In this document: piece by piece, positions 1-64,000 of the stretch
Layout of the letters: every line of letters starts with the position of its first letter
Numbering within the stretch: position 1 is the stretch's first letter
NCBI RefSeq assembly: GCF_003712105.1
Contig: NZ_RHLG01000005.1
Span: forward strand, 186,001-250,000
From: Winogradskyella sp.
GTDB lineage: Bacteria; Bacteroidota; Bacteroidia; Flavobacteriales; Flavobacteriaceae
DNA length: 64,000 nucleotides
Direction of reading: 5' to 3'
Position numbers and translations under genes: made by a program
Notes under the pieces: generated by a model
Told to the model about the DNA's origin: nothing
Database searches by the model: none
What the model saw: only the letters and a program-made list of their open reading frames with translations

Positions 1-341
1 TGAACCAACGCCGTGTCTTTAACGTTTTTGTATTGATCTCCTTGAGCAAAGTTTTTTCCCCAAGAATCCGTGGCACCAGACATAGCATCTAATTTCTCAT
101 CTTCCTTAAAAAAGGATTCTGTTTTATTAAATGACAATACATATGTTTTTTCTAATCGATTTTTCATACGCGCCATAATCTGCTTCTTTTGAGCTTCACT
201 AAATCTTGCACCCCAACGACCTAAGTCCATTGTTGATTTAGAAAAATAATATGCTTTCCCAACAAACTCTTGTGCTGAGCTTTGAAATGATACAGAAAAA
301 AGAATACAAATGATTCCGAGTTTTAGAGTAAGTGATTTCAT
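1..341 (-). CDS. GLPGLI family exported protein (partial, C-terminus off window)
   Basis: The frame opens with an ATG at 341-339 and stays open to the window edge, giving the first 113 residues. It starts MKSLTLKLGIICILFSVSF and has a signal peptide ending near SSAQ, followed by EFVGKAYYFSKSTMD. The section LEKTYVLSFNKTESFF closely matches the corresponding part of the complete GLPGLI protein downstream at 451-1308 (FKLSFNKEASVYKEDE). GLPGLI proteins are Bacteroidetes exported proteins of unknown function. The C-terminal part carrying the family-naming motif lies off the window, so the call rests on similarity to its neighbour. It points the same way as the next two genes. Confidence 0.7.
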   Translation of the reverse strand, partial: MKSLTLKLGIICILFSVSFQSSAQEFVGKAYYFSKSTMDLGRWGARFSEAQKKQIMARMKNRLEKTYVLSFNKTESFFKEDEKLDAMSGATDSWGKNFAQGDQYKNVKDTALV

Positions 342-450
342 GGTGTTACTTTTTATTAGTATTGTTTAACAAAAATAATTAAACATTAAACAAAATAATC
401 TTGTTTATAAAAACATTAACACCCAATCACTTATTTAAGCTGTTTCTAAA

Positions 451-1308
451 TTAGCCTCCAATTCGAATTTCGATACCTTCTCCTCTACGATTACCTTTTC
501 TAGGGGCAAAACGTTCCATCATCTCCTTGCGTTTCTTCTCCATAATCTTTTCATATTCTTCTTGATTAATTTCTTTGCCTTTTTCAGGTTCTGAAATCTC
601 AATCTTTTTCTCCGGGTTTAAAGTTATCTTACTACATACAATTTGCTGCTTTCCTGCTGTAACTTCTAAAATTAATCCAGGAAGTCCATGGTAGTTTCCT
701 GGCCCACTGTTTATTGGAATTTGAGGTGTATACCAAGCTATAACTGTTTGAGTCTCTGTTTTAGTTTCTGTATCAGAAGTTTCATCAGAATCATCATTAG
801 CACTAAAGCTAGAGTTACTTACAACCTCTATATCTCTAGTGAAGGTTGCTTTAAAACATTGATATTCTCCTATATATTTTGTTTCAGATTCTAACTTCCA
901 CTCTATGGGTTGTAACTCATCTTTAACCAAAAATATCTTTCCGTAAACATCTCTTTGGTCTGTAAATCGTTTGTCTTTGGTATTCTTATATAAGATATCA
1001 CCACCGCCACCATCGCCAACTACCATAACTTGAATGTCTGAACTCCCAACTTGAGGTGGTGCTAATGTTTCATCTTCTTTATAAACCGAAGCTTCTTTAT
1101 TAAATGATAGTTTGAATGTTTTTTGAAATTGTTTTCTTAACATCTCTTGCATCTGCTTATGCATTTCTGAGTTTACCTGGGTACTATCTAGCTTTATATC
1201 AAAAGCTCGACTTGTTTTGTACACCGCAACTCCTTGAAAATCTTGTGCATATGCGTTAGTAATTACTAACGCAATGCCAAGAACAATAACTCTAATTACT
1301 GTTATCAT
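451..1308 (-). CDS. GLPGLI family exported protein
   Basis: A 285-residue protein with an N-terminal signal peptide (MITVIRVIVLGIALVITNAYAQ). It contains the family signature in the stretch NYHGLPGLILEV around residue 210, preceded by IAWYTPQIPINSGPGNY, as is usual for GLPGLI proteins of Bacteroidetes. The C-terminus is highly charged (EKIMEKKRKEMMERF). The molecular role of the family is not known; members often sit near outer-membrane receptors or two-component systems. Its start is 3 nt from the stop of the upstream gene, so the two are almost certainly co-transcribed. It is divergent from the sensor kinase at 1826 and shares a possible regulator binding region with it (1760-1785). Confidence 0.88.
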   Translation of the reverse strand: MITVIRVIVLGIALVITNAYAQDFQGVAVYKTSRAFDIKLDSTQVNSEMHKQMQEMLRKQFQKTFKLSFNKEASVYKEDETLAPPQVGSSDIQVMVVGDGGGGDILYKNTKDKRFTDQRDVYGKIFLVKDELQPIEWKLESETKYIGEYQCFKATFTRDIEVVSNSSFSANDDSDETSDTETKTETQTVIAWYTPQIPINSGPGNYHGLPGLILEVTAGKQQIVCSKITLNPEKKIEISEPEKGKEINQEEYEKIMEKKRKEMMERFAPRKGNRRGEGIEIRIGG

Positions 1309-1311
1309 GAT

Positions 1312-1698
1312 TTAGTTTTTTGATTGATAATATTTAATTGCTGCTTTTCGCAGTTTTTTAATACTCTTAATAAAATTTTCCCTGTCATCAGTATTTCCTT
1401 TAATCTCGTAAGTCATACTCGCTTTTAGGCCATTAGTCATTTCTTCACCATTACATTTAATCGAAAAAGAAAGATCTTCTCCGGCACCAGTCTCATCGAT
1501 AAGTTCTTGAATATCTTCAATGGTAAAGGTAGATTCTAATTCCTCTTGCGAATCCACTTCTACTTCAATTTTAATGTCGGTAGTCTTAACTTCTTTCTCT
1601 ACCTCAACGACTGAACCAGAAATATTAGATTGGGCAAATGTTGTTCCTGTTGCAATAAATGCTAATACTGCGAATAATTTTAATACTGTTGTTTTCAT
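1312..1698 (-). CDS. Small exported protein of unknown function
   Basis: About 128 residues. I chose the ATG at 1698 because it places a clean signal peptide (MKTTVLKLFAVLAFIATGTTFAQ) at the N-terminus; an in-frame ATG three codons upstream (1707) is also possible. The mature part is acidic then basic, with a predicted alpha/beta pattern (TDIKIEVEVDSQEELESTF and ENFIKSIKKLRKAAIKYY). I recognise no family. It is the first gene of a two-gene unit with the GLPGLI gene at 451-1308. It is divergent from the two-component system at 1826-4043, which makes it a likely target of that system. Confidence 0.75.
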   Translation of the reverse strand: MKTTVLKLFAVLAFIATGTTFAQSNISGSVVEVEKEVKTTDIKIEVEVDSQEELESTFTIEDIQELIDETGAGEDLSFSIKCNGEEMTNGLKASMTYEIKGNTDDRENFIKSIKKLRKAAIKYYQSKN

Positions 1699-1759
1699 AA
1701 TATACATACGTTTTTTGATTAGTACACTACAAATATGACAACACTGAGTCTACTTTTCA

Positions 1760-1785
1760 GTTAAGCAACGTTAACGTGTGTTAAC
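1760..1785. promoter_or_regulatory. Three GTTAA direct repeats at 10-bp period (candidate response-regulator site)
   Basis: GTTAAG (1760-1765), GTTAAC (1770-1775) and GTTAAC (1780-1785) are spaced exactly 10 bp apart in the divergent region between the GLPGLI operon and the histidine kinase gene. OmpR/PhoB-type regulators commonly bind tandem direct repeats of one helical turn; the CpxR box has the same N5-spaced layout. The repeats lie just upstream of the putative -33 TTG at 1789. Binding by the regulator encoded at 3360 is an inference. Confidence 0.5.
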
Positions 1786-1788
1786 CGA

Positions 1789-1821
1789 TTGATAGACTTT
1801 AAATATTTAGGTCTACTTTTG
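1789..1821 (+). promoter_or_regulatory. Putative Bacteroidetes-type promoter of the two-component operon
   Basis: A perfect -7 element TACTTTTG (1814-1821) is preceded by a TTG (1789-1791). The 22-nt spacer is at the long end of the range usual for this promoter class. The -7 element ends only 4 nt before the ATG at 1826, so a transcript made here would be nearly leaderless. Confidence 0.4.
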
Positions 1822-1825
1822 AAAC

Positions 1826-3367
1826 ATGAACGATTTAAGGTACAGATATATATTATATGCAATTACCATAGTCATTATAACTACTATAGGCATACAGGTC
1901 TATTGGAATTATAATAACTACCTTAATAATAAGCAGCAATTAATAAATGATGTGCAAGTAAGTTTGGATAAGGCTGTTGATGACTACTATTCAAATTTAG
2001 CTATGGAAACTAAAGTTGGATTTTCTTTTGAACAAACATCAATGGATTCAATATTTAATGATGATAGTGCGTTTACAAATCTACTTAAAAACATTGATGA
2101 GGAAAATGGTATAATTAAGAGTATAGATTCAGTAGATACAAGTAAAATAAAAAACTTAACTGTATTTAGAGGTCTTAGCGCAGACTCTTTAATGGACGAC
2201 TTTAAACGAAAAAACAACCCAATTCGAATTGATTCTTTTAAAAATACTGTAAAGGAATTAAAACATAATAACACATCACTTGACACTTCTGATATTGAGT
2301 TATTATCTACAAAGATTTTTATCTCTATAAAAAATGACTCCTTAGATGTTAGAGAGGTCAATAAATTGCTAATGGAGGATTTTAAAAGAAAAAAAATTGA
2401 TCTTGATCACCATTTAGCGTATTACGAAGAAAAGCCAGATAGTATAACGACTGCTATGTTTAAGAAAATGAAGAAAAACTTGCCTAAAGAAGCGTTCGAA
2501 TATTACGATTTACAGGTTGAGTCTAAATCTAATTTTTTACCTCAAGGTAGTTTATTAAAACTTAGCTTCGCAAATGAAACTTTTAATATCCTTAAAAGAA
2601 GTTTAAGCGGTATTTTATTCTCAACTCTGCTTATCCTAGCTGTTATTAGTTGTTTGTTTTATCTTCTTAAAATAATTAATAACCAAAAGCAACTGGCAGA
2701 AGTTAAAAACGATTTAATAAGCAACATTACCCATGAGTTTAAAACACCAATTGCTACTATTGGCGCTGCTTTAGAAGGTATTAACAATTTTAATGTAATT
2801 GAAGATAAGGAAAAGACAAAAAAATATATTGATATGTCTTCGAATCAACTTACGAAGTTGAATATTATGGTAGAAAAACTATTAGAAACCGCAACTCTTG
2901 ATAGTGATAGTCTTAATCTAAACAAAGAAGAAATAGATATTGTTGCGTTATTAATAAGCTTATGCAATCGATACCAAATGCATAATCCGAATAAAGTTAT
3001 ACAATCGAGCTTTAAAGTTGAAAGCCTTAGTGCAACTGTTGATATTTTTCATTTTGAAAATGCCATAAATAACATTCTAGATAACGCCATTAAATATGGT
3101 GGTGATATTATTACTGTAGATTTAATCCCAAATAAAAGCAGTTTTAATATCAATATTTCTGATAATGGGGCAAGCTTAACCAAAGCTAATAAAGAACAAA
3201 TTTTCGAAAAATTTTACCGTATTCCTAAAGGTAATCAGCATGATGTAAAAGGATTTGGTATTGGGCTTTATTATACCAAAAGTATTTTAGAAAAACATAA
3301 TGGAACTATTCATCTAGATTTGAATAATAAACTAACCACCTTTAAAATAGAACTACCTAATGGCTAA
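1826..3367 (+). CDS. Sensor histidine kinase (two-component system)
   Basis: A 513-residue membrane kinase. TM1 is about residues 8-28, an extracytoplasmic sensor region runs to about 255, and TM2 is about 259-284. The dimerisation/phosphoacceptor helix contains ISNITHEFKTPIA with the phosphorylated His at 303. The ATPase domain has the N-box NAINNILDNAIKYGG (412-426), the DNG motif (446-448), FEKFYR, and the glycine-rich GFGIGLYYTKSILEKHNG (from 476). The sensor region is long and unrecognised, so the stimulus is unknown. The gene overlaps the response regulator at 3360 by 8 nt, the normal layout for a cognate pair. Divergent GLPGLI genes suggest an envelope-related role. Confidence 0.93.
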   Translation: MNDLRYRYILYAITIVIITTIGIQVYWNYNNYLNNKQQLINDVQVSLDKAVDDYYSNLAMETKVGFSFEQTSMDSIFNDDSAFTNLLKNIDEENGIIKSIDSVDTSKIKNLTVFRGLSADSLMDDFKRKNNPIRIDSFKNTVKELKHNNTSLDTSDIELLSTKIFISIKNDSLDVREVNKLLMEDFKRKKIDLDHHLAYYEEKPDSITTAMFKKMKKNLPKEAFEYYDLQVESKSNFLPQGSLLKLSFANETFNILKRSLSGILFSTLLILAVISCLFYLLKIINNQKQLAEVKNDLISNITHEFKTPIATIGAALEGINNFNVIEDKEKTKKYIDMSSNQLTKLNIMVEKLLETATLDSDSLNLNKEEIDIVALLISLCNRYQMHNPNKVIQSSFKVESLSATVDIFHFENAINNILDNAIKYGGDIITVDLIPNKSSFNINISDNGASLTKANKEQIFEKFYRIPKGNQHDVKGFGIGLYYTKSILEKHNGTIHLDLNNKLTTFKIELPNG

Positions 3368-4043
3368 TCCGATAAAACTATTACTAGCGGAAGATGAAGC
3401 CGCTTTAGGGCAAATTATAAAAGAGAGTTTAGAAACTAGAAATTTTGAGGTTCTACTCTGTGATAATGGTGAAAAAGCCCTCAAAACTTATAATAGTGAA
3501 CAACCCGAAATTCTAGTCCTTGATGTAATGATGCCAAAAAAAGATGGTTTTACATTAGCTAAAGAGATTAGAGAAATTGATGATGCCATACCTATCATTT
3601 TCCTTACTGCAAAATCACAAACACAAGATGTCGTTGAGGGCTTTACTATTGGAGGTAACGACTATTTAAAAAAGCCCTTTAGTATGGAAGAGCTTATTGT
3701 TAGGATTCATAATCTGGTGAACCGCACTCGTTTGCAGAAAACCTCAGAGGTTTTATCAATTGGCAATTTTACTTTTGATTTTCCAAAACAACTTCTAACT
3801 TATAAAAACGAAGATGCTTTGCAACTTACACATCGTGAAGCACATCTTTTATTTCACTTAATAAAGAATAAGAATAGCGTCTTAGATCGCTCAATAATAC
3901 TAAATAAGTTATGGGGTAATGACGACTTCTTCACAGCTAGAAGCATGGACGTGTTTATCTCTAAACTCAGAAAAAAATTAAAACAAGACGACAGTATTCA
4001 GATACTAAATGTAAGAGGTTTTGGTTATAAACTAACAGTTTAA
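3360..4043 (+). CDS. OmpR/PhoB-family response regulator
   Basis: 227 residues. The receiver domain (about 5-120) has the acidic pair E11/D12, phosphoacceptor D55 in LVLDVMMPKKDG, T83 in IIFLTAKS, and K105 in the KKPF motif. The C-terminal winged-helix domain (about 130-227) has LTHREAHLLFHLIKNKN, the recognition-helix region SMDVFISKLRKKLK and the typical ending VRGFGYKL. It is a DNA-binding transcription regulator phosphorylated by the kinase encoded immediately upstream, with which it overlaps by 8 nt. The three 10-bp-spaced GTTAA repeats at 1760-1785 are a plausible autoregulatory and target site. Confidence 0.95.
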   Translation: MANPIKLLLAEDEAALGQIIKESLETRNFEVLLCDNGEKALKTYNSEQPEILVLDVMMPKKDGFTLAKEIREIDDAIPIIFLTAKSQTQDVVEGFTIGGNDYLKKPFSMEELIVRIHNLVNRTRLQKTSEVLSIGNFTFDFPKQLLTYKNEDALQLTHREAHLLFHLIKNKNSVLDRSIILNKLWGNDDFFTARSMDVFISKLRKKLKQDDSIQILNVRGFGYKLTV

Positions 4044-4109
4044 GCATATACTTATTTAAATTTAATCACGTTAAAAAAGTGGTTCAATTTTTGTACTTTT
4101 CAAGTCACT

Positions 4110-4904
4110 ATGCAACGCTTACAGTATCTTTTGTTTTTTATATCAATCTTTGGCTACACACAAAATAACATTAGCCTGCACATTGAAGATTCGCTAAAAA
4201 TTTCGGCAGACAAAGTTTTTGGCGTTGATACCTTTGGCACGCTTTATTACTCAGATAATAATCAAAGTTTTTATAAAAAAACGGCAGACACTACTATTAG
4301 TTATGCCAATTTTCAATTAGGAAAAATCACGTCAGCTAATACATTTAATCCGTTAAAAATAAACCTATTTTATCAGGATTTTAATACTGTTGTCATATTA
4401 GACAATCGTCTTGCGGAAGTATTTAAAATTGATTTTAATACAATTCAAGATTATAAAAACGTATCACTTGTATCTACTGGTTACGATAATACCATATGGT
4501 TGTTTAATCAAGATTTACAGCAGTTAGAATTGTTTGACTATAGGGATAATTCTACTCGGGTAAGAACAGTTCCAATTCAATCTCAGATATTAGATTTAAA
4601 AAGCGATTACAATTATTGCTATTTACTTACAGAGGCGTATTTATATGTCTATAATTACTTTGGAAGCCTAATTAGAAAAATTGAAAATCAAGGCTTTTCA
4701 GAAATGGCATTTAGTAAAGCAAATTTGGTTCTAAAGCGCGATAATGGTGATAAAAGCGAGTTGTTTTTACTTAAAAAAAATAGCGATCAAATTGTAGCAG
4801 TAAAAAGTAGCGATTTGTTAATAAATCAGTTTTTGGTAACGAATGAAACCTTGTATATTTACAACGACGAAAAGCTACGTCGCTACCAACTAAAATTTCA
4901 ATAG
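4110..4904 (+). CDS. Exported beta-rich protein, function unknown
   Basis: 264 residues beginning with a hydrophobic stretch (MQRLQYLLFFISIFGYTQ) that looks like a signal peptide. The rest alternates short beta-strand-like segments (VFGVDTFGTLYYSD, VVILDNRLAEVFKID, LQQLELFDYRDNS, LYVYNYFGSLIRKI), suggesting a beta-propeller, perhaps with degenerate repeats. I do not recognise a named family. The stop lies 3 nt before the deoxynucleoside kinase, so the two genes are probably co-transcribed, though no functional link is evident. A TACTTTTC box at 4094-4101 resembles a -7 element with one mismatch. Confidence 0.72.
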   Translation: MQRLQYLLFFISIFGYTQNNISLHIEDSLKISADKVFGVDTFGTLYYSDNNQSFYKKTADTTISYANFQLGKITSANTFNPLKINLFYQDFNTVVILDNRLAEVFKIDFNTIQDYKNVSLVSTGYDNTIWLFNQDLQQLELFDYRDNSTRVRTVPIQSQILDLKSDYNYCYLLTEAYLYVYNYFGSLIRKIENQGFSEMAFSKANLVLKRDNGDKSELFLLKKNSDQIVAVKSSDLLINQFLVTNETLYIYNDEKLRRYQLKFQ

Positions 4905-4907
4905 ATT

Positions 4908-5522
4908 ATGCATGTTGCTATTGCCGGAAACATTGGCGCAGGGAAAACTACGCTCACAAAATTACTAGCAAAACACTACAAGTGGGAAGCTCAACTCGAA
5001 GATGTAGTTGACAATCCTTACTTAGATGATTTTTACAATCAGATGGAGCGCTGGAGTTTTAACCTACAAGTCTATTTTTTAAATAGTCGTTTTCGTCAAG
5101 TAAATCAAATTCAGCAAAGCGGGAAAGATATAATTCAAGATAGAACTATCTATGAAGACGCATTTATATTCGCTCCAAACTTACATGCTATGGGCTTGAT
5201 GACTAATCGTGATTTTGAAAATTATTCTTCACTTTTTGAGTTGATGGAATCATTTGTAAAAGGCCCAGATTTGCTAATTTACTTACGCAGTTCTATTCCT
5301 AATCTAGTTGCACAAATCCACAAAAGAGGTCGCGATTATGAAAACTCAATAAGTATCGATTACCTAAGTAGACTTAACGAACGTTATGAGGCTTGGATAA
5401 CCAAGTATACTAAAGGAAATCTTCTTATAATAGATGTAGACAACTTAGATTTTGTTGCAAATCCAGAGGATTTAGGTGGTATTATTAATAAGATTGATGC
5501 TGAAATTCACGGTCTATTTTAG
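4908..5522 (+). CDS. Deoxynucleoside kinase
   Basis: 204 residues of the dCK/dGK family: ATP-dependent 5'-phosphorylation of deoxynucleosides in the cytosolic salvage pathway. The P-loop is GNIGAGKTT (residues 7-15). The catalytic acidic region is LEDVVDNPYLDDFY (E31), the ERW substrate-site motif follows at 47-49, and DRTIYED (78-84) is the family's DRS-type motif. A lid with IHKRGRDYE lies near residue 145. Length is typical for the bacterial enzymes. It is a lone kinase, not a tandem pair as in some Gram-positives. Which deoxynucleoside is preferred cannot be told from sequence alone. Confidence 0.9.
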   Translation: MHVAIAGNIGAGKTTLTKLLAKHYKWEAQLEDVVDNPYLDDFYNQMERWSFNLQVYFLNSRFRQVNQIQQSGKDIIQDRTIYEDAFIFAPNLHAMGLMTNRDFENYSSLFELMESFVKGPDLLIYLRSSIPNLVAQIHKRGRDYENSISIDYLSRLNERYEAWITKYTKGNLLIIDVDNLDFVANPEDLGGIINKIDAEIHGLF

Positions 5523-5604
5523 ATTGCACTTCCTAGTTCTGTAAACTCTGTCCTTCTTTTTCGTCAAAAGATTGTAACTTTAGTAATCAACTAAAATCAA
5601 TCTT

Positions 5605-7218
5605 ATGTCCAAAAAAATTGAAATTGCCAAGGTTTCAAATCTAAAAGACAAACAACCTACTTACGCCTTAGTTAACAACACAGATTTAGTAATTATTAAA
5701 CATGAAAAGGGTATTTCTGTACTCTATGGTAGATGTCATCATCGTGGTGCATTATTATCTGATGGGCATATTGATGGTAAAAACCTAATATGTGGAGTTC
5801 ATGGCTGGGATTATCGTTACGATACAGGAATTAGTGAATATAATAATGATGAACAACTACATAAATTTCAAGAGTATATTGAAGGTGACGCAATTTTAAT
5901 AGATGAATCTGAAGTCAAAGCTTTCGAAATAAAACATCCACAACCATTTAATCGCGAAGATTATCTTGGCACTTATGCAGATACACATCCAGAAGACACA
6001 GAACCTTATACTGGCTATATTAAGGAACTAGCTAAAAATGGTTTAAAAAACATTGGACATCATGGTTTTTCTGCATCAATGGGTGTTGACAGAAACACTT
6101 TACCAAAATGGGCAGATATTCAATTTTTACCAGCGCAATTAGCTACACGACCATTATTAGATCATGAGGACGTTGCTACCAAAGTAATAATAGGACCTAA
6201 TGCAAAGAAACCTCTTGAATTAGACATCCCCATTTTTGTTAGTGATATGAGTTTTGGTGCTCTGTCTCGTGAGGCCAAAATTGCATTAAGTAAAGGTGCC
6301 GAAATGGCAAAAACAGGGATTTGTTCTGGTGAAGGTGGTATGTTACCACAAGAACAAGCCAATAACTCTAAATATTTTTACGAACTAGCTTCAGCACAAT
6401 TTGGTTTTTCTTGGGACAAATTAGATAATATTCAGGCGTTTCATTTTAAAGGAGGTCAAGGTGCTAAAACTGGAACTGGCGGACACTTACCTGGCAATAA
6501 AGTAAGTGCTGAAATAGCAGAAGTACGAGGCTTAAAAGAAGGTGAGGCAGCTATATCACCTGCAGCAAATCCAAACTTCCATACTGTTGATGATTTTAAA
6601 GAATTCTCTGCAAAAGTAAGAGCGCGAACCGGCGGTATTCCAATAGGTTTTAAAATTGCAGCTAGCCATATTGAGAAAGATATTCAATTTGCACTAGATG
6701 TGGGTGTAGATTATATCATACTTGATGGTCGTGGCGGCGGAACTGGTTCTGCTCCTACTATTCTAAGAGATAACATTAATGTACCTACAATTCCTGCTTT
6801 AGCTCGAGCACGAAAATATTTGGACAAGGTTGGTGCTACTGATATCACTCTAGTTATTACTGGTGGACTTCGTATTGCTGAAGATTTTGCAAAAGCGATG
6901 ATGATGGGCGCAGATGCCATTGCCGTATCAAATTCAGCATTACAAGCAATAGGTTGTTTAGGTATGAGAGCTTGTGGCACAAATAATTGTCCTGTAGGTA
7001 TAGCAACTCAAAAAGAATCTTTAAGAAGTAGATTAATTATAGACTCATCGGCGAAGCAATTGTATAATTATTTTGATGCTACAAACAATTTAATTAAGGT
7101 CATTGCAAGGTCCTGTGGTTATGACAACATTTCGAAATTTAATCAAGATGACCTATCGACCTTTGATTTTGAAATGCACAAACTTACTGGTATTAATTAC
7201 GCAGGTATTACGCCTTAA
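5605..7218 (+). CDS. Rieske [2Fe-2S] domain fused to glutamate-synthase-type FMN/3Fe-4S domain
   Basis: 537 residues. The N-terminal domain (about 5-105) is Rieske-like with C44-x-H46 (CHHRGALLSDG) and C63-x2-H66 (CGVHGWDY). From about 150 to 500 it matches the FMN-binding synthase domain of glutamate synthase (VSDMSFGALSREAKIALSKG, GGQGAKTGTGG, LDGRGGGTGSAP, VITGGLRIAEDFAKA). The 3Fe-4S pattern C451-x5-C457-x4-C462 is intact. There is no class II amidotransferase domain, so ammonia from glutamine is not made here. It may be an archaeal-type synthase or a flavoenzyme with another substrate, and the Rieske domain may supply electrons. It is the first gene of a nine-gene run; a weak -7 box TAACTTTA lies at 5575-5582. 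Confidence 0.85.
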   Translation: MSKKIEIAKVSNLKDKQPTYALVNNTDLVIIKHEKGISVLYGRCHHRGALLSDGHIDGKNLICGVHGWDYRYDTGISEYNNDEQLHKFQEYIEGDAILIDESEVKAFEIKHPQPFNREDYLGTYADTHPEDTEPYTGYIKELAKNGLKNIGHHGFSASMGVDRNTLPKWADIQFLPAQLATRPLLDHEDVATKVIIGPNAKKPLELDIPIFVSDMSFGALSREAKIALSKGAEMAKTGICSGEGGMLPQEQANNSKYFYELASAQFGFSWDKLDNIQAFHFKGGQGAKTGTGGHLPGNKVSAEIAEVRGLKEGEAAISPAANPNFHTVDDFKEFSAKVRARTGGIPIGFKIAASHIEKDIQFALDVGVDYIILDGRGGGTGSAPTILRDNINVPTIPALARARKYLDKVGATDITLVITGGLRIAEDFAKAMMMGADAIAVSNSALQAIGCLGMRACGTNNCPVGIATQKESLRSRLIIDSSAKQLYNYFDATNNLIKVIARSCGYDNISKFNQDDLSTFDFEMHKLTGINYAGITP

Positions 7219-7221
7219 AAT

Positions 7222-7968
7222 ATGATAAATACAATGCATTTGGCTGCGCAATATTTAGCGACTGCAGCTATAAGTTTTATTCTTAAAAAAAACGATGATA
7301 GTCATACAAATTTAGGATGGAGAAATCATACATTACTTACGCATCCTTTTCCTAATGGAGATGCTTTAGGTTTAAACTATGAGAATTTTTCATTAGAATG
7401 GATTACACAAAATGGAAATAAAGAACATTTTCTATTAGATGGAAAGACGCATCAAGACATTATAAGTTGGATAAGCAAAACAAGTTCAGTTTATATCGTA
7501 GAGGTTCCTTACAATTATAACCTGCATTATGACCTGCCATATGAGGAAATTAATACCGAAACACGGTTTGAATTAGCCAACCCAGAAGCGCTTAACGCAT
7601 TAATTAAACAAAGAGATGTCGCACAACGTGTAATTAGTCAAATTCTAAAGTCTAATGCATTACACAGTAGTGTCAGAATTTGGCCTCATCATTTTGATAC
7701 TGGGGCATTTACTATTGTAAACGATAAATTAGCTATTGGTATTGGCTTGGCTATACCCGATACTTTGATTGATGATTTTTATTTTTATATCAGTGGTTAT
7801 AATGGACATGATGCTGTTGCGTTAGACTTTAATGACAATACACCTCATGAAGATTATTACTCTAATGGATGGAAAGGTTTTGCTAAGCCATTAAGCGAGC
7901 TCAATGAAGAGTCTGCTATTGCATTCTGCCAAATGGCTATTGATACTTATATAAATTCGGTAAAATAA
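7222..7968 (+). CDS. Conserved-looking protein of unknown function (WPHHFD motif)
   Basis: 248 residues, no signal peptide and no clear membrane segment. The most distinctive stretch is VRIWPHHFDTGAFT near residue 155, followed by a glycine-rich IGIGLAIPDTLIDDFYFY. A WPHHFD motif is a feature I associate with the DUF5996 group, but I cannot confirm membership here. The C-terminus has YSNGWKGFAKPLSEL. The gene starts 3 nt after the Rieske/GltS fusion and its stop overlaps the antiporter start by 1 nt, so it belongs to the same transcription unit. Its His-rich motif could bind a metal, which is an inference. Confidence 0.7.
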   Translation: MINTMHLAAQYLATAAISFILKKNDDSHTNLGWRNHTLLTHPFPNGDALGLNYENFSLEWITQNGNKEHFLLDGKTHQDIISWISKTSSVYIVEVPYNYNLHYDLPYEEINTETRFELANPEALNALIKQRDVAQRVISQILKSNALHSSVRIWPHHFDTGAFTIVNDKLAIGIGLAIPDTLIDDFYFYISGYNGHDAVALDFNDNTPHEDYYSNGWKGFAKPLSELNEESAIAFCQMAIDTYINSVK

Positions 7969-9197
7969 TGTTTGAAATATTTGTAGTTATTATAGCGCTT
8001 TCTGCATTTCTAAGTTATTTAAATGCAAAATTCTTAGAGCTTCCAGAAACTATAGGAGTAATGATACTTTCTATAATAGTATCTTTATTATTTGCAGCAA
8101 GCTACTTTATAGATAAAGCATATTTTAATCAGGTTACCATTTTTGCAAGAAGTATCGATTTTAAAACGATTCTGTTCGATTTTCTATTGGGCGTTCTTCT
8201 CTTTGCAGGTGCTATTCATGTTAACCTAAAAGTGCTTTTAAAAGAAAAACTAACAGTAATCATTTATGCAACATTTGGTGTGTTAGTATCAACATTTATG
8301 ATAGGTACTATATTCTATTACGCTGCATCACTTATTGGCCTAGAGATAAGTTTTTTATACTGCTTAGTGTTTGGTGCTTTGATTTCACCCACTGACCCAG
8401 TCGCAGTTTTAGCATTGCTAAAAAAAGCAGGAGCTCCAAAACATATGGAAATAAAAATTATTGGTGAGTCATTGTTTAATGATGGTGTTGGCATAGTAGT
8501 TTTCCTTTCAATATTATCTCTTGCATCTATGATGCATGAGTTTAACATATCTCATATTTCTGCTGAGTTTGGAAAGGAAGCTGGTGGTGGATTTATAATA
8601 GGCTTTATTCTTGGTCATTTGGGAAGAGCCTGTATTAAAAGTGTAAATAAAGAAGCTATAATCGCTGTTCATATTTCGTTGGCTATTGTACTTGGCGGAT
8701 ATATATTATGTAACATGCTTCATGTATCTGGTGCAATTGCAATGGTTGTTGCAGGTCTTATTATTGGTAATAGCCTACAAACAAGTAATCTTTCAGAAGA
8801 TTTAAAAAATCATATGACTGTTTTTTGGAGAGTTTTAGATGAAATATTCAATGCAGTATTATTTGTCCTTATGGGTATTATAATGATAACATTAGATTTT
8901 AATATCTATCATCTATTATTAGGAATAGTATCGATCTTTTTAGTGATTCTATCACGATACGCAACTATACTACTATCTAATTTATTTCTTAAAAAGACGC
9001 ATAGAGCAAATAAAAATGAAGCGCTAATTTTAACTTGGGCTGGATTACGAGGTGGTATTTCTATAGCATTAGCATTATCGCTTCCTGAAGGCGAAGTAAA
9101 AGACATTATAGTTTATGCAACATATGTGGTAGTGGTCTTTTCGATTATTGCCCAAGGATTAACTGTAAAACAATTGGTCATTAAATTATTAAAATAG
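7968..9197 (+). CDS. CPA1-family Na+/H+ antiporter (NhaP type)
   Basis: 409 residues, strongly hydrophobic throughout with about 12 membrane segments. Family signatures are present: GALISPTDPVAVLALLKK and GESLFNDGVGIVVF, which carry the ion-binding Asp residues, and WAGLRGGISIALALSLP near the C-terminus with its conserved Arg. It exchanges cytoplasmic Na+ (or K+) for protons at the inner membrane. It lacks the long cytoplasmic C-terminal domain of some CPA1 members. It overlaps the preceding gene by 1 nt and precedes the ferredoxin-cyclase by 5 nt. Its place inside a redox-protein operon suggests coupling of ion balance to electron flow or cAMP, which is inferred from context only. Confidence 0.92.
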   Translation: MFEIFVVIIALSAFLSYLNAKFLELPETIGVMILSIIVSLLFAASYFIDKAYFNQVTIFARSIDFKTILFDFLLGVLLFAGAIHVNLKVLLKEKLTVIIYATFGVLVSTFMIGTIFYYAASLIGLEISFLYCLVFGALISPTDPVAVLALLKKAGAPKHMEIKIIGESLFNDGVGIVVFLSILSLASMMHEFNISHISAEFGKEAGGGFIIGFILGHLGRACIKSVNKEAIIAVHISLAIVLGGYILCNMLHVSGAIAMVVAGLIIGNSLQTSNLSEDLKNHMTVFWRVLDEIFNAVLFVLMGIIMITLDFNIYHLLLGIVSIFLVILSRYATILLSNLFLKKTHRANKNEALILTWAGLRGGISIALALSLPEGEVKDIIVYATYVVVVFSIIAQGLTVKQLVIKLLK

Positions 9198-9202
9198 AAT
9201 AC

Positions 9203-10120
9203 GTGGAACTAGCATCGCATAAAGTCAATTTATTTAAAGAAAACATCACAATTGAATGTACTTCTGAAAATACTATTTTAGAAGCAACACTAGCCAATCA
9301 TATTAACCATACACACGCTTGTGGTGGTCAAGGAAAATGCTCTACGTGTCGAGTAAGTGTTATGGAAGGCATTGAGCATTGCGGTTCAAGAAACGATATT
9401 GAACAAAAAATAGCTTCGATTTTAAACTTTCCTTCAGAAATTCGTTTGGCTTGCCAGACAAAAATAACTGGTGATATTGCCATAAGAAGAATGGTTTCTG
9501 ATAAATTAGATATGGATATTATTTCAGAGCAATTTTCTGAAGACTCCAACAGTGCTATTGGTAGTCAACAAAAAGTAACCATTGTATTTACAGATATTGT
9601 TAACTATACATCTTTTGCGGAAAGATTTCCACCTTACGATATTGTACATGTACTAAACCGATATTATCGCATAATGAACAACGTAATACAAAACCACAAC
9701 GGACTTATAAGTGATGTTGCTGGTGATGGTATTTTAGCTGTTTTTGGTATAGATGGTGATGATGAAAATTCAGTTTTATGTGCTATTAAAGCCATTGGTG
9801 AAATGAACGTAAAACTAGATTCGTTCAACAAATATTTACTTGATAATTTTAATACTAAATTTGGTATTAGAGCTGGAGTTCACTACGGAAATGTTATTGT
9901 TGGCCCTTTCGATACCGGTGCGATGAAAAAAACTGCTGTTATTGGCGATAATGTCAATTATGCCAGTAGAATAGAAACTTCAAACAAAGAATTTGACACA
10001 CAATTATTACTTTCTGAAGAAGCTTATAATCAAGTAAAAGACAGCTATCCAAATTATAACACCTACAAAACCGAATTAAAAGGAAAGACAGGAGTTTATA
10101 ATCTATATGAACTCATCTAA
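9203..10120 (+). CDS. Plant-type [2Fe-2S] ferredoxin fused to class III adenylate/guanylate cyclase
   Basis: 305 residues, GTG start. The N-terminal domain (about 8-95) has the plant-type ferredoxin pattern C40-x5-C46-x2-C49 (ACGGQGKCSTC) with the fourth ligand C84 in RLACQT. The cyclase homology domain (about 122-300) has the metal-binding Asp residues D131 (VFTDIVNYTSF) and D175 (AGDGILAVFG). It also has KKTAVIGDNVNYASRIE, which carries the base-recognition Asp and the transition-state Asn/Arg pair, so it should be catalytically competent. It converts ATP (or GTP) to the cyclic nucleotide, possibly under redox control by the cluster. No membrane segment is present. It sits 5 nt after the antiporter gene. 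Confidence 0.9.
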   Translation: MELASHKVNLFKENITIECTSENTILEATLANHINHTHACGGQGKCSTCRVSVMEGIEHCGSRNDIEQKIASILNFPSEIRLACQTKITGDIAIRRMVSDKLDMDIISEQFSEDSNSAIGSQQKVTIVFTDIVNYTSFAERFPPYDIVHVLNRYYRIMNNVIQNHNGLISDVAGDGILAVFGIDGDDENSVLCAIKAIGEMNVKLDSFNKYLLDNFNTKFGIRAGVHYGNVIVGPFDTGAMKKTAVIGDNVNYASRIETSNKEFDTQLLLSEEAYNQVKDSYPNYNTYKTELKGKTGVYNLYELI

Positions 10121-10148
10121 CTAAAATCTATTACAACCAACAAATCAA

Positions 10149-12098
10149 ATGGAGAAAAAAATCATCTGGCATAAAGTACTAAACAACAAAAGAGAATTAC
10201 CTGAAGGTCGTGTAAAAACAGTAACTGCAGACCATAAAGGCATCTGCTTAACACATTTTAAAGGCAAGTTTTCTGCTTTAGATAATCGTTGCCCACACCA
10301 AGGTGGACCTCTAGGAGAAGGCTCAATAGAAAATGGATTATTGCGTTGCCCGTGGCATGGTTGGGATTTTGACCCTTGTACTGGCAAACCTCCTGGAGGT
10401 TATGATGATGGTATTGATACTTTTCCTATTAAAGAAGAAAATGATGCCATTTTTGTTGGTCTTGAAGAAGAAGAACCTCACGAAACCACAGTATCAGATA
10501 TCATGGCAGAAACCATGATAAATTGGGGCGTTACTAAAGTTTTTGGTATGGTTGGGCATTCCAACTTAGGATTTGCAGATGCTATGAGACGACAAGAAGA
10601 AAAAGGAAATCTTAACTTTTATGGTATTCGTCACGAAGGTGCAGCAGCTTTTGCAGCTTCAGCTTATGGAAAGTTAACTGGTAAACCAGCAGCATGTTTT
10701 TCAATTGCTGGTCCAGGAGCAACTAACATGTATACTGGTCTTTGGGATGCTAAAGTAGATAGAGCTCCTATTTTGGCCTTAACTGGTCAAGTGAAGACAC
10801 AAGTGGTTGGCACAGGAAATTTTCAAGAGGTTGATTTAGTACAAGGATTTAATACTGTTGCAGAATTTAATCAGCGTGTACAACGTGATAGTCGTCACGC
10901 TGAGTTAATGTCTTTAGCAGTTAAACATGCTATTTTAAAACGTGATGTTTCTCATTTAACGTTTCCAGATGAAGTTCAAGAACAAAAGGCAAAACCACAT
11001 GTTAAAGCCAAAGGTCCTAAAAACAGGATTACAACCTTAGATATTGCGCCTCCAAAAGAAGCTGTAAATGATGCTATAGAACTTATTAAAAAATCTAAGC
11101 GACCAGTAATTATAATGGGTCATGGTGCACGAGCTCATAAAAAGGCCGTGGTTAAATTTGCTGAAAGTCTAAATGCAGCAGTAGTAACAACATTTAAGGG
11201 TAAAGGGCTTATTGCAGATAATCACCCACTTGGTGGTGGCGTTTTAGGACGAAGCGGAACACCAATTGCTTCTTGGTTTATGAACGAAAGTGATTTGCTT
11301 ATTGTATTCGGAGCTTCTTTTTCGAATCATACAGGAATTACACCTAAAAAGCCTATTATTCAAGTTGATTTTGACCCATTAGCATTGAGCAAATTTCATC
11401 AGGTAGAAGTAGCTGTTTGGGGAGAAATATCAAGAACATTAGAAATTTTTGAAACTGAATTAAATGGCAAATCCCAATCTATAGACCAACGCGATGAAAT
11501 TGCAGAACGTTGGCATATTTGGAAAACCGAAAAAGCAAAACGTCTATTAGAAACTTCTGATACAGGTATCAGCTCTATTGCTGTATTTGACACCATGAAC
11601 AAACTTACTCCTGATAATGCAGTAATGTGTGTTGATGTTGGTAATAATGCTTACTCATTTGGCCGCTATTTTGAACCTACAAATCAAGATTTCTTAATGT
11701 CTGGGTATTTAGGCTCTATTGGTTTTGCCTTACCTGCTGCCATTGGAGCTTGGGCTGCGGTAGGAAATTCCAGACCAGTAATTGCTGTGGCTGGTGATGG
11801 TGGTTTGTGCCAATATTTGGCAGAGATTACCACACTTGTAAAGTATAATATGCCTGTTAAATTAATTGTTCTTAACAATCATGAATTAGGAAAAATATCA
11901 AAAGAACAGCGTGCTGGAGAGTTTGACGTATGGAAAACATCTTTATCTAATCCAAACTTTGCTGAATTTGCTGAATCTTGCGGTGCTTGGGGAAAACGTG
12001 TAGACAAACAAGAAGATTTAGAAGCTGCAATGAAAGAGCTGTACGAGCAACCAAAAGCCGGAGTATTAGAAATTATAACTGATGTTAACTTAATATAA
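10149..12098 (+). CDS. Rieske [2Fe-2S] domain fused to pyruvate-oxidase-like ThDP enzyme
   Basis: 649 residues. The Rieske domain occupies about 5-105, with C48-x-H50 in CPHQGGPLGEG and C67-x2-H70 in CPWHGWDF. A full ThDP-dependent enzyme of the POX/acetolactate synthase fold follows. E163 in RHEGAAAFAAS is the likely cofactor-activating Glu of the Pyr domain, a central domain runs about 300-450, and the ThDP/Mg motif starts at G549-D550-G551 and ends N576-N577. Such enzymes decarboxylate 2-oxo acids. Relatives are usually 550-600 residues without any Fe-S domain, so the Rieske domain may take electrons from the ThDP intermediate. The substrate is unknown. The next gene begins 1 nt after the stop. 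Confidence 0.88.
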   Translation: MEKKIIWHKVLNNKRELPEGRVKTVTADHKGICLTHFKGKFSALDNRCPHQGGPLGEGSIENGLLRCPWHGWDFDPCTGKPPGGYDDGIDTFPIKEENDAIFVGLEEEEPHETTVSDIMAETMINWGVTKVFGMVGHSNLGFADAMRRQEEKGNLNFYGIRHEGAAAFAASAYGKLTGKPAACFSIAGPGATNMYTGLWDAKVDRAPILALTGQVKTQVVGTGNFQEVDLVQGFNTVAEFNQRVQRDSRHAELMSLAVKHAILKRDVSHLTFPDEVQEQKAKPHVKAKGPKNRITTLDIAPPKEAVNDAIELIKKSKRPVIIMGHGARAHKKAVVKFAESLNAAVVTTFKGKGLIADNHPLGGGVLGRSGTPIASWFMNESDLLIVFGASFSNHTGITPKKPIIQVDFDPLALSKFHQVEVAVWGEISRTLEIFETELNGKSQSIDQRDEIAERWHIWKTEKAKRLLETSDTGISSIAVFDTMNKLTPDNAVMCVDVGNNAYSFGRYFEPTNQDFLMSGYLGSIGFALPAAIGAWAAVGNSRPVIAVAGDGGLCQYLAEITTLVKYNMPVKLIVLNNHELGKISKEQRAGEFDVWKTSLSNPNFAEFAESCGAWGKRVDKQEDLEAAMKELYEQPKAGVLEIITDVNLI

Positions 12099-12099
12099 A

Positions 12100-12309
12100 A
12101 TGGAAACTGTTATCAATATTTTTTTAACCTTTTTAGGAGTTTACTTTTTAATTGGGATTCTCTTTGGAATATTCTTTCTTTTTAAAGCTCCAAAGATTGA
12201 CCCTTTAATGGCAGATAGTAAAAAGAAAGTACGTTTTCTTTTGTTTCCTGGAGTGATTGCCACTTGGCCATTTTTAATTGGCAAATTGTTTAAATCTAAA
12301 ACTGCATAA
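12100..12309 (+). CDS. Small membrane protein of unknown function
   Basis: 69 residues. One strong membrane helix (about 5-29, NIFLTFLGVYFLIGILFGIFF) is followed by a short polar linker with KAPKIDPL and KKKVRF. A second, shorter hydrophobic segment (about 46-62, LLFPGVIATWPFLIGKLF) then leads to a basic tail. I recognise no family. It lies 1 nt after the Rieske-ThDP gene and 2 nt before the next gene, so it is part of the tight sub-operon 10149-14540. It could be an accessory subunit anchoring the complex to the membrane, which is inference. Confidence 0.65.
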   Translation: METVINIFLTFLGVYFLIGILFGIFFLFKAPKIDPLMADSKKKVRFLLFPGVIATWPFLIGKLFKSKTA

Positions 12310-12311
12310 CT

Positions 12312-12713
12312 ATGACATCTGGACAAAGAAAAGCACATAAGATTATCTGGCTAGCATTAGTTGTTGTTATTCCAGTTTTTATGTTTTTTTCAATTAAAGG
12401 TTTAAATTTTGACCAAGCTAGAACTTCGACATTAGCTGAAATTGAAGAATCTAAAAGCACTATTTTAAAAGCAACTGAAAACGACCTTATTAAGACTAAT
12501 TTATACAAAAGTCATATGGAAGTAATTCTAAAAGCTCCTTTGAAAACTGCTTCTGCGATAGTTTATGAAGTAGATACAGAAGGAAAAAGAGGAAAATTGC
12601 TAGGACAGTTGAAGGCCGTAGGCATTTATAAATTCAATATTACAGATTTACCAAACGGTATTTTGGTATATGACAAATTAAAAGATATAGAAATCACCAA
12701 ACTTAAATTTTAA
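12312..12713 (+). CDS. Membrane-anchored protein of unknown function
   Basis: 133 residues with a single N-terminal membrane helix (about 10-29, KIIWLALVVVIPVFMFFSI). The remainder is a soluble domain probably facing the periplasm, with beta-strand-like segments (SAIVYEVDTEGKRG, KLLGQLKAVGIYKFNI, DIEITKLKF). There are no Cys residues and no recognised motif. It starts 2 nt after the 69-residue membrane protein and its stop overlaps the start of the ferric-reductase/Rieske gene by 1 nt. This suggests translational coupling and perhaps a shared complex. Confidence 0.65.
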   Translation: MTSGQRKAHKIIWLALVVVIPVFMFFSIKGLNFDQARTSTLAEIEESKSTILKATENDLIKTNLYKSHMEVILKAPLKTASAIVYEVDTEGKRGKLLGQLKAVGIYKFNITDLPNGILVYDKLKDIEITKLKF

Positions 12714-13741
12714 TGGCATTAGATTATAAACTGGTAATTTGGAATTCATTTAAAAAGCAATACGATAAGCTTATTGTAGCAGGCATGTTACTTTATATCA
12801 TTGTATTCGCAGTACTTACTTTCGTTTTTAATTCCGAAACAAGTGTAGAAACGCTTATAATAAGAGCATTTGGTTCTTTGGCCATAATCATGTTACATAT
12901 TGTTTTGGTAATTGGTCCTTTAAGCAGGCTAAACGAGAAGTTTCTACCTATTTTATACAATCGAAGACACTTAGGAGTTAGTATGTTTTTGGCAGCTTTT
13001 ATACATGGCGGATTTTCAATGTTTCAGTTTCATGCTTTGGGAGATGTAAACCCTATTTATTCTGTGTTCACATCTAATATGGACTATAACTCATTAAGCA
13101 ATTTTCCATTTCAGGTTTTAGGTTTTTTGGCATTGCTTATTTTGTTTGCAATGGCCGCTACAAGTCATGATTTCTTTTTATCGAATCTTTCTGCTAAAGT
13201 CTGGAAGCGCCTACACATGATGGTGTATTTAGCTTATGCTTTAATTATAGCTCATGTCTTCTTAGGTGCTTTTCAACAAGAAGCATCTCTGTTTTCTGTA
13301 AGTCTGATGGCTCTAGGGTTTATAACAATAAGTAGTTTGCATCTTAGGGCAGCATTTAAAGAACGTAAAATTGATAGAGCAAAAACTATTGTTGAAGAAG
13401 GCTGGTTAGAAGTTTGTTCTATTGATGATATTGAAGAAGATAGAGCAAAGATATTTACTGTAAACAAAGAACGTGTCGCTATTTTTAAATACGATGGAAA
13501 GCTATCAGCAATACATAATGTTTGTAAGCATCAAGGCGGTCCTTTAGGCGAAGGAAAAATTATTGATGGTTGCGTTACTTGTCCATGGCATGGCTATCAA
13601 TATTTACCTCATAACGGGCAATCACCACCACCTTTTACAGAAAAAGTAGCTACATATCAATTAAAACTGAAAAACGACATTGTTTATATTAATCCCGAGG
13701 CTCTTGCTGAAGGTACCGAAGTTAAACCCGTAGATATTTAA
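12713..13741 (+). CDS. Ferric-reductase-like heme membrane domain fused to C-terminal Rieske domain
   Basis: 342 residues. About six membrane helices form an FRD/MsrQ-like domain (20-215). Candidate heme ligands are H86 and H98 (RRHLGVSMFLAAFIHGG) together with H168 and H181 (KRLHMMVYLAYALIIAH). The C-terminal cytosolic domain (about 228-335) is Rieske-like with C271-x-H273 (CKHQGGPLGEG) and C290-x2-H293 (CPWHGYQY). The Rieske motif is nearly identical to that of the ThDP fusion two genes upstream, suggesting shared origin or partner. A b-type heme plus a [2Fe-2S] cluster could carry electrons across or along the inner membrane. It lacks the usual FAD/NAD domain of ferric reductases. It overlaps the preceding gene by 1 nt. 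Confidence 0.82.
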   Translation: MALDYKLVIWNSFKKQYDKLIVAGMLLYIIVFAVLTFVFNSETSVETLIIRAFGSLAIIMLHIVLVIGPLSRLNEKFLPILYNRRHLGVSMFLAAFIHGGFSMFQFHALGDVNPIYSVFTSNMDYNSLSNFPFQVLGFLALLILFAMAATSHDFFLSNLSAKVWKRLHMMVYLAYALIIAHVFLGAFQQEASLFSVSLMALGFITISSLHLRAAFKERKIDRAKTIVEEGWLEVCSIDDIEEDRAKIFTVNKERVAIFKYDGKLSAIHNVCKHQGGPLGEGKIIDGCVTCPWHGYQYLPHNGQSPPPFTEKVATYQLKLKNDIVYINPEALAEGTEVKPVDI

Positions 13742-13742
13742 A

Positions 13743-14540
13743 ATGGAAGATAGAGAATTTTACGTACCATATATTGAAGGAAGTCTTGGCTCCAAAACCA
13801 AACGTGTTTTAAAACGTTTTACAATTATCGCTATTGGTCTTATTATTATTGCTGCTGTAGTGTTTAGTTTGGTTCAAAGACCTTTTAAAAATAGCACCTT
13901 CGAACTTACAAGTACTACTAAAATTACAGGAACATTTCATGAAAGTCCTTATCCAATGCTGCGCGTTAAAGTAGCAGACAATAGCTATAAAAATATTTTA
14001 CTACTCGGTTTTGGTAAATCTAGCGCGAATCCTTTTTTAGAAAAGTTATTGGCTGAAGTACCTCATCTTAATGGTAGAAGACTAACAATTGAAGGTAATT
14101 TAATTTACTACAACGGAAAAACCTTATTACAGATTACTGATGAAGAAAAAGTAATTCTCGAAAATCAGAAAGGTAATACGCCTGTTAAAACTGCTTTAGC
14201 TGAAATGACATTACAAGGAGAGATTATTGACCCTAAGTGCTATTTTGGTGTAATGAAACCTGGTTATGGAAAAATTCATCGTAGTTGTGCTGTACGCTGT
14301 ATATCTGGTGGTATTCCTCCGGTATTAGCAACAACAGATGACAATAATATTTCAGAATACTATTTGCTCACAGATTTAAACGGAAATGCAATTAACAAAG
14401 ATGTCTTACCTTATGTAGGTCAACCATCCGAAATGAAAGGTACGGTTGAAATAATGGAAGATTGGTATATTTTAAAGTTAGATATTGAAAACTTGACGGT
14501 TATTAGTGAAGCATCAAACATTTACTCTACTGACATATAA
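13743..14540 (+). CDS. Membrane-anchored protein with C-x15-C-x3-C motif, function unknown
   Basis: 265 residues. One membrane helix (about 25-45, RFTIIAIGLIIIAAVVFSLV) is followed by a periplasmic region with two similar beta-rich parts, each resembling an OB-like fold (ITGTFHESPYPMLRVKV and LQGEIIDPKCYFGVMK). The striking stretch at 160-193 has C166, C182 and C186 (DPKCYFGVMKPG, HRSCAVRCISGGIPP). It looks like a metal, cluster or heme site but is not a CxxCH motif. I recognise no named family. It is the last gene of the nine-gene run, 1 nt after the heme/Rieske gene. Its stop region overlaps the convergent App1 gene by 14 nt. Confidence 0.75.
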   Translation: MEDREFYVPYIEGSLGSKTKRVLKRFTIIAIGLIIIAAVVFSLVQRPFKNSTFELTSTTKITGTFHESPYPMLRVKVADNSYKNILLLGFGKSSANPFLEKLLAEVPHLNGRRLTIEGNLIYYNGKTLLQITDEEKVILENQKGNTPVKTALAEMTLQGEIIDPKCYFGVMKPGYGKIHRSCAVRCISGGIPPVLATTDDNNISEYYLLTDLNGNAINKDVLPYVGQPSEMKGTVEIMEDWYILKLDIENLTVISEASNIYSTDI

Positions 14541-15507
14541 AGTCGTTTTCTCTAGCATGAATATGAGCTTCTTCGCTACTCTCAACAATCAGCATAGGCA
14601 GCTTTGTAAAGTGTTTGAATAAGTTTTGTATTCGCTTCATCCGTTTTTTATGATTGACACTTCGAAGATATATTGCTAGTATTCGATTAGGGTATTTTTC
14701 AACGACATCCAAATAGATATCTGCGTCTTTTTCACCACAATCACCAATTAAAATGAAGTTTAAATCAGGATAAGTTTCTAATATATTATAAACTTCGTTG
14801 TACTTATGAGCTAGTTCTAGTTTGGGTGTTTTATCAAAAGGTGTGCGTAAATCTCTCAGTAAAATTGGGCCTTTAGGAAAATGATTGGTCTTCAAAAATA
14901 GCTCTAAGTATCTATACAAATTCCATGGACTATTGCTTACATAAAAAATCGGGTTTTTACCATTGTGTAGTAGCTCGTAAAACTTAGCGGTGCCTTCAAG
15001 AGCTTTTCGCTTTAGCGGAGTTTTAAAGAACGTGTTTACTATTACCTTCCATTTTAACCTTGAAGTAACACCGGTGTGTAGTATCGTGTCGTCTATATCA
15101 CTTATTACTCCAAAATTAGCCGTAGTAGATGGGATAAGCATTTGGCCACTAAAGCAATTGTCTTGCTGAATTTGTCGTTTTAGTAATTGCGTTTCGTATT
15201 TAACATTATAATCTAGCCAGCCTTGTTCATTAGATGGCAATTTAAGTTGAGTTTCAGAATTATATTGGTAATATCCTTCCGCATCAGTCTTCAAATCAAT
15301 CAATTCTCCACTGCACTCAACCTTTAAAGCTGTATTTCGAATCTCATCTGTTTCAAAACGTTTCCATGTGTTAACTAAAAGGCTTGTCCATTTTTTCTTT
15401 GATAAGTCAATGTCTTCGTCCTCCAAAGCACGACCTCTCAATGACAACTTATTTTTTGTGCCATAAGACAAAAAAGGAATAATTTGTAATGGATCTTTTT
15501 TTAGCAT
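14527..15507 (-). CDS. App1-family phosphatase (DUF2183, phosphatidate phosphatase-like)
   Basis: 326 residues. The C-terminal half is an HAD-type phosphatase of the App1 family, with the nucleophile motif D137-I-D139-D140-T141 in FGVISDIDDTILHTG. Ser/Asn appear in IFYVSNSPWNLYRYL, and the acidic motif is in NFILIGDCGEKDADIY. The yeast homologue dephosphorylates phosphatidate. The N-terminal 130 residues form a beta-rich domain common in bacterial members. No signal peptide. It converges with the Rieske operon, the two 3' ends overlapping by 14 nt. The actual bacterial substrate is not established. Confidence 0.85.
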   Translation of the reverse strand: MLKKDPLQIIPFLSYGTKNKLSLRGRALEDEDIDLSKKKWTSLLVNTWKRFETDEIRNTALKVECSGELIDLKTDAEGYYQYNSETQLKLPSNEQGWLDYNVKYETQLLKRQIQQDNCFSGQMLIPSTTANFGVISDIDDTILHTGVTSRLKWKVIVNTFFKTPLKRKALEGTAKFYELLHNGKNPIFYVSNSPWNLYRYLELFLKTNHFPKGPILLRDLRTPFDKTPKLELAHKYNEVYNILETYPDLNFILIGDCGEKDADIYLDVVEKYPNRILAIYLRSVNHKKRMKRIQNLFKHFTKLPMLIVESSEEAHIHARENDFICQ

Positions 15508-15520
15508 TGTTCAAAAATAA

Positions 15521-15560
15521 AAAAACCACACTTCCTTATGTAAAAGAAAGTGTGGTTTTT
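15521..15560. terminator. Bidirectional hairpin with T/A tails
   Basis: Perfect 13-bp arms AAAAACCACACTT (15521-15533) and AAGTGTGGTTTTT (15548-15560) with a 14-nt loop. It lies between the start of the App1 gene and the end of the membrane pyrophosphatase gene, so it would end transcription of the latter on the - strand. Confidence 0.8.
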
Positions 15561-15578
15561 AGTTAAAAAGAAGAGTTA

Positions 15579-17960
15579 CTATTTAGTAATCTCTACTTTC
15601 TTTATTTTACTTTTTGAATATACTTTAGTTGATTCAAAAGCTTTAAGTTTTGTTTCAACCTCAGATTTTGTTCCAGTAATCACTTTTTCTCTTACAACTT
15701 CTTCACCATTTTCACTTGTTGTATATGTAATTGTTGCTGTAGCTAAATCTCCTGCTTCAACAGTCATTTCAATTGTAACTTCATCCTCTAATTGTGCATA
15801 ACCTTCCTCTGTATGACCACCTAAAATTGGAGCAATAACTAATCCTACTAAACACGTCAATTTAATTAATATGTTCATGGATGGACCAGATGTGTCTTTA
15901 AAAGGATCTCCAACAGTATCACCAGTAACAGCAGCTTTGTGCGCATCAGAACCTTTTTTCTCAATCTTACCGTTTACCATAGCTCCAGCTTCGAAAGATT
16001 TCTTAGCATTGTCCCAAGCGCCTCCAGCGTTATTTTGGAAAATTGCCCACATTACACCAGACACACATACACCTGCCATATAACCACCTAATGGTTCTGC
16101 TCCAAATATTAATCCAATCACAATTGGTGTAACAATTGTTATTAATCCTGGCAATAACATTTCTTTTAAAGAAGCCTTAGTAGATATCTCAACACACTTA
16201 TCGTATTCAGGCTTTCCAGTACCTTCCATGATACCAGGAATGTCTTTAAACTGACGACGCACTTCTTTTACCATTTCCATTGCAGCTTTACCAACCGATT
16301 TCATTGCTAATGCAGAGAATACTACTGGAATCATTCCACCAACGAAAAGTGCAGCTAATACATCTGCCTTAAAAATATTAATACCATCAATACCTGTAAA
16401 TGTAACAAAGGCAGCAAATAATGCTAATGCTGTTAATGCCGCAGAAGCAATTGCAAAACCTTTACCAACAGCAGCAGTAGTATTACCAACTGAATCTAAT
16501 ATATCTGTACGTTCACGAACTTCCTCAGGTAATTCTGCCATTTCAGCAACTCCACCTGCGTTATCAGCAATAGGCCCAAAAGCATCAATTGCTAACTGCA
16601 TTGCAGTAGTAGCCATCATTGCTGATGCCGCTAATGCAACACCATAAAAACCTGCCAATTCATAAGAACCATAAATTGCAGCAGCAAAAAGTAATACAGA
16701 AGCAGCTGTACTTTTCATACCTACTGCTAAACCAGCGATAATGTTAGTTGCAGCTCCAGTACCAGAATTTTCAACAATATCATTTACTGGTGCTTTTCCT
16801 AGACTTGTATAGTAAGCCGTAACCCATGAAATTAATCCACCAACAGCTAAACCAATTAAAGCACTCCAGAATACATTTGTAGAACTAATTGTTTTTGCAC
16901 CTTCGCCAAAGAAATTCATAGACATTTCTGCTGGTAACATCCAATCGATTAAGAACCAACTTGCAATTAATGTAATAATGATTGCAACCCAATTACCTGT
17001 ATCTAAAGCCTTTTGAACTTGAGATTCTTTAGCTTCGTTATTTTTTATACTTACTAATAGTGTACCTAATATTGAAGCGATAATTCCAACACCAGCAATA
17101 ACTAATGGTAAAAGAATTGGTCCCATACCATCGAAAGCTTCTGACACTTGACCAGCAGCACGCATATCTCTAAGTACATAATTACCTAATACCATAGATG
17201 CCAATACTGTAGCTACGTAAGACCCGAATAAGTCAGCACCCATACCTGCAACATCACCTACATTATCACCTACGTTATCTGCAATTGTAGCTGGGTTACG
17301 TGGATCATCCTCAGGAATACCAGCTTCAACCTTTCCTACTAAATCAGCACCAACATCAGCTGCTTTAGTGTATATTCCACCACCAACACGTGCAAATAAT
17401 GCAATAGATTCAGCACCTAAAGAAAAACCTGCAAGTGCTTCTAAAACTACCGTCATATTATCGTAAAAAGAACCTTCACCAGTCATATACATATTAAGGA
17501 AAAGTATAAAGAAGATACTTAAACCTAATACAGCCAAACTAGCTACACCCATTCCCATTACTGTACCACCACCAAAAGACACTTTTAATGCCTTAGGTAA
17601 GCTTGTTCTTGCAGCCTGAGTCGTACGCGCATTAGCATCAGTAGCGATGCGCATACCAATATTCCCTGCAAGCGCACTAAAGATAGCACCAACAATAAAC
17701 GCTAGTATAATGATATACTCGGTAGAAGGTACTAAATAGGCCACTACTCCTAATAGTATACTAGCTACTATTACAAATACTAGAAGTAATCGATACTCAG
17801 CACTTAAAAATGCGAGCGCTCCTTCTTTAATACTTGCTGAAAGCTCTTGCATGCGTTCGTTTCCTGAGTCTTGTTTTCTAACCCAAGCATACTTAGCTCC
17901 CATAAAGATTAGACCAATAATTGCCAATATAGCTGGCACGTATAGAATGTATTGTTCCAT
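15579..17960 (-). CDS. hppA: Membrane-bound ion-translocating pyrophosphatase, K+-dependent type
   Basis: 793 residues with about 16 membrane helices. The catalytic region [19 protein letters not shown] followed by [20 protein letters not shown] (about 202-240) is diagnostic of M-PPases, which couple PPi hydrolysis to H+ and/or Na+ export. In the [15 protein letters not shown] segment the Ala after GNTT marks the K+-dependent class; independent enzymes have Lys there. Whether it pumps Na+, H+ or both cannot be settled by eye. After the last helix ([10 protein letters not shown]) there is an unusual charged, beta-rich tail of about 70 residues ([20 protein letters not shown] to the C-terminus). 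A soluble PPase gene lies directly upstream; each has its own promoter. Confidence 0.95.
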
Positions 17961-17989
17961 TTTAATTTTTAATTAGTTATTTAGCTGGG

Positions 17990-18018
17990 CAAAAGTAGTA
18001 AATTGATTACTAATACAA
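17990..18018 (-). promoter_or_regulatory. Promoter of membrane pyrophosphatase gene
   Basis: On the - strand, TTG (18018-18016), an 18-nt spacer and the perfect -7 box TACTTTTG (17997-17990) match the Bacteroidetes housekeeping promoter. It lies 30 nt before the start codon. Confidence 0.7.
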
Positions 18019-18019
18019 A

Positions 18020-18048
18020 AGCCCTTTTAAATAAGTATTTAAAGGGCT
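18020..18048 (-). terminator. Hairpin downstream of soluble pyrophosphatase gene
   Basis: Arms AGCCCTTTTAAATA and TATTTAAAGGGCT pair with one bulged base and a short loop. On the - strand the hairpin is followed by TTTTGTATT. It separates the soluble PPase gene from the membrane PPase promoter. Confidence 0.65.
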
Positions 18049-18072
18049 AATTGCATATAATAGTTAAGACGA

Positions 18073-18600
18073 TTATATCTTAAAGTCTCCATTAATTTTG
18101 TGCTCGCTATTCTCATATCTTTCAACACATTTATTAAAAATAGCATAGGCTTCATCAGCATTTCCCCAACCACCAACATCAACTTTTTTCTTTTCTAAAT
18201 CTTTATAAACTTGAAAGAAATGCGTGATTTCTTTTTTTCTGTGAGGATTTAAATCCGAAATATCTTGGTAGCTATTCCAAATTGGATCAGTAACCGGCAC
18301 GCAGATTAGTTTTTCATCAGGTCCTTTTTCATCTGCCATATGGAATACTCCAATTGGTTTTACTTCAACTACACACATTGGAAAAGTAGGCTCGGTACCC
18401 ATAACAAGCACATCCAATGGGTCGCCATCAAGTGCTAAAGTTTCAGGAATAAAGCCATAATCTCCTGGATACATCATAGAAGAAAACAACATTCTGTCGA
18501 AGCGTATCTTATTGAGTGTAAAATCGTATTCATATTTATTTCTGCTTCCTTTAGGTATTTCTACTAATACATCAAAGGTTAACTTTCCGTTTGCTGTCAT
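18073..18600 (-). CDS. ppa: Soluble inorganic pyrophosphatase (family I)
   Basis: 175 residues, the usual length of the hexameric bacterial enzyme. It hydrolyses PPi to two Pi in the cytosol, driving biosynthesis. Landmarks are VEIPKGSRNKYEYD (substrate-binding Lys/Arg), YPGDYGFIPETLALDGDPLDVLV with the metal-binding Asp residues, and DEKGPDEKLICVPVTDP. The C-terminal region has KKKVDVGGWGNADEAYAIF. Located beside a membrane-bound pyrophosphatase but separated from it by a hairpin and a promoter. Having both suggests that PPi is partly used for energy conservation and partly removed directly. Confidence 0.95.
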   Translation of the reverse strand: MTANGKLTFDVLVEIPKGSRNKYEYDFTLNKIRFDRMLFSSMMYPGDYGFIPETLALDGDPLDVLVMGTEPTFPMCVVEVKPIGVFHMADEKGPDEKLICVPVTDPIWNSYQDISDLNPHRKKEITHFFQVYKDLEKKKVDVGGWGNADEAYAIFNKCVERYENSEHKINGDFKI

Positions 18601-18624
18601 GATTATCTATTTAAAAAAGGGGTG

Positions 18625-18654
18625 CAAATATAAAGCATTGTTTTATCTGAACAA
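18625..18654 (-). promoter_or_regulatory. Promoter of soluble pyrophosphatase gene
   Basis: On the - strand, TTG (18654-18652), a 19-nt spacer and the perfect -7 box TATATTTG (18632-18625), 25 nt upstream of the ATG at 18600. Confidence 0.7.
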
Positions 18655-18758
18655 CTAAAAAACTGAAACTCATACAGAAATAATAGAATTAGTATATACA
18701 ATTCTATCAAATTAAAGTAATTTTAGATTTCACATAGAAGTTACCCTAACCCATTGTA

Positions 18759-19862
18759 ATGAAAACAATCCTATTACTATTTTCGCTTTGGATTACATTT
18801 AATTCAACTGCACAAGACCAACCTTTACAAGTCGGTGTCATTGGGCTTACGCACACCCATGTACATTGGATATTTGGTAGTGAACCAAATGGTGATATTA
18901 AAATTGCAGGTATCGTAGAGCCGAACAAAGTCCTTGCCCAAAAATATGCAGACCAATATAAGTTTTCAATGGATATCGTTTATGATACCATGGAAGAACT
19001 TGTCTCTAACACTACTATAGAAGCTGTAACTGCGTTCGGAACAATATACGACCACTTGGAAGTTGTTAAATTTGCTGCTCCAAAAGGCATTCATGTAATG
19101 GTAGAAAAACCACTTGCTGTAAGTTTAGAACATGCAAAAGAAATGGAAGCTTTGGCAACACAACATAACATTCACCTACTGACCAATTACGAAACCACTT
19201 GGTATCCTACCACTCACAAAGCTTATGAGCTAACTAAAGAGAAAGATGCTATTGGTGAGATTAGAAAAATAATAGTTAGAGATGGCCATAAAGGGCCAAA
19301 AAAGATAGGTGTAAACAGTGAGTTTTTAGAATGGCTTACAGACCCAAAAGAAAATGGTGGAGGAGCAATTACAGACTTTGGTTGTTATGGGGCTAATATA
19401 CTCACTTGGCTAATGGAAGGTAAACGCCCAAATAGTGTTACTGCTATAACTCAACAATTACAACCTGAGAACAACCCTAAAGTCGATGACGAGTCAATTA
19501 TTTTGTTGCAGTACGATAAAACCGTAGCTATTATTCAAGGGTCATGGAATTGGCCAATTGGAAGAAAAGACATGGAAATATATGGACTCCATGGTGTAAT
19601 ATATGCAGATAACAGACATGATTTGCGCGTGAGAATATCTGAAGGCTATGATGGCTATGACGAACAAGTCCTTAAACTTGAAGAACGTAAAACCCCTTTT
19701 AATGACCCATTTGCATTGTTATCTGCAGTTGTTAAAAACGAAGTACAACTTCATAAATTCGACCTCAACTCATTAGAAAACAACATGATTGTTGTTGAAA
19801 TTTTAGATGCCGCTAAAGAAAGTGCACGGTTAAACAAAACTATTTATCTGAAAAAAGAATAG
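18759..19862 (+). CDS. Exported Gfo/Idh/MocA-family oxidoreductase
   Basis: 367 residues. A Sec-type signal peptide (MKTILLLFSLWITFNSTAQ) precedes a Rossmann domain starting QVGVIGLTHTHVHWIFG, where the usual GxGxxG is replaced by GLTHTHVH. The Gfo/Idh/MocA signature EKP is present in MVEKPLAVSLEHAKEMEAL, and the C-terminal substrate domain has GGGAITDFGCYGANILTW. These enzymes act on sugars or cyclitols with NAD(P). Export without a Tat RR motif and an unusual nucleotide motif make the cofactor uncertain. It is a lone gene on the + strand, convergent with the DUF5686 gene. Sugar substrate unknown. Confidence 0.85.
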   Translation: MKTILLLFSLWITFNSTAQDQPLQVGVIGLTHTHVHWIFGSEPNGDIKIAGIVEPNKVLAQKYADQYKFSMDIVYDTMEELVSNTTIEAVTAFGTIYDHLEVVKFAAPKGIHVMVEKPLAVSLEHAKEMEALATQHNIHLLTNYETTWYPTTHKAYELTKEKDAIGEIRKIIVRDGHKGPKKIGVNSEFLEWLTDPKENGGGAITDFGCYGANILTWLMEGKRPNSVTAITQQLQPENNPKVDDESIILLQYDKTVAIIQGSWNWPIGRKDMEIYGLHGVIYADNRHDLRVRISEGYDGYDEQVLKLEERKTPFNDPFALLSAVVKNEVQLHKFDLNSLENNMIVVEILDAAKESARLNKTIYLKKE

Positions 19863-19876
19863 ATAATATATAAAGA

Positions 19877-22405
19877 CTAGAAAAAGAATCCAAAACTTCC
19901 GGTAACACCAAATCGTCTTGCATCTGGTAAATCAAGATAATTTCCTCTAAAATTAAAGTCAATTCGTAAAATCTTGAAGATATTGGCAACTCCAAAACTG
20001 TACTCATAATATACTTTTGAGTCTGGTGCTCTTAAAACAATCTCAGCCGGATTACCTGTTGTACTCAAGAGTCTATTTTCATCTGATAATTCACCCCAAA
20101 CACCACGTAAGCCTAAAACAGCTCTAAGGTTGTATTTTTTAAGAAAAGGAATTCTAGAAAATATCCTGCCGTTAAAATTATGCTCTACATGTAAAGAGGT
20201 ATAAGTGTCTGTTACAAACTCGTAAAAGTCCAGTTGTGGAAATGTATTATATATAGAGAAGAATGTCTGATTTCCTGGAACTACACTTAATAATGCTAGT
20301 GGTACTTCTCCAAAAGTCTTGCCAGCTTCCAGTGACGTCGTTAAACGGCCAAAACCACCTACTTGCCAAGGTTGTACATAAGATAACTGAAGCTTTGTAT
20401 AGTCGAAATCACTATTTAAAAACCCTTCATCTCCACGACTAATTTGAGCAAATATTCGTGCAAAATTATCATTCTTTTCTAGTCGCTCAACACCGTAACC
20501 TGTCATCTGTCGCTTTGGATAATACCCAATAGACAAGCGTGTTTCAAACTGATTTACCTGCGATGAAATTCCTGTTGGAGAACTTGGGTTGTTATAATCA
20601 AGACTAAAGGTTGGAGACGCTGAACGTAGCTCCCTATAACTTCCGTCTAATCTAAAAACGACATTTTTAAAAGGCTCAATTGAAAATCCTAAATTAGTGA
20701 GATTTATATTGGTTAATCTATCATTAGCTCCAGTACCAATGACTGCAGATGAAGCTAAACTTCGCCCTAATACATCTGTTGAACTCGTTAAACTGGCTCC
20801 AATCTGTTCTACATCGCGTCGATTACCTCCGAAAATGGTGAGCCTACTTTTCTTATCTAGCAACCATTTTCCTGAAATACCGTATTTAAACTTATCGTCT
20901 CTAAACCCATAAGCCAGGAAACCTTCGAGTCGCCATAAATCGTTACGTCCAAAATAAGTGCGCCCTCCAGTCCTTAGTCTTAAACCTTCAACATCATTAA
21001 ATCCAAAAGTTGAAAAAATTGGTCCGTAATCAAAGTTAATACTCGGAAACTCGATATAGCCTGAAGCCAATATAGTTCCTAGATTGTAAAGTCTCTTGAA
21101 CTTCTTTACAGTCTTTAAAGTATCTAGCATGGTGTAAACACCTTTTTCATCTTTATTTAAGGCTTCTAACCTATTCTTTTCCCAAAAATCATCTTCCCTA
21201 TTGTAGACATCTGCATCATAGTCATAAACTACTTTATCATAATATTTTGGGTCTTTAGGACTATCAAATTTGTAGTTATCGTATAAGGTGGTACGCTTAC
21301 CATAAACACCACGTGACTTTTCCTTTTTATTTAATGCGAAATCGGATAGAAAATAATCACGTTTTATCAAAAATAAAGAGTCATTAAGTACATCAAACTC
21401 CTGCTCTATGTATATCTCTTTTACCCAATTGATATTTGCACTTTTCGATGCTTGGAGGTTTATCTCTTTAATAGCATACGTAGAATCATTTACCCAAAAA
21501 TCGCCTTTAAACGTTAATTCGTTCTTTCGTCTAGGATAATAAATAATATTGTAGCACCATTTATTATCTATATATGCACTATCTGAAAGAACATAATTAT
21601 AAGTTTGAATTCCGGTTCTACTTAATGGGCTAATAAAACTCTTATCGAAAAACTTTAAATAATTATCATAAACATTATAGTCTGAGTATAAATCATCTAT
21701 AAAATCTATAATGATTTGATTATTACTAAAACCCGAGTTTTTATTTCCAATTAAATCCTCTCGTTTTTTATTTATAGTATTATCTCCTGAAACTTTCTTT
21801 ACGGATTCATTTAGAAAAATAGGTAAGTAAGTTTTACCAGTAACTCGAGATGTATCGACTTCATTAAAAACAAATTCCATACCTCTAAAAAGTCTACTCT
21901 TAATTAACGCACTATCAATTGTATTTAAATCAAACTCAACTTTCTCGTACTGGTCGTACTCGTATTGTTTAAATTGTTTTAAACCATTTTTACGTTTTCG
22001 CTCCCAAATTTTCTTAAGAATTCTAATCGCTGGGTTTTCTGATGCTTTTTTAGATTGTTTACCAGTAACAATTACAACTGCATCTAATGCTGCAGCCTCT
22101 TCTTTTAATGTGAATTTTAAATCGTAATTAACACGCTTAGGTAACTGATACGTCAATATTTCGAATCCTAAAAAAGAGACCTCAACAGTGTCCCAATTTT
22201 CATCAGACTCTAGATAAAATCTACCATTTTCATTAGTAATTGTGCCAATTGTAGAGCCCTTGAATATCACATTTGCAAAAGCAACTGGTTGATTACTTTC
22301 ATCAAACACATAGCCACTAACCTTGGTTTGTGCATAAGCAACAATAGATGTTAGGGTTATTAAAAGGAGTAATAATTTTTTTTTCATACTAAAAAACTTC
22401 ATCAA
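19877..22405 (-). CDS. DUF5686 outer-membrane protein with carboxypeptidase-regulatory-like N-terminal domain
   Basis: 842 residues. A signal peptide (KKKLLLLLITLTSIVAYAQ) is followed by a carboxypeptidase-D regulatory-like beta domain (about 26-110, VSGYVFDESNQPVAFANVIFKG). The DUF5686 region then runs to the end (RILKKIWERKRKNGLKQFKQYEYDQYEKVEFD at its start). The C-terminal 400 residues alternate amphipathic strands and end in Phe (GVTGSFGFFF), as for outer-membrane beta-barrels. The family is common in Bacteroidetes and its function is not established. The start could also be the ATG at 22387, six codons inside, which gives a cleaner signal peptide. It lies downstream of pdhB on the same strand with a 67-nt gap. 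Confidence 0.85.
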   Translation of the reverse strand: MMKFFSMKKKLLLLLITLTSIVAYAQTKVSGYVFDESNQPVAFANVIFKGSTIGTITNENGRFYLESDENWDTVEVSFLGFEILTYQLPKRVNYDLKFTLKEEAAALDAVVIVTGKQSKKASENPAIRILKKIWERKRKNGLKQFKQYEYDQYEKVEFDLNTIDSALIKSRLFRGMEFVFNEVDTSRVTGKTYLPIFLNESVKKVSGDNTINKKREDLIGNKNSGFSNNQIIIDFIDDLYSDYNVYDNYLKFFDKSFISPLSRTGIQTYNYVLSDSAYIDNKWCYNIIYYPRRKNELTFKGDFWVNDSTYAIKEINLQASKSANINWVKEIYIEQEFDVLNDSLFLIKRDYFLSDFALNKKEKSRGVYGKRTTLYDNYKFDSPKDPKYYDKVVYDYDADVYNREDDFWEKNRLEALNKDEKGVYTMLDTLKTVKKFKRLYNLGTILASGYIEFPSINFDYGPIFSTFGFNDVEGLRLRTGGRTYFGRNDLWRLEGFLAYGFRDDKFKYGISGKWLLDKKSRLTIFGGNRRDVEQIGASLTSSTDVLGRSLASSAVIGTGANDRLTNINLTNLGFSIEPFKNVVFRLDGSYRELRSASPTFSLDYNNPSSPTGISSQVNQFETRLSIGYYPKRQMTGYGVERLEKNDNFARIFAQISRGDEGFLNSDFDYTKLQLSYVQPWQVGGFGRLTTSLEAGKTFGEVPLALLSVVPGNQTFFSIYNTFPQLDFYEFVTDTYTSLHVEHNFNGRIFSRIPFLKKYNLRAVLGLRGVWGELSDENRLLSTTGNPAEIVLRAPDSKVYYEYSFGVANIFKILRIDFNFRGNYLDLPDARRFGVTGSFGFFF

Positions 22406-22472
22406 CTATTGTGCTAAGTTTTCATCACAACAGTAAATGAAGTTTATTTAACGCAGAAATCTGCAAATTATG

Positions 22473-23450
22473 TTATTTGTACATTACTTTTTTTACAGCC
22501 TTTATAACATCGGTATGGTTTGGTAACCATTCTGCTAATAAGACTGGAGAATAAGGAGCTGGAGTGTCAGCAGTATTGATTTTTACTACAGGAGCATCTA
22601 AATAATCAAATGCTTCAGACTGAACCAAATAAGTAATTTCAGTTGCGACATTACCAAATGGCCAAGCTTCTTCTAAAACAACTAACCTATTTGTTTTCTT
22701 TACTGAATCAACTATTGCCTTTCTGTCCATAGGACGCACAGTTCTTAAATCTATGATTTCACAAGAAATACCATCTTTTTCTAATTCGTCAGCAGCTTTA
22801 TATGCTTCTTTAATTATTTTTCCGAAAGACACTATAGTGACATCAGTGCCTTCACGCTTTATCTCAGCTACACCTAAAGGAATAGTGTACTCACCTTCTG
22901 GAACTTCGCCTTTATCACCATACATTTGTTCACTCTCCATAAAAATCACTGGATCATCATCTCTAATTGCAGATTTTAATAATCCTTTTGCGTCATATGG
23001 ATTAGATGGTACAACAACTTTAAGACCTGGTGTATTTGCAAACCAATTTTCGAAAGCTTGAGAGTGCGTTGCTGCAAGTTGACCTGCAGAAGCTGTTGGT
23101 CCCCTAAATACTATTGGGCATTTAAATTGCCCACCAGACATTTGTCTGATCTTAGCAGCATTATTTATAATCTGATCAATACCGACCAAAGAGAAATTGA
23201 ATGTCATATACTCAACTATAGGTCTATTACCAGTCATAGTTGATCCAATAGCTACACCAGCAAAACCTAGCTCAGCAATTGGCGTATCAATAACACGCTT
23301 AGGACCAAATTCATCCAACATACCTTTAGAGGCCTTATAAGCACCATTATATTCTGCAACTTCTTCACCCATTAAATAAATGCTTTCATCTCTGCGCATT
23401 TCTTCACTCATTGCTTCGGCGATTGCCTCTCTAAATTGAATCGTTTTCAT
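22473..23450 (-). CDS. pdhB: Pyruvate dehydrogenase E1 component, beta subunit
   Basis: 325 residues, typical for the beta chain of the alpha2beta2 E1. It contributes to the ThDP site and binds E2 in the cytosolic pyruvate dehydrogenase complex that makes acetyl-CoA. Landmarks are FREAIAEAMSEEMRRDESIYLMGEEVAEYNGAYK, RVIDTPIAELGFAGVAIG, PIVEYMTFNFSL, and FRGPTASAGQLAATHSQAFENWF. The C-terminal domain has IDLRTVRPMDRKAIVDSVKKTNRLVVLEEAWPFG. No alpha-subunit or E2 gene adjoins it here. It is divergent from etfBA, sharing a 235-nt intergenic region, and has a perfect -7 box upstream (23473-23480). Confidence 0.94.
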   Translation of the reverse strand: MKTIQFREAIAEAMSEEMRRDESIYLMGEEVAEYNGAYKASKGMLDEFGPKRVIDTPIAELGFAGVAIGSTMTGNRPIVEYMTFNFSLVGIDQIINNAAKIRQMSGGQFKCPIVFRGPTASAGQLAATHSQAFENWFANTPGLKVVVPSNPYDAKGLLKSAIRDDDPVIFMESEQMYGDKGEVPEGEYTIPLGVAEIKREGTDVTIVSFGKIIKEAYKAADELEKDGISCEIIDLRTVRPMDRKAIVDSVKKTNRLVVLEEAWPFGNVATEITYLVQSEAFDYLDAPVVKINTADTPAPYSPVLLAEWLPNHTDVIKAVKKVMYK

Positions 23451-23472
23451 CGGTTTTCTTTTGTTAGAAAAG

Positions 23473-23480
23473 CAAAAATA
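23473..23480 (-). promoter_or_regulatory. -7 promoter element of pdhB
   Basis: On the - strand the sequence TATTTTTG (23480-23473) is a perfect TAnnTTTG box, 22 nt before the ATG. No TTG is present at the usual -33 spacing, so the -33 part is weak or absent. Confidence 0.5.
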
Positions 23481-23685
23481 GGAATAAAAGAAAAACTTTA
23501 TTACTGAAATTAATTTAAAATTTATTATGCATGCATAGTAAATATTATAAAAAAAGTGATTATCTTCGTATCCGCTTTAATTTCGATCTATTTTTATTCG
23601 TAAATAACTGTAAATTAAGGTTTTAAATGAAAATTTACTATAACGTTTTCGTTGAAAACATAATATTTTAAAAAAGATAAGAATT

Positions 23686-24432
23686 ATGAAAATTCTAGTT
23701 TGTATTAGTCATGTACCCGATACGACTTCAAAAATTAACTTTACTGATGGCGATACCAAGTTTGATACTAATGGTGTTCAATATGTAATCAATCCTAACG
23801 ATGAATTTGGATTAACAAGAGCCATGTGGTTTAAAGAAAAACAAGGTGCATCTGTAGATGTAGTAAATGTTGGTGGACCAGAAACAGAACCTACATTAAG
23901 AAAAGCTTTGGCAATCGGAGCAGATTCAGCAATTCGTGTAAACACGGCTGCTACAGATGGTTATGCTGTTGCTAAGGAACTTGCCAATGTAGTTACCAGT
24001 GGAGGTTATGATTTAGTTATCGCAGGTCGTGAGTCTATTGATTATAATGGTGGTATGGTACCTGGAATGCTTTCTGCCTTAACTGGAGCAAATTTTGTTG
24101 CCAATTGTATAGGTTTAGAAGTTGATGGAACTAGTGCAAAAGCTGTTCGAGAAATTGATGGCGGAAAAGAAACCGTCGCTACATCTTTACCATTAGTAAT
24201 TGGTGGTCAAAAAGGTTTAGTAGAAGAAAGCGATTTACGTATTCCTAATATGAGAGGTATTATGATGGCACGTAAAAAACCTTTAAATGTTGTAGAACCA
24301 ACTGGTGCAAATGCTGAAACTGCTGCTAGTAGTTTTGAGAAGCCAGCACCAAAAGGCGCTGTAAAACTTGTAGAGCCTGATAACATAGACGAATTAATTA
24401 ATTTACTTCATAACGAAGCCAAAGTAATTTAA
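23686..24432 (+). CDS. etfB: Electron transfer flavoprotein, beta subunit
   Basis: 248 residues. The start MKILVCISHVPDTTSKINF is characteristic of EtfB, and the AMP-binding core has LVIAGRESIDYNGGMVPGMLSALTG. The signature AVREIDGGKETVATSLPLVIGGQKGLVEESDLRIPNMRGI follows. With EtfA it forms a soluble heterodimer that carries electrons from acyl-CoA dehydrogenases to ETF-quinone oxidoreductase. The gene is 18 nt upstream of etfA and heads that two-gene operon. The 235-nt region upstream, shared with divergent pdhB, contains a TATCTTCG box but no clear -33. Confidence 0.95.
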   Translation: MKILVCISHVPDTTSKINFTDGDTKFDTNGVQYVINPNDEFGLTRAMWFKEKQGASVDVVNVGGPETEPTLRKALAIGADSAIRVNTAATDGYAVAKELANVVTSGGYDLVIAGRESIDYNGGMVPGMLSALTGANFVANCIGLEVDGTSAKAVREIDGGKETVATSLPLVIGGQKGLVEESDLRIPNMRGIMMARKKPLNVVEPTGANAETAASSFEKPAPKGAVKLVEPDNIDELINLLHNEAKVI

Positions 24433-24450
24433 ATTTTAAAAAAGAAGAAG

Positions 24451-25413
24451 ATGTCAATTTTAGTATATACAGAATCAGAAAACGGAAAATTAAAAAAAGG
24501 AGCTTTTGAATGTGTTTCTTATGCAAAAGCTATTGCTGATGAAATGGGAACTGGTGTAACCGCAGTTACTATAAATGCAGAAGATGCAGGAACATTAGGC
24601 AACTATGGCGCTTCCAAAGTTTTGGCTATAAGCAATGGTGATCTAGATAAGTTCAATGCAAAAAAATACGCATCAGTTTTAGAACAAGCTGCTAAGCAAG
24701 AAGGATCTAAAGTTGTTGTTGTAAGCTCTAGTGCAGACAGTAAATATTTAGCACCCTTATTAGCAGTTGGTTTAGAAGCTGGTTATGTATCTAACGTGGT
24801 AGAAAAACCTTCAAGCTTATCTCCTTTTACTGTAAAACGTACTGCTTTTACAAACAAAGCTTTTGCTAATACAGAAATCAATACTGATGTAAAACTTGTA
24901 GGTGTTTCAAATAATTCTTTTGGATTAGTAGAGTCTGGTGGCTCTGCTTCAGTTGAAGATTTTTCGCCTTCAATTGCCGAATCTGGAGTTACGGTAGAAT
25001 CTGTTGATAAAGTTGCAGGCAAAGTAACTATTGCAGATGCTGATATTGTAGTTTCTGGTGGACGTGGACTTAAAGGTCCAGAAAATTGGGGATTAGTAGA
25101 AAACTTAGCAGAAGTATTAGGTGCTGCAACAGCATGCTCTAAACCAGTTTCAGATTTAGGATGGCGTTCGCATAGTGAGCACGTTGGGCAAACAGGTAAG
25201 CCAGTAGCAACTAATTTATACATAGCTATTGGTATCTCTGGAGCAATTCAGCATTTAGCAGGTATTAGTGCTTCAAAAGTAAAAGTTGTAATTAATACAG
25301 ACCCTGAAGCACCATTCTTTAAAGCTGCTGACTACGGAATTGTTGGAGATGCCTTTGAAGTTATCCCAGTTTTAACCGAAAAACTAAAAGCGTTTAAAGC
25401 TCAAAACGCATAA
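24451..25413 (+). CDS. etfA: Electron transfer flavoprotein, alpha subunit
   Basis: 320 residues. The N-terminal alpha/beta domain starts MSILVYTESENGKLKKGAFE. The C-terminal FAD-binding domain is well conserved, with VVSGGRGLKGPENWGLVENLAEVLGAA, RSHSEHVGQTGKPVATNLYIAIGISGAIQHLAGI, and INTDPEAPFFKAADYGIVGD. It binds FAD and partners with EtfB encoded 18 nt upstream. A strong hairpin at 25432-25497 ends the transcription unit. Confidence 0.95.
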   Translation: MSILVYTESENGKLKKGAFECVSYAKAIADEMGTGVTAVTINAEDAGTLGNYGASKVLAISNGDLDKFNAKKYASVLEQAAKQEGSKVVVVSSSADSKYLAPLLAVGLEAGYVSNVVEKPSSLSPFTVKRTAFTNKAFANTEINTDVKLVGVSNNSFGLVESGGSASVEDFSPSIAESGVTVESVDKVAGKVTIADADIVVSGGRGLKGPENWGLVENLAEVLGAATACSKPVSDLGWRSHSEHVGQTGKPVATNLYIAIGISGAIQHLAGISASKVKVVINTDPEAPFFKAADYGIVGDAFEVIPVLTEKLKAFKAQNA

Positions 25414-25431
25414 TTTTTAGTAACTTTATTA

Positions 25432-25497
25432 CACACAAGAACTGTTTAGATGATACCAGTAGTTGGTAAATTCAAAATTTAAACAGTTCTTTGTGTT
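25432..25497 (+). terminator. Long hairpin terminating etfBA
   Basis: Arms near 25432-25449 (ACACACAAGAACTGTTTA) and 25480-25497 (TTTAAACAGTTCTTTGTG) are complementary apart from one or two positions. They enclose a loop of about 30 nt and are followed by TTCTTTAAC. It lies just after the etfA stop. Confidence 0.6.
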
Positions 25498-25583
25498 CTT
25501 TAACATTCCGAATACGATAGACCTTCTTAGAATGTAGATAGTATTGATATTTGGATATTAAACCTCTCGATTATCGAGCAATT

Positions 25584-26201
25584 ATGAGTTTAGTACGCTT
25601 AAATATAAAGGGCATTTCTTATAGCCAGACCCAAAATGGCGCTTATGCTTTAATATTAAATGAAGTTGATGGTGACCGAAAATTACCTATAGTTATTGGT
25701 GCTTTTGAAGCACAATCTATAGCCATAGCTTTAGAGAAAGAAATTAGACCGCCACGTCCGCTTACTCACGATTTATTCAAAAATTTTTCTGACCGTTTTG
25801 ACATCGTTGTGAAGCAAGTTATTATCCATAAGCTTGTAGATGGTGTATTCTATTCTAGTCTTATTTGCGAGCGCGATAATATTGAAGAAATTATTGATGC
25901 ACGTACCAGTGATGCCATAGCACTGGCGTTAAGGTTTCAGGCACCTATATTCACTTATAAAAACATCTTAGACAAAGCTGGAATTTATCTTAAGGTAAAT
26001 CCTAAAAAAGAAGATGATGAATCTCAAGACAGTATTTTGGTTGATGATTTAATTGCCGAAGAAATTGAAACAGCTGCACTTGGTGATGATGCCTATAAGA
26101 ATAAAACACTAGAAGAACTTCATACATTGCTAGAAGAAGCAGTTAATAATGAAGATTACGAAACCGCTGCTAAACTAAGAGACGAAATTTCTAAACGCTA
26201 A
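25584..26201 (+). CDS. Bifunctional nuclease-family protein (DUF151) with UvrB/UvrC motif
   Basis: 205 residues from the ATG at 25584. I prefer this to an upstream TTG at 25551, because family members begin MSLVxLNIKGISYS. The bifunctional-nuclease domain occupies about 1-135 (GAYALILNEVDGDRKLPIVIGAFEAQSIAIALE, RPLTHDLFKNF, DARTSDAIALALRFQAPI). The C-terminal 35 residues form a UVR-type helical hairpin (LEELHTLLEEAVNNEDYETAAKLRDEI). Plant and bacterial relatives have nuclease activity; the physiological role in Bacteroidetes is not settled. The nucleoside transporter gene follows after 13 nt, so the two may be co-transcribed. Confidence 0.88.
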   Translation: MSLVRLNIKGISYSQTQNGAYALILNEVDGDRKLPIVIGAFEAQSIAIALEKEIRPPRPLTHDLFKNFSDRFDIVVKQVIIHKLVDGVFYSSLICERDNIEEIIDARTSDAIALALRFQAPIFTYKNILDKAGIYLKVNPKKEDDESQDSILVDDLIAEEIETAALGDDAYKNKTLEELHTLLEEAVNNEDYETAAKLRDEISKR

Positions 26202-26214
26202 ATCAACCTAATCA

Positions 26215-27933
26215 ATGAAGCATTTTTTACTAGCTATTACAGCTATTTTTTTTGGATTACAGCTTAATGCTCAGGAATTAGAAAAAACATGGGGATTCGA
26301 CGCTATAGAAAATGAAAGTGGTGAAACATTATTTGAAATCAATGACTCTGATAAAATTGAACTCAAAAATGGTAGATTTGAATATTCCCTTTTAGCGAAA
26401 GACAGTTTACAAGCTTCGGGCGATTATCACTATCAGAATAATTTACTTGTTTTTTACTACAATACCCCAAATGATACGATTAGGAGATATCGTATTGAAG
26501 AACTCACAGATTCTACACTTGTTTTTAAAGAGAAGTCAACAACTTATAAGTTTAAGTACTCAGATAAGGTTGAAGCCGTTCAAGCTGATAGCAACGTAGA
26601 ATATTTTGGCAACGAAATCATTCCAAGTCAAGGTTTTTCTTTTGACAGCTTATGGCGTGGAATTTTGGGAATGCTGGTTTTAGTTTTTATAGCGTATTTA
26701 TTTAGCAGCAATAAAAAAGCAATAAACTGGAAAACTGTTGGTATTGGCCTTTCTTTCCAATTATTAATTGCTATAGGCGTATTACGTGTCGGTTTTGTAA
26801 AAGCAGCATTTGAATGGGTAGGAAGTTTGTTCGTTAGCATTTTAGACTTTACTAGAGCTGGAAGTAAATTTTTATTTGAAGGCTTGGTCGTCGATATGGA
26901 CACGTTTGGTTTCATCTTTGCATTTCAAGTGTTACCAACTATTTTATTTTTCTCTGCACTAACATCAGTATTATTCTATCTAGGCATCATTCAAAAAGTA
27001 GTAAAAGCAATGGCTTGGTTACTATCTAAAGCCTTAAAAATATCTGGTGCTGAAAGTTTAAGTGTTGCCGGTAATATTTTCTTAGGACAAACAGAAGCGC
27101 CATTACTTATTAAGGCGTATCTAGAAAAAATGAATAAGTCTGAAATCTTGCTGGTAATGATTGGTGGTATGGCAACCGTAGCTGGTGCTGTACTAGCCGC
27201 ATATATTGGATTTTTAGGAGGTGATGACCCAGAATTAAGGTTATTCTATGCAAAACATTTATTGGCTGCATCGGTTATGGCAGCTCCTGGAGCAATTGTG
27301 ATTTCGAAAATCTTATTTCCTCAAACTGAAGATATCAATACAGATGTTTCTGTTTCTCAAGAAAAAATTGGAGCCAATATTTTAGATGCTATTGCTAACG
27401 GTACAACTGAAGGCTTAAAACTAGCTGTTAATGTTGGCGCTATGCTATTAGTATTTGTCGCATTTATCGCAATGATTAATGGCGTTTTAGGTTGGGTTGG
27501 AGATGTAACATCATTAAATACTTGGATGGCTGCAAATACACCTTATTCGTCCTTTTCTCTCGAAGCAATATTAGGTACAGTTTTCGCACCTTTAATGTGG
27601 TTAATAGGCGTTGCCTCTGAAGATATTATGATGATGGGACAGTTATTAGGAATCAAATTAGCAGCGAGTGAATTTGTAGGTTATATTCAATTAGCAGATT
27701 TAAAAAATGTGGCTAGTGCTACACACTTGACTTATGAGAAATCAGTAATTATGGCAACGTATATGTTATGTGGTTTTGCCAATTTCGCTTCTATAGGTAT
27801 ACAAATTGGCGGTATTGGTTCTTTAGCTCCTGGTCAACGTAAGCAGCTATCTAAATTTGGAATGAAAGCACTTATTGGTGGTACAATAGCCTCACTAATT
27901 TCTGCGACTATTGCTGGTATGATTATCGGCTAG
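26215..27933 (+). CDS. CNT-family nucleoside transporter (NupC-like) with exported N-terminal beta domain
   Basis: 572 residues, about 150 longer than ordinary NupC proteins. Residues 1-20 form a signal peptide (MKHFLLAITAIFFGLQLNAQ), and about 21-125 form a lipocalin-like beta domain (ELEKTWGFDAIENESGETL, GDYHYQNNLLVFYYNT). The CNT membrane domain runs from about 145 to the end. Its landmarks are VAGNIFLGQTEAPLLIKAYLEKM (the GQTEAP signature), ASEDIMMMGQLLGIKLAASEFVGY, and CGFANFASIGIQIGGIGSLAPGQR. It imports nucleosides with Na+ or H+. Neighbours are thymidylate synthase and, further away, DHFR, which fits pyrimidine metabolism. Confidence 0.9.
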   Translation: MKHFLLAITAIFFGLQLNAQELEKTWGFDAIENESGETLFEINDSDKIELKNGRFEYSLLAKDSLQASGDYHYQNNLLVFYYNTPNDTIRRYRIEELTDSTLVFKEKSTTYKFKYSDKVEAVQADSNVEYFGNEIIPSQGFSFDSLWRGILGMLVLVFIAYLFSSNKKAINWKTVGIGLSFQLLIAIGVLRVGFVKAAFEWVGSLFVSILDFTRAGSKFLFEGLVVDMDTFGFIFAFQVLPTILFFSALTSVLFYLGIIQKVVKAMAWLLSKALKISGAESLSVAGNIFLGQTEAPLLIKAYLEKMNKSEILLVMIGGMATVAGAVLAAYIGFLGGDDPELRLFYAKHLLAASVMAAPGAIVISKILFPQTEDINTDVSVSQEKIGANILDAIANGTTEGLKLAVNVGAMLLVFVAFIAMINGVLGWVGDVTSLNTWMAANTPYSSFSLEAILGTVFAPLMWLIGVASEDIMMMGQLLGIKLAASEFVGYIQLADLKNVASATHLTYEKSVIMATYMLCGFANFASIGIQIGGIGSLAPGQRKQLSKFGMKALIGGTIASLISATIAGMIIG

Positions 27934-28004
27934 TGACGAATCGCCACAGATGCATCTTGAATAGTTTTTCGTAAGACATATGGTTAATAACTTTTAATAT
28001 CATT

Positions 28005-28040
28005 AAAAGCCTTGAACTTTATCGTTTAGGGCTTTTTTTT
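28005..28040 (+). terminator. Rho-independent terminator of nucleoside transporter gene
   Basis: AAAAGCC (28005-28011) pairs with GGCTTTT (28030-28036), with partial pairing inside, followed by a run of Ts up to 28040 and beyond. It lies between the transporter stop and thyA. Confidence 0.75.
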
Positions 28041-28071
28041 ATTTTTAACTTCAATAAAATGACGACTATAC

Positions 28072-28896
28072 ATGAAGCAGTATCATGATCTTGTAAAGCA
28101 TGTTTTAGAACATGGAAACGAAAAAGGCGACCGCACAGGCACTGGCACAAAAAGTGTATTTGGCTACCAAATGCGTTTTGATTTGAGTGAAGGTTTCCCT
28201 ATGGTCACTACAAAAAAATTACACCTTAAATCTATCATATACGAACTACTTTGGTTTTTAAAAGGGGATACAAACATTAATTACCTTACTGAAAATGGTG
28301 TTCGTATTTGGAACGAATGGGCAGATGAAAATGGAGATTTAGGACCAGTTTATGGACATCAATGGCGCAATTGGAACAGCGAAGAAATCGACCAAATAAA
28401 AGAGGCCATCGAAACTTTAAAACATAATCCTAATAGCCGTAGAATGTTAGTGTCTGCATGGAATCCTTCTGTTTTACCAGATACTTCTATTTCATTTTCA
28501 GAAAATGTAGCTAATGGAAAAGCAGCACTACCGCCTTGTCATGCGTTTTTTCAGTTTTATGTTGCCGATGGAAAACTTTCATGCCAGCTATATCAGCGTA
28601 GTGCAGATATATTTTTGGGAGTTCCTTTTAATATTGCTTCTTATGCATTATTTACCATGATGATGGCTCAGGTTTGCGGATATCAGCCAGGAGATTTTAT
28701 TCATACGTTTGGTGATGCTCATATTTATAACAATCATATGGAGCAGTTAGAGTTACAACTCTCGCGTGATCCGAGGCCTTTACCAAAAATGATACTTAAT
28801 CCTGAAGTAAAAGATATTTTCGATTTTGACTTTGAAGATTTTACTTTAGTTGATTACAATCCACATCCACATATTAAAGGTGTAGTTGCTGTATAG
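28072..28896 (+). CDS. thyA: Thymidylate synthase
   Basis: 274 residues. It methylates dUMP to dTMP with methylenetetrahydrofolate, making dihydrofolate. The N-terminus has [33 protein letters not shown]. The catalytic Cys lies in [12 protein letters not shown], followed by [28 protein letters not shown] and the C-terminal dUMP-binding HIYNNHMEQ. Slightly longer than the 264-residue E. coli enzyme because of a short insert ([12 protein letters not shown]) before the catalytic Cys. The next gene starts 1 nt after the stop; DHFR, which recycles its product, lies about 1.5 kb downstream. Confidence 0.97.
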
Positions 28897-28897
28897 T

Positions 28898-29791
28898 ATG
28901 CAAAAACTGACAATTTTAGTTCTTTTATCTTTTTATTTTTGTGGGTTTTCGCAAAAGTCTACAATTAAATACAATAGACCATTCGTCATCTTTGAGGGTT
29001 GTGATGATGCCGTTGACAAAGAGAAATGTTACACTACTAAATCGTCAGAATTTATCTTTAATCAGTTATCAGATTCACTTAAAACTAAACTGATAAAAAA
29101 ATCAAAGTCTGACACAATTACACTTAGTTCAAGATTATACTTTGATGAAAAAGGTTATGTTTTAAAAGACCTGTCTAAGCTATATTCTTCTGTAGATAGC
29201 ACAACTAAAGATGTAAACTATTTAATTAAAAAGTTCCCACAAATCAAACCCGTTTTAGATGAATTTGACCGAGGTGTTGCAAGCAATGTCACCTCTTTTT
29301 ATGGATTTAAAATTGATTCATCGAGAACTGACTTAGAATTAATTCCTGATTTTGAACCTACTGACGTTCCTTTTGAGTTTTTAGGCAAGCTTCCTGTTTT
29401 TGAAGGTTGTAGTGAACAGTTAAATGATGAAGACGCATTCAGGTGTATGAATTATAAGCTCATGAAATATATTCAGGAAAATTTTAGAGGCGATTTAATA
29501 GCAAGTGCTGCTGGATTATCTCCAGGAGTTAATTCAATATTTTTATTTTTTAAAATAAATACTGAAGGAAAAATTGAATTGAATTATGTAAGAGCTCCAG
29601 ACCCTATGCTCGAAGCTGAAGGTATACGATTAATTGCAGGCATGCCGGATGCAAAATCTCCAGGAATGTTAAATGGTAAGGCCGTTAATATTCCATTTTT
29701 TCTGCCTATTAAATTTGTGGTAGAAGGTGATAATAAATCAGAAAAAGAGAAGAAAAAGTCCAAAAGACGGAAGAGAAGAAAAAAATCTTAA
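28898..29791 (+). CDS. Exported protein with two TonB-C-like FEGC repeats
   Basis: 297 residues from the ATG at 28898, which gives the signal peptide MQKLTILVLLSFYFCGFSQ; the frame also has a TTG at 28886 inside thyA that I consider unlikely. Two related segments, VIFEGCDDAVDKEKCYTT (about 26-43) and PVFEGCSEQLNDEDAFRCMN (about 166-185), resemble the start of TonB C-terminal domains in Flavobacteria. Each is followed by helix/strand segments typical of that fold (IQENFRGDL, FFKINTEGKIELNYVRAP). There is no transmembrane anchor or Pro-rich linker as in TonB itself. The tail is strongly basic (SKRRKRRKKS). Function unknown. It follows thyA by 1 nt and ends at a hairpin. Confidence 0.75.
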   Translation: MQKLTILVLLSFYFCGFSQKSTIKYNRPFVIFEGCDDAVDKEKCYTTKSSEFIFNQLSDSLKTKLIKKSKSDTITLSSRLYFDEKGYVLKDLSKLYSSVDSTTKDVNYLIKKFPQIKPVLDEFDRGVASNVTSFYGFKIDSSRTDLELIPDFEPTDVPFEFLGKLPVFEGCSEQLNDEDAFRCMNYKLMKYIQENFRGDLIASAAGLSPGVNSIFLFFKINTEGKIELNYVRAPDPMLEAEGIRLIAGMPDAKSPGMLNGKAVNIPFFLPIKFVVEGDNKSEKEKKKSKRRKRRKKS

Positions 29792-29793
29792 AC

Positions 29794-29817
29794 ACAGCGC
29801 CTTTAAAAAGGCGCTGT
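29794..29817. terminator. GC-rich hairpin, probably bidirectional
   Basis: Arms ACAGCGCCTTT (29794-29804) and AAAGGCGCTGT (29807-29817) are perfectly complementary, with an effective AAAA-like loop. It sits between the convergent ends of the FEGC-repeat gene and the CBM48-like gene. Confidence 0.7.
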
Positions 29818-29835
29818 TCTAGATAAAAGCTTTCC

Positions 29836-30132
29836 TTATAAATTTATAACACTATTATCAGCTGCAGCAAAATCGCTCCAAACATAAGCATCAGCTGCTT
29901 CGTCATTGATGTAAGTTCCATCAACAACATATCTAAACTCGTAAGATTCATCTGCTGGTAAATCTAGAGTTGTTTTAAATGTTCCATTTTTTAATTTCTT
30001 TAATTCAGTTGCTTCAGTATTCCACTGATTAAAACTACCAACAACAGACACAGTATTTGCTTCTTTTGCTGGAACAGAAAATGTAACCTTACAAATTGGT
30101 TTGCTTTTTAAATATTGTTTTTTAATAGCCAT
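29836..30132 (-). CDS. Small CBM48/isoamylase early-set (glycogen-recognition) domain protein
   Basis: 98 residues, no signal peptide, so cytosolic. It is a single E-set beta-sandwich of the glycogen-recognition type: KVTFSVPAKEANTVSVVGSFNQWNTEATELKKLKNGTFK, then DESYEFRYVVDGTYINDEAAD. The Trp of the FNQW motif is the usual glucan contact. Stand-alone proteins of this type are common in Bacteroidetes, and a regulatory or glycogen-binding role is inferred from the domain only. Convergent with the FEGC-repeat gene. Confidence 0.85.
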   Translation of the reverse strand: MAIKKQYLKSKPICKVTFSVPAKEANTVSVVGSFNQWNTEATELKKLKNGTFKTTLDLPADESYEFRYVVDGTYINDEAADAYVWSDFAAADNSVINL

Positions 30133-30322
30133 AATAATCGATTTAATTTTGGGTTAAAATTATAAAAGAAAAAATCACAAATTCTAGTTTTAATACACAA
30201 TAAGAAAAGAATTATGGCTTTGATAAAACGAGATGCTTTTTTAGTTGAAATTGATATTTTGAAAGGGGAAATATTACGAGATTAATAATCACTCTAAACC
30301 GTTATTAAGTCTTGATTTTCAA

Positions 30323-30370
30323 CTACATCGATGTCGAAAACTTGAGCAAAAAATTACGACATCGATGTAG
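30323..30370. repeat. Perfect inverted repeat built from a 10-bp palindrome
   Basis: Arms CTACATCGATGTCG (30323-30336) and CGACATCGATGTAG (30357-30370) are exact reverse complements, with a 20-nt spacer. Each arm contains the self-palindrome ACATCGATGT, so the element is also two palindromic sites 34 bp apart. It lies in the 275-nt gap before the DHFR gene and is followed by a run of seven As. It could be an operator pair or a transcript hairpin. The rest of the gap (30133-30407) holds only a 23-codon ORF (30214-30285) that I do not trust. Confidence 0.6.
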
Positions 30371-30407
30371 TAAAAAAAGAAGTATCTTTACTTTACAAAT
30401 TATTACA

Positions 30408-31337
30408 ATGTTCGGTAAAAAGAAACAAACAACTTCTATAGATAAAGACCAATTAGAACTCATTGAAAATGCCCAAAAACGCATTCGTCAAAAAAAACGC
30501 TTATACGTTCATTTTGTCGTCTTTTTAATTGGTGCTGTATTTTTAATCATTGCTAATACCATTCTTGGTATCGGTGAAGATTTCACAATTGCTGGTGTAA
30601 ACTGGTTTGTTTATGCTATTCTAGCATGGTTATTCCTTTTTGCTTATCATTTTATAAATGTATTTATCACTCATAAGTTCATGGGTAAAGATTGGGAAAA
30701 ACATCAATTGGAACGCTTGGTATCGAAGCAGCAGCAACGTATAGATGAGATTAAAAAGACACTTATAAAAGAGGAGACTGAGATGGCTAAATCTCAACTA
30801 TTTCAAGACCAAGATTCTGCTGCAAATCTTGACGAAAAAAAAAAGACTAACTTAACTATAATTGTTGCTGCTGGTGAAGATAATGCTATCGGTAAGGATA
30901 ATGACCTCATCTGGCATTTGAGTGATGATCTTAAACGTTTTAAGCGCCTCACTAACGGACATCATATTATCATGGGCCGAAAGACTTTTGAAAGTTTTCC
31001 TAAACCACTTCCAAATAGAACACATGTCGTCATAACACGTAAAACAAATTATGAGGCTCCAGAAGGTGTTATTGTCGTGAACTCGCTAGAAGAAGCTATC
31101 GATGCTTCAAGTAGTGACAATAATCCATTTGTTATTGGTGGTGGTGAAATCTACAAGCAAGCCCTTCCTTTAGTAGATAAATTAGAGATTACAAGAGTAC
31201 ATGCTAGCTTTGAAGATGCAGATACGTTTTTCCCGACTATTGATGCTCAGATTTGGAAAGAAGTTAGCCGAACAACTCGTGATGCAGATGACAAACACAA
31301 ATACGCCTTTTCATTCATAACTTATGAAAGAAGATAA
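30408..31337 (+). CDS. Two-TM membrane domain fused to dihydrofolate reductase
   Basis: 309 residues from the ATG at 30408; upstream in-frame codons overlap the inverted repeat and look non-coding. The N-terminal 2TM domain has helices at about 35-52 and 64-86, then a Lys/Gln-rich coiled-coil-like linker (100-140). From about 147 it is a complete DHFR: IIVAAGEDNAIGKDNDLIWHL, catalytic Asp D174 in SDDLKRFKRLTNG, HHIIMGRKTFESFPKPLPNR, and FVIGGGEIYKQALP. It reduces dihydrofolate with NADPH, here probably tethered to the inner membrane. An internal ATG at 30783 (residue 126) is preceded by GAGGAG at 30771-30776 and could give a soluble DHFR. Confidence 0.9.
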   Translation: MFGKKKQTTSIDKDQLELIENAQKRIRQKKRLYVHFVVFLIGAVFLIIANTILGIGEDFTIAGVNWFVYAILAWLFLFAYHFINVFITHKFMGKDWEKHQLERLVSKQQQRIDEIKKTLIKEETEMAKSQLFQDQDSAANLDEKKKTNLTIIVAAGEDNAIGKDNDLIWHLSDDLKRFKRLTNGHHIIMGRKTFESFPKPLPNRTHVVITRKTNYEAPEGVIVVNSLEEAIDASSSDNNPFVIGGGEIYKQALPLVDKLEITRVHASFEDADTFFPTIDAQIWKEVSRTTRDADDKHKYAFSFITYERR

Positions 31338-31338
31338 A

Positions 31339-31364
31339 TTGCTTAAATACTAAGGCAACTTTTT
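31339..31364 (+). terminator. Weak terminator after DHFR gene
   Basis: TTGCTTA (31339-31345) pairs with TAAGGCAA (31351-31358) with one bulged base, followed by CTTTTTAC. It sits directly after the stop codon of the DHFR gene. Confidence 0.45.
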
Positions 31365-31428
31365 ACTTGATTTTTACGTCTTCATAATTGTAGATTCTTT
31401 TTTATAACTTGAATCAAATTTTAATTAT

Positions 31429-31441
31429 AACTGTAACAGTT
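31429..31441. promoter_or_regulatory. Short palindrome upstream of ABC operon
   Basis: AACTGT-A-ACAGTT is a 6-1-6 inverted repeat about 50 nt before the start of the ABC ATPase gene. The overlapping GTAAC-A-GTTAC adds symmetry. It may be an operator for an unidentified dimeric repressor. Confidence 0.3.
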
Positions 31442-31491
31442 ACGATATACCATCGTCTTACTGAAAACTATCAATCAAAACATATCAACTA

Positions 31492-32376
31492 ATGAGCACA
31501 CTCAAAATCTCTAATTTATCAAAAACTTATCCTAATGGTGTAAAGGCATTAGATAACGTTAGCCTAGAACTTGAAAACGGAATGTTTGGTCTTTTAGGAC
31601 CAAATGGCGCCGGAAAATCTTCTCTAATGAGAACTTTGGCCACCTTGCAAGATGCAGATTCTGGAACAGCAAGTTTAGATGACATTGATATATTAAAACA
31701 ACCTGCCGAACTAAGAAAAGTATTAGGGTATTTACCACAAGAATTTGGAGTTTATCCAAGAATTACGGCAGAACAATTACTAAATCATATTGCGGTACTA
31801 AAAGGCATCACCAACCCTAAAGAACGAAAGTTATTAGTAAGGTATCTTTTAGATAAGGTAAACTTATTCGATAAGCGTAATAAATCAGTAAAAGGATTTT
31901 CGGGCGGTATGAAACAGCGTGTAGGTATTGCGCAGGCGCTTATTGGTAATCCTAGACTTATTATTGTGGATGAACCAACAGCTGGTTTAGATCCAGGTGA
32001 GCGTAACCGTTTTTATAATCTCTTGGCAGATGTAGGTAAAGATGTCATTGTTATTTTATCTACTCATATTGTGGATGATGTGCGAGAATTATGCACTAAG
32101 ATGGCAATAATGAATTTTGGCGAAATCGTATTTCATGGTTCTCCACAAACGGCTATTGATGATTTAGGTGGTAAAGTGTTTCAGAAAATAGTAAGCAGAG
32201 ACAATTTAAAAGACTACGCTAGAGATTACAAAATAATATCTAACAAGATGGTTGGTGGACAACCATTAATACATGTATATAGTGAAGACCATCCTAGCAA
32301 TGGTTTTGAGCAAGTAACTCCAAATTTGGAGGATGTTTTCTTTTCAAAAATCAACACGTCTAACGTACTTGTTTAA
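31492..32376 (+). CDS. ABC transporter ATP-binding protein
   Basis: 294 residues of the DrrA/CcmA-like ABC-2 exporter class. Walker A is GPNGAGKSS in FGLLGPNGAGKSSLMRTLATL, the Q-loop region is GYLPQEFGVYP, the signature is FSGGMKQRVGIAQALIG, and Walker B is LIIVDEPTAGLDPGERN, followed by the H-loop STHIVDD. The C-terminal 80 residues are the usual variable domain. It starts 21 nt before the permease-peptidase gene, with which it must form a transporter. The substrate is unknown; a peptide is plausible given the fused aminopeptidase domain. Confidence 0.93.
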   Translation: MSTLKISNLSKTYPNGVKALDNVSLELENGMFGLLGPNGAGKSSLMRTLATLQDADSGTASLDDIDILKQPAELRKVLGYLPQEFGVYPRITAEQLLNHIAVLKGITNPKERKLLVRYLLDKVNLFDKRNKSVKGFSGGMKQRVGIAQALIGNPRLIIVDEPTAGLDPGERNRFYNLLADVGKDVIVILSTHIVDDVRELCTKMAIMNFGEIVFHGSPQTAIDDLGGKVFQKIVSRDNLKDYARDYKIISNKMVGGQPLIHVYSEDHPSNGFEQVTPNLEDVFFSKINTSNVLV

Positions 32377-32397
32377 TCATCATTAATCCTATATATC

Positions 32398-35300
32398 ATG
32401 TTTAAGACATTTTTTCTTTCGGAATTAAAGTATACACTTAGACAACCTATGGTGTATATTTTTATGCTCATATTAGGTTTGATGGAGTTTTTTGCTACGG
32501 TAAGTGACAACGTTCAAATCGGTGGTGCAATTGGTAATGTTTATAGGAATTCTCCATATACATTAACTATTCATATTACAGTATTTAGCATTTTTAGCTT
32601 ACTAATGGCTGCCGCTTTTTTTAACAATGCAGCACTTAGAGACCATAATAATGAGTTTAACGAAATATTATTTACGACACCATTAAGTAAACCTGGTTAT
32701 TATTTTGGACGCTTTTTTGGAGCATTATTCATCTCTACATTACCATTAGTTGGTGTTTTCATAGGGATGCTTTTAGGAACCTACCTCAACTCTATTTTTA
32801 ATTGGATAGACCTTGAGCGCTTTGGTCCATTCTACCTAAAAACTTTTGTAAATAATTATCTATTATTTATTCTACCCAACATGTTTTTAGCAGGCACTAT
32901 AATTTTTGCTATGGCTAATAAATGGAAAAGTACGGTCATTTCTTTTGTAGGTGCTTTAGTTATTATTGTCGCCTATATTATTGCTGGTTCGTTTGCTTCA
33001 GATGTTGATAATGAATCTATAGCTGCACTTACTGACACCTTTGGTATACGAACATACTCTATAGAAACTAAATATTTTACGCCTGTCGAGAAAAACACGA
33101 TTAGTCCTAGTTTTTCTGGCTTATTGCTTTATAACCGTCTAATATGGATTGGTGTTGGATTAGTCGTATTACTAGGTTCATACTTTAGTTTTTCTTTCAG
33201 ACAAAAGAACAAAAAGGTTAAAAAGGAAAAAGAAAACACTTCAAGATCTGAAACGACTTATATAATTCCAGAATTAAATCCTGCATTTAATGGTGCTACC
33301 AATTGGCAACAGTTCAAAAGCTTTTTCTACACTAATTTTTTAAGCATCATTAAAAGCGTAACCTTTAAAATTCTTTTCTTATTCTGTGTTATAATTCTAG
33401 TGGCTGATCTATCTGGAGGTTTTGAATATTTCGGACTACAATCTTATCCGGTAACATACAAACTCATTGATTCTATTAAGGATAATACAGATATTTTTAT
33501 CATAATTATTGTGGTGTTCTTTAGTGGTGAACTTATTTGGCGTGATAGAGATAATAAGATAAATGAAGTGATAGATGCCACTGCGCATACATCATTTATT
33601 TCTATGGCTGCAAAGACATTATCTCTAGTCAGCATAGCAACCATATTAAATATATTTTTCATTGCTATTGGTGTTATCTATCAATTGCTAAAAGGATATA
33701 CTCGTATAGAGCTAGATGTTTATCTGTTAGACTTCTTCTACGATAACCTGCCCTTGTTCTTTATCTTCGGTGCAGTTACGATTTTAGTACAAGTACTATC
33801 AAGTAATAAATACATCGGTTACTTTATTGCTGTTTTAATTTTACTAGTTTGGGAGATTATTCTAGGTATTCTTGATATTAATTCTAATATGCTAGATGTT
33901 GCTGGTGGACCATCTGTCTTCTATTCTGATATGAATGGTTTTGGACCTGGAGTTAAAGGTGCGCTTTGGTTTAATTTATATTGGGCGTTGCTTGGTATAT
34001 TAGCCCTGTTAATTGCTGGTGCTTTATGGAACAGAGGTTCAAAAAGTTCTCTAATAAGTAGAATAAAAACTGCCAGACAAGAAGTTCCTAAAAGCTATAG
34101 AGGTGTTATTATAATAGCTACTGTTGCATGGTTAGGTGTTGCAGGTTTTGTGTATTATAATAGCCAAGTCCTTAACACCTATAGAACTGGTGATACCTTA
34201 GAACAATTATCTGCTGATTATGAGAAGAAATATGGGAAATATAAAAACGTCTCATCTCCAAAAATTACTGAAGCTAAATATTATATAGACATATTCCCAG
34301 ATGAAAGAAACATCCATGTAAAAGCGGAGTTAGAAATTACGAATGCTACTGATAAACCTATGGATTCTGTTCATGTTTATAATCAAAATGAATGGGACAC
34401 CAAGCTCGTAATTCCTAATGCAAAACCGGTTTACAAAGACTCTACATATTTGTTTACAATTTATAAGTTGTCACCTGCATTACAACCTGGAGATACCATA
34501 AAAATTGATATCGATAACAAGTACACGACCAAAGGATTTAAAAATGGTAGAGGTAATACAACTATAGTTAATAACGGTACATTTTTTAACAATGGCAGTA
34601 TGCTTCCTACATTTGGTTATAACGAAGGTTATGAAATTAATGATAAAAATACTCGTAAAAAATACGATTTACCTGAGAAAAAACGCATGCCAGACTTAAC
34701 TCCCGGAGTTACAGATTTACACATGGGGAATTACATTTTTCAAAAGCAAGGCGATTTTATAGATGTTGAAACCATAATATCTACCTCTAATAGCCAAACT
34801 GCTATCGCTCCAGGTTCTTTACAAAAGAAATGGGAAGATAATGGTCGAAACTATTTCCATTATAAGACAGATACACCATCCTTAAATTTCTATTCGTTTA
34901 TGTCTGCAGAGTACGAAATTGCGACACGCAATTGGAATGGCATTGACATTGAAATATATCACGATAAAAAGCATGCTGTTAATATAGAAATGATGTTAGA
35001 TGCCGTACAGCGTTCTTTAAAATATTTCACAGAGAATTTTGGTCCTTATTATCATAAACAAGCTCGTATTATTGAGTTTCCTAGGTATAGTAATTTTGCA
35101 CAAGCATTCCCTGGAACTATGCCATATGCTGAGTCTTTTGGGTTTATCATTAATCTTGAAGACGAAACCGAAAACAACGTCATTGATGCCGTAATAGCAC
35201 ACGAAATGGGTCACCAATGGTGGGCACATCAGGTTATTGGTGCATACATGCAAGGCAGTACGATGCTAAGCGAAAGTTTCTCTGAATACTCTTCATTAAT

Positions 35301-35979
35301 GACCTTAAAAAGCATTACTGAAAATCCGATGAAAATGCGTGAGTTCTTAAAGTATAATCACGATAGATATTTACGTGGAAGAAGTGGTGAACGTCTTAAA
35401 GAATTGCCATTGTACAAAGTAGAAAATCAAGGATACATTCATTATGGAAAAGGAAGTGTTATTCTTTATGCATTGCAAGATTATATTGGCGAAGAAAATG
35501 TGAATACCGCAATGAAGAACTTCCTTGAAGAGTATCGTTACAGAAATACACCTTATCCAAGTACGCATGACTTTTTACGTCATTTAGAACCTCAAGTTCC
35601 AGATTCCTTAAAGTATCTTATAAAAGATTGGTTTAAAGAAATTACACTTTACGATAATAGACTTAAAGACGCTACTTACAAAAAGTTAGATAACGGAAAA
35701 TATGAGGTGAAGCTCGACATTGAAAGTTACAAGATTAAATCTGATAGCTTAGGTAACGAAACCAGAATAACTATGGATGATTGGGTTGATGTAGGTTTCT
35801 TTATGGATAGTGAAGAAGAAGAATTATACGAAACACAACGTTTAAAATTTAATAAAGAAAAATCGTCATTAACCATTGAGTTAGATTCACTTCCTGTTAA
35901 AGCGGCAATCGACCCAAGACATATTTTGATTGATCGTGTTTACAAGGACAATATTAAAAGCATAAGTTTAGAAGAATAA
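32398..35979 (+). CDS. ABC-2 permease fused to M1-family aminopeptidase
   Basis: 1193 residues. The N-terminal half (about 1-600) has two sets of about six membrane helices of the ABC-2 permease type, separated by a cytoplasmic Lys/Glu-rich linker near 265-290. The C-terminal half is an M1 gluzincin: zinc motif H935-E936-M-G-H939 (AHEMGHQWWAHQV), a downstream Glu in STMLSESFSEYSS, and PYAESFGFI in place of the usual GAMEN exopeptidase motif. The peptidase probably faces the periplasm. The upstream ATPase gene is its partner. Such fusions are known in Bacteroidetes but their substrate is not established. A hairpin at 35997-36032 ends the unit. Confidence 0.9.
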   Translation: MFKTFFLSELKYTLRQPMVYIFMLILGLMEFFATVSDNVQIGGAIGNVYRNSPYTLTIHITVFSIFSLLMAAAFFNNAALRDHNNEFNEILFTTPLSKPGYYFGRFFGALFISTLPLVGVFIGMLLGTYLNSIFNWIDLERFGPFYLKTFVNNYLLFILPNMFLAGTIIFAMANKWKSTVISFVGALVIIVAYIIAGSFASDVDNESIAALTDTFGIRTYSIETKYFTPVEKNTISPSFSGLLLYNRLIWIGVGLVVLLGSYFSFSFRQKNKKVKKEKENTSRSETTYIIPELNPAFNGATNWQQFKSFFYTNFLSIIKSVTFKILFLFCVIILVADLSGGFEYFGLQSYPVTYKLIDSIKDNTDIFIIIIVVFFSGELIWRDRDNKINEVIDATAHTSFISMAAKTLSLVSIATILNIFFIAIGVIYQLLKGYTRIELDVYLLDFFYDNLPLFFIFGAVTILVQVLSSNKYIGYFIAVLILLVWEIILGILDINSNMLDVAGGPSVFYSDMNGFGPGVKGALWFNLYWALLGILALLIAGALWNRGSKSSLISRIKTARQEVPKSYRGVIIIATVAWLGVAGFVYYNSQVLNTYRTGDTLEQLSADYEKKYGKYKNVSSPKITEAKYYIDIFPDERNIHVKAELEITNATDKPMDSVHVYNQNEWDTKLVIPNAKPVYKDSTYLFTIYKLSPALQPGDTIKIDIDNKYTTKGFKNGRGNTTIVNNGTFFNNGSMLPTFGYNEGYEINDKNTRKKYDLPEKKRMPDLTPGVTDLHMGNYIFQKQGDFIDVETIISTSNSQTAIAPGSLQKKWEDNGRNYFHYKTDTPSLNFYSFMSAEYEIATRNWNGIDIEIYHDKKHAVNIEMMLDAVQRSLKYFTENFGPYYHKQARIIEFPRYSNFAQAFPGTMPYAESFGFIINLEDETENNVIDAVIAHEMGHQWWAHQVIGAYMQGSTMLSESFSEYSSLMTLKSITENPMKMREFLKYNHDRYLRGRSGERLKELPLYKVENQGYIHYGKGSVILYALQDYIGEENVNTAMKNFLEEYRYRNTPYPSTHDFLRHLEPQVPDSLKYLIKDWFKEITLYDNRLKDATYKKLDNGKYEVKLDIESYKIKSDSLGNETRITMDDWVDVGFFMDSEEEELYETQRLKFNKEKSSLTIELDSLPVKAAIDPRHILIDRVYKDNIKSISLEE

Positions 35980-35996
35980 CGTCTATTATTTCTCAC

Positions 35997-36032
35997 AAAC
36001 ACCTTAAGTAGTAGACACTATTTAAGGTGTTT
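35997..36032 (+). terminator. Terminator after ABC permease-peptidase gene
   Basis: AAACACCTTAA (35997-36007) and TTAAGGTGTTT (36022-36032) are perfect complements with a 14-nt loop, followed by TATTTTAG. Confidence 0.75.
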
Positions 36033-36042
36033 TATTTTAGAG

Positions 36043-36070
36043 TTGATAAACAATTTAATTCCTATTTTTG
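36043..36070 (+). promoter_or_regulatory. Promoter of fabD
   Basis: TTG (36043-36045), a 17-nt spacer and the perfect -7 box TATTTTTG (36063-36070) form a classical Bacteroidetes promoter 21 nt upstream of the ATG. Confidence 0.7.
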
Positions 36071-36091
36071 CAGCATAAATTTGAATAAAAA

Positions 36092-36985
36092 ATGAAAGCA
36101 TATATATTTCCGGGTCAAGGTGCTCAATTTTCAGGAATGGGATTAGACCTTTATGAAAATTCTCCATCAGCACAAGACCTATTTGAAAAGGCTAATGATA
36201 TTTTAGGCTTTTCTATCACCGACACTATGTTTGAAGGTTCAGCCGAAGATTTAAAACAAACCAAAGTTACACAACCAGCTATTTTCTTACATTCAGTTAT
36301 ACTAGCAAAAACACTTGGAGATAATTTTAATCCAGATATGGTTGCAGGTCATTCTTTAGGAGAATTTTCAGCACTTGTTGCTTCTGGCGCTTTAAATTTT
36401 GAAGATGGTTTAAAACTCGTATCTCAACGTGCTCAAGCAATGCAAAAAGCTTGCGAATTACAACCAAGTACAATGGCTGCTGTATTAGGGCTTGATGATG
36501 ATATTGTTGAAAAAATTTGCGCAATGACAGAAGGTGTTGTCGTTGCTGCCAATTACAATTGCCCTGGGCAACTTGTTATTTCTGGAGAGATTGAAGCGGT
36601 TAATAATGCTTGTGAAGCCCTTAAAGAAGAAGGTGCTAGACGTGCATTAGTATTGCCTGTAGGTGGTGCATTTCACTCACCAATGATGGAACCTGCTCGT
36701 GAGGAGCTAGCTGCTGCCATTGAAAATACAAACTTTAGTAAACCTAACTGTCCTATATACCAAAACGTTACTGCAAGCGCCGTAACCGATGAAACAAGTA
36801 TTAAGACTAATTTAATTTCCCAGTTGACTGCTCCTGTAAGATGGACGCAATCTGTACAACAAATGATTGCTGATGGCGCAACTCATTTCACTGAAGTTGG
36901 TCCAGGTAAGGTATTACAAGGACTTGTAAAAAAGATTAATCGTGAGGCAGAAACAGCTTCGGCAACACTAGAAACTAACATTTAA
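36092..36985 (+). CDS. fabD: Malonyl-CoA:ACP transacylase
   Basis: 297 residues. It transfers malonate from CoA to acyl carrier protein to start fatty-acid elongation in the cytosol. Landmarks are IFPGQGAQFSGMG at the N-terminus, nucleophile S88 in AGHSLGEFSALVASG, R113 in SQRAQAMQKA for the malonate carboxylate, and catalytic H195 in GGAFHSPMM. The oxyanion region YNCPGQLVISG and C-terminal FTEVGPGKVLQGLVKKI are also present. Length is typical. lspA follows after 12 nt, so both are probably transcribed from the promoter at 36043-36070. Confidence 0.96.
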   Translation: MKAYIFPGQGAQFSGMGLDLYENSPSAQDLFEKANDILGFSITDTMFEGSAEDLKQTKVTQPAIFLHSVILAKTLGDNFNPDMVAGHSLGEFSALVASGALNFEDGLKLVSQRAQAMQKACELQPSTMAAVLGLDDDIVEKICAMTEGVVVAANYNCPGQLVISGEIEAVNNACEALKEEGARRALVLPVGGAFHSPMMEPAREELAAAIENTNFSKPNCPIYQNVTASAVTDETSIKTNLISQLTAPVRWTQSVQQMIADGATHFTEVGPGKVLQGLVKKINREAETASATLETNI

Positions 36986-36997
36986 AATTTTATTGTT

Positions 36998-37495
36998 TTG
37001 AATAAAAATCTGACTACTGCTTTAGTAGTAATTATCACAATAGCTATTGACCAAATATCAAAAATATGGGTTCGCGGCAACTTTATTTATGGTGAAGAAA
37101 AAGAAGTTTTTGGACAAAAATTCATAATGAAATATGTAGAAAACGAAGGTGCGTTTCTTGGCATGGGAAGTGATATGAGTCCATTATTACACTTTATATT
37201 TTTAAAACTATTTCCCTTGTTAGTGTTAGGGTATGTGGTCTATTATATTTTTACAAACTCTAAATTAGATAGAGTAAGTTTAGTTGCCTACAGTCTTATT
37301 GTTGGTGGTGGCGTATCTAATGTATTTGATAGATTTATTCATAATAAAGTCACAGACTTTTTCTTTATTGATTTAGGAGGTGTTTTTAAGACAGGTATTT
37401 TTAACGTTGCAGATGTAGCTGTAACAACCGGCTTATTTATGCTTATTTTCAGCAACTTTCTATTTAAAAAGAAAAAAGTAGTGGTAACGGAATAA
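36998..37495 (+). CDS. lspA: Lipoprotein signal peptidase (signal peptidase II)
   Basis: 165 residues with four membrane helices. It cleaves the signal peptide from diacylglyceryl-modified prolipoproteins at the inner membrane. Conserved segments are ITIAIDQISKIWVR, KYVENEGAFLGMG, GGGVSNVFDRFIHNKVTDFFFID and GIFNVADVAVTTG; the catalytic Asp pair lies in the last two. The start is a TTG at 36998, as no ATG is available before the first conserved helix. The window holds at least eight lipoprotein candidates that it would process. Convergent with galE, with 11 nt between the stops. Confidence 0.94.
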   Translation: MNKNLTTALVVIITIAIDQISKIWVRGNFIYGEEKEVFGQKFIMKYVENEGAFLGMGSDMSPLLHFIFLKLFPLLVLGYVVYYIFTNSKLDRVSLVAYSLIVGGGVSNVFDRFIHNKVTDFFFIDLGGVFKTGIFNVADVAVTTGLFMLIFSNFLFKKKKVVVTE

Positions 37496-37506
37496 TAATG
37501 TAAGAT

Positions 37507-38547
37507 CTATTTTTTAGTTCTTATCTTTTTTTCCCAATTCCAAGCATCTCGCATAGCATCATCTAATGAAAATCTCGCTTTCCAACCTAAAATAGTATTG
37601 GCTTTGGTAGTGTCTGCATAAGCTGATGTTACATCGCCAAGTCTTCTATCTACTATTTTGTAATTTAATTTTTGGTTAGTAACTTCCTCAAAAGATTCTA
37701 TGACCTGAAGCACTGAACTTCCATTACCAGTACCAATATTAAATACTTCATAGTTAGATTCTTGTTGACTATTTAGCAAACGGTTTAAGGCAACGACATG
37801 CGCCTTGGCTACGTCTACGACATGTATATAATCTCTAATACAGGTGCCATCCTCAGTTGGGTAATCATCGCCAAAAACTGGGAGTTGCTCACGAACACCA
37901 ATAGCTGTTTGTGTAATATAAGGCACTAAATTTTGCGGGACTCCTAACGGCAATTCTCCTATATAACCAGAACTATGTGCACCGATTGGGTTGAAATACC
38001 GTAGCGCAACGGTTTTAAATTTTCGATTTATAACACATATATCTCTTAAAATCTCTTCTGAAATTTGTTTGGTATTACCATAAGGTGAAACCGCTGGTTT
38101 TATTGGCGACGTCTCTGTTATTGGCAAACTATCCGCTTCACCATAAACCGTGCACGAAGAACTAAAAATAAAGTTTTGACACTCAATAGATTTTAGTTCT
38201 TGCAATACATTGATTAGGGTCGTAACATTATTTTGGTAATAAAATAATGGCTTTTGTACACTCTCTCCAACTGCTTTACTAGCAGCAAAATGAACAACGC
38301 CTGATATATCTGAATGGGTTTTAAAAAAAGGTTTAATGTCTTCTTTAGACCTTAAGTCTAGTGAATAGAAATCAGGAGTAATTCCAGTAATTTTAGTTAT
38401 ACCTTCTAAAACATCAATTGTAGAATTTGAAAGGTTATCTAAAATAACAACATTAAAGCCTGCATTTTGTAACTCAACAACTGTATGCGACCCTATATAA
38501 CCTAGTCCGCCTGTAACTAATACTTTTATGTTGTTAGTTTGCGTCAA
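37507..38547 (-). CDS. galE: UDP-glucose 4-epimerase
   Basis: 346 residues, extended SDR fold. It interconverts UDP-glucose and UDP-galactose with bound NAD+. The NAD motif is VTGGLGYIGSHTVVEL near the N-terminus; FSSSCTVYGEAD holds the catalytic Ser region, and the YxxxK motif is in SPYGNTKQISEEIL. Further landmarks are ALRYFNPIGAHSSGYIGE and DGTCIRDYIHVVDVAKAHV. The start overlaps the end of the upstream DegT aminotransferase gene by 14 nt, so the two form an operon. The pairing suggests nucleotide-sugar supply for surface polysaccharide or LPS. Confidence 0.94.
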   Translation of the reverse strand: MTQTNNIKVLVTGGLGYIGSHTVVELQNAGFNVVILDNLSNSTIDVLEGITKITGITPDFYSLDLRSKEDIKPFFKTHSDISGVVHFAASKAVGESVQKPLFYYQNNVTTLINVLQELKSIECQNFIFSSSCTVYGEADSLPITETSPIKPAVSPYGNTKQISEEILRDICVINRKFKTVALRYFNPIGAHSSGYIGELPLGVPQNLVPYITQTAIGVREQLPVFGDDYPTEDGTCIRDYIHVVDVAKAHVVALNRLLNSQQESNYEVFNIGTGNGSSVLQVIESFEEVTNQKLNYKIVDRRLGDVTSAYADTTKANTILGWKARFSLDDAMRDAWNWEKKIRTKK

Positions 38548-39691
38548 TAAAATCTATGACTGTTTTTGTAATAAAGTCTATTTGCTCATCATCTAACTCT
38601 GTATGCATTGGCAAAGAAATTACCGACTTTACTAGTTGGTTGGTAACTTTAAAATCGTCTTCATTATAGCGTTCATCTACATAAGCTTTTTGCTTATGTA
38701 ATGGAATAGGGTAATATACACCGCAAGGAATGCCGTTTTCATTTAAGTGTGCTACAAGCGCATCTCTATTTACATCTTTTAAATTCAACGTATACTGATG
38801 AAAAACATGGCAATCACAAGCATCGCAAATACCTTGACAATCAGATTTTCCAGATGGCGTTATAATCTTAGGATGGTTCTTAAATGCTTCTGTATATTTT
38901 CGAGCTGCATTTCTTCGTGAGTCATTGTAATTATCTAGGTGAGGTAATTTTGCATCAAGAACTGCTGCTTGTAATGAATCCAACCTTGAATTTACTCCAA
39001 CGACATCATGATGGTATCGCTTGTACATACCATGGTTTACAATACCTCTTATAGTATGTGCTAAATCATCATCATTTGTAAATATAGCGCCACCATCACC
39101 ATAGCATCCTAAATTCTTAGATGGAAAAAACGATGTAGATGATACATGACCTATAACTCCTGTTTTAGTTTTTGAACCATCATTATGTGTATAATCAGCA
39201 CCTATACCTTGGGCGTTATCTTCAATAACATATAAATTATGCTTATGAGCTAATTCCATAATCTCATCCATATTAGCTGCTAAGCCAAATAGATGAACCG
39301 GCACAATAGCTTTAGTTTTTGGAGTGATTGCTTTTTCTACAGCATCGACATCTATATTAAAAGTAATGGGGTCTACATCAACTAATACTGGAGTTAGTTT
39401 TAGCAGTGCAATAACCTCTACAGTAGCAGCAAAAGTAAAATCGGCAGTTATGACTTCATCGCCTTGCTCAAGGCCTAAACCCATCATTGCAATCTGCAAA
39501 GCATCAGTACCATTTGCACATGGAATAACATGCTTAACACCAAGATAATCTTCAAGGTTTTTTTGAAACTCATGGACCTTAGGACCATTAATAAAAGCTG
39601 TATTCTCGATGATTTCATCAAAAGATGGTTTTATAACATCTTTAATGTTTTCGTATTGACCTTTTAGGTCAACCATTTGAATTTTCTTCAT
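38534..39691 (-). CDS. DegT/DnrJ/EryC1/StrS-family sugar aminotransferase
   Basis: 385 residues. PLP-dependent transfer of an amino group to a keto-sugar nucleotide. Conserved parts are NGTDALQIAMMGLGLEQGDEVI, VIEDNAQGIGADY, and the PLP Lys K192 in FFPSKNLGCYGDGGAIFT. NHGMYKRYHHDVVGVNSRLDSLQAAVL and the C-terminal GVYYPIPLHKQKAY are also present. Unusually, residues 283-296 (SDCQGICDACDCHV) carry four Cys residues, C285, C289, C292 and C294, just before HQYTL; most family members lack them. The role is probably synthesis of an amino sugar for surface glycans. It overlaps galE by 14 nt and has its own promoter at 39721-39750. Confidence 0.9.
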   Translation of the reverse strand: MKKIQMVDLKGQYENIKDVIKPSFDEIIENTAFINGPKVHEFQKNLEDYLGVKHVIPCANGTDALQIAMMGLGLEQGDEVITADFTFAATVEVIALLKLTPVLVDVDPITFNIDVDAVEKAITPKTKAIVPVHLFGLAANMDEIMELAHKHNLYVIEDNAQGIGADYTHNDGSKTKTGVIGHVSSTSFFPSKNLGCYGDGGAIFTNDDDLAHTIRGIVNHGMYKRYHHDVVGVNSRLDSLQAAVLDAKLPHLDNYNDSRRNAARKYTEAFKNHPKIITPSGKSDCQGICDACDCHVFHQYTLNLKDVNRDALVAHLNENGIPCGVYYPIPLHKQKAYVDERYNEDDFKVTNQLVKSVISLPMHTELDDEQIDFITKTVIDFIDAN

Positions 39692-39720
39692 TCCGCTAAA
39701 CTATTGCTTATGGTTACTAG

Positions 39721-39750
39721 CGAAAGTACAAAATACTTATGTGTCATCAA
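39721..39750 (-). promoter_or_regulatory. Promoter of aminotransferase-galE operon
   Basis: On the - strand, TTG (39750-39748), a 19-nt spacer and TACTTTCG (39728-39721), which matches TAnnTTTG with one mismatch; 29 nt before the ATG. Confidence 0.55.
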
Positions 39751-39789
39751 TACAATTAATTCAAAAGAAATGTATTTTAGCACAAATAA

Positions 39790-41046
39790 GTGCTATTGAA
39801 ATTACTTTACTCTATAGGGATACACATTGTCAATTCGGTTTTAAAACCTGTTTCTCTTTTTAATGACAAAATTAAACTGGGAGTTATTGGAAGAAAAGAA
39901 ACGTTTAAAATTCTTGAGTCTTCAATATCTAAAACCGATAGAACAATTTGGATGCATTGTGCATCCTTAGGAGAATATGAGCAAGGTCTGCCTGTTTTGA
40001 AAGCTCTAAGATCTCAATGCCCAAATCATAAAATAATAGTGTCCTTTTTTTCACCTTCAGGGTATGAAGTAAAAAAGAACACAAAAGATGTTGACGTTGT
40101 CGTTTACCTGCCTTTTGATACTAGCACTAATGCGAATAAATTTTTAAATCTTGTACGACCAGATTTAATCTTATTTGTAAAGTATGAAATATGGCCTAAT
40201 CTGCTTTTAGAAGCTAAAAAAAGAAATATTCATACGCTATTGATTTCAGCTACTTTCAGAGTAAATCAATCTTACTTTAATTGGTATGGAAGTTATATGA
40301 AAAAGGCGTTGTTTTCGTTCAACCATATTTTTACCCAAGATGAAGCCTCTAAAAACATCTTAATTGATAATGGTTACAAATCTGTTTCTGTATCTGGTGA
40401 TACACGGTTTGATAGAGTTACTGAACAACTCCAAGACAATAATACTATAGAGTTTATAGACGAATTTATAGACGATAAAACTACTGTAGTGTTTGGCAGC
40501 ACATGGCCCGCAGATGATGAGTTATTTGTTCCTTTTATAAATTCAAACATAGGTAAAGCGAAATACATTATAGCTCCTCATAATATAAAGCCTAATTATA
40601 TTGATTCAATAGAAAATCAGCTTGAAGGAACTGTTGTTCGGTTTTCTCAAATGAAAGGAAAAAAGCTTTCAGAATATAACATCTTTATTTTAGATACGAT
40701 TGGTTATCTAAGTCGTGTATACAGCTATGCAGATATTGCCTATGTTGGTGGCGCCGCAGGACAGACAGGTTTACATAATATTTTAGAACCGGCGGTTTTT
40801 GGAATTCCTATTATCATTGGTAAGAATTACGATAAGTTTCCAGAAGCTAAGACTTTAATTAATCTTGGCGGTATTAAAAGTGTGACTAACACCTCAGAAT
40901 TGGGTCTTAATTTAAAAGTACTAGTAGAATCAAAAGATTTGAGACTAAAGCTTGGTGCAATAAGTTCAGAATTTATTTCAGAACATAAAGGCGCGGTAGT
41001 CCAAATATTAGATTATATCCGTACTTATACCAATTTAACTAAATAA
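39790..41046 (+). CDS. waaA: 3-deoxy-D-manno-octulosonic acid (Kdo) transferase
   Basis: 418 residues. It adds Kdo from CMP-Kdo to lipid A precursor at the inner membrane, an essential step in LPS synthesis. An N-terminal hydrophobic helix is followed by RTIWMHCASLGEYEQGLPVLKAL, where the family's catalytic acidic residue lies, then VSFFSPSGYEVKK. LILFVKYEIWPNLLLEAKKRNI and the nucleotide-binding C-terminal half (VGGAAGQTGLHNILEPAVFGIPIIIGKNYDKFPEA) follow. The start is uncertain: a GTG at 39790 or a TTG at 39796 (MKLLYSIG); no ATG is available. Divergent from the DegT aminotransferase operon, so envelope glycan genes cluster here. Confidence 0.92.
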   Translation: MLLKLLYSIGIHIVNSVLKPVSLFNDKIKLGVIGRKETFKILESSISKTDRTIWMHCASLGEYEQGLPVLKALRSQCPNHKIIVSFFSPSGYEVKKNTKDVDVVVYLPFDTSTNANKFLNLVRPDLILFVKYEIWPNLLLEAKKRNIHTLLISATFRVNQSYFNWYGSYMKKALFSFNHIFTQDEASKNILIDNGYKSVSVSGDTRFDRVTEQLQDNNTIEFIDEFIDDKTTVVFGSTWPADDELFVPFINSNIGKAKYIIAPHNIKPNYIDSIENQLEGTVVRFSQMKGKKLSEYNIFILDTIGYLSRVYSYADIAYVGGAAGQTGLHNILEPAVFGIPIIIGKNYDKFPEAKTLINLGGIKSVTNTSELGLNLKVLVESKDLRLKLGAISSEFISEHKGAVVQILDYIRTYTNLTK

Positions 41047-41057
41047 TACGTGAACAA

Positions 41058-41441
41058 ATGAAAAAAATCGTAATGAGCTTAGCGCTTTGTGCGTTAGTAG
41101 GGTTATCTTTTACATCGTGTAGAGAAACAAAAGAGGAAGCTAATAAAGCTGGAGATGACATTGAAAACACTACAGAAAACACAGTAAACGCTACAAAAGA
41201 TGCCACTAAAGACCTAGCAGACAAAACTGTGGATGCAGCCAAAGATGTTGCAGATAATGTAAAAGATGCAGCAAATGAAGCAGCAAATAATTTGAAAAAA
41301 GATGCCGAAAATATGGCGAATGATACAAAAGATGCTGTTAATAAAGCAACTGATGATGCTATAAAAGCTGGAGAAGACATGGTTGACAAAGCTAAAGATG
41401 CCGGAAACAGCGCTATCGATAAATTGAAGAAAGGCAATTAA
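41058..41441 (+). CDS. LEA-like, Ala/Lys/Asp-rich lipoprotein
   Basis: 127 residues. The lipoprotein signal peptide ends at C21 (LVGLSFTSCRE). The mature part is entirely low-complexity helix built from an imperfect 11-residue pattern such as DATKDLADKTVDAAKDVADNVKDAANEAANNLKKDAEN. This resembles late embryogenesis abundant (LEA group 3) and YtfJ/apolipophorin-like stress proteins. It probably forms an amphipathic helix at the inner face of the outer membrane or in the periplasm, perhaps protecting the envelope under stress. It starts 11 nt after the Kdo transferase gene and ends at a strong hairpin. An open frame on the opposite strand is a by-product of the repeat. Confidence 0.82.
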   Translation: MKKIVMSLALCALVGLSFTSCRETKEEANKAGDDIENTTENTVNATKDATKDLADKTVDAAKDVADNVKDAANEAANNLKKDAENMANDTKDAVNKATDDAIKAGEDMVDKAKDAGNSAIDKLKKGN

Positions 41442-41460
41442 TCGTCTTTTGATTTAAACT

Positions 41461-41493
41461 AAAAAAGGTCTAGAATTATTCTAGACCTTTTTT
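41461..41493. terminator. Strong bidirectional terminator
   Basis: Perfect 15-bp arms AAAAAAGGTCTAGAA (41461-41475) and TTCTAGACCTTTTTT (41479-41493) with a 3-nt loop. It serves the LEA-like lipoprotein gene on the + strand and the LacI gene on the - strand; the LacI stop codon lies inside the hairpin. Confidence 0.85.
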
Positions 41494-42485
41494 GTTGTAT
41501 CATTTAGTTCAAGTTCGCTTTTAACGACTATCGTTTCGTAAGGAACATCATTTGATGGCTTAAGGTGGTTCAGCAACATCTTGGCTGAATTTTGCCCTAT
41601 TTCAAACCCTTTTTGATTTATGACGGATATTTTTGGGCTTGACACATACTTTGCATCTTCATAACCAAAACCAATTACTGATATATCTTTTGGTATGTTT
41701 TTACCTAACATCTTAGATTTATTTAATGCCATTATACCTGTAATATGGTCTATAGAAATAATAGCGTCAACTTTAGTATGCTCATTTAAGTAATTATAAA
41801 TTACAGGTCTTGGGTTTTTCTCTCTGCCCAGCTTTAAAATTTCGGGAGTCAACCGTGCTTCTTCCATCGCTTGGGTATAGCCTCTTATACGATGTTTACC
41901 TACACTTAATTCTTCAACATTACTTAGTAGTAATATATGTTCTCGATTTTCTTTTTCGATGAGATACTTTGTAGCGTCGTAGACAGATTGATAGTCATCT
42001 ACGACCACTTTGCTGCAATCTACGTCGGCAACAACTCTATCGAACATTACCAAAGGTGTAGATTTACCTAAGTCATTGAAATGGTTAAAATCATTTTTTA
42101 CTTGAGTTTCCCTTGCAACGGCAATTATAAAACCATCCACACTTCCAGAGGATAATAAATCAAAACTTCTCTGTTCTTTTTCTAAACTTTCGTTAGAAAT
42201 ACAAATGGTCATATCATAGTTATTATCACCAAGTGTTTTTTCAATACCATGAACGACCTCAGCAAAAAAAGGAATTACTAAGCTCGGAACAATTACTCCT
42301 ATCACTTTTGTTTGGCTAGACTTTAATTGCTGAGCTATTCTATTTGGTTTATAGTTTAATTGATTAGCTAACTCATTAACTCTACGCTTTGTAGCCTCAC
42401 CTATTTCACTACTATCACTTAACGCCTTAGAAACCGTGGAAACGGATACGTTTAATAATTTGGCAAGTTCTTTTAGTGTCACCAT
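41481..42485 (-). CDS. LacI-family transcriptional regulator
   Basis: 334 residues. The N-terminal HTH is TLKELAKLLNVSVSTVSKALSD, with the hinge helix region in YKPNRIAQQLKSSQTKVIGV. The rest is a periplasmic-binding-protein-like effector domain (VIGVIVPSLVIPFFAEVVHGIEKTL, VDGFIIAVARETQ, PLVMFDRVVADVDCSKVVVDD, DISVIGFGYEDAKYVSSPKISVI). Such regulators usually sense a sugar and control catabolic genes. It lies on the same strand as the laminarin genes and about 9 kb from the nearest of them, making it the best local candidate for their control. Its own leader contains interleaved inverted repeats (42497-42543). Confidence 0.92.
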   Translation of the reverse strand: MVTLKELAKLLNVSVSTVSKALSDSSEIGEATKRRVNELANQLNYKPNRIAQQLKSSQTKVIGVIVPSLVIPFFAEVVHGIEKTLGDNNYDMTICISNESLEKEQRSFDLLSSGSVDGFIIAVARETQVKNDFNHFNDLGKSTPLVMFDRVVADVDCSKVVVDDYQSVYDATKYLIEKENREHILLLSNVEELSVGKHRIRGYTQAMEEARLTPEILKLGREKNPRPVIYNYLNEHTKVDAIISIDHITGIMALNKSKMLGKNIPKDISVIGFGYEDAKYVSSPKISVINQKGFEIGQNSAKMLLNHLKPSNDVPYETIVVKSELELNDTTKKV

Positions 42486-42496
42486 AGGCTTATCTT

Positions 42497-42543
42497 TATA
42501 GTTATAGCTAGTAAAATCAAATATAACTATACTATTTGATTTT
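42497..42543. promoter_or_regulatory. Interleaved inverted repeats in the LacI gene leader
   Basis: Repeat A is TATAGTTATA (42497-42506) with TATAACTATA (42522-42531). Repeat B is AAAATCAAATA (42513-42523) with TATTTGATTTT (42533-42543). Both are perfect and they share two bases, so the two hairpins exclude each other. A - strand -7 box TATATTTG (42525-42518) lies inside. Possible roles are a terminator for the upstream DUF255 gene, autoregulatory operators, or an attenuator. Confidence 0.5.
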
Positions 42544-42555
42544 TGTTTAATATTT

Positions 42556-44667
42556 TTATTTCAAAAGTTGAACAATTGCTCTTTCAACAGAATTCACAGG
42601 TAATCGACACGTACCATTTACACATACATAAATATAGGTATCATCCTCATTATAACGATTTTTAAGTATAGGAATACTACTTTCTTTAGTTGATCCGGTT
42701 ACTAAAATATTTGGTAGGTAATACGCGTTAAATTCATTAAGCTTAGCATGAGCGTCCTTTCCAGAAATGGCAACTTCATAATAGGGATTTGAAAAGTTAA
42801 GATACAGATTTAACCAATTTGAAAAACTAGAAGGTGATTTTTTGATATTAGCGACCATATTATTAAGCATTTGCTTCGCAATGTTTGCATAATTTTCTTC
42901 CGAATAGTAATGACTAAGCTTGTATAAATTGTCTGCCATAACTGAGTTTGAAGATGGAATTGCGTTATCAATGGTCTCTATTTTATTCGTAATTAAATTG
43001 TTTTCAGATTTTGCATTAAAGAAAAACATACCAGATTCTTGATCAAAGAAATTGTTTAAACAATAATCCGTAAGTTGTTTTGAACTGTTCAACCAGTCTT
43101 CATTTAAGGTGACTTGATATAAACTTATATAAGCAGAAATCACTTGGGTATAATCTTCTAAAAACCCATTAATTGAGGACTTCCCATTTTTATAGTTTCT
43201 ATAAAGTGAGCCATTAGATGTTAATTGATTTTCTTTTATAAATTCAGCATTAGCAATTGCCTTTTCTAAGTAACTTTCATCTCCAAACACTTTGTAGGCA
43301 TCAGTATGAGCCTTTAACATCAATGCATTCCATGACGTTAATATCTTATCATCTGTATTAGGTTTATCTCTTGTATTTCGAGCATCTGATAATTTGGATT
43401 TCCAGGCAACAATTTTCTGTTTTAAGTTAGAAATTTCAATAGTATTCGATGTACAAAATTCTTCATCTGTATTTGTCTTATACAAGACATACTTATCCTT
43501 CTCCCATCTACCAATAGAGTTTATATTATAATATGAAGAAAACAATGCAAAATCTTCTCCTAGAACTTGTTTCAATTCGTCTTTAGTCCAAACATAAAAT
43601 GCACCTTCTTCTTTTTCACCTTCTTTGGTTTTACTATCTGCATCTAGAGAAGAAAAATACGCCCCTTTAGTATTTGAAAGTTCTTTATCGATAAAGTTTA
43701 ATGTTTCTGTAACGACAGTTTTGAAATATTCATTTTTAGTTAATTGATATGCTTTTGCATACAAACTCACTAATTGTGAGTTATCGTATAACATCTTTTC
43801 AAAATGAGGAATGTGCCATTTTTTATCAACTGAGTATCTGGAAAACCCGCCATCTAATTGATCATAAATTCCGCCATTAGCCATTTTTTCAAGTGAATTC
43901 ATCACATATTGTTTTAGGGCATCGTTTTCAGTTTGAAAACTGTAGCGCAATAAAAAATTCAAATGGCTTGGTAATGGAAACTTTGGCTCTTTATCAATGC
44001 CGCCATAAACGGTATCAAGTTGTGTCTTCCAGTTATCTAAATTTGAACTTAGAAAATCGGTAGTAAATTCCTCTTGGGTTGTATTAAAGGTAATAAGCTC
44101 AGAATTCTTAATGCCTTCAGTAAGGTTTGTGGCATACTCCACAACCCGTTGAGGGTTGTTTTTATAAAGCTCAGACATATCTTTTAATATCTTTGCCCAT
44201 TGCCGTTTTGTAAAGTAAGTGCCTCCAAAAACGGGTCTGCCATCGGGTAATGTAATACAGTTTAACGGCCATCCGCCACTACCATTCATTAGTTCTACGG
44301 CATTCAAGTATATTTTATCTACATCAGGTCGTTCTTCTCTATCGACTTTTATGCTAACAAAATTATCATTCATCAGTTTTGCGATGGAATCATTCTGAAA
44401 GCTTTCTTCTTCCATGACATGACACCAATGGCAAGCAGAATATCCAATAGAAACAATAATGAGTTTATTTTGAGATTTAGCTAACTCTAAGCTCTTATTA
44501 TTCCATGCTTTCCAGTCTACAGGATTATAAGCATGCTGTAATAAATAAGGACTAGTTTCATTGATTAAATCATTAGCCAACTGCGTATTTACCTCTTCAT
44601 TCTTTTTATTGCAACTAAGCATTAAAAGAACGACAAAGCCTAAGAGTGATTTTTTTAAAATAGACAA
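42556..44667 (-). CDS. DUF255/YyaL-type thioredoxin-domain lipoprotein
   Basis: 703 residues. A lipoprotein signal peptide ends at C19 (LLMLSCNKK). The N-terminal thioredoxin-like domain has NPVDWKAWNNKSLELAKSQNKLIIVSIGYS with C79-H-W-C82, then KVDREERPDVDKIYLNAVELMNGSGGWPLNCITLPDGRPVFGGTYF. The rest is an (alpha/alpha)6-barrel like glycosidases and epimerases (YDQLDGGFSRYSVDKKWHIPHFEKMLYDNSQL, DDKILTSWNALMLKA). The family is widespread (human SPATA20) and its function is unresolved. It is probably periplasmic. It lies between a LacI gene and a T9SS protein in the carbohydrate region, so a role with glycans is possible but unproven. Confidence 0.88.
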   Translation of the reverse strand: MSILKKSLLGFVVLLMLSCNKKNEEVNTQLANDLINETSPYLLQHAYNPVDWKAWNNKSLELAKSQNKLIIVSIGYSACHWCHVMEEESFQNDSIAKLMNDNFVSIKVDREERPDVDKIYLNAVELMNGSGGWPLNCITLPDGRPVFGGTYFTKRQWAKILKDMSELYKNNPQRVVEYATNLTEGIKNSELITFNTTQEEFTTDFLSSNLDNWKTQLDTVYGGIDKEPKFPLPSHLNFLLRYSFQTENDALKQYVMNSLEKMANGGIYDQLDGGFSRYSVDKKWHIPHFEKMLYDNSQLVSLYAKAYQLTKNEYFKTVVTETLNFIDKELSNTKGAYFSSLDADSKTKEGEKEEGAFYVWTKDELKQVLGEDFALFSSYYNINSIGRWEKDKYVLYKTNTDEEFCTSNTIEISNLKQKIVAWKSKLSDARNTRDKPNTDDKILTSWNALMLKAHTDAYKVFGDESYLEKAIANAEFIKENQLTSNGSLYRNYKNGKSSINGFLEDYTQVISAYISLYQVTLNEDWLNSSKQLTDYCLNNFFDQESGMFFFNAKSENNLITNKIETIDNAIPSSNSVMADNLYKLSHYYSEENYANIAKQMLNNMVANIKKSPSSFSNWLNLYLNFSNPYYEVAISGKDAHAKLNEFNAYYLPNILVTGSTKESSIPILKNRYNEDDTYIYVCVNGTCRLPVNSVERAIVQLLK

Positions 44668-44717
44668 AATTATATATAGAATTAATTTTTATAAAAATAC
44701 AAAACAGGTGAAAAAAA

Positions 44718-44743
44718 GAGGTCGTCTACTTCTAGACGACCTC
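44718..44743 (-). terminator. Terminator of T9SS protein gene
   Basis: Arms GAGGTCGTCT (44718-44727) and AGACGACCTC (44734-44743) are perfect complements with a 6-nt loop. On the - strand they are followed by a run of seven Ts. Confidence 0.85.
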
Positions 44744-44767
44744 AATATATTGTAACTAAATTAAATC

Positions 44768-46570
44768 TTAGTTTTTAACTAATTTAAGTGTTCTAACAGC
44801 ATCACCAGAATATAGTTTTGCTAAGTAGATACCTGTTTTTAATCCAGCAGCATCAATTGTTACTTCTTGACTATTAGGACTAAGAGTTTGTACTCTTTTT
44901 CCTAAAATATCATACACCTCGATAGTATCGATATTAGTATTTGCACCTTCTATGGTCCATGTACTATTTGATGGGTTTGGATATACTCTGAAGCTATCTA
45001 AATTAAAATCGTTCGTACTGAAAGCAGAACCACTTGCTCTAACAGTAAATCCTGTTCCCGGAGCTCTGGTAGTGCCATCATCATTTAAACGGATGTAGTA
45101 CGTACTACCCATCATCACAGTTATAGCACTAGTACCAGGGTTACAGGCAATTTCTGTACCTGAACAATCACTAAATACAGAAACTTGAGGAGCAGTCGAT
45201 TCTATAAAAAGTTCATTAGAATCCGCTACTACTTCGTACCACACATCATTTACGGTACCACTATCACATGAAGCACTTATTCCTGAATTTCCTGCACCAA
45301 CATTTCCAAAAGGTACTGGTGTACCATCTAATGCTAAAGGAATAGCATCAGCACAGGTAGCGTTTACAACTGAAGAGCTATAGAAATAAAAATTATCGAA
45401 ATAAATTGGACCAAAAGCAGAAGTACCACCAGCAGTTGCAATTTGAACGATTCTAATTTCATCTCTAGCTGCTGTTCCATTAGTAAAAGTACTAATATCT
45501 AAGTCTAATGTTAACCAATCTCCTACAGCAGCATCAACAGTTGCTAATGTTTCTATAGGAGGAATACCCGCACAATCAGAATTAGGACAATTTATAAGTA
45601 ATAACTTTAAGAATTGTCCAGGCTCTAAAGAACCTTCAATATAAACGTCAAAAGCGAGTCTATCATAATCAGTTAAATCTAATCCTGGAACTCCAAAAAA
45701 TTCATAGCCAATACCGCCACCAGCTCCATCAGCAGTTACTCGTCGAGTATCATCTGGTTCATCTATGGTAATATTTGTAAGTGCGCCACCGCCAAATGTT
45801 TGAATTCCAGAAAATACTACATCAGTATATTCTCCACTAAAAATAGAAACCACATCTTGAGCATTACGATCTGGCGCATCTGGTGCAGCAGCAGCAGGCG
45901 GCACAGGGCAAGCATCACAATTTGGCCCACCACAATCAACTTCTGTCTCACCATTATTGAGAATACCATCATTACATGTCTCTAGTGGCAATGCCTGACC
46001 GGCTACGGCAGTTATATTATCTATGTATAAGGTGAAATCTGTACCGTTATTCCATATTGGATTTGGTGCATTACCACCACTACCTGCCCAATTTGGGAAG
46101 AAACTAATTTGATCATATTCACCATTTGCAGTTGCCTGACCATCTAACATTTCATTAAAAGTAAAAGTAAGCGTAACCCATGAATCTGGGTCAGTATCAG
46201 TGTAAGTAGCCGCGGCTGTAGCATCAGGTGCTGTATCAATTAAATTGTCAAATACACGAGCTAACAAATTAAAGGTGTTACCTTCTGAATATACATCAAC
46301 AGTTACTGTTAAATCCGATGTTAAATCCATCAAGTTATCTTGCATAATTAAGTTTGCCTGTTGCCAAGGGTCACCAGCAGATGAGGAAATAATTCTACCA
46401 ACATTTGCAGAGGTATTTATTCCACTTGGGTTAGGATTGGTAACTACATCAAATCCACCAAGGCCATTTGCTGTAGACTGACTTACAGCTCCTTCAAAAT
46501 CTTCTAAGTTGACTTGCGAAAGCCCGAAAAGTGGAACTAGCAGAATTAATAGAAAAGTAATTTTTTTCAT
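44768..46570 (-). CDS. T9SS type A sorting-domain protein with glycan-binding-like modules
   Basis: 600 residues. A signal peptide (MKKITFLLILLVPLFGLSQ) is followed by a beta-sandwich module (about 20-195) and a Cys-rich linker with the pattern CNDGILNNGETEVDCGGPNCDACP. A second module (about 228-400) begins DRNAQDVVSIFSGEYTDV. A third (about 405-510) contains Cys pairs. The C-terminal type A sorting domain (about 525-600) has FRVYPNPSNSTWTIE, DILGKRVQTL and GIYLAKLYSGDAVRTLKLVKN. It is therefore exported to the cell surface or medium by type IX secretion. The second module resembles the end of the partial protein at 62851. No catalytic motif is seen; surface glucan binding is a reasonable guess. 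Confidence 0.85.
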   Translation of the reverse strand: MKKITFLLILLVPLFGLSQVNLEDFEGAVSQSTANGLGGFDVVTNPNPSGINTSANVGRIISSSAGDPWQQANLIMQDNLMDLTSDLTVTVDVYSEGNTFNLLARVFDNLIDTAPDATAAATYTDTDPDSWVTLTFTFNEMLDGQATANGEYDQISFFPNWAGSGGNAPNPIWNNGTDFTLYIDNITAVAGQALPLETCNDGILNNGETEVDCGGPNCDACPVPPAAAAPDAPDRNAQDVVSIFSGEYTDVVFSGIQTFGGGALTNITIDEPDDTRRVTADGAGGGIGYEFFGVPGLDLTDYDRLAFDVYIEGSLEPGQFLKLLLINCPNSDCAGIPPIETLATVDAAVGDWLTLDLDISTFTNGTAARDEIRIVQIATAGGTSAFGPIYFDNFYFYSSSVVNATCADAIPLALDGTPVPFGNVGAGNSGISASCDSGTVNDVWYEVVADSNELFIESTAPQVSVFSDCSGTEIACNPGTSAITVMMGSTYYIRLNDDGTTRAPGTGFTVRASGSAFSTNDFNLDSFRVYPNPSNSTWTIEGANTNIDTIEVYDILGKRVQTLSPNSQEVTIDAAGLKTGIYLAKLYSGDAVRTLKLVKN

Positions 46571-46773
46571 AAAATTTTTGTGTTAAGTTAATTACGAACA
46601 TCAAATATCATCAATTTGATAAAAAATCTCTACTTACGGCACCTATACAAAAACTATACAAAGGCGATTTATTTGTAGTTTTTACATTATGAAAAACCTT
46701 ACGTCTGATTTATACGCCCATTCGTCGATTAAGTTATAAAAACAAGCATTAAACATAGGAATCAGAGTATGTT

Positions 46774-49700
46774 TTAATTTTTCAACAACTTAAGCTTGTC
46801 GTTATTATTTGCCACAACAAAAAGATTACCATTTGGGTTTTCTACAACATTTATATTCCTACTATCTGACGGTATATAAACACCGCTTTCTGTGGCAGGC
46901 ATAAATTCGAAGTTGTTTTTACCATCACCTAAAAATAAAGCACCAAATCCTGCATCGTATCTTGTGGTTTCAACTTCTACTCCATAATGATTTCCTACTG
47001 TAATAATATCATTATAACCATCATTATTTACATCCATTACTAAAGATGATTTTATGGGCGAAATTTGCCCTTCAGACGGTAATGATTTCATAATAAATTC
47101 GCCATCTTCATTAATTAAAATAATACTTTCAAAACTTTTAATTTCGTAAACTACTGCGTCATCTACTTTATCTTCAGGCAGTATATCTATAAGCTTGGAT
47201 GAGGCAAAACTGTGATAATCTTCAAACTTTTCTGCTACATAAGGCATTTGCTCACTTGTACATTCTCTTCCTCTTACTGGTACATAATCATTTTTATAAA
47301 ATTTAGCTAAAACCACATCATTAGTTCCATTATTGTCAAAATCATTAGTGTACACTTTGAATGGATGTTCTTCGCTTGCTTTGAATTTATTATTCTTACC
47401 CAAATTCCCTATGATATAATCATCGTCACCATCACCATCTAAGTCTGAAGCAGTAATAGACCACCAAATACCTCGGGTATCATTCAAATTGTAATCATCA
47501 GATTTATCTATATATTTTCCATTTTCATTTCTAAATAACTTTATCTGCATCCATTCTCCTACAACAATTAAGTCTTCATCTTTATCGCCATCAACATCCG
47601 TAAATACTGCGTCTGTGACCATACCTATATTTTCTAATTCAGGCGCTATTTCCGTGTCAGCTTTTTTGAAATTCCCCTGATCATTTAAAAGTAAATAACT
47701 GGTAGCTGGAAATGTATATTTACCTGGGATCAATCGAGTACCAACAAATAAATCCAAATCTCCATCTCCATCAACATCAGCAGCTTTAACACATTGCGAA
47801 CTCTGCTTTATATTTGGAAGTGCATTTAAGTTTTTTGTAAACACACCACTTCCGTCATTAATGTAAAGTCTGTCTCTAAAAGCATTATTACCAACCTGAA
47901 ATTCATTACCGCCACTTGCTATATATAAATCCTTGTCTCCATCACCATCTGCATCAAAAAACAAAGAGCCTAAATCTTCAGAAATACTATCTTCTTTCCA
48001 AGGTTGAGAAACATTTAATAAAAATTTACCTTCGATAGTTTGAGTATATAAAATACCTGATTGATCCTTGGCTCCGCCAATAAATATATCTTCTAAACCA
48101 TCACCATTGACATCAGCTGTGGCTGTAAAAGGTCCGTTTTGTGATAATCTATGAGGTAATAATATTTGTTCTTGCCAATCATCAAACTCATTTTCCTTGT
48201 GTTCAAAATCTAAACCAATGGATTTTGAATCTACTTCTTTAAATAATGTTTTCTTATTTTCTTTTGAAAGATTCACAGACTTTGCATCTGATATATTTGC
48301 CGTTATGGTTTCATTAGCTTCTACATCTTCAAAAATATTTACTTTACCATTAGGCCAAGTAACTTCAACTCTTTCGACTTCAGTATCCTTCCCAAGCCCA
48401 AAGAATAAGTCTGGTTCTACCGAAGAAATAAAACCTCTTGTAACTGTATTTTCTGCAATCTGGACACCTCCATTATGATATATTTTAGCTTTAGCGCCAA
48501 TACCAAATTTATTATTGCCATCACCAACAATTTTTATTTTTAAAAAATTACCGTTGGCTTTATTTTCATAAATAAATGCTGGAGCATCTATATTGTTAGT
48601 TACTACATCTAAATCACCGTCGTTATCCAAATCGCCATAAGCCATTCCATTTGAAAAACTCGGTGTATCAAACCCCCAATTTTTAGCTACTTTTTCGAAT
48701 TTGAAATTCCCTTTATTCTTAAACGCATAATTTGATACAGCTTGTGAAGGGGTTTCTTTACTCAACTTAAACAAATCTTCGGCAGTTGCAGTTTTACTTA
48801 AATCCCTTACTTTATTTCTATAGTCATTATTATCTACATCTTTTTTAATCCCATTTGAAACTAAGATATCTTTTAACCCATCATTATCAAGATCTACAAG
48901 TAAGCTCGCCCAACTCCAATCTGTATATGCCATACCAGCCATATTACCAATATCTGAAAACGTACCTAGACCTGTATTTATCTGTAGGGTATTTGCCATA
49001 TATTGGTAATGAGCTCCAGCTTCAACCATAGTATTAAAAGCCTCTGTACTCATTGAGGCCATATTTGTTTTAGACCTGTAATGATCTTCTGGAGTCATAT
49101 CGGTAGTGATTAAGTCAATCAATCCATCATTATTGATATCACCAGTATCTGAGCCCATACTTAATTGAGTAATATGTTTTAGTTTCTCATTGATTACATT
49201 AGTAAATGTGCCATCTCCATTATTGTAATACATAAAATCTGGCTCAGCATAATCATTTGCAACATATAAGTCCATCCACCCATCATTATTAAAATCTGAT
49301 GCGTTAACACTTAATCCATAGGCAACATCTCTAGAAATTCCTACCTCTTCAGACACATCTCTATATCTTCCATTTTCATTTCTATACAAGCGATCTCTGA
49401 AATATTTGAATTGACTTCTTGGGATTTTATTAATCAATAACAGTTTTTTATCAGCAAGCTGATTTACCTGATACATATCTAAATCACCGTCATTATCCAT
49501 ATCAAAAAATACGGCTTGAGTTGAAAACCCAACATCGGCGAGACCATATCTTTGCGCCGATTCTGTAAAGGTTAAATCTTGATTATTAATGTATAGTAGA
49601 TTTTTACGGTCTTTAGGTTTATCAGATGTTCCGTTGCGACTAACATAGATATCCAAATAACCATCAGCATTAACATCTGCCATAGTAACACCCCAAGTCC

Positions 49701-50067
49701 AGCCTGGGTTTATTGCAACTTTAGATTTTTTTGTAATGTCTTCAAATTGAAAATTACCTTTATTAAGATATAACCTATCATTTACTTGATTACCGCCAAA
49801 AAACACATCTGATAATCCATCATTGTTAATATCACCTATAGCTACGCCAGAGCCTACATAGATCTGACTATAATAATAATGGTTGAAATAAGTAGTCTCG
49901 TTAATTTTATTATTAAAATCTATACCTGTTTGTTCAGCTGGAAGCAAATTAAAACCACCAACTAATTCTTCAGGATATAAATTTCTTTTGGAATTATTGC
50001 AGGAATTAATAATTAAAAATAGAGTTGTAATGTATAGGAAATTCGGTTTTATACTCTTCATTCTCAA
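46774..50067 (-). CDS. FG-GAP/VCBS-repeat lipoprotein with ASPIC/UnbV domain
   Basis: 1097 residues. A lipoprotein signal ends near C23 (LIINSCNNS). At least ten FG-GAP/VCBS calcium-binding-loop repeats follow, of the form DINNDGLSDVFFGGN, DVNADGYLDIYVS, DFNNDGWMDLYVAND, DVDGDGDLDLFVG. An ASPIC/UnbV domain lies near 520-590 (GIGAKAKIYHNGGVQIAENTV, VEVTWPNGKVNIFED). The array probably folds as one or two seven-bladed propellers on the cell surface. Similar proteins occur in flavobacterial polysaccharide loci, where their role is unproven. It is separated from the laminarin operon by the terminator at 50122-50161. An in-frame ATG two codons in could also be the start. Confidence 0.88.
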   Translation of the reverse strand: MRMKSIKPNFLYITTLFLIINSCNNSKRNLYPEELVGGFNLLPAEQTGIDFNNKINETTYFNHYYYSQIYVGSGVAIGDINNDGLSDVFFGGNQVNDRLYLNKGNFQFEDITKKSKVAINPGWTWGVTMADVNADGYLDIYVSRNGTSDKPKDRKNLLYINNQDLTFTESAQRYGLADVGFSTQAVFFDMDNDGDLDMYQVNQLADKKLLLINKIPRSQFKYFRDRLYRNENGRYRDVSEEVGISRDVAYGLSVNASDFNNDGWMDLYVANDYAEPDFMYYNNGDGTFTNVINEKLKHITQLSMGSDTGDINNDGLIDLITTDMTPEDHYRSKTNMASMSTEAFNTMVEAGAHYQYMANTLQINTGLGTFSDIGNMAGMAYTDWSWASLLVDLDNDGLKDILVSNGIKKDVDNNDYRNKVRDLSKTATAEDLFKLSKETPSQAVSNYAFKNKGNFKFEKVAKNWGFDTPSFSNGMAYGDLDNDGDLDVVTNNIDAPAFIYENKANGNFLKIKIVGDGNNKFGIGAKAKIYHNGGVQIAENTVTRGFISSVEPDLFFGLGKDTEVERVEVTWPNGKVNIFEDVEANETITANISDAKSVNLSKENKKTLFKEVDSKSIGLDFEHKENEFDDWQEQILLPHRLSQNGPFTATADVNGDGLEDIFIGGAKDQSGILYTQTIEGKFLLNVSQPWKEDSISEDLGSLFFDADGDGDKDLYIASGGNEFQVGNNAFRDRLYINDGSGVFTKNLNALPNIKQSSQCVKAADVDGDGDLDLFVGTRLIPGKYTFPATSYLLLNDQGNFKKADTEIAPELENIGMVTDAVFTDVDGDKDEDLIVVGEWMQIKLFRNENGKYIDKSDDYNLNDTRGIWWSITASDLDGDGDDDYIIGNLGKNNKFKASEEHPFKVYTNDFDNNGTNDVVLAKFYKNDYVPVRGRECTSEQMPYVAEKFEDYHSFASSKLIDILPEDKVDDAVVYEIKSFESIILINEDGEFIMKSLPSEGQISPIKSSLVMDVNNDGYNDIITVGNHYGVEVETTRYDAGFGALFLGDGKNNFEFMPATESGVYIPSDSRNINVVENPNGNLFVVANNNDKLKLLKN

Positions 50068-50075
50068 ATGGCTTT

Positions 50076-50089
50076 TTATAACTAGTAAA
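50076..50089. promoter_or_regulatory. 14-bp element shared with the LacI gene leader
   Basis: TTATAACTAGTAAA here matches TTATAGCTAGTAAA at 42502-42515 in 13 of 14 positions. Both lie 9-30 nt upstream of the start of a - strand gene (the FG-GAP gene and lacI) and next to a possible -7 box. A shared operator is possible. Confidence 0.3.
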
Positions 50090-50121
50090 TATAATGAATT
50101 ATGACGCTTTAAAACTTAAAA

Positions 50122-50161
50122 AAAGCCTAATTACTATTCATTAATATAGCAATTAGGCTTT
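50122..50161 (-). terminator. Terminator of the laminarin operon
   Basis: Arms AAAGCCTAATT (50122-50132) and AATTAGGCTTT (50151-50161) pair perfectly and the stem extends with one mismatch. On the - strand the hairpin is followed by a T-run. It lies directly after the stop of the cytosolic GH17 gene. Confidence 0.8.
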
Positions 50162-50184
50162 AAAAAAATATAATAATTGTTTTA

Positions 50185-51099
50185 CTAAAATTTTAAGTTC
50201 TCATGCTTATCCCATAAGCCCCAATATGCACCTACTTCGCCTTCTGGACCTACTTTCCACGACTCATCAAACGAAGAGAAATAGTAAATAGGAATATCGT
50301 TGGCATTTGTCCAATTTATAGTATCTATAAAGTATTTCATTGCTGCTTCTCCTCCAGCAATAGCACCTCGTAAACCACCACCTTGACTTGGCCAACCAGT
50401 TTCAGTAATGATGATTGGTTTTCCTTGTGCCGCATCTACGACTTGACCATACATGGCTTGCATATGCCCTAACGCATATTCGATTGGACAACCTTCCCAA
50501 TATGGATATAAGTTTGCTAATACTACATCTGTGTTTTCAACTATAATAGGGTGGCGTGAAAACTCATAGTACGCATCAACATATCCCACAGGAATATCTA
50601 GGCCTGCCAAAGCCTCTTTTACTCTTCTTATGTAACCGATTAGCTCATCAAGTGTTAAGTCATTTCTATACAACACTTCATTACCAACTGCTGCTACATC
50701 AACATGACCCGCTTTTGCTAAAGCAATTAGTCCTTCAATTTCTCTTTCATTATCCTCTTTATCATCACCTAACCAGGCACCAACAAGTGTATTCATACCA
50801 TGCTTCTTTGCCGCTATTGGTACAAACTCATTCCCTTCTATACAAGAAAACGAGCGAATAGCACCAGCATATGGTTTTAAAATTTTAACACGACGCTCTA
50901 CTTGCTCCATACTGATATCATCTCCAGGTCTTTGACCATCTTCGTACATGCTGAAGCATATACCATGAATACCGTCTTCAAGCGTTTTACGCCATAGGGC
51001 TTTTAGTTCTTCTAATGAATATTTTGATAAATCAATACCTTGAGTAGCTATCTGACTATAGCCATCTTTTTTAAAATAGTATCCTTCTCTATATGACAT
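50185..51099 (-). CDS. GH17 beta-1,3-glucan hydrolase without signal peptide
   Basis: 304 residues, a bare (beta/alpha)8 barrel. The proposed acid/base Glu is E141 in VAAVGNEVLYRND and the nucleophile is E233 in IIITETGWPSQGG; both motifs are diagnostic of GH17, which cleaves beta-1,3-glucans such as laminarin. There is no signal peptide or lipobox (MSYREGYYFKKDGYSQ), so it should act in the cytosol on imported laminari-oligosaccharides. This contrasts with the lipoprotein GH17 at 56288. It is the last gene of the laminarin operon, 28 nt after the first MFS gene and just before a terminator. GH17 transglycosylase activity cannot be excluded. Confidence 0.9.
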   Translation of the reverse strand: MSYREGYYFKKDGYSQIATQGIDLSKYSLEELKALWRKTLEDGIHGICFSMYEDGQRPGDDISMEQVERRVKILKPYAGAIRSFSCIEGNEFVPIAAKKHGMNTLVGAWLGDDKEDNEREIEGLIALAKAGHVDVAAVGNEVLYRNDLTLDELIGYIRRVKEALAGLDIPVGYVDAYYEFSRHPIIVENTDVVLANLYPYWEGCPIEYALGHMQAMYGQVVDAAQGKPIIITETGWPSQGGGLRGAIAGGEAAMKYFIDTINWTNANDIPIYYFSSFDESWKVGPEGEVGAYWGLWDKHENLKF

Positions 51100-51127
51100 T
51101 TTGTTTTATTTATTTGTTAGGGTAACT

Positions 51128-52549
51128 CTATTTAACTGTTACTAAATTTTCTCTATTTTTTATAAGTTGTGTTTTAATTTCTTCAGCTCGTTGTTCTGTA
51201 ACACCATAATCTCGCATAACATACATTGCTATAATAGTTCCTACCATTGGGAAGAAACAGAAAAATGCATGTAAACCATCCACAGCAGATTGTTGTTCTA
51301 TAGTTGGTAAATCTGGATTAAATCCTACTAACGTTACTATAAGACCACTAAGTCCACCAGCAATAGCAAAACCAACTTTCACCATCCACCAGTAAATGGC
51401 CCCAAAAACACCTTCGCGACGTAAGCCTGTATTTAATTCGTCTATATCAATGACATCTGCTGTCATTGACATCATTATTGTAAACAAGCTGCCTATTCCA
51501 AAAGAAAAGAATGGCAATGCAATAATATACATCCATGGTTTACCAGGTATAAATAAAAACCATAATAAAATATAGCCTATAACAGAAATCCCTTGAGAGA
51601 TCATGAACGCCTTTCTCTTACCAAAAACTTTAGACATCCAAGTAACAACTGGTATCACGATAAATGTAGTACCAAGTGCACCGAGACAACCAAATAACGA
51701 CACCCAATACCCACTTGCGGATGCGTCGCCATTAAATAATTTATATACTATTACAAAAAATGTTAGTGCAGCAACAGTATTGAAGGCGTTAAAAATAAAG
51801 AAGGTAGCTACACATAACTTTTTAAACTCTTTTATTTTGAATGCTTCTCTAAAACTCGAAAATATCTTATTTAAGCTCTTGGAGATATTTTTAATATCTA
51901 TAGGTTCATAATCTTCATTAAGTGTTGATTTACTCTTAATGAATAGTGCCGGAACCATAGCACATATAGCACATGGTATTGCAACCCAAACTGCTAGTTG
52001 TCTCGCAGCTACTTCAGCTGAAGGGAACCAATTAGGGTCGTACATGATAATCCAAAATAATGGTGCAATTACCCAAGCCCATTGCCCTATCCATTGTGCC
52101 ACTGCCATTATGTTGGTACGTTCATGAAAATCACTACTCATTTCATAACCCATGGCAACATATGGAACACTAAATATCGTAAGCCCAAAGTAAAATACAA
52201 TTGACCATAAAAAGAAATACCAGAAATTATATTGTAAGGAGTTTTCTTTAAAAAGTTGCCACATGAAGATATACGAAATACCCATTAGGATTGCTCCTAT
52301 AAAGACATATTGTCTTCTACGTCCCCATTTAGATTTTGTATTATCAGAAATGAAACCCATTATAGGGTCTGTGATAGCATCAAATATTCGTGGTAAGAAA
52401 AATATAATTCCCCACATCCATCCAGGAAAACCAAGGCTTTCAACTAATACAATCATGAAAATCCCAAGGATTGCAGGAAACATTTGATTGGCAAGCATGC
52501 CAATACCAAAGGCTATTTTTTGGCCTAAAGGAACTTTACCTTGATACAT
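51128..52549 (-). CDS. MFS transporter, GPH (glycoside-pentoside-hexuronide:cation symporter) family
   Basis: 473 residues with 12 membrane helices. The GPH signature between helices 2 and 3 is present (PRIFDAITDPIMGFISDNTKSKWGRRRQYVF), as is GLRREGVFGAIYWWMVKVGFAIAGGLSG in helices 9-10. TADVIDIDELN also fits the family. It should import mono- or oligosaccharides with H+ or Na+ at the inner membrane. The paralogue at 53330 has the same architecture, so the two may differ in oligosaccharide size or form. It lies between the cytosolic GH17 and the unknown membrane protein; gaps of 28 and 56 nt suggest one transcript. Confidence 0.92.
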   Translation of the reverse strand: MYQGKVPLGQKIAFGIGMLANQMFPAILGIFMIVLVESLGFPGWMWGIIFFLPRIFDAITDPIMGFISDNTKSKWGRRRQYVFIGAILMGISYIFMWQLFKENSLQYNFWYFFLWSIVFYFGLTIFSVPYVAMGYEMSSDFHERTNIMAVAQWIGQWAWVIAPLFWIIMYDPNWFPSAEVAARQLAVWVAIPCAICAMVPALFIKSKSTLNEDYEPIDIKNISKSLNKIFSSFREAFKIKEFKKLCVATFFIFNAFNTVAALTFFVIVYKLFNGDASASGYWVSLFGCLGALGTTFIVIPVVTWMSKVFGKRKAFMISQGISVIGYILLWFLFIPGKPWMYIIALPFFSFGIGSLFTIMMSMTADVIDIDELNTGLRREGVFGAIYWWMVKVGFAIAGGLSGLIVTLVGFNPDLPTIEQQSAVDGLHAFFCFFPMVGTIIAMYVMRDYGVTEQRAEEIKTQLIKNRENLVTVK

Positions 52550-52605
52550 AACCGTTACTATTATGCTTCATTAATTTCTTTATAGTTGTTGTTTGAAAAA
52601 TTTGA

Positions 52606-53241
52606 TTAAAAAACACCTCTACAGTTTTTCTTAGTGTAAATTTTAATACGATCTACTTCTGTAGCTCCTGATGGAATTTCTTCTAGCTTTAGACCAGGGA
52701 AATTTTCTTCTTCATTCCATTTTTCAATAGTGGAGCTAAAAAATGAAGATGTGGAAGCATCTGCCTCATAGATAATTAAATCATACGCTTCACCTAAGTC
52801 TCCTCCAAAACGCGTTACTACTTGCCATTCTCCATCTCTTTTATAAGATGTATTTGTATGATCGGATTGTGGATAATATCTATCATCAGTAGGTCTAATC
52901 ATTACCCATATGTCTTTACTATGATTCTCAGGGTAAACGCCCATAGTGAGAATACGACAGTTCACTGAATCCTGATCTATTGGTGAAATTACTTTAACTG
53001 AATTCACCGGACCACTTATTTCTAGCTTGTTACCCGTTGTAATTTGCTCAATTTGGCTATGACTATATCCAGCACCAGAATAACTTGTATACATTACCAT
53101 TAAAACACCTAATATGCCTAATGGTACACCAACTTTAGTACTTACTAATCTAGCCTCAGAGCCTTTTCTTTTTATACTGCTTAATATTGCAATTATTATT
53201 AGAATAATTCCAATTAATAATATGATTTCCTTTGTTGACAT
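52606..53241 (-). CDS. Membrane protein of unknown function in laminarin operon
   Basis: 211 residues. TM1 is about 5-22 (EIILLIGIILIIIAILSSI) and TM2 about 37-53 (VGVPLGILGVLMVMYTSY). About 150 soluble residues follow, probably extracytoplasmic, with a beta-sandwich pattern (LEISGPVNSVKVISPID, CRILTMGVYPENHSKDIWVMIRPTDD, YDLIIYEADAST). It ends with NCRGVF. No family is recognised. It is flanked on both sides by GPH sugar symporters in the same operon, so it could be an accessory to transport or a ligand-sensing protein. Both are inferred from position only. Confidence 0.7.
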   Translation of the reverse strand: MSTKEIILLIGIILIIIAILSSIKRKGSEARLVSTKVGVPLGILGVLMVMYTSYSGAGYSHSQIEQITTGNKLEISGPVNSVKVISPIDQDSVNCRILTMGVYPENHSKDIWVMIRPTDDRYYPQSDHTNTSYKRDGEWQVVTRFGGDLGEAYDLIIYEADASTSSFFSSTIEKWNEEENFPGLKLEEIPSGATEVDRIKIYTKKNCRGVF

Positions 53242-53329
53242 TTTGATTTCGTATTTGTTAAAGGCAAAAAAACTACCTTTTATAATTTGTTACTTAACAC
53301 TCACACTTTAGACATACTCTACAAATAAT

Positions 53330-54760
53330 TTATAGTTTACCACGTCTTTGTTCAAGTTCTTCTTTAATTTCTTTAGCACGTGTTTCAGACAGACTGTATT
53401 TCCACATCACCCAAATTGCTAAGGCTGCTGTAACTACTGGAAAAACAATATCTGCAATTCTAAGGCTTACTAAAGTTTCTTCAGATTGTGTTGCTAAACC
53501 ACCATCGAAACCAATAAATTGCAATACAAGACCTCCAAATACCAATGCTAAACCTTGGCCTAATTTTACAACCCACCAGTACAATGCACCAAAAGTTCCT
53601 TCTTTACGAGGCATACCATTTACCAATTCATCCAAATCACATACATCAGCCGTCATAGACATCATAAGTGTAAACAAACTTCCTAAACCAAAAGACATTA
53701 ACGGAATAGGAATAAACATTAACCAAGGATTTTCTGGTGTGAAAGTCCACCATTTTATAATATAACCTACAATAGAAATTGCCGTTGCGATTATAAAGGC
53801 TTTCTTTTTACCCCATTTAGTTGCCATTGCAGATACTATTGGAATTACGAAGAAGGCGGAAACCAAAGCACCTATAGAACCAAACCAAGCCGGCCATGTT
53901 CCTGTTGCTCCATAATCACCATTAAATAGATAAAAAACAATGATGAAAAAACTAAAAGACGCTACGATTTGATAGCCATTGAATACTAAGAATGTAGCGC
54001 CACAAAGCTTCATAAATGGTTTGTTTTTTACAGCTTCACCAATACTAGCTATTAAATCTTTGAGGTTACTAAAGATAGAAGTTAATGACAGTTTTTTTCT
54101 GTCTTCCATATTTCCTGCATCAATTCCTCGGCAAAATATAGCTGGGAGTAATCCTAAAAGCAAACAGCCTAAACCAACATATAGTGCTAATGTTCTTATA
54201 CCAATAGCCTGACTTTCAAAAAGGTTTTCATTTGGTATCATAGGCCAAAACCATGGTACAATAACCCAAGCAATTAAACCTACGGTTTGAGAAAACGCCA
54301 TTAACTTGGTACGTTCATTATAATCTGTAGTCATTTCAAAACCAAGACCTACTAAAGGTGTAGCAAACATGGTATTACCAATTAAAAAGACTAAAGACAT
54401 TATTAAGAAATACCAAAAATTAAAAGTCGCAGTATTATTTTCATCCATTTGCCAAAGCAAAACGAAAAATACAGCACTAAGAATAGCACCGGCGAATATA
54501 TATGGTCTTCTACGTCCATATTTTGAACTCGTATTATCTGATATAAAACCCATTACAGGATCAGTAATGGCATCAAAAATTCGTGGCAATCCTCCTAATA
54601 TACCAGCTTGAACAGGGTCCATTCCAAAAACTGTTAATAGGAAAAACATGAATACACCTAATGCACCAGGCAATAGGTTAAGCACTAAATGACCTGCACC
54701 GAAAGCAGCCTTTTGGCCTAAAGGCACTTTATCTACTGCAGCTGTTTTTTGGTTTGACAT
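53330..54760 (-). CDS. MFS transporter, GPH family (second copy)
   Basis: 476 residues, 12 membrane helices. It carries the same signature as its neighbour (PRIFDAITDPVMGFISDNTSSKYGRRRPYIF) and GMPRKEGTFGALYWWVVKLGQGLALVFGG with TADVCDLDELV. The two proteins align along their whole length but differ at many positions, so the duplication is not recent. It should import products of laminarin hydrolysis, such as glucose, laminaribiose or gentiobiose-like side-chain sugars, by cation symport. The GH30 gene lies 13 nt upstream on the same strand. Confidence 0.92.
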   Translation of the reverse strand: MSNQKTAAVDKVPLGQKAAFGAGHLVLNLLPGALGVFMFFLLTVFGMDPVQAGILGGLPRIFDAITDPVMGFISDNTSSKYGRRRPYIFAGAILSAVFFVLLWQMDENNTATFNFWYFLIMSLVFLIGNTMFATPLVGLGFEMTTDYNERTKLMAFSQTVGLIAWVIVPWFWPMIPNENLFESQAIGIRTLALYVGLGCLLLGLLPAIFCRGIDAGNMEDRKKLSLTSIFSNLKDLIASIGEAVKNKPFMKLCGATFLVFNGYQIVASFSFFIIVFYLFNGDYGATGTWPAWFGSIGALVSAFFVIPIVSAMATKWGKKKAFIIATAISIVGYIIKWWTFTPENPWLMFIPIPLMSFGLGSLFTLMMSMTADVCDLDELVNGMPRKEGTFGALYWWVVKLGQGLALVFGGLVLQFIGFDGGLATQSEETLVSLRIADIVFPVVTAALAIWVMWKYSLSETRAKEIKEELEQRRGKL

Positions 54761-54773
54761 AGTTATTGATTTT

Positions 54774-56264
54774 TTAGTTAGTTAACATTATGGTTTGTAG
54801 TGCTTGCGCACTTATATGGATTTCTTTGATTTTGCCATTGAATGTGAGGTTAAATTTTTGGGGAGATTTGCCTTCATTGAAAGCAATAACTGCTATACTA
54901 CCATCTGGATTTTGGGCAGCAGTAACTTGAAGTTGCTGATTTGGATTATCAACTTTTACCACTTCAGCATCAGGGCGAATATACTTGCTAAAATGAGCCA
55001 TTACATAATACAATGGCGTATAGTAAACCTCATCTTTATCAGGATCTACTATTATTGGAGCGATACACCAATTCTTGAACCAATTTGGGCCACCTTGTTT
55101 GTCTAAAACCATATTCCAATCAACCCAACCGTCAACCCAATTGTTTAAACAACCAATTATATCGCGCGCATAACGGTTTACAGGTGAGTATTTTGGATGA
55201 AGGTATTTTTCTTCTTCACCAGCCCAATCCCAGCCCCAATCTGTTGCTTCTTTTTTCCAGTACCAAGGATCGTCTTGCCATACTGGTACCTCTGCGTCGA
55301 TACAGCCTTCAGTTTCTATAAGATACTTGTTTGGTGCTTTAGCATGCGCATATTGTAAATCTTCTGGAAAGACCTCAAATGTACTTTCGTACCAATGTAT
55401 TGCTGTACCATCATAATATTTAGAAGACGCTTCAGTCGCATACATTACATCTACCCATTCTTTAATACCGGCTCTATTTTGGTCATATCCTAAAATGATT
55501 TTATCGCCTTTACCATCTGCTTCAAGTTTTGGACCTAAATGATTTTGGACAAAATCGGTCATTTCTTCTGGTGTAAAGTGCATGCTTTCCCAGTTATTTC
55601 CGTTTCCATGTGGTTCATTTTCTACTGTAAAACCCCAAAGTGGAATTCCCTGCTCTTCATAAGCATCTACATATTTGGAGAAAAATAGTGCCCATGTGTC
55701 GTAATATTCTGGTAATAATTTTCCACCAACCCATTCATTATTATCTTTCATCCATGGCGGTGCAGTCCAAGGAGAAGCAAACAGCTTAAATCCATCTTTA
55801 GATGATGCCATGGCTTCTTTAATCATAGGGATTAAATCATCCATATCTTCTTTAACCGAAAAATCTTTAAGCTCTTTATCTGGTGTTGGTGTGTAAGAAT
55901 ATTGGTTTAATGAGAAGTCGCATGAATTCATATGTGTTCGACATAGTGAATAGTTTGCACCATCTTCAGCAAAATAGGCATTTATGATTTCGTCTCTATT
56001 TTTTTTGCTTAAACGGTTTAATAAATATGCCGAAGACTCAGTAAATGCACCTCCAAATCCGGTAATTTTTTGAAACCTTGTAGTTGTATCAATCTTAATG
56101 GTATCCGCTACGCCTTCTATGTCAGCTTTAAATTCGGTAATCTGGGTTAATTTATTTCCACTTTCGGAAGTTTCAAAAACTGTAACTTCTAATTGATTAT
56201 CCTTTTCGCTACAACTCATTACTAATGCTAATAAACAGATGATGTGATACTTAATTGGTTTCAT
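54774..56264 (-). CDS. GH30-family glucosidase lipoprotein
   Basis: 496 residues. A lipoprotein signal ends at C18 (LALVMSCSEKD). The catalytic (beta/alpha)8 barrel has FQKITGFGGAFTESSAYLL, RTHMNSCDFSLNQYSY and SPWTAPPWMKDN. The likely acid/base is E217 in FTVENEPHG and the likely nucleophile E319 in LIETEGC. The C-terminal side-domain has QVTAAQNPDGSIAVIAFNEG. In laminarin loci GH30 enzymes cleave beta-1,6-glucosyl side chains (or glucose from the chain), which fits this context. It probably faces the periplasm or surface. The next gene lies 13 nt downstream and the GH17 lipoprotein 23 nt upstream. Confidence 0.92.
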   Translation of the reverse strand: MKPIKYHIICLLALVMSCSEKDNQLEVTVFETSESGNKLTQITEFKADIEGVADTIKIDTTTRFQKITGFGGAFTESSAYLLNRLSKKNRDEIINAYFAEDGANYSLCRTHMNSCDFSLNQYSYTPTPDKELKDFSVKEDMDDLIPMIKEAMASSKDGFKLFASPWTAPPWMKDNNEWVGGKLLPEYYDTWALFFSKYVDAYEEQGIPLWGFTVENEPHGNGNNWESMHFTPEEMTDFVQNHLGPKLEADGKGDKIILGYDQNRAGIKEWVDVMYATEASSKYYDGTAIHWYESTFEVFPEDLQYAHAKAPNKYLIETEGCIDAEVPVWQDDPWYWKKEATDWGWDWAGEEEKYLHPKYSPVNRYARDIIGCLNNWVDGWVDWNMVLDKQGGPNWFKNWCIAPIIVDPDKDEVYYTPLYYVMAHFSKYIRPDAEVVKVDNPNQQLQVTAAQNPDGSIAVIAFNEGKSPQKFNLTFNGKIKEIHISAQALQTIMLTN

Positions 56265-56287
56265 TTTATTAAAATTTTGGGCGAGTA

Positions 56288-57580
56288 TTAATGTGTCGCC
56301 ATGATTTCTTCTTTGGTTGGTGGCACCAATACATCTTTCATCAATTCTTCTTTGTCTCCATTATAGGTCTTTGTAATTGGCTTTCCACCTCGTGTTAATC
56401 CTTCAAAAATTCCCTTATCTACCAAATCCCAAATTGCATATTTCGCTTTACCCTCTAGTGTAAATAATCCGAAGTGGTTTTCTGATCCTTTTGAATTACG
56501 GGCATCTTTCCAACGTTCATTAAAAGCTTCGAAATAAAAACAAGAAATACCTGCTCTGTTAGTCCACTCACGCATTTGTTGATGGAATAAGCCTTCTTTG
56601 TACTCATCAGTTGCTCTTGACCCATTATTACCATAATGTCCATTAGATATTGAAGCCCATCCAGTTTCGCCAATATGCACTGGTTTATTTGCACCTATAC
56701 TTTTCATATAATTGGTAACACTATCGTACTGGCGTTTTGAGAATTTAATAGAGCGTTCCATTGCCATCTCAATCTTGGTGATATCTGGCACATCTTTGTG
56801 TGCATCCGGAACACCCCAAAATTCAGGATTGTAATGTGTATTATGATAAGGGTAAGTATGCATTGAGATATAATCTACGGCTTTAATTAATTCGTCTAAA
56901 GCCTCTACGTGATATTTAGAATCTCCGCCGCCCCAAGATGAAAAATCATCCGAGCTTGTAATCCATAAATCTTTTGATAACTTACCTTCTGCTTTTAAAT
57001 CTTGTAAATAATTAACCCATTTTAGGATTACATCAGGTTGAACATAATAGCTTGTTGCCCATTTTACCATGGCTTCATTACCTACAGCAATCACCTTAAC
57101 AATATCTGGATACTTATTAGCCAAGGCAACAGCTCTATTGATTTCTCCTTCGTTATTAGGACTCTCAATATCATGGTTAGGTGCTTTATCTGTCCAAGCG
57201 TTTAAACAATCTATCCATGCACCTAGCATTACGTACATTTCAAAATTTGGATCTTCAGCTTTCAACTCTGAAATAGCTTTTAGAACATTAGATGCATGTG
57301 GTAATTTTGGCTGAACATTGTATGTTCTTAGCACTTTAATACCCATTGCTGAAAGAATCTTCATATCTTCCTTTAATTGCGGAATTGTAGGTTGACTATC
57401 TCTGGATTTCTTTCGATAACCTCCATAGGAAATAGCTAAATAATCTGGATTTCCTAATATATCCTTAGCACTCACTTTTTTTGTTGTCGGCATAATCTCC
57501 TCTTTTCGTTTTTGATTGCAAGCCATGATGAATACTACTAACATTAAATAAATTGGTATGTTGAGCTTCATCTTTTTCAT
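56288..57580 (-). CDS. GH17-related lipoprotein glucanase
   Basis: 430 residues. A lipobox ends at C21 (LVVFIMACNQK). The GH17-type barrel shows E169 in VIAVGNEAMVKW as putative acid/base and E305 in VHIGETGWASISNG as putative nucleophile. It is longer than the cytosolic GH17, with inserts around 195-260, and shares little sequence beyond the active-site strands. It is therefore a distinct subgroup rather than a duplicate. It probably trims laminarin fragments in the periplasm or at the surface. Its start lies 1 nt after the stop of the phosphorylase gene, indicating translational coupling. Confidence 0.88.
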   Translation of the reverse strand: MKKMKLNIPIYLMLVVFIMACNQKRKEEIMPTTKKVSAKDILGNPDYLAISYGGYRKKSRDSQPTIPQLKEDMKILSAMGIKVLRTYNVQPKLPHASNVLKAISELKAEDPNFEMYVMLGAWIDCLNAWTDKAPNHDIESPNNEGEINRAVALANKYPDIVKVIAVGNEAMVKWATSYYVQPDVILKWVNYLQDLKAEGKLSKDLWITSSDDFSSWGGGDSKYHVEALDELIKAVDYISMHTYPYHNTHYNPEFWGVPDAHKDVPDITKIEMAMERSIKFSKRQYDSVTNYMKSIGANKPVHIGETGWASISNGHYGNNGSRATDEYKEGLFHQQMREWTNRAGISCFYFEAFNERWKDARNSKGSENHFGLFTLEGKAKYAIWDLVDKGIFEGLTRGGKPITKTYNGDKEELMKDVLVPPTKEEIMATH

Positions 57581-57581
57581 C

Positions 57582-60500
57582 TTACTTTAGTATTTGTGGG
57601 TTGATATTTACTTTTATAGTTTCTATTTCTTCTGTTCTGCTGAATAGTTTATCACTCAATTCAGCATTTAACACTAAGCCATCTATAACTTCTGCCGAAT
57701 CAGTATTGGCAATACTTATTTCTATACTATTAGCCTCAGAAATATTGTAAACTATTGGTACTTGACAATATGTAAATGCCAAATTATTCTTAGTTAACTC
57801 TAATGATTTTGATTCACCAGAAACAGTAATATATTGGAATGTTTTGCTAGACTCTAAGAACTCTTCTTTTCTTAGCAAGCAAGGGTTAAATGTTAGTTGT
57901 CCTTTGATGACAAATACACCTAACTCACCTATTCTACTCAAAATATCTTCTTTCACTTGTCCTGTCATTCCAGGTTGTTGTGCACCTTTGCCAGCAGGAG
58001 TGTGAGAATATGGATCTGTTGGGAACGCACCATATAACTGTGGTGGTTTATGAGCGCCAATTCCTTCATTGATTTCGTAATAGTGCTCTAATAATCGTCC
58101 TATAGTTTCTGCGCTTTCATTGTCTTCTACAGCTTTAATACAGCACTCAAATACTGCTAGTTGTAATTTTGAAACCATATGCCAGTAGATAGAACCTAAA
58201 CCTTCATAGCCATAAAATGTCCCAGAACGACCGGTAAACGCTTTATGATTAAATGCTTCTTCATAGATGTCAAGAATATCTTCTAACTCTGCATTAACCA
58301 ATTCAGTATAATTCTCGTTTAAGCCTTCAAGACCTTCTTTTAAGCTACCGCCATTATTAAAGTTTCCGTTAAAATGATAATCACCATTAACATCTTTTGT
58401 AATTACTTGACGATTACCATCTTCAATGAGGCTCATTAATAATTTTGAATTCTCCACTCGACTCTTGGAAATATTATTCTTTTCCATGAAACGTGGTAAA
58501 TCTTTATTTGGATATAATAAGTAACTGTATTGATCAGGCCTAAATATTTTACTATTCTTCATACTGTCTAATGCTTCAAGAGCTTCAACAGAACTTAAAT
58601 ACCCTGAGCTTAAAGCTGCAACTTGACCTTCTAACATTTCTTCTAAATACGAAACTTTAACTTCGTCATCGTATATAGTAATTAGATTATAAGCGTGATG
58701 CATATTATCTTCTCTTCTATTCGCATCAATAGTGTGCTCTAAAAAGTTTAAGGTTGTATTAATAAAACTTAAGAGCTCTTCTTTATTTATAGATGTTTTG
58801 TAACCAGAAAATGCGTTATCGTAAATTTTGGTTCTATAATCACCACCTGCGTTACCTAAACCATCTAGTACAGATTTTCTGTCTTTATCTGATATACTAT
58901 TAGCCAGAAGGTATTCATTATTTTTTAGTGTATTGTTCGTAGCGTCGAAGAATAGCTTTAATTCTTCAGAGATGTCAAATTCACTTGAATTTGAATCCTC
59001 AACTGTAGTATTAAAAAACTTTAGGAACCGTCTCAAATAATTTAGTGTAACCATTGATACACCATTACCAACTAAAGCATTATTTGCATCATTCCATTCA
59101 GGCCGTTGTGTATTTAACCAAATACCAGCTTCAGGAACAAAGTTAGAAACCTTTGCAAGTACAGTAGCTAAAATCTTCTCAATAAAATTTACTTTATGTA
59201 TAAAGAAATTCTTATCTCTTAACAACGCACCATCAGCACCCAATTGCTCTCTTTTAACATGAATTTGCTCATCCGAAGCGTCATCAAAATCTATGGTGTC
59301 TTTAGGGTTTTTAAGTATGTCTGCATACGGTTTAATCCTGTAAGGTACGTTAGCGTAAACGAATAAATCCTTTTCGAAAAAACTAGATAATTTGCCTGGC
59401 TTATGGTCTTCAATAAACTCTAAAAATTTTAATAGGTAGATGATTTGGTGGTCACCCCAATAACCAATGTAAGACCATGGATCATCTGGTTCTATAGTTT
59501 CCCAATCAAAACCGTCTTTAGTTACACGGTATGGATTGTATCCATCAAAAGTTGTAGCATTAAGAAACTTGTGAATCATACTTTCTACAAACTCCGGATA
59601 AGCGTGTGCTAAAGCTTCCCAATTTTGAAAAATATCTCTCCAGTTACCCTCGTAATCTAAAACTTTAGAGCCATCTATTTCATTTCTGGTATTAATAGAA
59701 AACTTGTTCCAAGGTCGACTTGGATCTCCATGTCTTCTACTAAACTTAAGTGGCATATATTCTAGACAGAGCCTTCTGAAGTTTTTATCATCACTTGCAT
59801 AGGCTATATCTCTTAAGTAAAATAAACTAAATGTCTCTGGTAAATCATTTAGTAAACCTTCTGATTTTGCAAATACTTTTTTATTGGCTTTTGCGATATA
59901 ATTTTTAAAATCCCACTTTTCGATGGTATAGTTATCATCAAAGATTCCACCACGCATGATATTAAAAAGTGTATTTGAAAAATGTCTTGTATCTCTTTGA
60001 CTATCTCTAGTTAATTGCAATGCGTCTGATGATGCATTAAGTGCTATTAATTTTTTTGTACCAGAATCTATATCATTATCTACTTTGTTAGAAAGAGCAT
60101 CATCATTTTTAATTTCATGAATTAATTTTACTACATCACTATGGTCTTGGTTTACATTAGCGACAGTAATCCATTGTTCATGAGATTTACCTTGTAGTTG
60201 AATTTGAGCATTAATAAAATATGCTCCTTTTTCTGCTTTTACATCTATCTCTTCATTAATCTCACCTTGTGTTCTAAAATCGTCTAATTGTAATGACGAA
60301 ACCAAATACTTAGGGTTTTCGAGACCTCTTGACCAAATCGTGTTTGCTTTAAGTGCTTCACTTGGTTCAGCTTTATCTACAATTATAGCACTAAGAGCAA
60401 AAATACCTAACCCGTATTCTTTTTCTAATTGATTGCGTTTGTAAGCATCAACAAGATTACTCACTCGTGTTTGGGTATCAGAAGGCACACCATATGGCAA

Positions 60501-61076
60501 TACATTTTGTAATCCATCAAGAATTTTAATTCCCATTGATGAGTTACCGGTATTACTTAGTGTAGACTTTTTTACAAATCCGTAGATGTCACTAGAATTC
60601 CATTCGTAACGAAAACTAAGATTAAGACTATGGTTTATCTCTTCGAAAATAATTTTGTTGCCATAAATATTTTTGTAGAGATTACGAGACACATTATAAA
60701 GCCCTTGCTGTCTCATCGAGAAAGGCTCCCACAAATATTGATTGTCAATCCAGAAAATAGATTTGCTACCTGTTATTTCTGCCGATTCTGTAATCTTATC
60801 ATCAGTATAATATGGAAATAAAGAGTATTCGCTATTTTTTCTTCCTGCAGAGACACCTCCATTACTTGATATAAACATCCAGTGGTTCGAATCACTAACG
60901 ATACTCATGAAAAAAGGTCTCATTCTATCAACATTAGGGATTTTGAAAAACTCCTCGTTATTGATATTTACTATAGCTAGATTAGCTTCTTTATTCAATT
61001 CACCTAGTTCTTTTACAGCCAATGCCATTCTTTTAATTATAGATTTTGGATTATGAGAGATGAAATACGGCTTCAA
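57582..61076 (-). CDS. GH149/GH94-type beta-1,3-glucan phosphorylase
   Basis: 1164 residues, no signal peptide. The protein has the beta-sandwich plus (alpha/alpha)6-barrel layout of GH94-like phosphorylases: HWMFISSNGGVSAGRKNSEYSLFPYYTDDK, FWIDNQYLWEPFSMRQQ, and DDPWSYIGYWGDHQIIYLLKFLE. FVPEAGIWLNTQRPEWNDANNALVG and SGTFYGYEGLGSIYWHMVSKL follow. The length and beta-1,3-glucan context favour GH149 over disaccharide-specific GH94 (about 800-900 residues). It should phosphorolyse laminari-oligosaccharides to glucose-1-phosphate in the cytosol, saving ATP. The start is doubtful: a TTG at 61076 within a hairpin, an ATG at 61028, or a rare ATT at 61106. Confidence 0.8.
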   Translation of the reverse strand: MKPYFISHNPKSIIKRMALAVKELGELNKEANLAIVNINNEEFFKIPNVDRMRPFFMSIVSDSNHWMFISSNGGVSAGRKNSEYSLFPYYTDDKITESAEITGSKSIFWIDNQYLWEPFSMRQQGLYNVSRNLYKNIYGNKIIFEEINHSLNLSFRYEWNSSDIYGFVKKSTLSNTGNSSMGIKILDGLQNVLPYGVPSDTQTRVSNLVDAYKRNQLEKEYGLGIFALSAIIVDKAEPSEALKANTIWSRGLENPKYLVSSLQLDDFRTQGEINEEIDVKAEKGAYFINAQIQLQGKSHEQWITVANVNQDHSDVVKLIHEIKNDDALSNKVDNDIDSGTKKLIALNASSDALQLTRDSQRDTRHFSNTLFNIMRGGIFDDNYTIEKWDFKNYIAKANKKVFAKSEGLLNDLPETFSLFYLRDIAYASDDKNFRRLCLEYMPLKFSRRHGDPSRPWNKFSINTRNEIDGSKVLDYEGNWRDIFQNWEALAHAYPEFVESMIHKFLNATTFDGYNPYRVTKDGFDWETIEPDDPWSYIGYWGDHQIIYLLKFLEFIEDHKPGKLSSFFEKDLFVYANVPYRIKPYADILKNPKDTIDFDDASDEQIHVKREQLGADGALLRDKNFFIHKVNFIEKILATVLAKVSNFVPEAGIWLNTQRPEWNDANNALVGNGVSMVTLNYLRRFLKFFNTTVEDSNSSEFDISEELKLFFDATNNTLKNNEYLLANSISDKDRKSVLDGLGNAGGDYRTKIYDNAFSGYKTSINKEELLSFINTTLNFLEHTIDANRREDNMHHAYNLITIYDDEVKVSYLEEMLEGQVAALSSGYLSSVEALEALDSMKNSKIFRPDQYSYLLYPNKDLPRFMEKNNISKSRVENSKLLMSLIEDGNRQVITKDVNGDYHFNGNFNNGGSLKEGLEGLNENYTELVNAELEDILDIYEEAFNHKAFTGRSGTFYGYEGLGSIYWHMVSKLQLAVFECCIKAVEDNESAETIGRLLEHYYEINEGIGAHKPPQLYGAFPTDPYSHTPAGKGAQQPGMTGQVKEDILSRIGELGVFVIKGQLTFNPCLLRKEEFLESSKTFQYITVSGESKSLELTKNNLAFTYCQVPIVYNISEANSIEISIANTDSAEVIDGLVLNAELSDKLFSRTEEIETIKVNINPQILK

Positions 61077-61101
61077 TAATGTGTTATTGTTAAAGCCGTA
61101 T
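61065..61101. promoter_or_regulatory. Hairpin overlapping the phosphorylase start region
   Basis: ATACGGCTT (61065-61073) and AAGCCGTAT (61093-61101) are perfect complements, with inner CAATAA/TTATTG pairing and a 3-nt bulge. It covers the putative TTG start codon of the phosphorylase gene. It may be an intergenic terminator/processing element or a translation-controlling structure. Confidence 0.5.
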
Positions 61102-61127
61102 TTAATTTATTATTTGGTTATTGTTTT

Positions 61128-61958
61128 TTACAGTTGAATTATGTCATCAAAGTAATATATATCACCATCGCATGGTGCATTTCTTTCAAAGTAAATAATC
61201 ATACTTTTAAAAGTTCCTGTAACCCCGGTAAAGTCGAAAGTTAATTCCTGCCATTCACCGACTTGCGTTATAGATGCTACCCTATCGAATGCTGGATTAA
61301 CATTTGGGAAAGGCATAAACTCTAATCGCAATGTAACGTCAGTAATTTGAGTTTCAGCAAATACTTTCATTGTAAAAATTTTGCTAACTGCTGGATCGTT
61401 AAAATCTAAAGCAGTATTTAATTCTTGACCAAGACCAGCAAAAGTGAAACAGCCTGGTGTCTTTTCATATCTTTGAACACTACAACTAGGGTTAACAGCA
61501 TCTTGAAGCGGATTAAGTACTACAAAACCAGCTGTATTTCCAAAAGCATCAAAAGTAGTAGCATCGTCAGAAGATAAGAATGTCCAATTTAAATTCCCAT
61601 TTGCTGGATCAATATTTTCGGATGCTTCACAGTTAATAGTAAATGTATCTTCGAAAGTATCGGAGTTTCCATTATCATCAAAAGCGGTAAGCCTCACTGT
61701 AAATGTTCCGTTATCAAAAGTCACCTCTGGGCTTTCAACAGTAGATGTGGTACCATTACCAAAATCCCATAAGTAACTCGTGGCGTTATTAGAAATGTTA
61801 CTAAACGTTATATCACGAGCAACAACTTCGCTAGTAAATAATGCTTCTAAACCTCCAAGGTTTACACCACTTTCGTTCTCTTCACATGACACAGCAAGTA
61901 GCGAAATTGAAATTGCAATTAAAAAAAGCTTTTGTATTGAATATTTATATAATTTCAT
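61128..61958 (-). CDS. PKD-domain lipoprotein
   Basis: 276 residues. A lipoprotein signal ends at C25 (LLAVSCEENES). A PKD domain (about 38-110) has the typical SYLWDFGNGTTSTVESPEVTF and FTVRLTAFDDNGNSDT. The C-terminal beta-sandwich (about 115-276) has VQRYEKTPGCFTFAGLGQ and ends YYFDDIIQL, resembling carbohydrate-binding modules of flavobacterial surface lipoproteins. It probably binds laminarin on the cell surface, which is inferred from architecture and from the adjacent GH16 gene 14 nt upstream. No catalytic residues are seen. Confidence 0.85.
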   Translation of the reverse strand: MKLYKYSIQKLFLIAISISLLAVSCEENESGVNLGGLEALFTSEVVARDITFSNISNNATSYLWDFGNGTTSTVESPEVTFDNGTFTVRLTAFDDNGNSDTFEDTFTINCEASENIDPANGNLNWTFLSSDDATTFDAFGNTAGFVVLNPLQDAVNPSCSVQRYEKTPGCFTFAGLGQELNTALDFNDPAVSKIFTMKVFAETQITDVTLRLEFMPFPNVNPAFDRVASITQVGEWQELTFDFTGVTGTFKSMIIYFERNAPCDGDIYYFDDIIQL

Positions 61959-61972
61959 GATTCTCTCTTTTT

Positions 61973-62824
61973 TTAGTTATAAACTCTTACATAGTCCACA
62001 AACATGCTTTGAGGAAATATCGTATCAGCATTAGGTGGTCCTGGTAAATTACCTCCAACAGCTACATTAAGCAGCATATAAAAAGGTCTATCAAACACCC
62101 ATTCTCCCAATCCATTTGTTTCATCAGCTACGTCTTCTGGAGTAAGAGATTGATATAATACGTCATCTACATAAAAATTGATGCGCCCTGGACCCCATTC
62201 TATACCAAATATGTGAAAATCAGTATCAAAACGATTACCTTCTAAGACATATTCTTTTGATATAGATTCACCACCAGAGTACTCAGGTCCATGAATGGTA
62301 CCAAAAATCTCACTTGGACTATCACCTAAGTATTCCATGATGTCTATTTCTCCTATAAAAGGCCATACTTCCGATGGACTGTCTGGTACACCAAGCATCC
62401 AAAATGCTGGCCAATACCCTTGTCCGTAAGGAACACGAATTCGAGCTTCAAATCGACCGTACTGCTGCTCAAATAAACCTTCAGTTTTTAACCTTGCTGA
62501 TGTATAATCTGAACCTTCAAAACTCTCTTCTCGAGCCGTAATAATTAGTACTCCATTTTCTACTCTTACATTTTCTGGTCTATCGGTGTAGTATTGTAAT
62601 TCGTTATTTCCCCATCCAGGTAGTCCTTGAGCAGAACCATCTCCTAAATCAAAAGTCCATCGCGATCTGTCTACAGAGCCTTCTGTATCAAAATTATCTT
62701 CCCAGATTAAGTTATTCAATGTTACTACTTCCTGAGTTTCGTCTAAATCACATGTAAAAAGTATCGTTAGTGAGGCTAATGCCAGTATACTTAGTGATTT
62801 GCTTTTATTAAATCTTATTTTCAT
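61973..62824 (-). CDS. GH16-family endo-beta-1,3-glucanase (laminarinase) lipoprotein
   Basis: 283 residues. A lipobox ends at C25 (LTILFTCDLDE). The jelly-roll catalytic domain has WGNNELQYYTDRPENVRVENG, RLKTEGLFEQQYGRFEARIRVPYGQGYWPAFWMLG, and the catalytic motif G158-E159-I-D161-I-M-E164. E159 is the nucleophile and E164 the acid/base, with the EIDIME spacing that includes a Met bulge typical of laminarinases. Also present are WGPGRINFYVDDVLYQ and MLLNVAVGGNLPGPP. It performs the first endo-cleavage of laminarin at the cell surface. It is encoded 26 nt after the partial glycan-binding gene. Confidence 0.95.
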   Translation of the reverse strand: MKIRFNKSKSLSILALASLTILFTCDLDETQEVVTLNNLIWEDNFDTEGSVDRSRWTFDLGDGSAQGLPGWGNNELQYYTDRPENVRVENGVLIITAREESFEGSDYTSARLKTEGLFEQQYGRFEARIRVPYGQGYWPAFWMLGVPDSPSEVWPFIGEIDIMEYLGDSPSEIFGTIHGPEYSGGESISKEYVLEGNRFDTDFHIFGIEWGPGRINFYVDDVLYQSLTPEDVADETNGLGEWVFDRPFYMLLNVAVGGNLPGPPNADTIFPQSMFVDYVRVYN

Positions 62825-62850
62825 TTTTAAATGTTTATCAAATTACCTTT

Positions 62851-64000
62851 TTACATACTATAGAAATACACATTATCAACCCATATGTCTGATATCGTAC
62901 CATCAGAAACGAAGAATAATTGTCCTATACTTGAAAAATCAACTGCTCCTGAAAAGCTAGATAGAGGTATATCTAAGCTCAACCAACCATCACTATTTGT
63001 ATTAGACAAGGCCGTAGAATTCAATATAAAATCTCCTCCTGCAACTGGTCCACCTGAGAAAGTTCCACTTTCTAATGATATTCTCATAAAATCAGATGCA
63101 TCAACGTTTTCTCTAATATTAATATCTATATGTAAATGTGTTGTTGCACTAACATCTACTAATGGTACTGTTTCATATGTCCCTATACTTACAAAGTTTA
63201 ATTGGGTGTAGTTGATTATATTATCTGGTGATCCATCTGGGAAATCTACACTAATATCTACATTATTTGGATCATTACCAGCACCTCCTTGTGTTGTTGC
63301 AAATAGGAAGAAGCCATTATAATGTCTTACTGGTTCATTTGTATAAGCATCACTAAATAATGATACTACATTTTGTGCATTTGCTGGCGGAATTGGAGCA
63401 TGAGGAAATACACCGTTAGATGTTAACTCTATAGACCCATTCGCTTGAACACTCTGTAATGTAGCGTTTATTGTCGTAGTGCCTGATGAACCAACCACTG
63501 TGACTAATCCTGTTTCATCAACTGTTGCTACAGAACTGTTTGACGACTCATAATCAAAATATGATGGTGATGTATTCACAGTTATATTTTGCCCATCACT
63601 AGTGTTAAATGTTGATGATGTACCATCAATTTGCCTAGTAGTATCAACAAAAGATTGAATAACTTGATCTTGCCCATTAAGAATCTCTGCCTCAACTAAA
63701 AGATTTGTTCCTAAGGTTTCGAATCTAATTTCATCTAACCAAAACGTCCACCCAACTTCATTTCCATTTGGTCCATCACCCAAAATATCGAATCCACCTG
63801 CCGCAAATAAAAACATTCCTTTTTCCTGAACTAACTTAGAAGCATCAGGTATAGGAATAATATATTTTTGCCAAGTTGTCGTTAATTGAATATTGCTTCG
63901 GCTTGCTGGGAATTGACCATCTAAGAAATCAGTTCCAAAACCTACTTCACCAAGTGTTCCAGAAACTGAACCTCTTGCATAGAATGTAAGCGCATCATAT
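62851..64000 (-). CDS. Surface glycan-binding protein (partial, N-terminus off window)
   Basis: The frame is open to the right edge, so the N-terminus is missing; about 382 residues are visible. First comes the end of a beta-sandwich module (TWQKYIIPIPDASKL, GWTFWLDEIRFE). A bacterial Ig-like (Big_2) domain follows (YFDYESSNSSVATVDETGL, SSGTTTINATL). The C-terminal module beginning PPANAQNVVSLFSDAYTNEP runs to WVDNVYFYSM. That last module recurs in the T9SS protein at 44768. In laminarin loci such multi-module lipoproteins follow SusC/SusD and bind glucan on the cell surface; here that is inferred from position next to GH16. Confidence 0.8.
   Translation of the reverse strand, partial: YDALTFYARGSVSGTLGEVGFGTDFLDGQFPASRSNIQLTTTWQKYIIPIPDASKLVQEKGMFLFAAGGFDILGDGPNGNEVGWTFWLDEIRFETLGTNLLVEAEILNGQDQVIQSFVDTTRQIDGTSSTFNTSDGQNITVNTSPSYFDYESSNSSVATVDETGLVTVVGSSGTTTINATLQSVQANGSIELTSNGVFPHAPIPPANAQNVVSLFSDAYTNEPVRHYNGFFLFATTQGGAGNDPNNVDISVDFPDGSPDNIINYTQLNFVSIGTYETVPLVDVSATTHLHIDINIRENVDASDFMRISLESGTFSGGPVAGGDFILNSTALSNTNSDGWLSLDIPLSSFSGAVDFSSIGQLFFVSDGTISDIWVDNVYFYSM

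Follow-up and report, generated by a model that had tools for sequence, protein, structure and literature searches.

MsrPQ (YedYZ), the methionine sulfoxide repair system of Escherichia coli, with Fre or quinone as electron donor, combines a heme-b FRD protein bearing an R/H/H/H pattern, described as the YedZ/STEAP signature in the available sections of PMC3591440, with an extracytoplasmic partner whose gene adjoins the FRD gene. According to the accessible part of PMC11031084, MsrQ passes cytosolic electrons to this periplasmic partner. An FRD protein with a Rieske domain was presented as model M4 by Zhang et al. 2013 (PMC3591440), and MsrQ-like proteins also occur in flavinylation-associated gene clusters for extracytosolic electron transfer, as described in the available text of PMC8238504. 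Other described enzymes that can be set beside the locus are the alpha (large) subunit of glutamate synthase, pyruvate oxidase (PoxB) and the rhizobial ferredoxin-fused class III cyclases.

Here, these systems are compared with a locus of Winogradskyella sp. lying in the window, i.e. the whole stretch of 64,000 nucleotides that was analyzed (contig NZ_RHLG01000005.1, positions 186,001 to 250,000). The locus is built of three layers: a core cassette (g6-g7-g8-g9, window positions 12100-14540), frequent partners (GltS, ThDP, antiporter and g2) and a rare add-on (ferredoxin-cyclase). The genes are:

g1, 5605-7218, + strand: Rieske domain and glutamate-synthase FMN/[3Fe-4S] domain, without amidotransferase domain; frequent partner
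g2, 7222-7968, + strand: 248 aa, no Pfam family; frequent partner
g3, 7968-9197, + strand: CPA1-like Na+/H+ antiporter (Pfam Na_H_Exchanger); frequent partner
g4, 9203-10120 (GTG start), + strand: plant-type [2Fe-2S] ferredoxin and class III nucleotide cyclase domain; rare add-on
g5, 10149-12098, + strand: Rieske domain and pyruvate-oxidase-like ThDP enzyme; frequent partner
g6, 12100-12309, + strand: 69-aa predicted membrane protein with two hydrophobic stretches; core
g7, 12312-12713, + strand: 133 aa, single N-terminal hydrophobic stretch; core
g8, 12713-13741, + strand: MsrQ/YedZ-like heme-b membrane domain and C-terminal Rieske domain; core
g9, 13743-14540, + strand: one predicted transmembrane helix and two OB-like barrels, with C166/H179/C182/C186; core

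Domain content of the nine genes

An earlier, sequence-only reading had described nine same-strand genes separated by 3, -1, 5, 28, 1, 2, -1 and 1 nt, and the ORF check gave exactly these values. The 1-nt overlaps and 1-5 nt gaps at seven of the eight junctions suggest co-translation; a strict Bacteroidota promoter pattern had no match on the + strand between positions 4801 and 15600. Pfam searches recovered the three Rieske domains (g1, g5 and g8) and the single plant-type ferredoxin (g4) which that reading had listed, with intact cluster motifs (C-x-H/C-x2-H in the former and C-x5-C-x2-C...C in the latter), and g1 additionally carries a [3Fe-4S]-type motif, C-x5-C-x4-C, that had been missing from the list. 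The families assigned were Rieske and Glu_synthase (g1), Na_H_Exchanger (g3), Fer2 and Guanylate_cyc (g4), Rieske and TPP_enzyme N/M/C (g5), and Ferric_reduct and Rieske (g8). Since g2, g6, g7 and g9 have no Pfam family at E<=0.01, the four proteins called unrecognised were correctly described as such; g7 had a single NCBIfam match, far below its cut-off.

The g1 protein shares the Glu_synthase FMN domain and the [3Fe-4S] Cys motif with the glutamate synthase alpha subunit, but by Pfam it has no glutamine amidotransferase domain, in place of which stands an N-terminal Rieske domain. In the same way, g5 has three TPP-enzyme domains, as in pyruvate oxidase, and its best sequence match in the PDB is E. 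coli PoxB (3eya), from which it differs by its N-terminal Rieske domain. The best NCBIfam model for g5, pyruvate oxidase PRK08611, scored 414.6 bits vs a cut-off of 742, and none of the 25 NCBIfam models among the matches listed passes its own cut-off. The sequence-only reading had also pointed to the likeness of the g5 and g8 Rieske motifs. This likeness is real; the two domains share 37% identity over 91 residues, which rules out a recent duplication and places them in one subfamily.

Conservation of the g6-g7-g8-g9 cassette

The neighbourhood of g8 was compared in the best 80 of at least 587 confirmed relatives (592 pattern matches), a set that leans to close relatives because it holds the best-scoring ones; some of the at least 587 may match through the Rieske domain alone. 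In 67/80 of these loci, the order g6-g7-g8-g9 is kept on one strand, namely in 27/30 of Flavobacteriaceae, 33/40 of other Bacteroidota (one of them Balneolaceae) and 7/10 of non-Bacteroidota, the groups being assigned by hand from record names, of which those of MAGs can be wrong. The ordered core occurs, within the best 80, in Bacteroidota, Acidobacteriota, KSB1 and one Kiritimatiellae MAG, and Rhizobium plasmids carry the four genes as well. By search design g8 is present in 80/80 loci, while g6 was found in 75, g7 in 77 and g9 in 77 of the best 80, with profiles (as for the partner counts given below) trained on those same loci. Two of the loci (L102 and L126) share one MAG and three (L079, L105 and L113) duplicate genomes G314, G321 and G046 of the genome sample. 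The profile search did not find g9 in L085, L095 and L130, and the contig of L095 stops right after g8.

A held-out check of g6, g7 and g9, in which every match had to be near g8, covered the 10 non-Bacteroidota loci among the best 80 of at least 587. With Flavobacteriaceae-only profiles, g6 and g9 adjoin g8 in 10/10 of them and g7 was detected in 4/10 at E<=1e-3; an all-Bacteroidota profile detected g7 in 9/10, the tenth having an E-value of 0.0014. The sequence of g7 is weakly conserved. The four genes are the widely conserved part of the locus, with the remaining genes as interchangeable partners. A literature search found no description of this cassette.

At the residue level, R84, H98, H168 and H181 of g8 align with R77, H91, H151 and H164 of E. 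coli MsrQ and are invariant in 84/84, and the Rieske motif is present in all 80 g8 proteins of the best 80 loci. The putative membrane topology is based on hydropathy, which gives five stretches and not six in g8, and on family membership. In g8, Pfam detected Ferric_reduct and Rieske-type domains only, whereas in NADPH oxidases (long-form FRD) domains binding FAD and NAD(P)H are fused to the FRD. The structure model of g9 comprises one long N-terminal helix followed by two barrels, and its C/H/C/C motif (C166/H179/C182/C186) is present in 77/77 of the g9 proteins from the best 80 of at least 587 loci. Searches for relatives of g9 found no solved structure with a known redox function, and a tblastn search of plasmids found no stand-alone g9-like domain.

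The cassette shares with MsrPQ the R/H/H/H heme-b protein and the adjoining gene of a probable extracytoplasmic partner, but its membrane protein is a fusion with a Rieske domain, its partner is a tandem-OB protein with the C/H/C/C site, and it has two extra small genes. The molybdopterin protein MsrP itself had no counterpart among the ORFs of 101 loci (E. coli MsrP query, E<=1e-3). Model M4 differs in that its legend adds an FMN domain, so that M4 may have three domains vs two in g8, and in that the available part of PMC3591440 gives neither gene context nor partner for it. As regards flavinylation-type systems, a search of 13 genomes found no FMN_bind protein in the neighbourhood of g8: FMN_bind occurs in nine of them, lying on the cassette contig only in G191, G330 and G000 (each time >100 kb away) and on a different contig in the other six.

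Partners of the cassette

Within the best 80 of at least 587 g8 loci, Rieske-GltS was found in 35 (34/35 with both motifs), Rieske-ThDP in 38 (Rieske motif in 38/38) and g2 and the Na+/H+ antiporter in 25 each. The structure model of g2 has a pLDDT of 92.9, and the invariant residues of this protein are H6, Q10, D26, W154-P-H-H157, D159 and D180. In flanks of up to 10 kb per side, GltS or ThDP accompanies 28/30 of the Flavobacteriaceae loci, 14/40 of the other Bacteroidota loci and 2/10 of the non-Bacteroidota loci among the best 80, one of the last two being a 287-aa GltS frame without cluster motifs. At least one of the four partners is present in 37 of the 52 loci that are >=20 kb. None of them is seen in 33 of the best 80 loci (15 of which are >=20 kb and 18 bounded by contig ends), hence the core must have other donors.

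Co-occurrence was also seen in 296 genomes of the phylum, in which g8, Rieske-ThDP and Rieske-GltS occur together pairwise above chance (Fisher p of 7e-7 for g8-ThDP, 3e-8 for g8-GltS and 2e-6 for ThDP-GltS, in tests that ignore kinship). The g8 threshold was passed in 25 of these genomes, and 10 were kept in which the match includes the heme domain, the other 15 having matched mainly through the Rieske part. GltS occurs without g8 in 28 of 37 GltS genomes of this sample, and ThDP in 3 of 8 ThDP genomes. On plasmids, the ThDP gene adjoining the Rhizobium cassette matched the profile but was rejected as a partner (only ~25% identity to g5, and no Rieske motif). In a Haloferax larsenii plasmid stretch with Rieske-ThDP, no GltS-related gene and no antiporter are seen, and a Mycobacteroides stretch with Rieske-ThDP has only the antiporter.

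One site in Winogradskyella holds nine genes (window and G314), two (GltS and g2, in G318 and G302), one (GltS, in G304) or none, congeners without the rest keeping GltS with g2 or GltS alone, and the parts are therefore separable. Around the core, GltS, ThDP, antiporter and g2 are found in many different orders in the best 80 of at least 587 loci. The idea of a single nine-gene system thus holds in that the families travel together, also beyond close relatives, but not as one fixed nine-part pathway, and the order, whose loss outside close relatives that reading had named as its refutation, is kept there for g6-g7-g8-g9 only, with the four partners shuffled or not seen, so that the reading is half refuted by its own standard. 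Both the mixed contents of the Winogradskyella site and the shuffled order would suit a redox or stress neighbourhood, whose modules (core; GltS with g2; ThDP; antiporter) answer the same condition and exchange no electrons. So would the other neighbours, which are mixed (glutaredoxin-reductase fusion, YHS, peptidases, aquaporin-type channel, sigma factors and SDR). However, the ThDP and GltS partners both bear a fused Rieske [2Fe-2S] domain, as does g8, and the tight junctions suggest co-translation; such a neighbourhood is less likely than the electron-transfer reading given below.

A putative route for electrons

We put at about even the chances that g6-g7-g8-g9 is an MsrQ-like transmembrane electron-transfer cassette, fed by Rieske-fused cytosolic enzymes and having in g9 a new extracytoplasmic partner. 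In such a cassette, g8 would accept electrons from the cytosol by way of the Rieske [2Fe-2S] domain that it carries, relay them across b-type heme(s) on the MsrQ-equivalent histidines and hand them to the membrane-anchored, extracytoplasmic g9, where the C/H/C/C site of the second OB barrel would act as acceptor or relay, while g6 and g7 may either help in assembly or be small subunits in the membrane. In loci that have them, the Rieske-ThDP enzyme would oxidise a 2-oxo acid and donate cytosolic electrons, the Rieske-fused GltS-like flavoenzyme would be a second cytosolic donor, both presumably docking onto g8 Rieske to Rieske, and the Na+/H+ antiporter may balance the shift in protons or ions that goes with the transfer. 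In favour of this route are the conserved order of the core, the MsrQ-type residues of g8, the Rieske motifs of g8 and of the ThDP partners, and the g9 model; against it are the loci in which no partner is seen, the genomes with GltS or ThDP but without g8, the weak conservation of g7 and the five hydropathy stretches of g8. The sequence-only reading had likewise led electrons via Rieske domains to a b-heme membrane protein; g8 does have the residues that mark a conduit for electrons through the membrane, but the single nine-part route of that reading was not borne out.

An inward flow, in which g8 draws electrons from quinol or g9 and the Rieske domain supplies Rieske-GltS (for reductive amination) and the ThDP enzyme, appears improbable. 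It would suit GltS-type synthases, which require reducing power, and Pfam detected in g1 no domain that binds NAD(P)H, but a pyruvate-oxidase-like ThDP enzyme is a source of electrons. Furthermore, MsrQ and NOX homologues carry electrons outward, as stated in the available part of PMC11031084. Although g8 belongs to the ferric-reductase superfamily and metals are reduced by STEAP proteins (PMC3591440, available sections), a STEAP/NOX-like metal or oxygen reductase with a small-molecule acceptor and g9 as a scaffold is highly improbable, since g9 accompanies g8 in 77 of the best 80 of at least 587 loci with its motif in 77/77, which is beyond the needs of a scaffold.

Returning to outward transfer through the MsrQ-like cassette, a second FRD system, whose constant and conserved partner is a protein other than MsrP, would be a concrete case of electron export from the cytosol. 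That enzymes with no other kinship repeatedly bear a Rieske tag suggests that donors of electrons plug in by a common rule. More tentatively, the locus may represent an undescribed class of bacterial machine for electron transfer across the membrane, composed of the Rieske-heme b conduit g8 with g6 and g7 as small subunits, a new extracytoplasmic redox centre in g9 (C/H/C/C in a tandem OB fold) and interchangeable Rieske-tagged cytosolic enzymes.

The cyclase g4 is a local, rare add-on. Apart from the window, Winogradskyella MED-G128 is the only case in which it adjoins the core, and among the 296 genomes, such a cyclase is found in three and beside g8 only in the genome to which the window belongs. 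Because it so rarely adjoins the core, redox control of cyclic nucleotides, which the earlier reading had made a part of the system, falls outside the conserved system. The Guanylate_cyc domain of g4 scored 76.2 bits vs a Pfam cut-off of 21.9, and its motifs FTDI (129), SDVAGDG (170) and GDNVNYASR (248) are ones that we take to bear on the predicted class III cyclase activity. The same domain pair is found in the rhizobial ferredoxin-cyclases, from which g4 differs in lying inside a nine-gene operon; it matches 386 plasmid records (159 of Rhizobium and 108 of Sinorhizobium), 173 of them over >=80% of its length.

Gene block and its core

The coordinates and gaps which the sequence-only reading gave for the nine plus-strand ORFs (g1-g9) were matched exactly on recounting, and its naming of g1 (Rieske-GltS fusion), g3 (Na+/H+ antiporter), g4 (ferredoxin-cyclase fusion), g5 (Rieske-ThDP fusion) and g8 (MsrQ-like heme-b protein with a Rieske domain) was reproduced with Pfam and NCBIfam. 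Neither collection assigned a family to g2 (248 aa), g6 or g9, and g7 gave a single NCBIfam match far under the cut-off. A motif check found all cluster ligand motifs intact, with a [3Fe-4S]-type motif in g1 in addition. The genome holding the window is 3.15 Mb in size and the block is flanked by:

4908-5522, on one side: a gene which, from its sequence, we take to be deoxynucleoside-kinase-like (dnk)
14527-15507, on the other side, convergent to the nine plus-strand ORFs: APP1_cat phosphatase gene

A search with a g8 alignment in an 84,980-species genome collection provided the best 80 named loci (of at least 587 confirmed relatives). Profiles detected g6 in 75, g7 in 77, g8 in 80 and g9 in 77 of these, and all four together in 70/80. 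In 67/80 the genes run g6-g7-g8-g9, all on the same strand as g8: Flavobacteriaceae 27/30, other Bacteroidota (including one Balneolaceae) 33/40 and others (8 Acidobacteriota contigs, one KSB1 and one Kiritimatiellae) 7/10. Held-out profiles trained on Flavobacteriaceae confirmed g6 and g9 in 10/10 non-Bacteroidota loci; g7 was weaker (4/10 at E<=1e-3), reaching 9/10 after training on all Bacteroidota, with the tenth at 0.0014. Moreover, g8 and g9 are encoded together on five Rhizobium plasmids, and all three of the plasmids read with profiles have the full set of four genes. Based on these presence and order counts, the held-out profiles and the Rhizobium plasmids, g6-g9 forms a conserved cassette of four genes. 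In one Acidobacteria record a further region 3' of the core (L112:12832-13986) matches the g8 profile weakly (60.5 bits).

Partner genes and site history

In the sequence taken around the best 80 loci (up to 10 kb on either side), GltS was found in 35, ThDP in 38, the antiporter in 25 and g2 in 25, in freely variable arrangement. GltS or ThDP occurred in 28/30 Flavobacteriaceae, 14/40 other Bacteroidota and 2/10 other loci. None of the four partners was seen in 33/80 loci, 15 of these stretches being at least 20 kb long; a partner was present in 37 of all 52 loci that reach 20 kb. The ferredoxin-cyclase, a fusion common in rhizobia, was found in 3/296 genomes of the phylum, adjoining g8 solely in the window's own genome, and within the locus set it is common only to the window and Winogradskyella MED-G128.

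In the same 296 genomes, g8 (counting only matches that include the heme domain) was found in 10, g9 in 12 (all 10 g8 genomes plus two with a short match only), Rieske-ThDP in 8 and Rieske-GltS in 37. Shared genomes numbered 5 for g8 and ThDP (Fisher p 7e-7), 9 for g8 and GltS (3e-8) and 7 for ThDP and GltS (2e-6), all uncorrected for kinship. Across 68 Winogradskyella genomes the distribution was strictly nested (g8 2, ThDP 7, GltS 18). ThDP lies near GltS without g8 in six genomes (G306, G312, G313, G337, G349 and G088). The Rieske-ThDP gene of G088, a genome of the same family (G088:C2:445177-447120, beside GltS), contains one TGA stop read through in the search output and is either a pseudogene or a sequencing error. 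MED-G128 carries a second Rieske-ThDP (G314:C53:13989-15932, in L189), which shares 70% identity with g5 and is accompanied by an antiporter and g2.

The dnk site was located in 30 of the 31 Winogradskyella genomes searched; one yielded no such locus. Within a 1.5-kb flank, the next family gene 3' of dnk was the phosphatase in 21 loci, GltS in 5 (window counted) and neither in 4. Wider stretches contained all nine genes in the window and MED-G128 (in the latter followed by YHS-domain and LysE-like genes); at the same site G318 and G302 have GltS and g2, and G304 has GltS by itself. Of the four loci with neither gene in the 1.5-kb flank, G226 has the phosphatase about 2 kb away and G306 an antiporter about 3 kb away, whilst neither was seen in the wider stretches of G311 and G310. 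Such partial sites may reflect stepwise loss or stepwise gain of parts.

Beyond bacteria, Rieske-ThDP and a GltS-related gene also lie a few kb apart on plasmids of the haloarchaea Halorarius and Salinirubellus (in Halorarius with an Na+/H+ antiporter between them) and about 17 kb apart on one Halorubrum plasmid; the plasmid stretch read in Haloferax larsenii had neither a GltS-related gene nor an antiporter.

A Crp-family regulator lies 5' of GltS in several flavobacterial loci (L054, L056, L066, L071, L078, L183, L184 and L188; the L054 copy was shown to have a cNMP-binding domain), in which clustering found no g4-type cyclase. A PycTM (Pycsar effector) transmembrane-domain protein recurs near these genes (L058:8758-9381, where the domain was shown, L066, L067, L186, L192, L193 and L199).

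Proposed electron transfer and known systems

Outward electron transfer is the most economical reading of the cassette. Electrons would pass from the cytosolic Rieske domain of g8 through heme b to g9, and the Rieske-fused ThDP and GltS enzymes, where present, would act as donors; both putative donors have the same type of [2Fe-2S] cluster as g8. The additional cysteines that characterise bc1-type Rieske proteins are absent from the motifs found here, which favours a low-potential Rieske type. Alternatively, the modules could merely keep company without exchanging electrons, for which the partial sites and bare cores constitute the main evidence.

Plain MsrPQ was excluded, as no MsrP was found at the 101 loci examined, as was NOX (g8 has no FAD/NAD domain). 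A flavinylation cluster was likewise excluded within the scope of a 13-genome search, which placed no FMN_bind protein close to g8. We class the cassette as a novel version of MsrQ-type transmembrane electron transfer, g9 being the component which could take it beyond that. A Rieske-bearing model (M4) of the ferric-reductase-type membrane domain is already in print in a figure legend (PMC3591440); M4 may not be the g8 architecture, since the legend also gives it an FMN domain. A search of the open-access literature, which did not cover Rieske and glutamate synthase as a pair, found no paper on the cassette.

Neighbours of g9 and the core

Short proteins at L190:9664-10044 and L191:about 9715-10104, matching no Pfam or NCBIfam family, have a hydrophobic N-terminus and, of g9, only the second barrel region with its C/H/C/C motif. 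A second block recurs 3' of g9 (L060-L065, L068-L070, L072, L076, L082 and L114), comprising YHS, LysE, a 161-aa protein (DinB-like by eye), TANGO2, a 347-aa protein (weak NCBIfam matches to ATP-grasp-type enzymes) and mostly a 191-aa protein. Finally, genes similar to those of ornithine-lipid synthesis (GNAT PF13444 with OlsB matches below the cut-off, and a PlsC-type acyltransferase) adjoin the core in L043, which was scanned, and in L091, L097, L109 and L121, assigned by clustering.
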